Shown: positions 1-26,533 of the stretch, piece by piece | Layout of the letters: every line of letters starts with the position of its first letter | How positions within the stretch are numbered: the stretch's first letter is position 1 | Source of the DNA: a virus | DNA: 26,533 bases | Direction: 5' to 3' (one strand) | IMG/VR virus record: IMGVR_UViG_3300007735_000551 | Span: 1 to 26,533 of that record | Notes under the pieces: generated by a model | What the model was told of the DNA's origin: nothing | Databases searched by the model: none | Seen by the model: only the letters and a program-made list of their open reading frames with translations | Position numbers and translations under genes: made by a program

Positions 1-1
1 T

Positions 2-127
2 GGAATTTTGACTGCTTTTGCACCACCTGATGCAACCGCAGTTATTTCTCAAAAAATTGCTGCTTATGGAGCAGGTGGTGGTGGAACAGTTTATTATCAA
101 CAAGTCCAAATTACCAACCAAGCATAA
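2..127 (+). CDS. 3' end of an unidentified gene upstream of gp21 (partial)
   Basis: An open frame runs in from the left edge and stops with TAA at 125-127, one base before the chosen gp21 start. The 41 visible residues are rich in Ala, Gly and Gln and contain the run AAYGAGGGGTVYYQQ. In T4-like phages the genes ahead of 21 are portal gene 20 and the small core genes 67/68. The position therefore suggests a head gene, but I do not recognise this C-terminus and assign no function. The 1-base gap to gp21 suggests translational coupling. Confidence 0.45.
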   Translation, partial: GILTAFAPPDATAVISQKIAAYGAGGGGTVYYQQVQITNQA

Positions 128-128
128 G

Positions 129-776
129 ATGAAACTCATTACAGAACAAATTGAATCAGTAGAAGTTATTACTGAAAGTATAAATGGAAAGAAAACTCTG
201 TTTATACAGGGCCCATTTTTACAAACAGAGCAACCAAATCGTAATAATAGAATATATCGTCTTTCTATTATGGAAAGGGAAGTTAAAAGATATAATGAGC
301 AATATGTGAATAAAGGTCGTGCTCTTGGCGAACTTGGACATCCAAAAGATCCTATGGTAAATCTAGATAGAGTATCACATAAAATTGTTTCTCTTTTTCC
401 AGAAGGAAATAATTTTATTGGTAAGGCACAAATCCTCCCCACTCCAATGGGTAAAATTGCTGAGGCACTTTTAAACTCTGGTGTGACTCTTGGTGTTTCT
501 TCTCGTGGTATAGGGTCTGTGACAAGAAATCGTGATGGATACAATGAAGTTGGTGGAGATTTTATGCTCGCAACTGCCGCTGATATTGTTGCAGATCCTT
601 CTGCACCTGATGCATTCGTTCAGGGAATACTTGAAGGTGTTGAGTGGATTTATGATTCATCAAGAAATGATTGGTTAATTGAATCAACAAAGAAAAAAAT
701 TGATAAATTAGTAGATCAAAGATTGCTGGAAGAGCATAAATTATCATTATTCAACGAATTTTTAAATTCTTTATAA
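129..776 (+). CDS. 21: Prohead core protease gp21
   Basis: 215-residue homologue of T4 gp21, the serine protease that matures the prohead by cutting scaffold and capsid proteins after (I/L)xE. Visible motifs are GELGHP with the candidate catalytic His71, LGVSSRG with the candidate nucleophile Ser124/Ser125, and the conserved ATAADIVADPSAPDAF block at about 148-163. I chose the ATG at 129 because cyanophage gp21 proteins begin MKLITE. The frame can be extended to 18, but that adds 37 residues that overlap the upstream gene and look unlike the family. It is followed by scaffold gp22 and capsid gp23, its expected substrates, with an endonuclease gene inserted between 21 and 22. The stop codon overlaps a TATAAATA sequence. 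Confidence 0.93.
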   Translation: MKLITEQIESVEVITESINGKKTLFIQGPFLQTEQPNRNNRIYRLSIMEREVKRYNEQYVNKGRALGELGHPKDPMVNLDRVSHKIVSLFPEGNNFIGKAQILPTPMGKIAEALLNSGVTLGVSSRGIGSVTRNRDGYNEVGGDFMLATAADIVADPSAPDAFVQGILEGVEWIYDSSRNDWLIESTKKKIDKLVDQRLLEEHKLSLFNEFLNSL

Positions 777-779
777 ATA
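772..779 (+). promoter_or_regulatory. Possible T4-type late promoter at the end of gp21
   Basis: TATAAATA, an exact match to the T4 late promoter consensus, overlaps the gp21 stop codon (TAA 774-776). A transcript from here would carry the whole inverted-repeat region 790-860 ahead of the endonuclease gene. Confidence 0.45.
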
Positions 780-812
780 AAAATGCCTGACTAACTTGCA
801 CTTATCAGGATT

Positions 813-836
813 GGAGAGTAGAAATACTCTCCTTTA
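813..836 (+). terminator. Hairpin with GAAA tetraloop and short T tract after gp21
   Basis: GGAGAGTA at 813-820, loop GAAA at 821-824 and TACTCTCC at 825-832 form a perfect 8-bp stem followed by TTTAAT. The T tract is short, so it may be a weak intrinsic terminator or a stabilising mRNA hairpin for gp21. Confidence 0.55.
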
Positions 837-837
837 A

Positions 838-845
838 TATAAATA
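838..845 (+). promoter_or_regulatory. T4-type late promoter for the homing endonuclease
   Basis: Exact TATAAATA consensus. Initiation about 6-7 bases downstream would fall at about 851, at the start of the right outer arm of the inverted repeat, so the transcript would lack the left arm. The start codon is at 872. Confidence 0.65.
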
Positions 846-871
846 ATTATGCAAGTTAGTTTAGAGCAGTC

Positions 872-1588
872 ATGCAATCTCGCATTTATGTTTATAAAAT
901 TACCTTTATTGAAGTTCCGTATTATTACTATGGACTTCATAAAGAAAAGTACTTCAATGAGGAATATTGGGGTTCTCCCGTAACACATAAATGGGTTTGG
1001 AATTTTTATACCCCAGAGAAACAAATACTTCAGTTTTTTGATTTTACTGATGATGGTTGGATAGAAGCACAAGAAATTGAAAGAAGATTAATTAAACCAG
1101 TATACAATAAAGATAAATGGTGTTTGAATGAACATTGTGGTGGTAATTTTTCTTTAAATATCAGAAGAAAAAATGGAGAAAAAATTGCAAAAATACATAA
1201 AGAACTGGAAATAGGATTGTATGGACTCACTACAAGTCAAAGAAAAGAAAATTCTAAGAGAATGGTTGAGCAAAAAAGAGGATGTCATAAATTATCCAAA
1301 GAAGATCGGGTTATTAGGGCAAAAAAACGTGCAAAAATAGATTTGGAAAATAATCGTGGCATTTATCAAAATCTTTCTGAAAATGGGAAAAAAGGTGCTG
1401 AAGTAAATCTAAAAAATGGAACGGGTTTATTTGCTTTCACATCTGAGTATAGGAGTAAAATAACAAAAAAAACTAATTCTCAGAAATGGCATTGCACAGT
1501 AACTGGATATATCACCAATGCTGCAGCATTGTCAAATTATCAAAATCATAGAGGAATAGATACTTCTAATAGAATAAAAATAGAATAA
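872..1588 (+). CDS. Free-standing GIY-YIG-like homing endonuclease
   Basis: A 238-residue protein whose first 100 residues fit the Seg-type GIY-YIG nuclease layout seen in T4-like phages. YVYKITFIEVPYYYYGLHKE replaces the GIY...YIG strands, followed by EEYWGSP, a KQILQFFDF segment, and IEAQEIERRLIKPVYN with the likely catalytic Glu. Residues 120-210 are basic (GRKxG-like stretches), as in DNA-binding linkers, and the C-terminus AALSNYQNHRGIDTSNRIKI looks like a small DNA-recognition helix-turn-helix. Such genes spread by cutting alleles that lack them. Its location between essential genes 21 and 22 is typical of intergenic homing. The canonical GIY triplet is degenerate, so the exact nuclease family is less certain than the homing role. 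Confidence 0.7.
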   Translation: MQSRIYVYKITFIEVPYYYYGLHKEKYFNEEYWGSPVTHKWVWNFYTPEKQILQFFDFTDDGWIEAQEIERRLIKPVYNKDKWCLNEHCGGNFSLNIRRKNGEKIAKIHKELEIGLYGLTTSQRKENSKRMVEQKRGCHKLSKEDRVIRAKKRAKIDLENNRGIYQNLSENGKKGAEVNLKNGTGLFAFTSEYRSKITKKTNSQKWHCTVTGYITNAAALSNYQNHRGIDTSNRIKIE

Positions 1589-1631
1589 ATAAATTTAATA
1601 TGATTTATTAGATTCTTGCAAATATTTAAAT

Positions 1632-1639
1632 TATAAATA
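1632..1639 (+). promoter_or_regulatory. T4-type late promoter for gp22
   Basis: Exact TATAAATA 37 bases before the gp22 start. A ribosome binding site GGAGAG (1665-1670) lies 5 bases before the ATG. Placement suits late expression of scaffold and capsid genes. Confidence 0.75.
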
Positions 1640-1675
1640 AATATAGATTTAATAAAGGTAAATCGGAGAGTTCAA

Positions 1676-2860
1676 ATGTCTCGTGGAGATCTACAAGAAA
1701 TGGAAGTGGGCACTAAGCAATCCAAAACTGCTGTAAATTCTAATGCGAAAGCAGCAGAACCAATGCAAAAGTTGACTACGGGCATTGCTCCTGGTCAAAC
1801 TGGTAGTTGGGAAGATCTTGGAGGACCTACTCCAGAAAACTATCGTCCAGATGATGACTCAGCGAAGTTAAAAATTCCTGGTACGACACTCAAACAAGTC
1901 AGAGATGTTGTCAACAAAGGTGCCAAGGCTGCTGATCCTATGAAGGGGATGAAGGAAGATACTGATTATGATGATGAAGAAGAGGAACTCTTCGAATCTG
2001 CTGATGGTGAAGATGAAGATGAAGATGAAGATGAAGATGAAGAAAAGTCTGATAATAATATGAAAAAAGACAAGAATAAATATGATAAAGACAAGAATAA
2101 ATATGATAAAGATGAGGATGAAGAAGATATTCAAGAAGATTTTGATATTGAAGAAGATGTAAATGCTCTTCTTGATGGTGAGGAACTTTCGGAAGAGTTT
2201 CAGATCAAGGCAAGAACCATTTTTGAATCTGCCTTGAAATCAAAAGTTAGCGAAATCAAGGAAGCACTTGAATATCAATATTCCGAAGCACTTGCCGAGG
2301 AAGTTGAAGAAATCAAGGTTGAACTTTCCGAACGTGTAGATGCATACCTTGAGTATGTATCTGATGAGTGGTTCGCCGAGAATGCACTTATGGTTGAAAG
2401 CGGTCTTAAGACCGAAATTACCGAATCATTCCTTCAAGGAATGAAAGGTCTTTTTGAAGATCATTATGTAACAATCCCTGAAGATAGATATGATGTACTT
2501 GAGAGTATGGTAGATAAACTTGATGACATGGAGACAAAACTCAACGAGCAGATTGATAAAAACGTTTCCCTTAACAAGCGTCTCGCAGAGTCGGTTGCTG
2601 ATGGAATCCTAGATCAGATTTCTGAGGGACTTGCTTCCACTCAGAAAGAGAAGCTCGCTTCACTTGCCGAAAGTGTTGAGTTTGAAAGTGAAGAAGAATA
2701 TCGTGAGAAGCTGGAAATCTTGAAGGAGTCATACTTCTCAAGAACAGTATCTCCATCTGCAAAGACTGAGACCCTTTCAGAAGGAGTAGACGTTGCTCAT
2801 GAGTCACACTCAAGTTCAATGTCTGCCTATCTGAGAACTCTTTCAGCATTTAGCAAATAA
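1676..2860 (+). CDS. 22: Prohead core scaffolding protein gp22
   Basis: 394-residue acidic scaffold protein that forms the prohead core around which gp23 assembles and which gp21 later degrades. The call rests on its place between gp21 and gp23, the cyanophage-like N-terminus (MSRGDLQEME, then GGPTPENYRPDDDSAKL), and the highly charged helical composition. Residues about 98-160 are a low-complexity acidic stretch (repeated ED) with a duplicated KDKNKYD unit. Residues 160-370 are predicted from composition to be long coiled helices. The TATAAATA promoter and strong ribosome site upstream fit abundant late expression. Its length is greater than T4 gp22 (about 270 residues), mostly through the acidic insert. 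Confidence 0.88.
   Translation: MSRGDLQEMEVGTKQSKTAVNSNAKAAEPMQKLTTGIAPGQTGSWEDLGGPTPENYRPDDDSAKLKIPGTTLKQVRDVVNKGAKAADPMKGMKEDTDYDDEEEELFESADGEDEDEDEDEDEEKSDNNMKKDKNKYDKDKNKYDKDEDEEDIQEDFDIEEDVNALLDGEELSEEFQIKARTIFESALKSKVSEIKEALEYQYSEALAEEVEEIKVELSERVDAYLEYVSDEWFAENALMVESGLKTEITESFLQGMKGLFEDHYVTIPEDRYDVLESMVDKLDDMETKLNEQIDKNVSLNKRLAESVADGILDQISEGLASTQKEKLASLAESVEFESEEEYREKLEILKESYFSRTVSPSAKTETLSEGVDVAHESHSSSMSAYLRTLSAFSK
2009..2107. repeat. Short tandem repeats inside gp22
   Basis: Five consecutive GAAGAT hexamers (2009-2038) encode the Glu-Asp run. Downstream, a 21-bp unit beginning AAAGACAAGAATAAATATGA occurs twice in perfect tandem (2066-2086, 2087-2107) and encodes the duplicated KDKNKYD segment. 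The pattern points to replication slippage in a tolerant linker. Confidence 0.9.
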
Positions 2861-2913
2861 TTGAATTCAACATTTAATCAAACACAAACATTCACTTAAA
2901 AAGGTAAAAGCAA

Positions 2914-4332
2914 ATGTTTCAATCAGAACATCTGCAGGAAAAGTGGGCACCTCTCCTCAATTATGAGGGTCTTGATCCAATCAGAGATTCTCATCGTAAG
3001 GCGGTAACCGCTGTCCTGCTAGAAAACCAAGAAAAATTTTTGAGAGAGCAGTCTTCATTCGACAATGGTTCATTGTCAATGTTGATGGAATCACCAACAA
3101 ACTCAACAGGTACTGGTGGTTTCACCGGTGGTTCTGCTGCTGGTGGTCCTACTGCTGGTTTCGATCCAGTTCTAATCTCATTGATTAGACGTTCAATGCC
3201 TAACCTGGTCGCATATGACCTTGCTGGTGTTCAACCAATGAGTGGTCCTACTGGACTCATCTTTGCAATGCGTTCACGCTACACCAACCAGAGCGGTACC
3301 GAAGCATTCTTCAATGAAGTTGATTCGGCATACTCCGGTATGAACTCGGCGTTTGATAACGTTGGATTTGGTAGCACCAATGCAGGTATTGGTACTACTA
3401 CTCAATCAGGCACTAACCCATCAGTTCTAAACCCAACCTCAACTGCAGATCAAACTGCATACAACGTTGGTAATGGAATGCAGACTGGTGATGCAGAAGC
3501 ACTAGGTGATGGTGTGAATGGCGACCAGTTCAACCAGATGGCATTCTCAATTGAGAAGGTCACAGTTACTGCAAAGTCACGCGCTCTAAAGGCTGAGTAT
3601 TCACTTGAACTTGCTCAAGACCTTAAGGCAATTCACGGTCTGAATGCTGAAGCAGAATTGGCAAATATTCTCTCAACAGAGATTCTTGCTGAAATCAACC
3701 GCGAAGTTATCAGAACCATCTACAAGGTTGCCGAGCAAGGTGCAGTTCAAAACACCGCTACTGCTGGTGTTTTTGATCTTGATGTTGATTCCAATGGTCG
3801 TTGGTCTGTTGAGAAGTTCAAAGGACTTCTATTCCAGATTGAGCGTGATGCTAACGCAATCGCACAAAGAACTCGTCGTGGAAAGGGCAACATTGTAATG
3901 TGCTCTGCTGACGTTGCTTCAGCACTGACCATGGCTGGTGTTCTTGATTACACTCCAGCACTAAATGCCAACCTTAACGTTGATGATACCGGTAATACTT
4001 TTGCTGGTACTCTAATGGGCAAATTCCGCGTCTACATCGACCCATATTCTGCTAACTTGACCACTGGTAACACAACTCCAGGTAACCAGTATTATGTTGT
4101 TGGTTATAAGGGTTCTTCTCCCTATGATGCCGGATTGTTCTATTGTCCTTATGTTCCTCTTCAAATGGTTCGTGCCGTTGGTGAGAATTCCTTCCAACCC
4201 AAGATTGGATTTAAAACCAGATATGGTCTGGTTGCAAACCCATTCGCAGAAGGAACCACTCAAGGTCTAGGCAGACTACAAACCAATGCAAACCGTTACT
4301 ACAGACGTGTTGCTGTAAAAAATCTCATGTAA
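2914..4332 (+). CDS. 23: Major capsid protein gp23
   Basis: 472-residue major head protein, close to the usual cyanophage gp23 length and shorter than T4 gp23 (521). The N-terminal segment has the family look (LQEKWAPLLNYEGLDPI, then RHKA-like helices). A gp21 cleavage site of the (I/L)xE type is visible at LME 57-59, just before the Gly/Ser-rich start of the mature protein (GTGGFTGGSAAGGPTAGFDP). Codon choice here is more GC-rich and regular than in neighbouring genes, as expected for a very highly expressed gene. It is followed directly by a strong terminator. The ribosome site is AAGG about 11 bases before the ATG. Confidence 0.96.
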   Translation: MFQSEHLQEKWAPLLNYEGLDPIRDSHRKAVTAVLLENQEKFLREQSSFDNGSLSMLMESPTNSTGTGGFTGGSAAGGPTAGFDPVLISLIRRSMPNLVAYDLAGVQPMSGPTGLIFAMRSRYTNQSGTEAFFNEVDSAYSGMNSAFDNVGFGSTNAGIGTTTQSGTNPSVLNPTSTADQTAYNVGNGMQTGDAEALGDGVNGDQFNQMAFSIEKVTVTAKSRALKAEYSLELAQDLKAIHGLNAEAELANILSTEILAEINREVIRTIYKVAEQGAVQNTATAGVFDLDVDSNGRWSVEKFKGLLFQIERDANAIAQRTRRGKGNIVMCSADVASALTMAGVLDYTPALNANLNVDDTGNTFAGTLMGKFRVYIDPYSANLTTGNTTPGNQYYVVGYKGSSPYDAGLFYCPYVPLQMVRAVGENSFQPKIGFKTRYGLVANPFAEGTTQGLGRLQTNANRYYRRVAVKNLM

Positions 4333-4347
4333 ATCTCATATGAGATT
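4332..4347. repeat. 16-bp perfect palindrome at the gp23 stop
   Basis: AATCTCATATGAGATT begins at the last base of the gp23 stop codon and lies just before the terminator stem. It could fold as a small hairpin protecting the gp23 mRNA 3' end. Confidence 0.7.
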
Positions 4348-4352
4348 ACTTG

Positions 4353-4383
4353 AAGGACCCTTAATTTAAGGGTCCTTTTTTTT
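4353..4383 (+). terminator. Strong intrinsic terminator after gp23
   Basis: AAGGACCCTTA (4353-4363) pairs with TAAGGGTCCTT (4367-4377) as an 11-bp stem with a 3-base loop, followed by an uninterrupted T run to 4383. Confidence 0.93.
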
Positions 4384-4401
4384 ATCTAAATAATTAAAAA
4401 A

Positions 4402-4953
4402 ATGGCAACACAGATTGAGAATAGAAATTTTTTATCACCTACAGGATTTAAATTTCTACTGAAAAGAAGTCCTAAAGTTGCATTTTTCTGCAATGAAGCA
4501 AATATTCCAGATTTAAATCTTGGTATTGCAGTTCAAACAACATACTTGAAGGATATTGATCAACCGGGAGATAAGATAGTTTTTGGAGATCTAAATCTCA
4601 GATTTCTTGTAGATGAGAATCTCGAAAACTATATGGAAATTCAAAAATGGATTCGTGGTCTTGGATATCCAGAAAATTTGGATGAAATTTATAAATTACA
4701 AAGTAATGGATTTATAAATGCAAGATATTCTCAAAGTGGAATGGATATCTATTCCGATGGTACTCTTCAAATATTGACAAGTAGTTTAATTCCAAATTTT
4801 CAAATAATTTTTAAAGATCTATTTCCATATTCACTTTCAACATTATCCTTTGATGCCACAGCATCCGATGTTCAATACTTTACAGCAGACGTATCCTTCA
4901 AGTATACTATTTACAATATAGTAGATCTTTCCGGAAATCCTTATGATCCTTGA
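4402..4953 (+). CDS. Tail-tube-like virion protein
   Basis: 183-residue protein that I read as a member of the T4 gp19/gp54-type tail tube superfamily. An N-terminal strand region FKFLLKRSPKVAFFCNEANI is followed by GDKIVFGDLNLRFLVDENL, then EIQKWIRGLG, and a C-terminal strand pair with DLFPYSLSTLSFD and FTADVSFKYTIYNI. The last of these matches the way tube proteins end. It sits between the capsid gene and uvsY, where T4-like cyanophages often carry a small tail completion or tube-like gene. I cannot tell whether it is a tube paralogue, an initiator or a terminator protein. A TCTAAATA late-promoter-like sequence lies at 4385-4392, only 9 bases upstream. The end overlaps uvsY by 11 bases. Confidence 0.6.
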   Translation: MATQIENRNFLSPTGFKFLLKRSPKVAFFCNEANIPDLNLGIAVQTTYLKDIDQPGDKIVFGDLNLRFLVDENLENYMEIQKWIRGLGYPENLDEIYKLQSNGFINARYSQSGMDIYSDGTLQILTSSLIPNFQIIFKDLFPYSLSTLSFDATASDVQYFTADVSFKYTIYNIVDLSGNPYDP

Positions 4954-5380
4954 TCTTGATGCAATTGAAAAAATGTGGGTGGAGGATGCCAAGATAGATC
5001 AAAATAACCTTCATACAGAGTCTTTAAAAATTCCTCAACTTCATGCAAAATATTATAACATATATAATACGATTACGCTACTGCGAGAAAAAGCAAGAGA
5101 GACTTATAACAGAGTAAGATTGGAACGCCACAATTACTATACAGGAAAGGCACCAATAGAGGTTTATGAGGAAGAACCTTTCCCATATAAGGTCAGAGAT
5201 AAAGAGGCGTTACAGAGGCATATGGACGCCGATGAGAAACTGAATAAGATAGATCTAAAAATCAGATATTATGACATTATGCTGAAGTTTATTGAGGAAG
5301 TCATTAAGATGATATCCAATAGAACTTATCAAATTAAAAATAGCATAGAATTTATGAAATTTACCGCAGGATACAATTAA
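4943..5380 (+). CDS. uvsY: Recombination mediator UvsY
   Basis: 145 residues, close to T4 UvsY (137). UvsY loads the UvsX recombinase onto gp32-coated single-stranded DNA. Similarity to T4 UvsY is visible along the length: an N-terminal acidic helix (DLDAIEKMWVEDAKID), a basic middle with RHNYYTGKAP (T4 has ARLDYYSGRG), then DEKLNKIDLKIRYYDIMLKF and the C-terminal FMKFTAGYN (T4 ends near MRAFEAGK). It overlaps the preceding gene by 11 bases and is followed by uvsW, the usual cyanophage order. No strong ribosome site is seen; translation is probably coupled to the upstream gene. Confidence 0.88.
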   Translation: MILDLDAIEKMWVEDAKIDQNNLHTESLKIPQLHAKYYNIYNTITLLREKARETYNRVRLERHNYYTGKAPIEVYEEEPFPYKVRDKEALQRHMDADEKLNKIDLKIRYYDIMLKFIEEVIKMISNRTYQIKNSIEFMKFTAGYN

Positions 5381-5478
5381 ATATAATAAGTGGGCAGCAA
5401 CTTGTATCTGGGAGAAGAAGCAAGGATATAAAAAGAACGTTGAGTGCCCCCTATAAAAAAATTGCTTTGCAAAAAGGA

Positions 5479-5486
5479 AATAAATA
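5479..5486 (+). promoter_or_regulatory. Probable late promoter for uvsW
   Basis: AATAAATA fits the looser NATAAATA form of the late promoter seen in cyanophages and lies 21 bases before the uvsW start. T4 uvsW is also a late gene. Confidence 0.45.
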
Positions 5487-5507
5487 CTCATAACTGATAC
5501 TTTGTGA

Positions 5508-6491
5508 ATGTCAAATTTGATTATCTCGAAAAAGAATGAGATATATCTTCAGGTTGAGGCAGATCCCCACGTCTATTATGAATTGAGAGATACATTTCAG
5601 TTTGAAGTTCCAAACGCAAAATTTTCACCAGCTTATAAAAATAAGTGGTGGGACGGGAAAATTTATATGTTTAATGTAAATACAAGAGAAATATATGTTG
5701 GACTCTTAGATCGTGTGATTCAGTTTTGCAAGAATCATGATTATACCTATGAGTTCAAGGATAACAAGTTTTATGGTCTTCCTTTTGAAGTCAATCCAGA
5801 CATATCCAGAGAGGGTGTTAAGGACTATGTTACGGCAATTAGTAGGCACACCCCTAGAAATTATCAAATTGCAGGCATCTACGAGGCATTGAGGTACAAC
5901 AGAAAGGTAATTGTGTCTCCTACTGGTAGTGGTAAAAGTCTGATGATTTATGCCATTGCAAGATACTTTCAAAATAAAGATAAAAAAACTCTCATCATTG
6001 TACCTACGACATCACTGGTATCTCAAATGTTTAAGGACTTTGAGGATTATGGTTATGATGCTGAAAATCACTGTCACATGATTTATTCTGGAAGAGAAAA
6101 GGAAAGTGATAAAGAAATTTATATTTCGACTTGGCAGTCATTAGTAAAGTTACCAAAACCTTATTTTCAGAAGTTTGATTGTGTTATATGTGATGAGTGT
6201 TTTTCTGGTGATATGAGGGTATTGACTCCAGATGGTTATGTGAAGATTAAAGATTTAAATGAAGGTGATATTATTATCAACTACGATGAAAATAAAAAAG
6301 AATTTAAAGAAGACACGATATTAAAAACACACAAGAATATCAAAAAAAGTGCAGGAGAAAAAATGTACAGATTAAAATTTGATGACGGAACATCAATAGA
6401 TGTCACAGGGAATCATAAATTTTTAACCGAAGATGGATGGGTTAGAGCAGATATGCTTACGGAAAATCACAATATCATTAATAAATCATAA
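5508..6491 (+). CDS. uvsW: UvsW helicase, N-terminal half fused to an N-intein
   Basis: 327 residues. Residues 1-230 are the N-terminal part of UvsW, the T4 superfamily 2 helicase that unwinds branched DNA and R-loops: a DNA-binding region (NKWWDGKIYMFN), the helicase Q-like stretch HTPRNYQIAGI, Walker A SPTGSGKS at 137-144, TLIIVPTTSLVSQM, and motif II up to VICDE. At residue 231 the helicase stops and an intein begins at Cys1 of CFSGDMRVLTPDG (block A). Block B GTSIDVTGNHKFLTEDGW contains the TxxH motif, and the ORF ends after 97 intein residues. The rest of the helicase is in the ORF at 6636. The reading frame meets several stops after 6491, so this is not a single readthrough. I predict trans-splicing. 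Confidence 0.85.
   Translation: MSNLIISKKNEIYLQVEADPHVYYELRDTFQFEVPNAKFSPAYKNKWWDGKIYMFNVNTREIYVGLLDRVIQFCKNHDYTYEFKDNKFYGLPFEVNPDISREGVKDYVTAISRHTPRNYQIAGIYEALRYNRKVIVSPTGSGKSLMIYAIARYFQNKDKKTLIIVPTTSLVSQMFKDFEDYGYDAENHCHMIYSGREKESDKEIYISTWQSLVKLPKPYFQKFDCVICDECFSGDMRVLTPDGYVKIKDLNEGDIIINYDENKKEFKEDTILKTHKNIKKSAGEKMYRLKFDDGTSIDVTGNHKFLTEDGWVRADMLTENHNIINKS
6198..6488 (+). other. N-terminal half of a split intein (IntN) in UvsW
   Basis: 97 codons from Cys1 (6198) to the stop. Block A is CFSGDMRVLTPDGYVKIKDL followed by NEGDIIINYD; block B has Thr70-Gly-Asn-His73. The length is close to natural IntN pieces of about 100 residues such as cyanobacterial DnaE. It interrupts the helicase DExH box exactly between Glu and Cys, an active-site insertion point typical of inteins. 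Confidence 0.85.
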
Positions 6492-6511
6492 TATCATATT
6501 ATTAAAGCAAA

Positions 6512-6673
6512 ATGTCTCGTAATTATGAAGTTCTTAAAGAAAAATATATTGTTAAATTAAAGACTTACAACAAAACATCCTATATTAAATTTTTAGATTC
6601 TGAATCAGTCATTTTTTCAAATAGTAAAAAATTTTATGAAGTTAACACAAAGAACAGAAATAGACAAACCTGA
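6512..6673 (+). CDS. Small ORF in the gap between the uvsW halves
   Basis: A 53-residue frame starting MSRNYEVLKEKYIVKLK, basic and AT-rich, which overlaps the start of the C-intein ORF in another frame. I recognise no domain. In described fractured genes with split inteins this gap holds a homing endonuclease gene, so this could be the residue of one, or a chance frame that couples translation of the downstream half. No ribosome site is evident. Confidence 0.3.
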   Translation: MSRNYEVLKEKYIVKLKTYNKTSYIKFLDSESVIFSNSKKFYEVNTKNRNRQT

Positions 6674-6740
6674 ATTTGTTTATAATTTAGAAGTAGAAAA
6701 TGATCACAATTACATCGTAGAGGGATGTGTAGTTCACAAC
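6636..6740 (+). other. C-terminal half of a split intein (IntC) in UvsW
   Basis: 35 codons beginning with ATG and ending in Asn at 6738-6740, followed by Cys+1 at 6741. The length matches natural IntC pieces (35-40 residues). Splicing residues His34, Asn35 and Cys+1 are all present, as is the block F aspartate (Asp23). Confidence 0.85.
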
Positions 6741-7517
6741 TGTCATGGTGTAAAGGCGAAAAGTCTTACATCTATTGCTTCAAATCTCAAGGATGCAAAA
6801 TATAGATTTGGGTTTACGGGAACATTAGATGGAATAGAAGTTAATAAACTTGTTCTAGAAGGTTTATTCGGACCTTCATACAAGATTATCAATACTGATG
6901 AACTGATGCAGAAAGGACATCTTTCTCAATTAGATATTCAATGTCTGATTCTCAAGCATCCACCAAAAAGGTTTGAAACCTATGAAGATGAAATTCAATA
7001 TCTGATTTCTCATGAGAAAAGAAACAAATTTATTACTAATCTTACTCTTGACTTAAAGGGAAATACTCTTGTTCTATTCAGTAGAGTAGAATCTCATGGT
7101 GCAATACTTTTTGAACAGATAAATAATAATAAGCAAGGTGACCGTAAAGTTTTCTTTATTCATGGTGGTGTAGATACAGAAGAACGAGAACTTGTAAGAG
7201 AAATTACTGAAAGTGAAAATGATGCAATCATTGTTGCTTCTTACGGCACTTTCTCTACTGGCATTAATATTAAAAATCTACATAACGTTATCTTTGCTTC
7301 TCCTAGTAAATCAAGAATCAGAAATCTCCAATCAATCGGAAGAGTTTTGAGAAAAGGAAAAAATAAAACAAAAGCAGTCTTGTATGATATTTCTGATGAT
7401 TGCACTTATAACTCAAGAAAAAATTATACTCTAAATCATCTCATTGAAAGAATTAAGATTTACTCGGAGGAAAATTTCAACTATGAAATGATAACAATAC
7501 AACTTAATAACAAATAA
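6636..7517 (+). CDS. uvsW: C-intein fused to the C-terminal half of UvsW helicase
   Basis: 293 residues. Residues 1-35 are a C-intein with block F (VYNLEVENDHNYIVEG) and block G ending CVVHN with penultimate His34 and terminal Asn35. Residue 36 is Cys (+1), and CHGVKAKSL continues the helicase DExH box begun in the ORF at 5508. The rest of the helicase follows: RFGFTGTLDG (motif III), NTLVLFSRVESHG, IIVASYGTFSTGINI (motif V) and QSIGRVLRKGKNKT (motif VI with the Arg fingers). Joined exteins give 230 + 258 = 488 residues, close to T4 UvsW (about 500). The only in-frame ATG after the preceding stops is at 6636. There is no clear ribosome site, so coupling to the small upstream frame is possible. 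Confidence 0.85.
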   Translation: MKLTQRTEIDKPEFVYNLEVENDHNYIVEGCVVHNCHGVKAKSLTSIASNLKDAKYRFGFTGTLDGIEVNKLVLEGLFGPSYKIINTDELMQKGHLSQLDIQCLILKHPPKRFETYEDEIQYLISHEKRNKFITNLTLDLKGNTLVLFSRVESHGAILFEQINNNKQGDRKVFFIHGGVDTEERELVREITESENDAIIVASYGTFSTGINIKNLHNVIFASPSKSRIRNLQSIGRVLRKGKNKTKAVLYDISDDCTYNSRKNYTLNHLIERIKIYSEENFNYEMITIQLNNK

Positions 7518-7519
7518 AA

Positions 7520-7567
7520 ATGAATCTGCAAAAGCATGATGAAAAAAAAGAAAGGAGAAAAATGTAA
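7520..7567 (+). CDS. 15-codon leader ORF ahead of the Sm-like gene
   Basis: MNLQKHDEKKERRKM followed by TAA at 7565-7567, which abuts the ATG at 7568. The ribosome site AGGAG (7553-7557) that serves the downstream gene lies inside it. It could be a coupling leader or a chance frame. Confidence 0.2.
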   Translation: MNLQKHDEKKERRKM

Positions 7568-7966
7568 ATGGGAATTGTGGAGGAAGACTTTTATGCAACA
7601 GTAAAATTTAAATCTGGTGAAGAAATATTTGCTAAAGTTTCTGCTTTTGAAGAAGAAAACAGGACTCTATTAATTATTTTAAATCCAATTGTAATAAATG
7701 AAGTTAAAAATAGAATGGGTGTATATGCATATAAGTTTGAACGTTGGCTTAAAACTACAACAGAAGATATGTTTATTGTCAATCTAAATGATGTATTAAC
7801 TCTCTCTGAATCTTTTGATATTGAGATGATATCTCTGTATCAGTCTTACGTAAGACAATTGGATAAAAACAATTCGAATCAGTTAAAAATAAGTAGAAAA
7901 ATGGGATACGTTGCTAATGTTAACGATGCTAAAGAGATCTTAGAGAAGCTCTTTAGAATTACCTAA
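7568..7966 (+). CDS. Sm-like small protein of unknown function
   Basis: 132 residues. The N-terminal half has the strand pattern of an Sm/Lsm-like barrel: YATVKFKSGEEIFAKVSAFE, LLIILNPIVI, then a Gly-Val-Tyr turn and FIVNLNDVLTLSE. The C-terminal 50 residues are helical (EMISLYQSYVRQL). The proteins at 23133 and 23461 share the SGE/D-I-A-x-(I/V)S opening and the I-x-x-x-(K/D)-(I/V)-L-T ending, so the three may be distant paralogues. T4-like cyanophages commonly carry such proteins next to uvsW and gene 55. I cannot name a function; the Sm-like fold is an inference from the strand pattern. AGGAG lies 10 bases before the start. Confidence 0.7.
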   Translation: MGIVEEDFYATVKFKSGEEIFAKVSAFEEENRTLLIILNPIVINEVKNRMGVYAYKFERWLKTTTEDMFIVNLNDVLTLSESFDIEMISLYQSYVRQLDKNNSNQLKISRKMGYVANVNDAKEILEKLFRIT

Positions 7967-8016
7967 TACTAATCTTTCAACCCTCACAAAGGTTATTATA
8001 CACAGGTTCAAATACC

Positions 8017-8045
8017 TTGTCAACTATTTGATTAAGTGCTATAAT
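8017..8045 (+). promoter_or_regulatory. Sigma70-like promoter for gp55
   Basis: -35 TTGTCA (8017-8022), 17-bp spacer, extended -10 TGCTATAAT ending at 8045. This is an early/middle host-type promoter, reasonable for the phage's own late sigma factor. Confidence 0.75.
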
Positions 8046-8088
8046 TACTACATAATAATGAATAAAATTTATGATAAGCACAGTAGTT

Positions 8089-9519
8089 ATGACGAAGAGA
8101 AAGAGGTCGGAACATTACGTTAATAATAAAGAGTTTCTTGCTGCACTTATTAAGTATCGTGAGGACGTTGAAATTGCTCACCTTCAAGATAAAAAGAAAC
8201 CAGTTATTCCTCGTTATATTGGAGAATGTTTTCTAAAGATTGCAAATCACCTTTCCTTTAAACCAAATTTTGTGAACTATATGTTCAAGGAGGATATGAT
8301 TTCTGACGGTATTGAAAACTGTTTTCATAGATCCACTATCATTCCAACAATTGAATATGGTCCAGTTGAAATTCAATCTATCTTAGGAAAAGAAGTTACT
8401 GTTAGGTGTATTGATGGAAAATGGAGAAAGGCATTTGTTAAATCCTATGGAAAACAGATGCTATATGAATATGGTTTTTCTTCATTTAATGTACCAGTAA
8501 AATGTGTTTCCCAAAAAGTAATTGCAACAGAAAATCATCGTTGGTTCGTCTCTTCAAGACGAAATAATAATAGATGTTTAAATTTTAAAGATGAGGTGGT
8601 AACTGATTTAAGGATTGGAGATTGCCTAAAAAATGCACCTATTGAAAAAATTTATGACAAAAATGCGGTACTTCACGGACTTTTATATGGAGACGGATCA
8701 GGGCACAAATCAGTTGTTTATGGCGATCCTCTGGTTGTAGCACAAGGTAATAAGTATGCAAGAATTAGGGTATGTAAACAAGACGCAGTAAAAGATGAGA
8801 TTATTGATCTTTTAACAGATTTTGGATATGAACCATCGTACCCAAAGCACGCTAATGGAGATCCTTGTTTTTATATTGGAAAATATCCATTAGTTAAAGA
8901 TTTGCCTTTTACTACAGATCCTGAATATATTGCGGGATTTATCTATGGTTGGTGGTTAGCCGATGGGCACAAAACAACATCAACCAATAGATTGCAAATA
9001 AGTACCAGTAATCAATGTGCTGCTGAATGGTTGATTTCTTATGCAGCGTATGCTGGATATCATATTGTTAGTCATAGAGTGGTAGAAAGAAAAGATGGTG
9101 ACGGATCATTCGATAACGGAAAAAACTTAAACGTTATTACTTTAGCTAAACCAGAGCATTATGAACCAAAAGTTAGGTATATTAAAGAATATTGTGAAGA
9201 TGAAGTATTTTGCTTGGAAGAACCGGAAACTAACTCATTCATTCTAGGAAATGGACTACTTACGGGCAATTGTATACAGTATATTCACAATTTCAATCCA
9301 GAGAAATCACAAAACCCATTTGCATATTTTACTCAAATTATTCATTTTGCATTTCTCCGCCGTATTCAAAGAGAAAAGCGTCAGTTAGAAATCAAAAATA
9401 AAATTCTTGAACGATCTGGATACAATGAAGTCTTTACAGATGATAACACTATTGATGGTGGGAACTATTCTGATTTTAACTCAATAAAAGATTCAGTTCA
9501 TAGTAAGACAAGGTATTAA
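8089..9519 (+). CDS. 55: Late sigma factor gp55 interrupted by an intein
   Basis: The precursor starts at MTKRKRSEHYVNNKEFL; an upstream in-frame ATG at 8071 adds six residues and is less like the family. Residue numbers here count from 8071. N-extein residues to 83 end DMISDGIEN, and the C-extein 401-482 begins CIQYIHNFNPEKSQNPFAYF. Joined, these give about 160 residues, near T4 gp55 (185), with the conserved sigma region 2 segment (FLKIANHLSFKPNFVNY, then the NPFAYFTQIIHFAFLRRI helix). gp55 directs host RNA polymerase to TATAAATA promoters, several of which are in this window. The 317-residue intein between Asn83 and Cys401 must be removed for activity because it cuts the promoter-recognition region. 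A sigma70-like promoter precedes the gene. Confidence 0.88.
   Translation: MTKRKRSEHYVNNKEFLAALIKYREDVEIAHLQDKKKPVIPRYIGECFLKIANHLSFKPNFVNYMFKEDMISDGIENCFHRSTIIPTIEYGPVEIQSILGKEVTVRCIDGKWRKAFVKSYGKQMLYEYGFSSFNVPVKCVSQKVIATENHRWFVSSRRNNNRCLNFKDEVVTDLRIGDCLKNAPIEKIYDKNAVLHGLLYGDGSGHKSVVYGDPLVVAQGNKYARIRVCKQDAVKDEIIDLLTDFGYEPSYPKHANGDPCFYIGKYPLVKDLPFTTDPEYIAGFIYGWWLADGHKTTSTNRLQISTSNQCAAEWLISYAAYAGYHIVSHRVVERKDGDGSFDNGKNLNVITLAKPEHYEPKVRYIKEYCEDEVFCLEEPETNSFILGNGLLTGNCIQYIHNFNPEKSQNPFAYFTQIIHFAFLRRIQREKRQLEIKNKILERSGYNEVFTDDNTIDGGNYSDFNSIKDSVHSKTRY
8320..9270 (+). mobile_element. Intein with LAGLIDADG-type homing endonuclease in gp55
   Basis: 317 codons from Cys (8320) to Asn (9268-9270), with Cys as the +1 residue. 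The splicing block B is VIATENHRWFVSS (TxxH). Two LAGLIDADG-like helices, LHGLLYGDGS and IAGFIYGWWLADGH, lie about 85 residues apart and supply the acidic residues Asp208 and Asp298 (precursor numbering). The C-terminal junction is LLTGN followed by Cys, so the usual penultimate His is Gly, and block F carries Ser where His or Asn is common (ETNSFILGNG). It is probably an active homing element, since the frame is intact. Confidence 0.85.
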
Positions 9520-9541
9520 CTTGTCCCATAGTGTATAATAA

Positions 9542-9919
9542 ATAAAACACTATAAGGAAAAGGGTAAAAAAAGACTAGATAAATGGAGAGAAGAAAATCC
9601 TGAAAAATATAAAGAGCAATATAAAAATAATATTGCTAAACAAAAATGTAGTGAATAATATTATAACAATAAAGATAGTGTAAAAAATACTTATTTACAG
9701 ACAAACTATGGAATTACTTTAGAAGATTATAATTTTTTGTTAGAAAAGCAAAATGAAAAATTTAAAATATGTAATAATGAATGTCCCGCTGGAAAAAGTT
9801 TAGCAGTAGACCATAATCACAAAACTGGAAAAGTTAGGGGATTATTGTGTAAAAATTGTAATATTGGTTTGGGAATGTTTTTTGATAATCTTGACTTTTT
9901 GGAATCTGCTGTGCTATAA
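9542..9919 (+). pseudogene. Endonuclease VII/HNH-like gene broken by a stop codon
   Basis: One reading frame runs from a stop at 9539 to TAA at 9917. It resembles phage recombination endonuclease VII/HNH proteins: a basic leader (KKRLDKWREENPEKYKEQYK), then NYGITLEDYNFLLEKQNEKF, LAVDHNHKTGKVRGLLCKNC and IGLGMF. The core DHxHxTGxxRGLLCxxCNxGLG motif is well preserved, but the first zinc-binding pair reads CNNEC instead of CxxC. An in-frame TAA at 9656-9658 interrupts the leader, and no ATG opens the frame. The end is also shorter than usual. I read it as a decaying homing endonuclease inserted between 55 and 47. Internal initiation at a TTG near 9737 would give a 60-residue piece of doubtful activity. 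This covers the 423-base gap between 55 and 47. Confidence 0.7.
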
Positions 9920-9920
9920 T
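9891..9920 (+). promoter_or_regulatory. Sigma70-like promoter for gp47
   Basis: -35 TTGACT (9891-9896), 18-bp spacer, extended -10 TGCTATAAT ending at 9920, 22 bases before the gp47 start. The -35 element lies inside the 3' end of the endonuclease pseudogene. Confidence 0.75.
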
Positions 9921-9942
9921 TAAAGTCTAGTTAAAATATTCT

Positions 9943-10977
9943 ATGCGCATTTGTTTAATTACGGACACTCATTGGGCCGCACGTAAATCTTCTAAACATC
10001 TTCATGATTATTTTGAATTATTTTACAAAAATGTATTTTTCCCCACTCTTGAAGAGCAAGAAATAGAAACTGTTATTCATATGGGAGATGCTTTTGATAG
10101 TCGTAAAAGTATTGATTTTTGGGGATTAGATTGGACACGTAGAGTGGTTTTGGATCCACTTTCAAAATATAATGTTCATATGGTTGTGGGAAACCATGAC
10201 ATTTTTTTTCGTAATTCGAATAAAATAAACTCTCCTCAACTTCTACTAAAAGATTATACGAATATTCAAACATATTCATCTCCAACTGAAATTAAAGTTG
10301 ATAATTTAAATGTACTTTTACTTCCATGGATTTGTACTGAAAATGAAGAAGAGTCACTTAAGGCAATTAAAAATACTAAATGTAAAGTTGCAATGGGGCA
10401 TTTAGAACTGAATGGATTTGAAGCCTATCGTGGACATACAATGGATGACGGAATGAATTCTGCAGTATTTGATGGGTTTTTTAAAGTATTTTCTGGTCAT
10501 TATCATACTCGCTCAAATAATGGAAAAATATTTTATTTGGGCAATCCTTATGAAATGTATTGGAATGATGTGAATGATACTCGTGGATTTCATATTTTTG
10601 ATACTGAAACACTAGAACATATTCCTGTAAATAATCCTTATCGAATGTATTATGTCATTCACTATGAGGATACGAATTATCAGACATTTGATACTCGTGA
10701 GTATAAGAATAAGATTGTCAAGGTGATAGTTCGCAAAAAAACAAATACTAAAATGTTTGATAAGTTTATTGATAAACTTTACAATTCAAATGTTGCAGAA
10801 CTTAAAATTGTTGAAAATTTTCAGGATTGTGAAAATGAAGATTTTGAGGCATTTGAATCTGAAGACACTCTTGCTATTTTGAATAGGTATATCGATGAAT
10901 CAGAAATAACTTTTGATAAATCAATAATTCAAAGAATGATGCAGGAAATTTATCGAGAAGCGTGTGAGTTAGTCTAA
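9943..10977 (+). CDS. 47: Recombination endonuclease subunit gp47 (Mre11-like)
   Basis: 344 residues, matching T4 gp47 (339). It is the calcineurin-like nuclease subunit that works with gp46 to resect double-strand ends for phage recombination and recombination-dependent replication. Metal-binding motifs in order: DTH at 8-10, HMGDAFDSRK with Asp49, GNHD at 83-86, GHLE near 158, and GHYHTR near 187. The C-terminal third is the gp46-binding region. It has its own sigma70-like promoter and is followed one base later by a small gene and then gp46. Confidence 0.95.
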   Translation: MRICLITDTHWAARKSSKHLHDYFELFYKNVFFPTLEEQEIETVIHMGDAFDSRKSIDFWGLDWTRRVVLDPLSKYNVHMVVGNHDIFFRNSNKINSPQLLLKDYTNIQTYSSPTEIKVDNLNVLLLPWICTENEEESLKAIKNTKCKVAMGHLELNGFEAYRGHTMDDGMNSAVFDGFFKVFSGHYHTRSNNGKIFYLGNPYEMYWNDVNDTRGFHIFDTETLEHIPVNNPYRMYYVIHYEDTNYQTFDTREYKNKIVKVIVRKKTNTKMFDKFIDKLYNSNVAELKIVENFQDCENEDFEAFESEDTLAILNRYIDESEITFDKSIIQRMMQEIYREACELV

Positions 10978-10978
10978 A

Positions 10979-11236
10979 ATGTTTATACTAACAATTTTGG
11001 GTAAAGAGGAAGAAGGAGCATATTCAGTTATTGATGAAGATGGGGATAAAGTATTATATCTTTTTGAGGAAGAGGATGATGCAGACAGATATGCTATGAT
11101 GTTAGAAGAGGGTGAATATCCGGAAATGAATGTGATTGAAATTGAAGACGAACTTATACTAAAAACTTGTGACATATACGATTATAAGTATACAATTATT
11201 ACCTCAGACGATATTGTAATCCCCCCAAAATATTAA
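10979..11236 (+). CDS. DUF3110-like small acidic protein
   Basis: 85 residues, very acidic. The segment VLYLFEEEDDADRYAMMLEE followed by GEYPEMNVIEIEDE resembles the DUF3110 family of cyanobacteria (VLMFE.EDDA.RFA.LLE.QDFP...VE.ID). Function is unknown. It lies between the two subunits of the gp46/gp47 nuclease, one base after gp47 and two bases before gp46, so it is certainly cotranscribed. The family match supports a cyanobacterial host or a host-derived origin. Confidence 0.6.
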   Translation: MFILTILGKEEEGAYSVIDEDGDKVLYLFEEEDDADRYAMMLEEGEYPEMNVIEIEDELILKTCDIYDYKYTIITSDDIVIPPKY

Positions 11237-11238
11237 TC

Positions 11239-12954
11239 ATGATTACCTTTAAAAAAATTAGATGGAGAAACTTTCTTTCTACAGGACAGCATTTCACGGA
11301 AGTTAATTTTACAAAAAATAAAACTAACTTGATTGTGGGAGCAAATGGCGCGGGAAAATCAACTCTTCTAGATGCCCTCACATTTGCTCTCTTCAACAAA
11401 GCATTTCGTAAAATTAACAAAAATCAACTTTCCAATAGCACCAACGAAAAGGATTGTGTTGTTGAAGTTGAGTTTTCTATAAACAATAAAAATTATTTGG
11501 TTCGTCGTGGAATAAGACCTAATATTTTTGATATTGAGGTGAATGGGACACAATTACATAGGGAAGCAGATGATCGTGCAAATCAAAAAATTCTAGAAGA
11601 AAATATTCTAAAAGTTAATTATCGCAGTTTTACGCAGATTGTAATTCTGGGTTCAAGCACCTTTGTGCCTTTTATGCAATTGACTACTATAAATCGTCGT
11701 GAAGTCATTGAAGACTTGCTGGATATTCGTATCTTTTCTGCAATGAATAATATCATTAAAGATAAGATTCGCCAGCAGAAGGAGCAGATTAAATCATTAG
11801 AACTTAAGAAAGAATTAATTAAAGATAAGGTTCAAATGCAAAAGAACTTTATTGAAAAATTGGAAAGTCGTGGTAAAGATAATATTAATGCTAACAAACA
11901 GAAGATTACTAATTTGATTTCTGAAGTTGATATTTATATGCTTCAAAACTCAACAACAGAAGAAAGTATCTTTGGATATGTTAAAGAGCAGGAAGATGTT
12001 ACTGGAGCAACTGATAAACTGAGGAAGTTGGGTAACCTGAAAGGTAAAATATCCCAAAAAGTATCTACCATTACTAAAGAGCATAAGTTCTTCACAGAAA
12101 ATACGGTTTGTCCTACCTGCACACAAACAATTGAAGAAGAGTTTCGGTTAAATAGGATTGCCGATGCTCAAAATAGTGCAAAGGAACTTCAACAAGGTTA
12201 CAAAGACCTTGAAGATACCATAAAACTAGAAGAAGAAAGAGAACGTCAATTTATTGCTCTATCTAAGGAGATTACGAAACTCAACAATGATATTTCTCAA
12301 AACAATGCTAGGATTTCCTCTAACCAACGACAGGTTAGGGATCTGGAAAGTGAAGTTCAAACACTTACCCAACAACTTGAAAATAAAAATACTGAGCACG
12401 AAAAGTTAGAAGAGTTTCAGACTAGTCTTCAAAAAATATTTGAAGATTTGGGAACTAAAAAGGAAGAGATTGTTCATTATGATTTTGCATATTCTCTTCT
12501 CAAAGATGATGGTGTAAAAACCAAAATTATCAAAAAATATCTGCCATTCATCAATCAGCAGGTGAATCGTTATTTACAGATGATGGATTTTTATATTAAT
12601 TTTGAATTGGATTCGGAATTTAATGAGAGTATCAAGTCTCCTATTCACGAAAACTTCTCTTATAGTTCTTTTAGTGAAGGTGAGAAGGCAAAAATTAACC
12701 TTGCTCTTGTATTTGCTTGGAGAGAAATTGCAAGAGTTAAGAACTCTGTAAATTGCAATATTCTTTTATTTGATGAGGTTTTTGACTCTTCTCTGGATAG
12801 TTTTGGAACTGATGAGTTTCTAAAAATTATTAAGTATGTTATTAAAGATACTAATGTTTTTGTAATTTCACACAAATCTGGATTAGAAGAAAAGTTTGAA
12901 TCAACACTTAAATTTGAAAAGAAAGGTGGATTCTCATATAAAACTGAATCATAA
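11239..12954 (+). CDS. 46: Recombination endonuclease subunit gp46 (Rad50-like)
   Basis: 571 residues, near T4 gp46 (560). It is the SMC-like ATPase partner of gp47. Walker A GANGAGKST with Lys40 is at the N-terminus, followed by a Q-loop region and a long coiled coil (about 170-415) with the zinc hook CPTC at 291-294 at its apex. The ABC signature SFSEGEKAKINLALVFAW and Walker B ILLFDEVFDSSLD follow, and the D-loop/switch His lies in FVISHKSG. The last 25 bases of the gene, including the stop, are nearly duplicated 66 bp downstream (12996-13020). Confidence 0.95.
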   Translation: MITFKKIRWRNFLSTGQHFTEVNFTKNKTNLIVGANGAGKSTLLDALTFALFNKAFRKINKNQLSNSTNEKDCVVEVEFSINNKNYLVRRGIRPNIFDIEVNGTQLHREADDRANQKILEENILKVNYRSFTQIVILGSSTFVPFMQLTTINRREVIEDLLDIRIFSAMNNIIKDKIRQQKEQIKSLELKKELIKDKVQMQKNFIEKLESRGKDNINANKQKITNLISEVDIYMLQNSTTEESIFGYVKEQEDVTGATDKLRKLGNLKGKISQKVSTITKEHKFFTENTVCPTCTQTIEEEFRLNRIADAQNSAKELQQGYKDLEDTIKLEEERERQFIALSKEITKLNNDISQNNARISSNQRQVRDLESEVQTLTQQLENKNTEHEKLEEFQTSLQKIFEDLGTKKEEIVHYDFAYSLLKDDGVKTKIIKKYLPFINQQVNRYLQMMDFYINFELDSEFNESIKSPIHENFSYSSFSEGEKAKINLALVFAWREIARVKNSVNCNILLFDEVFDSSLDSFGTDEFLKIIKYVIKDTNVFVISHKSGLEEKFESTLKFEKKGGFSYKTES

Positions 12955-13020
12955 GACAATAAATAAAGTGGCACATCCTCCTTGCACAGGTAAGAATTCT
13001 CATATAAAGTAGAATCATAA
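12930..13020. repeat. 25-bp imperfect direct repeat of the gp46 3' end
   Basis: The sequence ATTCTCATATAAA-NNN-GAATCATAA occurs at 12930-12954 (NNN = ACT, coding the gp46 C-terminus and stop) and again at 12996-13020 (NNN = GTA). The 41-base spacer has no gene. This looks like a recombination or insertion scar at the end of gp46. Confidence 0.85.
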
Positions 13021-13032
13021 ACAAACAGAACA

Positions 13033-13302
13033 ATGCAAGTCCCGAATCGCTACCATCATTCCAAGAAGGATCAGAAACGCCATCTCAAACCTCAAGCACT
13101 GAGGCAAGCAAAGGCACGTCGCCAAGCACTCAAGAAGCGTCTCAACTCCAGAGACGCTTCTTTTTTTATAAATATTGATAATTTAAATAAGTTTTGTAAA
13201 GAAAATAAATTAACAACAACTCGTATGAGAAGTGTTATAATAGGTATCAATACTCATCATAAGGGTTGGACCGCTGTGACGGTTAAAGAACTGTCCAAAT
13301 GA
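13033..13302 (+). CDS. Composite small basic ORF with NUMOD-like tail
   Basis: 89 residues in two unlike parts. Residues 1-44 are strongly basic (NRYHHSKKDQKRHLKPQALR, then QAKARRQALKKRL), a possible small nucleic-acid-binding protein that I do not recognise. Residues 47-83 (NLNKFCKENKLTTTRMRSVI then THHKGWT) match the NUMOD1-type DNA-recognition module found at the C-terminus of homing endonucleases. The DNA joining the parts is a perfect intrinsic terminator hairpin (13132-13168) that is itself translated. The likely history is a short gene ending in a terminator, followed by the remnant of a homing endonuclease that happens to be in frame. Whether the full length is made is uncertain. Confidence 0.5.
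   Translation: MQVPNRYHHSKKDQKRHLKPQALRQAKARRQALKKRLNSRDASFFINIDNLNKFCKENKLTTTRMRSVIIGINTHHKGWTAVTVKELSK
13132..13168 (+). terminator. Intrinsic terminator inside the composite ORF
   Basis: AAGAAGCGTCTC (13132-13143) pairs with GAGACGCTTCTT (13151-13162) as a 12-bp stem with a 7-base loop, running into a T tract to 13167. It probably ends the 47-46 transcript. Confidence 0.88.
13171..13302 (+). pseudogene. Remnant of a homing endonuclease C-terminus (NUMOD1-like)
   Basis: The translated stretch NLNKFCKENKLTTTRMRSVI, continuing to HHKGWTAV, fits the helix-turn-helix module that follows GIY-YIG or HNH domains. No nuclease domain is present nearby on either strand. It therefore appears to be the tail of a deleted endonuclease. 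Confidence 0.55.
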
Positions 13303-13356
13303 CGGTGAGATTGAAAATTTTTTTGATATGATACTGAAACAATCAAACAAACTCAA

Positions 13357-15528
13357 ATGACCGTTAATTTTGAAATCAAAGGAATGCTTGCTCGCCTTCT
13401 TTCTACAGAAGACCTAATTGTGGAGAATAAGAAGGTAGAGACTGCTTGCTTTAATGTTCATACTCGGGTATTAACTTTGCCGATATGGGAACGCGCATCT
13501 AATGCTGTTTATGACCTCTTGTTGAGTCACGAATCGGCTCATGCGATTTTTACAGACAATATTGATTGGACAAAGGAACATAAGATTCCTCCACAGTTTG
13601 TGAATGTGGTAGAAGACGCTCGTATTGAGAAACTGATGAAGCGTCGTTATGCTGGTCTCGCAAAGACTTTCTATAACGGTTATAAGGAACTTGCCGAACA
13701 AGACTTCTTTCAAATTGAAAATGAACAAGTTGATGAGATGAATCTTGCTGACCGTGTAAATCTTTACTTTAAGATTGGTAATTTTCTTCCTTTGGATTTT
13801 TCTCCAGAGGAAAGTAAAATTGTTAGTCTGATTGGTGAGTGTGAATCATTTGATGATGCTCTTAATGCTGCCGAAAAACTTTATGAGTATTGCAAGAAAG
13901 AGCAGCAGCAAGAGCAAAAAGTTGCCGATTTTGATTCTCACGGGCAAGAAGAAGGTAATAAATCTTCTGACAATCAAGTACAAGAATCTCAAGAAGAGTC
14001 AGAAGAATCTGAAGATGGTAAATCTGATCAAGTGCAAACAGAAGAATCTGGTAGTTATGGTGGAACGGCTAAAGGTAATGAAGTAAGTGCAGATAAATCA
14101 GAAGAACCTAAAGTTCGCACTGCAGATTCTCTTCGTGAAAAGATTGAAAATCTTGTAAACTATGATGCAAGTGAAAATACTTATGTGGAAATTCCTAAAG
14201 TCAATTTGGAAACCATAATCGGAAATAATTCTGAGATTCATCAATACATTGATATGAGTTTTACTCTTCAACAACAAAGATTTGATGAAACTTCGGAAGA
14301 ACATAATCTTGCATCCTATGATATATTTGAAGAAGTAGATAAATCATTCAAAGAATTTAAGAATTCAGCACAGAAAGAAGTCAACTATCTGGTAAAAGAA
14401 TTTGAATGCCGTAAGGCAGCAGATAGTTATGCTCGTTCTTCTACTGCTCGAACTGGTGTCTTGGATACTGCTCGTCTTCATACCTATAAGTATAATGAAG
14501 ATTTGTTTAAAAAAGTCAGTGTAATTCCTGATGGTAAAAATCACGGTTTGATTTTTATTTTGGATTGGAGTGGATCTATGCAAACAGTTCTTCGGGACAC
14601 TTGTAAGCAACTGTTTAATCTGATTTGGTTCTGTAAGAAAGTCAATATTCCATTTGAGGTTTATGCTTTCTCAAATGAATGGCGACGCCCTCAATATGAT
14701 GCAAAAACCGGAAAAATTTCACCTGATTATCCTAAACATTATGAAATAAAGGGAGGATTGTTTTGCGTTCCTGAAGATTTTTCTCTGATAAATCTTTTTA
14801 CAAGCAATACAAATACTAAAACTCTGGAGCATCAGATGTTGAATATTTGGAGACTTGCTACTTGCATTAATAACACATATTCCTGTAAGTTTACTTATCC
14901 TCATCGTTTGTGTCTGTCTGGCACTCCTTTGAATGAAAGTTTGATTTCTCTACATCAAATTCTTCCAAAGTTTCAGAGAGACAATAAACTGCAAAAAGTT
15001 CAGTGTGTAATTTTGACTGATGGAGAAGCAAATCATATCCCGTATCATTGTGAAGTAAAGCGTGGTACTGAACTTTATATGGGATTGCGTGGAATTTACT
15101 CATATTGTACTTTTCTTCGAGATCGTAAAACCGGAAACACTTATAACTTTGGAAGTGGTCATTACTCTGAATTTTCAAATACTCTTTTGAAGAATTTGAA
15201 AGATAATTTTCCAACAGTGAATTTTATTGGTATTCGGGTTCTTGCAAATCGGGACGCTTCCCGTTTTATCGATATTTATTGCAAACAAGGAACCAAAGAA
15301 TATGATAAGATTATGACAGATTGGAAAAAGCAAAGGAGTTTCAATATCTTAACATCTGCTTATGATGCATACTTTGGACTTTCATCTTCTTCTCTTTCTC
15401 AAGAGGTAGAATTTGAAGTTGCCGAAGATGCTACTAAAACCCAAATTAAATCTGCATTTGTGAAGAGTTTGAAGACTAAAAAATTGAATAAAAAAGTTCT
15501 TGGGGAGTTTATGGAAATTATTGTATGA
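13357..15528 (+). CDS. CobT-like metallopeptidase/VWA-domain protein
   Basis: 723 residues. The N-terminal domain has a zincin-type motif, HESAH at 58-62, followed by FVNVVEDARIEKLMKRRYAG with Glu86/Asp87 as possible further ligands. Residues about 185-255 are a Ser/Glu/Gln-rich linker. The C-terminal half is a von Willebrand A domain with a complete MIDAS: DWSGSM at 403-408, the GTPLNE loop, and LTDGE with Asp555. This arrangement is like CobT and other VWA partners of MoxR-type AAA+ ATPases, and the CobS-like ATPase is encoded 1 kb downstream. In bacteria CobS/CobT insert cobalt into corrinoids, but the phage pair has no known substrate, and the HExxH motif suggests peptidase or remodelling activity. 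The start fits cyanophage homologues. Confidence 0.78.
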   Translation: MTVNFEIKGMLARLLSTEDLIVENKKVETACFNVHTRVLTLPIWERASNAVYDLLLSHESAHAIFTDNIDWTKEHKIPPQFVNVVEDARIEKLMKRRYAGLAKTFYNGYKELAEQDFFQIENEQVDEMNLADRVNLYFKIGNFLPLDFSPEESKIVSLIGECESFDDALNAAEKLYEYCKKEQQQEQKVADFDSHGQEEGNKSSDNQVQESQEESEESEDGKSDQVQTEESGSYGGTAKGNEVSADKSEEPKVRTADSLREKIENLVNYDASENTYVEIPKVNLETIIGNNSEIHQYIDMSFTLQQQRFDETSEEHNLASYDIFEEVDKSFKEFKNSAQKEVNYLVKEFECRKAADSYARSSTARTGVLDTARLHTYKYNEDLFKKVSVIPDGKNHGLIFILDWSGSMQTVLRDTCKQLFNLIWFCKKVNIPFEVYAFSNEWRRPQYDAKTGKISPDYPKHYEIKGGLFCVPEDFSLINLFTSNTNTKTLEHQMLNIWRLATCINNTYSCKFTYPHRLCLSGTPLNESLISLHQILPKFQRDNKLQKVQCVILTDGEANHIPYHCEVKRGTELYMGLRGIYSYCTFLRDRKTGNTYNFGSGHYSEFSNTLLKNLKDNFPTVNFIGIRVLANRDASRFIDIYCKQGTKEYDKIMTDWKKQRSFNILTSAYDAYFGLSSSSLSQEVEFEVAEDATKTQIKSAFVKSLKTKKLNKKVLGEFMEIIV

Positions 15529-15534
15529 TAAATA
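15527..15534 (+). promoter_or_regulatory. Probable late promoter for the putative head protein
   Basis: GATAAATA (NATAAATA form) overlaps the stop codon of the upstream gene and lies 15 bases before the next start. A late promoter amid replication genes suggests that the following gene is a virion component. Confidence 0.5.
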
Positions 15535-15549
15535 CCTAAAAAGATTAAA

Positions 15550-16125
15550 ATGAAGACTTTTAAGGAATTTGTGCTAGAATGTCATGATCTTCAAGAGAAA
15601 TCTTTAAGTAGGATTGTTTCTAAGATTGAAAAAGGAGGTGTTGCTATAGTGTCTTCTGATAGGTCAGATAAAACTAATAAAGAAAAACAACAAAGATCAG
15701 ATAAACTTGTTAAACGTATTCGTGGTGCTGGACTTCCTGGGCCAACACAAACTAAAGGTGCTTATCGTGAAACTGGAACAACAGAAGATCAAACAGAAAA
15801 ATCATTTGTAGTTTCATCTGGTAAAATGGGTAAGAGAAAGTTTAAAAAAGTTGCATCTAAACTAGGCCAAGAAGGAGGATTAAAACAGAAAAAAAATCAA
15901 GAACCTAATTCTAAAGAAGGTGATCAAGATAGTGTTCTTATTAAACAAAAACCAGGATCACAACCTAAAGCATCATGGTTGGGAACTTCTAGAAGATCTG
16001 ATGCTGATCCTAAATTGGGGAAAAAATATGATCAAGGTAAAATGTCAACTAGAGATGCAAATTTACCATTAAACCCAGGTGAAGGTGCAACCATAGTTGG
16101 TAAAAAGAAATTACAATTTAAATGA
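15550..16125 (+). CDS. Putative internal head protein, function unknown
   Basis: 191 residues, basic (very rich in Lys, Gly and Gln). It starts MKTFKEFVLE, very close to the capsid-targeting peptide of T4 internal proteins (IPI begins MKTYQEFIAE). VLE fits the (I/L)xE cleavage rule of gp21, with cutting expected after Glu10. The centre has SSDRSDKTNKEKQQRSDKLV and SFVVSSGKMGKRKFKKVASK, patterns also seen in some phage proteins of unknown function that follow a DUF3293-like layout. The C-terminus is a Gly/Pro/Lys-rich tail. A GATAAATA late promoter precedes it. I infer packaging into the head with possible ejection alongside the DNA; an enzymatic role cannot be read from the sequence. Confidence 0.5.
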   Translation: MKTFKEFVLECHDLQEKSLSRIVSKIEKGGVAIVSSDRSDKTNKEKQQRSDKLVKRIRGAGLPGPTQTKGAYRETGTTEDQTEKSFVVSSGKMGKRKFKKVASKLGQEGGLKQKKNQEPNSKEGDQDSVLIKQKPGSQPKASWLGTSRRSDADPKLGKKYDQGKMSTRDANLPLNPGEGATIVGKKKLQFK

Positions 16126-16132
16126 ATCCCAA

Positions 16133-16282
16133 ATGAAAAAAACTGACAACATGGACAAACTTTTGATCATTGATCACAATACTAAAGTGATTACTCAAAA
16201 AAGAGAATTGAATCCTCCTACATTTAATGGTCAATTTAGAGATAGAGTTAAACAAAAGTATCCTGATTACGAATTAAAATGA
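16133..16282 (+). CDS. Hypothetical small protein
   Basis: 49 residues from MKKTDNMDKLLIIDHNTKVI. The frame is open from 16097, but that start lies inside the previous gene; 16133 is the first ATG after its stop, and 16151 is an alternative. No domain is recognised. It overlaps the next ORF by four bases (ATGA), so the two are translationally coupled. Confidence 0.5.
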   Translation: MKKTDNMDKLLIIDHNTKVITQKRELNPPTFNGQFRDRVKQKYPDYELK

Positions 16283-16473
16283 AAAACGAAATCTGGGGAA
16301 TGCCCTGTGCTGTAGATCACAAAAACAAAAGAGTTTATTTAAAGTGTGAGAGTGCCATTACTGCGATGGGTATTGGTGCTCTTGTAGAAAAATATTATCC
16401 TGGATATAAAGGACATTTAGTAAGTCTAAATCGTCTGAGTGAAATTAGAGACAGTTTGAAAACCGTCCAATAG
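16279..16473 (+). CDS. Hypothetical small protein
   Basis: 64 residues with a compact mixed composition (IWGMPCAVDHKNKRVYLKCE, then MGIGALVEKYYPGYKGH). The two Cys residues do not form a clear zinc motif. ATGA overlap with the preceding ORF. I recognise no family. Confidence 0.55.
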   Translation: MKNEIWGMPCAVDHKNKRVYLKCESAITAMGIGALVEKYYPGYKGHLVSLNRLSEIRDSLKTVQ

Positions 16474-16496
16474 GGTGGATTTGAGACTGTTATTTC

Positions 16497-16505
16497 TGTT
16501 ATAAT
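16497..16505 (+). promoter_or_regulatory. Extended -10 promoter for the CobS-like gene
   Basis: TGTTATAAT is a TGnTATAAT element 26 bases before the start at 16532. The best -35 candidate (TTGAGA 16481-16486) is only 13 bp away, so activity would depend on the extended -10 or a factor. Confidence 0.45.
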
Positions 16506-16531
16506 GACTATGATGAAACAAACCATTTATC

Positions 16532-17662
16532 ATGCCCCGTCTCAAAATGACACCAGATTACATCGCTTCTTCTCTCAAAGCACTTTATGGGTCAGAAATT
16601 ACTGGCGCCGACATTCGTGGTTGGTGTGCTAGTAATGGAAGTGCCTATCAAACCGTTACAAAAAATCTTGAAAAATATAAGACTTCTCGTGGTAAGTGGA
16701 ATTTGGAAGTTACACAAGAAAAGGTTCAAGAAATAGAACGTAGTTTTTCTTCTCCTGCTGCTCTTCCTGCTTTGGAACAAAATCTTATTCCTGATAAAGA
16801 TGATACCTTCGTCAAGTTTGGTAACTTCAACGATATTAAAAAAATTATTCAGTCCCGTATTTTTTACCCAACGTTTATTACGGGTCTTTCAGGTAATGGT
16901 AAGACGTTCAGTATTGAGCAAGCGTGTGCTCAACTTGGTCGGGAATTGATTCGTGTCAATATCACGATTGAGACTGATGAAGATGATCTGATTGGTGGTT
17001 TTCGTCTTGTGGATGGTGCAACTGTTTGGCATAATGGACCTGTGATTGAAGCACTGGAACGTGGTGCTATTCTCCTGCTAGATGAGATTGACCTTGCTTC
17101 TAATAAAATTCTTTGCCTTCAATCTGTCTTAGAAGGGAAAGGAGTATTTCTTAAAAAGATTGGTAAGTATGTAAAACCTTCTGCCGGTTTCAATATCTTT
17201 GCAACTGCAAATACAAAGGGTAAGGGTTCTGATGATGGTCGCTTCATTGGCACCAACGTTTTGAACGAAGCATTTTTGGAACGTTTCCCCGTGACCTTTG
17301 AGCAGTCCTATCCTGCCCCTGTAACCGAGCAGAAGATTCTTGAAGGTGTTGCTCTTAATTTGGGTATTGCAGACCGTGAGTTTTGTAAGCGACTTTGCGA
17401 TTGGGGTGACGTGATCAGGAAGACGTTCTATGACGGTGGTATTGAAGAAATCATCAGCACCCGCCGCTTGGTGCATATCATTCGTGCTTATGCTATTTTT
17501 AATGATAAAGCAAAAGCAATACAAGTTTGTGTAAATCGCTTTGACGATGAAACCAAGCAGTCTTTCTTGGAATTGTATGATAAGATTGATGCAGACTTCC
17601 AAATGCCCACTGCGGTTTCAAATGAAGTTCTCCCAAATATTGACGAACCTTCTCCTTTCTGA
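16532..17662 (+). CDS. cobS: CobS-like MoxR-family AAA+ ATPase
   Basis: 376 residues. An N-terminal domain of about 80 residues (DNA- or partner-binding, with GADIRGWCASNG) precedes an AAA+ module of MoxR/CobS type. Walker A GLSGNGKT has Lys124. The characteristic ETDEDDLIGGFRLVDGATVW segment, Walker B AILLLDEIDLA, sensor 1 FNIFATANTKG and Arg finger region NEAFLERFPV follow. This gene is a near-constant member of T4-like cyanophage genomes, usually annotated as cobalamin biosynthesis CobS. No other cobalamin gene is present here, and the likely partner is the VWA protein at 13357. The stop codon is followed by a terminator that overlaps the next promoter. Confidence 0.88.
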   Translation: MPRLKMTPDYIASSLKALYGSEITGADIRGWCASNGSAYQTVTKNLEKYKTSRGKWNLEVTQEKVQEIERSFSSPAALPALEQNLIPDKDDTFVKFGNFNDIKKIIQSRIFYPTFITGLSGNGKTFSIEQACAQLGRELIRVNITIETDEDDLIGGFRLVDGATVWHNGPVIEALERGAILLLDEIDLASNKILCLQSVLEGKGVFLKKIGKYVKPSAGFNIFATANTKGKGSDDGRFIGTNVLNEAFLERFPVTFEQSYPAPVTEQKILEGVALNLGIADREFCKRLCDWGDVIRKTFYDGGIEEIISTRRLVHIIRAYAIFNDKAKAIQVCVNRFDDETKQSFLELYDKIDADFQMPTAVSNEVLPNIDEPSPF

Positions 17663-17668
17663 TATAAT
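17640..17668 (+). promoter_or_regulatory. Sigma70-like promoter for the DUF3310-gp45 operon
   Basis: -35 TTGACG (17640-17645), 17-bp spacer, extended -10 TGATATAAT ending at 17668. The -35 lies inside the CobS-like coding region, and the -10 overlaps its stop codon. Confidence 0.75.
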
Positions 17669-17670
17669 AT

Positions 17671-17694
17671 AGGGAGGTAAGTTCCTCCCTTTTT
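17671..17694 (+). terminator. Intrinsic terminator after the CobS-like gene
   Basis: AGGGAGG (17671-17677), 6-base loop, CCTCCCT (17684-17690), then TTTTG. Initiation from the promoter just upstream would fall within the left arm, so only read-through RNA can form the hairpin. Confidence 0.75.
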
Positions 17695-17714
17695 GTCCTT
17701 TATTTTGAAATTTT

Positions 17715-18347
17715 ATGTCTGAAATTCCTGAAAAGAAAGAAAACTTTGAAACAAGTTATAGTCACTATATTCCAACTGGAGATAGTATAATGTTTGGATC
17801 AGAATCCAATGATACCATTTCATTTGTAGGTTCTCATCTTCCTGGTGGAGTGGGTGATGACCATATTCGTATTAATAACTATTGGGAAGATGATGGATTT
17901 GGTATTACCGGAAATCCATATGCATCACCAGATGTTTTTAATTTAGGGGAATCTGCGCCAGCAGTAACATTTTCAAATAACCATAGTACAACTATGAGTT
18001 CACAATCATTCAATTTGAATCCGTTTACATTACAAAAATCAAATCCAGAACACTTTTGGAAGTTTAGTGAAGGTGAAACTCTAAAGGCAGTAAATGACTA
18101 CATTGTGAGTACATATAACTCACACTACGCATCTGAAAAGTCCAAAGTTCAGGTGTTGGATATGATTGATGCGATTGGTGACGGTGTTCCTTTCTGCCGT
18201 GATAATCTTATTAAGTATTCTTCTCGTTTTGGTAAAAAGGATGGAATGTCTCGTCTTGACGCACTGAAGATTATCCATTATGGTATTCTTCTATACCATT
18301 TTGCCGGTTTTAATAATCAAACTAAGAACAACAATGAAACTTTCTGA
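17715..18347 (+). CDS. DUF3310 domain protein
   Basis: 210 residues. The last 80 residues contain the DUF3310 signature: a helix with Tyr-Asn-Ser-His-Tyr, then QVLDMIDAIGDGVPFCRDNL, IKYSSRFGKKDG and LDALKIIHYGILLYHF. DUF3310 proteins are common in phages next to replication genes, and a nucleotide-related role has been suggested, but none is shown here. The first 120 residues are low-complexity and Ser/Asn/Gly-rich, an unusually long N-terminal extension. The end overlaps the gp45 start by 14 bases, so clamp translation is probably coupled to this gene. Confidence 0.75.
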   Translation: MSEIPEKKENFETSYSHYIPTGDSIMFGSESNDTISFVGSHLPGGVGDDHIRINNYWEDDGFGITGNPYASPDVFNLGESAPAVTFSNNHSTTMSSQSFNLNPFTLQKSNPEHFWKFSEGETLKAVNDYIVSTYNSHYASEKSKVQVLDMIDAIGDGVPFCRDNLIKYSSRFGKKDGMSRLDALKIIHYGILLYHFAGFNNQTKNNNETF

Positions 18348-19008
18348 TAATACTCTTGCTATACTAAAAAACTTTTCTGGAATCAATCAATCTATTCTTT
18401 TTAAAGAGGGTAGTTCTTTGAGGACGATGAGTGTGACAAAGATCATACTTGCAGAGGCAACGATTGCAGAGACCTTTCCAAAAGACTTTGGAATTTATGA
18501 TTTGAATCAGTTTTTGAATGGACTTAATCTTCATCAAACACCAGAACTTGACTTTGAAAATGATAGGTATGTTGTAATCAGAGAAGGAAAGTCTCGTTCA
18601 AAGTATTTCTTTGCTGATGCCAGTTTAATTGTAACACCACCAAATAAAGAGATCACTCTTCCGAGTGAAGATGTGTGCTTTAATTTAAATACTCAACAAT
18701 TGGATAAACTACTTAAAGCTGCTGCGATTTATCAACTCCCAGACTTATCTGTGGTTGGTGAGTCAGGTGTTGTTAAGTTAGTGGTAAAGGATAAAAAGAA
18801 TAATACTTCAAATGACTTTTCAATTGTAGTTGGAGAGACTAATAGTATATTTACGTTTAACTTTAAAGTGGAGAATATTCGGATTCTTCCTGGTTCCTAT
18901 GATGTTGTCATCTCACAACAACTTTTGTCACGATTTACTAGCACTGACAGAGACTTGAAGTATTATTGTGCTTTGGAACCCGATTCTACTTTTCTAAAGG
19001 GTATATAA
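18334..19008 (+). CDS. 45: Sliding clamp gp45
   Basis: 224 residues, as in T4 gp45 (228). The trimeric clamp tethers polymerase gp43 and, with gp33/gp55, activates late transcription. The sequence shows the clamp domain pattern: MKLSDNTLAILKNFSGINQS, FPKDFGIYDLNQFLNGLNL, FFADASLIVTPPNKEI, and the C-terminal YDVVISQQLLSRFTSTD followed by LKYYCALEPDS. I chose the ATG at 18334 because T4-type clamps begin MKLS; the frame also opens at 18280 but that would overlap DUF3310 by 68 bases. It is followed by a non-coding or broken stretch to 19117. Confidence 0.93.
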   Translation: MKLSDNTLAILKNFSGINQSILFKEGSSLRTMSVTKIILAEATIAETFPKDFGIYDLNQFLNGLNLHQTPELDFENDRYVVIREGKSRSKYFFADASLIVTPPNKEITLPSEDVCFNLNTQQLDKLLKAAAIYQLPDLSVVGESGVVKLVVKDKKNNTSNDFSIVVGETNSIFTFNFKVENIRILPGSYDVVISQQLLSRFTSTDRDLKYYCALEPDSTFLKGI

Positions 19009-19014
19009 AAGGAA

Positions 19015-19133
19015 ATGTTACAGTTTTCAGCAGAAGAGCAAACATTCTTAAAAAGGATAATGCATTAGAAGAGTTAGAACAATTATTCAATTATTACAAA
19101 ACTTTGAGGAACCTACCATCAATATATTTGTAA
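19015..19133 (+). other. Broken or frameshifted mini-gene between gp45 and the next gene
   Basis: A frame from ATG 19015 reads MLQFSAEEQTFLKR and soon stops at 19066. The -1 frame continues coherently as KKDNALEELEQLFNYYKTLR up to TAA at 19131. Switching at the A run in CTTAAAAAGG would give a product of about 40 residues. It could be a programmed frameshift, a decayed gene or chance; no homology is recognised. Confidence 0.25.
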
Positions 19134-19630
19134 CTTCTCCGTGTCCAAAAGAAAGTGCTATTGTACTTCCTGACCGCCATATAAATAAAATGAGCCTAGA
19201 GACATGTCAAATGCTCTCTATCGTGGCATCAGAGAAATGGGGACACGGATACGGAACTCTGCCCAAGACCGATGGAACCCCCTACAAGACCGATAAAGGT
19301 GCCTTCCGTAATCATCCCTGCACCAAGTGGGCAGCACGATCTATTGATAATGCTTATTGGTTAATTAAGCACGGAATGAACTTGTGTGATGAATATACTT
19401 TACGGTATAATAAAATTCACTCGTGCTATAATACCTTACTGCAAGCATATGAATTGTTTCCAAAAGGTGAGATTAAAGAAGTGACTCCATTTGCTCGTGC
19501 TATGCCTGATGAATATAAACTTGATACAAGCATTGATACTTTTACTGCTTACAAGATGTATATTGCATCCAAACCTTGGGTTGCATCTAATTATCTTCGT
19601 ATGCCAGAAAGGCGACCATCTTGGGTATGA
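19118..19630 (+). CDS. Pyrimidine-dimer DNA glycosylase-like protein, likely non-AUG start
   Basis: About 170 residues if begun at ATC 19118. The C-terminal two thirds match a phage family related to pyrimidine dimer glycosylase: NHPCTKWAARSIDNAYWLIK, LCDEYTLRYNKIHS, TPFARAMPDEYK, and the ending PERRPSWV. The first ATG is at 19190, but the conserved N-terminal core lies upstream in the same frame (NIFVTSPCPKESAIVLPDRH, then INKMSLETCQM). No ATG, GTG or TTG occurs between the last stop (19058) and 19190. ATC at 19118 stands where the family's Met would be and has TGAGGA 7 bases upstream. Either ATC initiates or the start codon was lost. The DNA repair role is inferred only from the family resemblance. 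Confidence 0.6.
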   Translation: MNIFVTSPCPKESAIVLPDRHINKMSLETCQMLSIVASEKWGHGYGTLPKTDGTPYKTDKGAFRNHPCTKWAARSIDNAYWLIKHGMNLCDEYTLRYNKIHSCYNTLLQAYELFPKGEIKEVTPFARAMPDEYKLDTSIDTFTAYKMYIASKPWVASNYLRMPERRPSWV

Positions 19631-19749
19631 ATTATCGGGTAGGTGATGTTTTTCTTGACAAACATACACGTAAGTTGTATATTTTTGATGGAAATGAATG
19701 GTGGGAAATTGTTCCTACCAGTGAACTTAAAAAACCAGATTGGAATTGA
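19627..19749 (+). CDS. 40-residue hypothetical protein
   Basis: Small frame MNYRVGDVFLDKHTRKLYIF then DGNEWWEIVP, with an ATGA overlap with the preceding gene and a stop two bases before the gp44 start. The beta-rich pattern with two adjacent Trp residues suggests a small folded domain. The ATGA overlap and tight spacing support a real coupled gene. Confidence 0.5.
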   Translation: MNYRVGDVFLDKHTRKLYIFDGNEWWEIVPTSELKKPDWN

Positions 19750-19751
19750 TT

Positions 19752-20702
19752 ATGAGTCGTAATGAATTTTTATGGGTAGAGCGATGGTCTCCGGAATCTG
19801 TGGAAGATTTGATTCTACCTAAAAGTATTAAGAATTTCTTTCTCAACGTTGTTAAGGATGGGCAATTAAATCAGAATCTTATTCTTCAAGGTTCTCAGGG
19901 ATGTGGCAAAACCCAAACTATCAAAACTCTTTGTAAGATTACCAAACAGGATGTTCTATTTCTGAATGGTTCGTCTGAGGGGAGATTTTTAGATACAGTT
20001 CGTAACCAAGTGATCAATTTTGGGACAACTGTTTCTATGTTTAGTGATAAGAAAAAGGTAATATTTTTTGATGAGTTTGATGGAACAACAAATGACGTAA
20101 TGCTCTGTCTTCGTGGAGTTATTGAACAACTTCACAATAATGTTTGTTTCATTTTTACTTGCAATAATCTCAATAAAATTATTGAACCAATACAATCAAG
20201 GTGTGTTGTTCTTAAATACACTCCTATTTTAAAGGATGAGAAACCGCAATTGATGTCTGATGTTTTTAAAAGAGTATCATACATACTGGATGAACAAAAT
20301 ATTGAATATGATAAAAAAGTTATTCTTGAACTTATTAAAGTTTATTTTCCAGATACTAGACAATTACTTAATGTTCTCCAAAGATATTCTCTATCTGGTA
20401 GCATTGATTCTGCCATTCTTGCCACCTTCTCTGATATAAAAGTAAATGATCTCATTAAACATCTCAAAGAAAAGAACTTTCCGGAAGTTCGTAAATGGGT
20501 TGTTGCCAATCTTGATAATGATGCCAGTAGTATTCTTCGTATGGTGTATGATGCTCTATATGAACATTTGGATGGTCCCAGTATTGCTGCTTGCGTTCTT
20601 ATTATTGCTAAATATCAATACCAATCGGCATTTGTGGCAGACCAAGAGATAAATCTGCTTGCTTGCCTCACAGAAATAATGATTGAGAGTAATTTTAAAT
20701 GA
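19752..20702 (+). CDS. 44: Clamp loader ATPase subunit gp44
   Basis: 316 residues (T4: 319). AAA+ ATPase that with gp62 opens gp45 and loads it on DNA. FLWVERWSPESVEDLILP is the typical opening. Walker A GSQGCGKT has Lys53, Walker B is VIFFDEFDG, sensor 1 is FIFTCNN, and the SRC motif IQSRCVVLKY carries the Arg finger. I chose ATG 19752; the frame opens at TTG 19740, which adds four residues overlapping the previous small gene. Its last four bases (ATGA) overlap dam. Confidence 0.95.
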   Translation: MSRNEFLWVERWSPESVEDLILPKSIKNFFLNVVKDGQLNQNLILQGSQGCGKTQTIKTLCKITKQDVLFLNGSSEGRFLDTVRNQVINFGTTVSMFSDKKKVIFFDEFDGTTNDVMLCLRGVIEQLHNNVCFIFTCNNLNKIIEPIQSRCVVLKYTPILKDEKPQLMSDVFKRVSYILDEQNIEYDKKVILELIKVYFPDTRQLLNVLQRYSLSGSIDSAILATFSDIKVNDLIKHLKEKNFPEVRKWVVANLDNDASSILRMVYDALYEHLDGPSIAACVLIIAKYQYQSAFVADQEINLLACLTEIMIESNFK

Positions 20703-21553
20703 AAGCACTCAAAACTCCATTACGCTACGCTGGTGGGAAAAGTAGGGCAGTCACAAAGATGGACCCATACTTTCCTGATCTTAGATATTATAATGAGTTT
20801 CGGGAACCATTTCTTGGTGGTGGATCTGTGGCAATTCATATTACTAAAAAGTATCCGGACTTAACTATTTGGGTAAATGATCTTTATGAACCTTTGGTAA
20901 ATTTCTGGCAGCAACTTCAAATATTTGGAACAGATTTGAAGAATTCTCTGGAAGATTTGAAATCAAGTCATAATGATCCGGTATCGGCAAAGACATTATT
21001 TCTTTCAAGTAAAGTTAATGTTGGTGATATTTCTGTAAATAATTTTGATCGTGCCGTTGCATTTTATATTGTAAATAAGTGTTCTTTTAGTGGTCTTACG
21101 GAAAGTTCCTCATTTTCTCCGCAGGCAAGCAACTCCAACTTCTCTCTGCGTGGTATTCAAAAACTTCCAGAATATTCTAAACTTATCTCCAAATGGTGTA
21201 TAACCAATTATTCCTATGAACATTTGATGGATGGAAACAAAGGTGCGTTTATGTATCTTGATCCTCCTTATGATATTAAGGATAATCTCTATGGAAACAA
21301 AGGGTCAATGCATAAAGGTTTTGATCACAATAAGTTTGCTGTTGATTGCGATAATAACAATATGGATCAGTTGGTGAGTTATAATTCTGATCAACTTGTA
21401 AAGGATCGCTTTAAGAACTGGAATGCCGCTGAGTTTGATTTGACTTATACGATGCGTTCTGTGGGAGAATATATGAGAGATCAAAAACAACGTAAAGAAC
21501 TTCTGCTTTTTAATTATGACTTACGAACTGAAGGACTGGTTGAATTCAATTAA
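20699..21553 (+). CDS. dam: DNA adenine methylase (Dam, D12 class)
   Basis: 284 residues, a class D12 N6-adenine methyltransferase. It opens TPLRYAGGKS, with the AdoMet motif FREPFLGGGSVAIH (FLGGGS 38-43) and the catalytic motif DPPY at 188-191 in AFMYLDPPYD. A substrate such as GATC is likely by family but cannot be read from the protein. The gene sits between the two clamp loader genes and overlaps gp44 by four bases and gp62 by 38 bases, so it is translated with them. A role in protecting phage DNA or marking it is possible. Confidence 0.92.
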   Translation: MKALKTPLRYAGGKSRAVTKMDPYFPDLRYYNEFREPFLGGGSVAIHITKKYPDLTIWVNDLYEPLVNFWQQLQIFGTDLKNSLEDLKSSHNDPVSAKTLFLSSKVNVGDISVNNFDRAVAFYIVNKCSFSGLTESSSFSPQASNSNFSLRGIQKLPEYSKLISKWCITNYSYEHLMDGNKGAFMYLDPPYDIKDNLYGNKGSMHKGFDHNKFAVDCDNNNMDQLVSYNSDQLVKDRFKNWNAAEFDLTYTMRSVGEYMRDQKQRKELLLFNYDLRTEGLVEFN

Positions 21554-21902
21554 TCAGACAAAGACTAATATAATGGACACTGATTCAGATAGTGAGAAGG
21601 ATTATGTACCTTATATTATCAATCGTTGTTTGTCTGGACATATTGATTGTGTTTTATTTGCAAATGAAATGAATCTTAATCATTCTTTAGACAAAGATAT
21701 GCAATATTCATTTTATCTAAATAGTATACGAAAAAGAAATAGATTTTCTCCTTGGCTCCGTAAAGATACAATCAAAGATCTTGATTATGTGAAACGTTAC
21801 TATGGGTATAGTAATGAAAAAGCATCTCAATCTTTGAAAATCTTATCCAAAGAACAAATTGCTTTCATTAAACAACGACTTGATATTGGAGGAAAAAAAT
21901 GA
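21516..21902 (+). CDS. 62: Clamp loader small subunit gp62
   Basis: 128 residues (T4 gp62 has 187; cyanophage forms are shorter). The partner of gp44 in the clamp loader. Recognised from MTYELKDWLNSINQTKTNIM, FYLNSIRKRNRFSPWLRK and the position just before regA. The start lies within dam (38-base overlap). The ATGA at 21899 overlaps regA. Confidence 0.82.
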   Translation: MTYELKDWLNSINQTKTNIMDTDSDSEKDYVPYIINRCLSGHIDCVLFANEMNLNHSLDKDMQYSFYLNSIRKRNRFSPWLRKDTIKDLDYVKRYYGYSNEKASQSLKILSKEQIAFIKQRLDIGGKK

Positions 21903-22345
21903 CTACTGAACATACAACAGTAGAACCTGTGGTTAATTGGTCTCAGGATCAAATGATTGAGGTCTTATTGAATGAACCTGATGATTTTTTAAAAGTTCGT
22001 GAGACTTTAACTCGTATTGGAGTGGCATCTCGTAAGGAGAAAAAACTCTATCAATCTTGTCATATTCTACATAAGCAAGGTAGATATTTTATTGTTAACT
22101 TCAAGGAGTTGTTTGCCCTTGATGGTAAGCACGCTAATTTGACTGTGAATGATGTACAAAGACGTAATCGTATTGTTCGTTTGCTTGCTGATTGGGGACT
22201 TATAACTGTCGTAAAACCAGATTCTGTGGCAGATATTGCTCCTCTAAATCAGATCAAAGTACTTGCATATAAGGATAAGGGAGAATGGGTATTGGAGCAG
22301 AAGTATAATATTGGTAAAAAAGGTAAGATACAGGAAACCGAATAA
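21899..22345 (+). CDS. regA: Translational repressor RegA
   Basis: 148 residues. RegA binds ribosome sites of many phage early mRNAs, including its own neighbours, and blocks translation. Similarity to T4 RegA is very clear in DDFLKVRETLTRIGVASRKE, KLYQSCHILHKQGRYFIVNF, KELFALDG and RLLADWGLI, and the C-terminal WVLEQKYNIGKK. It is longer than T4 RegA (122) through an N-terminal 14 residues and a C-terminal tail. It is the last gene of the 44-dam-62-regA operon, followed by a terminator. Confidence 0.95.
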   Translation: MTTEHTTVEPVVNWSQDQMIEVLLNEPDDFLKVRETLTRIGVASRKEKKLYQSCHILHKQGRYFIVNFKELFALDGKHANLTVNDVQRRNRIVRLLADWGLITVVKPDSVADIAPLNQIKVLAYKDKGEWVLEQKYNIGKKGKIQETE

Positions 22346-22350
22346 AAAGG

Positions 22351-22377
22351 AGCGGGAAACAACATCCCGCTTTTTTT
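22351..22377 (+). terminator. Intrinsic terminator after regA
   Basis: AGCGGGA (22351-22357) pairs with TCCCGCT (22365-22371) across a 7-base loop, with a seven-T run ending at 22377. Confidence 0.9.
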
Positions 22378-22391
22378 ATGATCTCTTACTA

Positions 22392-22397
22392 TATAAT
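22392..22397 (+). promoter_or_regulatory. Possible promoter -10 for hsp20
   Basis: TATAAT 54 bases before the hsp20 start and just after the regA terminator. No convincing -35 element is seen at 16-18 bp. The gene itself has a strong ribosome site AAGGAGGT at 22438-22445. Confidence 0.4.
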
Positions 22398-22450
22398 AAT
22401 GGATGCCGAAAGGATCCAATCAATATTAAGACGCTTCAAGGAGGTCTATT

Positions 22451-22894
22451 ATGTTCGGAACAAGTTCACTTACACTTTCAGTACCAGAAACTGCAAAGTA
22501 TTTACTAGATGTACAAAAAAATAGTATTGGAATGGATGAATGGTTCAAAAGGTTTGATAGTACATTTGAGACGCATACAAACTATCCACCATACAATCTT
22601 GTAAAAGAAGACAGTATTACTTTTAGATTAGAAATTGCTCTTGCCGGATTCAAGAGAAATGAAATTGAAGTTACTACGGAATGGAATAAACTCTTTGTGG
22701 AAGCAAAAAAATCTGATGATTCTGATGATGAATATCTACATCAGGGATTGGCAAAAAGAGCATTTACACGCACCTGGACTTTATCCGATGATGTAGAAGT
22801 TAAGGATGTTGCTTTTGTGGATGGATTGCTCACTATTAAACTAAATAGAGTTATTCCAGAACATCAAAAGAAAAAATCTTATGAAATCGTTTGA
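22451..22894 (+). CDS. hsp20: Small heat shock protein Hsp20
   Basis: 147 residues with an alpha-crystallin domain at about 50-140: ITFRLEIALAGFKRNEIEVT, LFVEAKK, an AFTRTWTLSDDVEV stretch and the hallmark AFVDGLLTIKL near the end. It is an ATP-independent chaperone. T4-like cyanophages carry such a gene near regA and 43, as here. The strong ribosome site AAGGAGGT, 6-7 bases upstream, fixes the start. The end overlaps the next small gene by 14 bases. Confidence 0.92.
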   Translation: MFGTSSLTLSVPETAKYLLDVQKNSIGMDEWFKRFDSTFETHTNYPPYNLVKEDSITFRLEIALAGFKRNEIEVTTEWNKLFVEAKKSDDSDDEYLHQGLAKRAFTRTWTLSDDVEVKDVAFVDGLLTIKLNRVIPEHQKKKSYEIV

Positions 22895-23027
22895 TGAGTT
22901 CAAAACAATTGCATATGATAATGCACTTCCCCATATCGTTTATAAAAATGGTAAGTCTAAAAAAATTGGTAAAGGAAAAGCAGTTCCTATAAGAAGTCAC
23001 TCAAGTTCAGGTGGAGATGGGGATTGA
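22881..23027 (+). CDS. 48-residue protein with capsid-targeting-like start
   Basis: Small frame beginning MKSFDEFKTIAYDNALPHIV and ending in a Ser/Gly tail, overlapping hsp20 by 14 bases. The start resembles the MK(T/S)xxEF capsid-targeting peptide of T4 internal proteins and the gene at 15550, although no (I/L)xE site follows. The basic middle (YKNGKSKKIGKGKA) could bind DNA. Function unknown. Confidence 0.45.
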   Translation: MKSFDEFKTIAYDNALPHIVYKNGKSKKIGKGKAVPIRSHSSSGGDGD

Positions 23028-23059
23028 TAAATAACATTGAGCTAACTATCGTTGTCGCA

Positions 23060-23098
23060 GGGAGGTAACTGGTAAAATCCAGTTGCACCTCCCTTTTT
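23060..23098 (+). terminator. Long intrinsic terminator after the hsp20 unit
   Basis: GGGAGGTAACTGG (23060-23072) pairs with CCAGTT (23079-23084) and ACCTCCC (23087-23093) with a 2-base bulge: 13 pairs and a 6-base loop, then TTTTT. The right arm contains the -35 of the next promoter. Confidence 0.85.
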
Positions 23099-23111
23099 CT
23101 TGTGCTATAAT
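23083..23111 (+). promoter_or_regulatory. Sigma70-like promoter ahead of the gp43 unit
   Basis: -35 TTGCAC (23083-23088), exactly 17 bp, extended -10 TGCTATAAT ending at 23111. The -35 lies within the right arm of the preceding terminator. Confidence 0.72.
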
Positions 23112-23132
23112 AAATGAAAATATGGAGTGTAA

Positions 23133-23513
23133 ATGACAGTAAAACTTTTGCTTTTAAAATCTGGAGAGGATTTGATCGCAGATATTTCAGAGATGGTTTC
23201 TGGAGAAGATGAAAATCGTCACGTAATCGGATATTTTCTAAACAAACCTTGTATTGTAAAAATGCGAGAACCGACTCTTCTGACTGAAGAATCCACAGAA
23301 GAACAAAAAAAATCAGCATTTCAAGTATCACTATATCCTTGGATGCCATTAACGGTTGATAAAGTCATACCAGTTCCTTCGGATTGGGTTGTGACGATTG
23401 TTGAACCAATTGCCCGACTAACACAAATGTACATTGAGGACGTAATGAATTATGGAAAAGATGATAAAGATTCTGTTGATGGTGAACAATCAAATATTAA
23501 TCTCACAGATTGA
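23133..23513 (+). CDS. Sm-like small protein of unknown function
   Basis: 126 residues. Strand pattern of an Sm-like barrel: VKLLLLKSGEDLIADISEMV, then YFLNKPCIVKMR, FQVSLYPWMPL and KVIPVPSDWVVTIVEP, followed by an acidic helical tail. The order and spacing resemble the proteins at 7568 and 23461. It is first in the transcription unit leading to gp43; GGAG lies five bases ahead of the start codon. No function can be assigned. The gene overlaps the next by about 50 bases. Confidence 0.68.
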   Translation: MTVKLLLLKSGEDLIADISEMVSGEDENRHVIGYFLNKPCIVKMREPTLLTEESTEEQKKSAFQVSLYPWMPLTVDKVIPVPSDWVVTIVEPIARLTQMYIEDVMNYGKDDKDSVDGEQSNINLTD

Positions 23514-23721
23514 AGAGATTGGTGCAGATATTGGAGAACCAGATTGTAAACTGATAAATCCATATATTGTAACTGAATATAAGGAAGGTGAACATACACT
23601 ACAAGCACTTTTACATAAAGTTACGAAGCAAAACACCTTTATGATAAGTTCTGATAAAATCTTAACTCTTGCAGATCCGACTCCTACTCTTCTTGAAAAA
23701 TATGAGGACTTAATTAAATAA
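23461..23721 (+). CDS. Sm-like small protein preceding gp43
   Basis: 86 residues from MIKILLMVNNQILISQIEEI; the frame also has an ATG three codons earlier (23452). Later it reads EPDCKLINPYIV, then LLHKVTKQNTFMISSDKILT and TLLEKYEDLIK. The layout matches small proteins found just upstream of DNA polymerase in T4-like cyanophages. It overlaps the preceding gene by 53 bases, and its stop overlaps the first base of the gp43 start, suggesting tight coupling with the polymerase. Unknown function; a polymerase-associated role is only a guess. Confidence 0.62.
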   Translation: MIKILLMVNNQILISQIEEIGADIGEPDCKLINPYIVTEYKEGEHTLQALLHKVTKQNTFMISSDKILTLADPTPTLLEKYEDLIK

Positions 23722-24992
23722 TGCGTTGGTACACAAATATCCAGTTAATTGGTAATTATTTCTTGGTTCGGGGATATGAGAATGGAGAGCACATTGAATT
23801 TAGAGAAGAATTTAAACCAACTCTTTTTGTAAAAACCAAAAAAGAAAGCAAATACAAAACATTATCTGGTGAAATTGTTGATGCTGTTCAACCGGGAACT
23901 GTGAGAGATTGTCGTGAGTTTATAAAGAAGTATGAGGATGTAGATGGATTTGAAATCTATGGAAATGAGAGATATGTCTATCAATACATCTCAGAGAAGT
24001 ATCCTGAAGAGGAGATTGTGTTTGATATTAACAAAATCAAACTTGTAACCATAGATATTGAGGTTGCATCTGAAAATGGATTCCCTGATGTTGAATCCTG
24101 CTCAGAAGAAATTCTTGCGATTACATTACAAGATTATTCCACAAAGAAGATTGTGAGTTGGGGAGTCAAACCATTTACTCATAATCGTAGTGATTTGATT
24201 TATCACTGTTGTGAATCGGAATTTGCTCTTCTAGATTCCTTCATTCATTATTGGATGAATAATACTCCAGAAATTGTGACTGGATGGAATCTACAACTTT
24301 ATGATATTCCTTATATCTGTAAACGTCTCAATCGTGTTCTTGGTGAAAAGTTGATGAAGAGAATGTCTCTCTGGGGACTTGTGAGTGAAGGTGAGGTCTT
24401 TATTCAAGGGCGTAAACATACGACATTTGATATTGGTGGAGTGACACAACTTGATTATCTGGACCTTTATAAGAAATTTACTTATAAGACACAAGAATCT
24501 TATCGGTTGGATTATATTGCCGAAGTTGAACTTGAACAGAAAAAACTAGATCACTCTGAGTATGAAACCTTCAAAGAGTTTTATACAAAAAACTGGCAGA
24601 AGTTTATTGAGTACAATATTGTTGACACGGAACTTGTTGACCGATTGGAAGACAAGATGAAACTAATTGAACTGGCACTGACAATGGCATTTGATGCCAG
24701 AGTCAATTTTAATGATGTATTCTATCAGGTTCGTATGTGGGACAATATGATTTACAATTACCTGAAGAAAAGAAATATTGTTATTCCTCAAAAAAATCGT
24801 TCTTCCAAGAATGAAAAATATGCCGGTGCTTATGTAAAGGAACCAAAACCTGGAATGTATGATTGGGTGGTAAGTTTTGACTTAACATCCCTCTATCCAT
24901 CTTTAATTATGCAATATTCAATATCACCAGAAACACTTGTGACTAAAGATGATTTGAATATCAGAATTAGAGAATTGGAGAGTATGCTATGA
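23721..24992 (+). CDS. 43: DNA polymerase gp43, N-terminal part
   Basis: 423 residues of the family B replicative polymerase. The N-terminal domain is followed by the 3'-5' exonuclease with Exo I DIE at 112-114, Exo II GWNLQLYDIPY and Exo III EYNIVDTELVDR. Palm motif A, DLTSLYPS, is at 387-394, then MQYSISPETLV. After this the sequence turns into TKDDLNIRIRELESML and ends at TGA 24990. T4 gp43 has about 900 residues; here the fingers, motifs B and C, and the thumb are in a second ORF starting at about 25213. The break follows motif A and is filled by a decayed endonuclease. The gene is either a two-subunit polymerase or spliced; the N-part alone could only act as an exonuclease. Confidence 0.92.
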   Translation: MRWYTNIQLIGNYFLVRGYENGEHIEFREEFKPTLFVKTKKESKYKTLSGEIVDAVQPGTVRDCREFIKKYEDVDGFEIYGNERYVYQYISEKYPEEEIVFDINKIKLVTIDIEVASENGFPDVESCSEEILAITLQDYSTKKIVSWGVKPFTHNRSDLIYHCCESEFALLDSFIHYWMNNTPEIVTGWNLQLYDIPYICKRLNRVLGEKLMKRMSLWGLVSEGEVFIQGRKHTTFDIGGVTQLDYLDLYKKFTYKTQESYRLDYIAEVELEQKKLDHSEYETFKEFYTKNWQKFIEYNIVDTELVDRLEDKMKLIELALTMAFDARVNFNDVFYQVRMWDNMIYNYLKKRNIVIPQKNRSSKNEKYAGAYVKEPKPGMYDWVVSFDLTSLYPSLIMQYSISPETLVTKDDLNIRIRELESML

Positions 24993-25211
24993 AGATGTAG
25001 AATAAGAGATGCTTTTCATGAAACTGCAGATCAACAAAAAATAAATTAGATTTATTGTAAAGCAAAATAATTAACAGAAGAAACAGGTATTTTTTATAAA
25101 GTATATCATATCGTTCCAATTTCAAAAGGAGGAAAGCATCACGAAGACAATTTGCAGATTATTACTATGAATAAAAACCGTAAAAAACATAACAAAATTA
25201 TTGAAAATTAA
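24993..25211 (+). pseudogene. Decayed HNH homing endonuclease inside gene 43
   Basis: Continues in the same frame as the gp43 N-part. After the stop at 24990 come CRIRDAFHETADQQ, stops near 25047 and 25068, and then LTEETGIFYKVYHIVPISKG followed by GKHHEDNLQIITMNKNRKKH. This is the T4-like-phage HNH pattern (LTxETGxxYHVDHIxPxSKGGxHHxDNLQ) with the catalytic DH changed to YH. With at least two internal stops and a lost catalytic residue it should be inactive. Confidence 0.78.
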
Positions 25212-25212
25212 A

Positions 25213-26533
25213 ATGTGGAAAGATATTCGTAAAATGTCCCGTGAGGAAATTGTAAAAGAACTTGAAACACTTAAACGGGTAAAGGAACTTTCTAATAAAG
25301 AAAATGTTAATGAGATTATTAATAAAGAGTTGGATTTAGAACCATTAAAAAAAGTTAATCTCACTATTGCCGCAAATGGATCTCTTTATCGCAGGGTGAA
25401 TGGGTTTTTTCCGGATCTTGTTCAGAAGATTTTTAATGATAGGCAGATTTATAAAAAAAAGATGCTTGCGGCAAAACAAAAATATGAAAAAAATCCAACA
25501 AAGGAATTAGAAAAAGAAATCTCAAGATGTAATAATATTCAAATGGCTAGAAAGGTTCAACTTAACAGTTTGTATGGTGCAATTGGAACACCTTACTTCA
25601 GATATTATAAACTTGAAAATGCCGAGGCAATTACTCTTTCTGGGCAGGTTGCGATTCGTTGGATTGAGACTAAAATGAATCAATATCTTAACAAGATACT
25701 TAAAACAGATAATGTTGATTTGGTTATAGCTTCGGATACGGATAGTTTATATCTCAATATGAGTCCTTTGATTGAAAAGGTATTTGAGAATAGGGATAAA
25801 ACTCCTGAAAAGATAATTTCATTTTTGGATAAGATTTGTAAAAATGATCTTGAAAAATATATTGAAAGTTGTTATGTTGAACTTGCCGAATATGTAAATG
25901 CATATGCTCAAAAAATGCATATGAAGAGAGAATGCATTGCTGATCGTGGAATTTGGACTGCTAAAAAAAGATATATTTTGAATGTTTGGGATAATGAGGG
26001 TGTTCGTTATGAAGAACCCAAACTCAAAATTATGGGTATTGAGGCAGTTAAATCTTCTACTCCAGCACCTTGTCGTCAAATGATTAAGGATGCTCTGAAA
26101 CTGATGATGAGTGGAACGGAGAATGAAGTGATTGCTTATATTGAAAAATGTCGTGAAAGGTTTGAAAAACTCCCACCGGAGCAAATATCCTTTCCGCGTT
26201 CGGCATCAGACGTTCAGAAGTATCAATCTCCAGCAACAATATACTCAAAGGGAACTCCTATTCACGTACGTGGTGCTCTCTTATATAATCATTATGTAAA
26301 GGAAAAAAATCTCTCTCACAAATATTCTATGATTAATAATGGTGAAAAAATTAAATACTGTTATTTAAAAAAACCAAATCCAATTCACGAAAACATTATT
26401 TCCTTTATTCAACAATTCCCAAAGGAACTGGATCTTGACAAATATATAGATTATGATTTACAATTTGAGAAGGCATTTTTAGACCCTCTAAAATCAATTC
26501 TTGATTGTATTGGATGGAAAATTACAAAAACAA
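25213..26533 (+). CDS. 43: DNA polymerase gp43, C-terminal part (runs off the window)
   Basis: At least 440 residues, open to the right edge. It starts MWKDIRKMSREEIVKELETL (alternative start at 25234) with a charged helix not seen in T4 gp43, then ELDLEPLKKVNLTIAANGSL, where the usual polymerase resumes. KKKMLAAKQKYEKNP and ARKVQLNSLYGAIGTPYFRY (motif B, fingers) follow, with motif C SDTDSLY (first Asp at residue 175), KKRYILNVWD and the thumb with FPRSASDVQKY. The start codon comes two bases after the HNH remnant's stop, with no clear ribosome site. All catalytic residues outside motif A are here, so activity needs association with the N-part. The final portion lies beyond the window. Confidence 0.88.
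   Translation, partial: MWKDIRKMSREEIVKELETLKRVKELSNKENVNEIINKELDLEPLKKVNLTIAANGSLYRRVNGFFPDLVQKIFNDRQIYKKKMLAAKQKYEKNPTKELEKEISRCNNIQMARKVQLNSLYGAIGTPYFRYYKLENAEAITLSGQVAIRWIETKMNQYLNKILKTDNVDLVIASDTDSLYLNMSPLIEKVFENRDKTPEKIISFLDKICKNDLEKYIESCYVELAEYVNAYAQKMHMKRECIADRGIWTAKKRYILNVWDNEGVRYEEPKLKIMGIEAVKSSTPAPCRQMIKDALKLMMSGTENEVIAYIEKCRERFEKLPPEQISFPRSASDVQKYQSPATIYSKGTPIHVRGALLYNHYVKEKNLSHKYSMINNGEKIKYCYLKKPNPIHENIISFIQQFPKELDLDKYIDYDLQFEKAFLDPLKSILDCIGWKITKT

What the first reader, a model, noticed from the sequence alone, without database searches (positions are those of the whole stretch)
5508..7517. Natural split intein in the UvsW helicase: a fractured gene predicted to trans-splice
The sequence shows two ORFs. 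The first is helicase residues 1-230 plus 97 residues with intein blocks A and B and Cys1. The second is 35 residues with intein blocks F and G ending His-Asn, then Cys+1 and the rest of the helicase. Joining the exteins restores the DECH box (VICDE + CHGVKAK) and a 488-residue protein of normal UvsW length. Several stops in all linking frames exclude simple readthrough. Piece sizes match natural split inteins such as DnaE and the phage-derived gp41-1 type. Both halves keep their catalytic residues, so neither appears dead. I do not recall a described split intein in UvsW.
Basis: partly seen in the sequence, partly recalled or inferred. Interest (0 to 1): 0.88.

Follow-up and report, generated by a model that had tools for sequence, protein, structure and literature searches.

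The report
Split self-joining helicase gene in phage
In this cyanobacterial-type virus the gene for the UvsW DNA-repair helicase is broken in two, and each piece carries half of a self-splicing protein (a split intein) expected to rejoin the enzyme; the break is the relic of a parasitic endonuclease gene since deleted, and relatives show the same element at stages from parasite-bearing to parasite-free to re-fused.

Summary
Observation confirmed. ORF1 (5508-6491) is UvsW residues 1-230 plus a 97-aa IntN; ORF2 (6636-7517) is a 35-aa IntC plus the rest of UvsW. The exteins join to 488 aa, 352/487 identical to intein-free UvsW of Synechococcus phage S-SRM01, at the DE^CH (motif II) site. All class-1 intein catalytic residues are present, both halves look purifyingly selected, and a read-through model has the Hint fold (Z 18-20 to DnaB, NrdJ-1 and gp41-1 inteins). 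Splicing itself is untested.

The same split intein sits in uvsW of Salmonella S16-like phages, Proteus phage PM2 and many IMG/VR contigs (86 distinct complete loci). Most hold a ~0.9 kb endonuclease gene between the halves: the 'fractured gene' layout of Dassa et al. 2009. The window's 144-bp spacer, with a 53-aa ORF, is the scar of that gene: its first ~40 codons joined to its last few. On the tree the endonuclease was lost about ten times, and two intein copies are contiguous again. So: a new host gene for a known kind of split intein, with an unusually complete record of decay. Whether the 2009 paper already listed UvsW could not be checked.

The parts
5508..6197 (+). N-extein: UvsW residues 1-230 (UvsW_N domain, helicase motif I, up to DE of motif II)
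   Evidence: Pfam UvsW_N and ResIII; alignment to S-SRM01 UvsW
6198..6488 (+). IntN, 97 aa: Cys1, block A, block B TGNH
   Evidence: intein_Nterm above cut-off; Cys1 in 84/84 loci; 67% identical to L021 IntN
6489..6491 (+). TAA stop that separates the two ORFs
6492..6635 (+). 144-bp spacer: scar of the deleted endonuclease gene (5' ~110-130 bp plus last ~12 bp)
   Evidence: DNA alignment to the 911-bp spacer of L021: score 65 against a shuffled maximum of 42; two-ended alignment
6512..6673 (+). 53-aa residual ORF: endonuclease residues 1-~42 fused to its C-terminal codons, overlapping the IntC start
   Evidence: protein alignment to L021 endonuclease residues 1-42: score 104 against a shuffled maximum of 53
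6636..6740 (+). IntC, 35 aa: block F (DHNY), block G ending His-Asn
   Evidence: intein_Cterm above cut-off; alignment A4
6741..7514 (+). C-extein: Cys+1 and UvsW residues 231-488 (rest of motif II, Helicase_C)
   Evidence: Pfam Helicase_C; alignment

Best explanation
A T4-like cyanophage-type virus encodes UvsW as two polypeptides. Each ends or begins with half of a class-1 intein; the halves associate, fold into a Hint domain, and splice in trans (Cys1 N-S shift, transfer to Cys+1, Asn cyclisation) to restore a 488-aa helicase with an intact DECH box. The break arose when a free-standing endonuclease gene lay inside the intein between IntN and IntC (a 'fractured gene'). In this lineage the endonuclease was later removed by an internal deletion of about 770 bp, leaving its first ~40 codons joined to its last few. 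The split stayed because the deletion did not remove the stop codons between the halves, and because loss of either half would break uvsW. Shown: anatomy, homology, scar, selection pattern, predicted fold. Inferred: trans-splicing, and that the spliced enzyme is the working form.
For: Intein domains in both ORFs. Joined exteins match intact UvsW. Cys1 84/84, intein-terminal Asn 84/84, and CH after the junction in every row except one matched inside a truncated segment. dN/dS window against L021: IntN 0.14, IntC 0.08. Read-through model: mean pLDDT 83.5, about 90 or more in most of IntN and IntC; Z 19.7 NpuDnaB, 19.2 NrdJ-1, 18.0-18.3 gp41-1 and NpuDnaE. Endonuclease-bearing relatives L021, L002, L004 (S16), L005 (PM2). 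Scar alignment. Tree: window is sister to the endonuclease-bearing L021 with support 98. A textbook recent deletion in a relative, L205 against L151: flanks 96-99% identical, 905 bp missing.
Against: No splicing data. The window is a single contig and no second contig carries its exact junction, so an assembly error at the scar is not formally excluded, although there are no repeats there and analogous deletions recur in independent samples. The window IntC start has no clear Shine-Dalgarno sequence.
Confidence: 0.88

Rival explanations
1. The intein is dead and uvsW is a pseudogene or works as two unspliced pieces (genes in pieces, as recorded for phage ribonucleotide reductase).
For: Splicing was not tested; two-piece enzymes without splicing exist (a ribonucleotide reductase split by an endonuclease, cited in PMC10448857).
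Against: All splice residues intact and low dN/dS in both intein halves; the break lies inside helicase motif II between E and C/H, so unspliced pieces would have a broken Walker B motif; the same residues are kept in 84 loci.
Confidence: 0.06
2. The split is a sequencing or assembly artefact of a normal contiguous mini-intein or of an endonuclease-bearing locus.
For: One contig only for the window; exact junction not found elsewhere in IMG/VR.
Against: Three stops between the ORFs; spacer is recognisably endonuclease sequence at both ends; the close relatives L021 and L160 also have the halves, or the endonuclease end and IntC, in separate ORFs; isolated phages S16, SEA1 and PM2 are split too.
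Confidence: 0.04
3. The spacer is removed at RNA level (group I intron) or bypassed in translation, so the intein splices in cis.
For: Both ORFs are in the same frame; phage genes can carry introns.
Against: No Rfam match anywhere in the window; three stops; the spacer is endonuclease scar; in other loci the halves lie in different frames and up to 1.4 kb apart.
Confidence: 0.02

Closest known systems
Fractured genes with split inteins and a free-standing endonuclease (Dassa et al. 2009, NAR 37:2560; e.g. gp41-1, NrdJ-1, IMPDH-1)
   Same: Conserved phage DNA-metabolism gene broken inside an intein at the usual endonuclease insertion point; IntN ~97 aa, IntC ~35 aa; relatives carry an endonuclease gene in the gap; same Hint fold
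   Different: Host gene is UvsW (motif II site); in the window the endonuclease is deleted to a scar. The 2009 paper is not held, so whether UvsW was among its host genes is unchecked
AceL NrdHF split intein (PMC7891396)
   Same: Fractured-gene layout, 98-aa IntN, intervening endonuclease gene
   Different: Class 3 mechanism, 48-aa IntC, GIY-YIG endonuclease, other host gene
Cyanobacterial DnaE split inteins (Npu, Ssp)
   Same: Split at about the same position of the Hint fold, no endonuclease, class 1
   Different: DnaE halves are at distant loci; here the halves are 144 bp apart and the scar is still readable; sequence similarity is weak
uvsW of Salmonella phage S16 (HQ331142 gp114, gp114.1, gp115) and Proteus phage PM2
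   Same: Homologous split intein at the same site (IntN 58-61% identical)
   Different: Still carry the endonuclease gene; deposited as helicase plus hypothetical protein without mention of an intein

Membership tests
Class 1 split intein | Two separate ORFs, each one intein half fused to one extein half | tested here: met
Class 1 split intein | Cys/Ser at position 1; block B TxxH; block F His; terminal (His-)Asn; Cys/Ser/Thr +1 | tested here: met
   Cys1, TGNH, DHNY, HN, Cys+1 in window; conserved in 84 loci
Class 1 split intein | Exteins join to a continuous conserved host protein | tested here: met
   488 aa, 352/487 identical to S-SRM01 UvsW, no gap at the junction
Class 1 split intein | Hint fold from IntN plus IntC | tested here: met
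   Read-through model pLDDT 83.5; 91 PDB chains at Z>=8, top rows nearly all inteins
Class 1 split intein | Ligation of the exteins in trans | not testable with these tools
   needs co-expression
Fractured gene (Dassa type) | Endonuclease gene between the intein halves | tested here: not met
   Window has only a 53-aa remnant; relatives L021, L002, S16 and PM2 have the gene. The window is therefore a derivative of that kind
Vsr/EDxHD homing endonuclease family (for the relatives' endonuclease) | Vsr-like catalytic fold | tested here: inconclusive
   NUMOD3 motif; model of the L021 protein best matches TnsA (Z 8.0), then Vsr (6.0) and I-Bth0305I (5.6), all near or below the noise level given for that tool

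The most novel reading that the evidence does not exclude
The UvsW split intein is a natural record of the reverse path of gene fracture: after an endonuclease splits an intein, the endonuclease is repeatedly deleted (about ten times, window included) while trans-splicing persists; in at least one lineage (L126 and identical contigs from five samples) a ~900-bp deletion re-fused the halves into a cis-splicing intein whose linker is read from the endonuclease 3' end in another frame; in another (L166 group) unrelated small genes now sit between the halves, a step toward unlinked split genes.
Probability: 0.7. Interest if true: 0.65.

Novelty: new member of a known kind. Interest (0 to 1): 0.55.

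Why it matters
It adds a recombination/repair helicase, split in its catalytic motif, to the genes that use trans-splicing, and shows the element is common in T4-like phages rather than a curiosity. The set of loci (endonuclease present, decayed, gone, halves re-fused, or other genes inserted) makes the birth, persistence and reversal of split inteins directly testable with near-identical natural pairs. It also offers many small (97+35 aa) split inteins for protein ligation. Annotators currently call the pieces 'helicase' and 'hypothetical protein'.

Tried and rejected
Readthrough or frameshift joining: rejected, three in-frame stops. Group I intron in the spacer: no Rfam match. Plain-linker reading of the 144 bp: rejected by its match to the endonuclease start. 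Endonuclease as a Vsr-type enzyme by sequence: no Pfam Vsr hit, only NUMOD3 and a weak TnsA-like hit; fold search ambiguous. First combined IntN/IntC alignment (A5) misplaced IntN rows and was discarded in favour of A7. Search for a second copy of the exact window junction and splice-site DNA: none. Literature: no held paper contains both 'split intein' and 'UvsW'; Dassa 2009 and Carvajal-Vallejos 2012 not held. Ancestral contiguous intein: L139 is contiguous without an endonuclease footprint, but nests among split loci, so it was not taken as ancestral.

Full report
What is there. The window is a 26.5-kb virus record whose nearest annotated relatives are T4-like Synechococcus phages such as S-SRM01. 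ORF1 5508-6491 and ORF2 6636-7517 are the two halves of uvsW, each with half an intein. NCBIfam's intein N-terminal and C-terminal models both exceed their curated cut-offs, in ORF1 and ORF2 respectively. Removing IntN (6198-6488), the stop, the spacer and IntC (6636-6740) leaves 230 + 258 = 488 residues that align without a gap at the junction to the intact UvsW of S-SRM01, 352/487 identical; the insertion point is between Glu and Cys of the DECH box, where the intein-free phage has DEAH. The two ORFs share a frame but three stops lie between them.

Is it a working split intein? The catalytic set (Cys1, TGNH, DHNY, His-Asn, Cys+1) is complete. Across related loci Cys1 and the terminal Asn are invariant (84/84), and the junction is followed by CH in every row except one matched inside a truncated segment. 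Between the window and its nearest complete relative L021, dN/dS is 0.14 for IntN and 0.08 for IntC, similar to the C-extein (0.17), so both halves appear to be under selection; synonymous sites are near saturation, so these are rough. A model of the window sequence read through its stops (181 aa) has high confidence in both intein parts and low in the spacer and matches DnaB (Z 19.7, 1.9 A, 135 aligned), NrdJ-1 (19.2), NpuDnaE (18.3) and gp41-1 (18.0-18.3) inteins. Splicing itself is inference.

Where the break came from. Searching with IntN found L001 and L002, in which IntN is followed by a separate endonuclease-like ORF; in L002 IntC follows it, while L001 is cut off by the contig end. The ORF has NUMOD3 motifs; a model of the L021 copy has a PD-(D/E)XK-like C-terminal domain most like TnsA, then Vsr and I-Bth0305I, at modest Z. 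The same arrangement is in isolated phages: Salmonella S16, SEA1 and others, and Proteus PM2, deposited as helicase / hypothetical protein / helicase. This is the 'fractured gene' organisation attributed to Dassa et al. 2009, as used for AceL NrdHF in PMC7891396. PHROGs already has separate families for the N half and the C half, both called DNA helicase.

The window's spacer is a scar. Its 53-aa ORF (6512-6673) aligns with residues 1-42 of the L021 endonuclease at score 104 (shuffled maximum 53), and the DNA at 65 (shuffled maximum 42). Its last bases (AAAAAATTTTATGAAG) match the end of the endonuclease gene, which overlaps the IntC start codon. About 770 bp in between are missing relative to L021.

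The wider series. Four IMG/VR protein scans plus the phage records gave 86 distinct complete loci: 64 with a 0.7-1.0 kb gap and 5 with more than 1 kb, 3 with a partial endonuclease, 12 with a gap under 200 bp, of which one (L097) is an in-frame IntN-endonuclease fusion and one (L171) has only a truncated IntN match, and 2 contiguous. On a tree of exteins plus intein, the 10 endonuclease-less split rows fall in 10 separate places (at least 7 forced by well-supported branches), the partial ones in 2 and the contiguous ones in 2; the window pairs with endonuclease-bearing L021 at 98. Pairs show the events directly: L205 against L151 (flanks 96-99% identical, 905 bp gone), L112 against L093 (901 bp), L126 against L111 (899 bp, which re-fuses the intein; the new linker is endonuclease 3' DNA in another frame). 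The L126 sequence is identical in contigs from five samples. In L166 and four others the gap holds small unrelated ORFs instead of an endonuclease, and L166 uvsW has a second, contiguous intein near motif I. In L071/L072 the intein halves are far less diverged at synonymous sites than the exteins (0.17-0.18 against 0.87-0.93), as expected if the element moves horizontally. Several deletions keep 20-35 bp before the IntC start, some with a Shine-Dalgarno-like AGGA or AAGG; this was not statistically tested.

Verdict. The new points are its origin as an endonuclease-deleted fractured gene, its wide and unrecognised distribution, and the recurrent loss and re-fusion. Caveats: no splicing assay; the window is one contig; the key 2009 paper could not be read, so novelty of the UvsW host gene rests on a search of held papers only.

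Noticed in passing
window 8320-9270 within ORF 8071-9519: Late sigma factor gp55 carries a contiguous ~317-aa intein (Cys1 ... GN|C) with a weak LAGLIDADG match; removing it restores the S-SRM01 sigma factor.
   Followed up: partly
window 24960-25211, between ORFs 23721-24992 and 25201-26532: DNA polymerase gp43 is broken in two after residue ~407; the gap holds an HNH-endonuclease-like remnant (YHIVPISKGGKHHEDNLQIITMNKNRKKHNK) with stops. No intein and no Rfam intron; possibly a polymerase in pieces.
   Followed up: partly
window 872-1588: ORF between prohead genes that looks like a free-standing GIY-YIG endonuclease by eye (YVYKITF...YYYGLHK); no Pfam, PHROG or NCBIfam match.
   Followed up: no
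L166 2782-4000 (also L190, L207, L229, L230): Between the uvsW split-intein halves lie small non-endonuclease ORFs, one His-rich, in place of the endonuclease; L166 uvsW also has a second contiguous intein near the Walker A motif.
   Followed up: partly
L097 (same contig as L067): IntN is fused in frame to the endonuclease (ORF ~419 aa beyond Cys1), with IntC still separate.
   Followed up: no
L139 4007-4408: Contiguous uvsW mini-intein with no endonuclease footprint, nested among split loci: an older re-fusion, or recombination with a contiguous allele.
   Followed up: partly
L004 1176-1811 (Salmonella phage S16): A second annotated homing endonuclease gene (gp113) lies directly upstream of the split uvsW, near where T4 has segE.
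   Followed up: no
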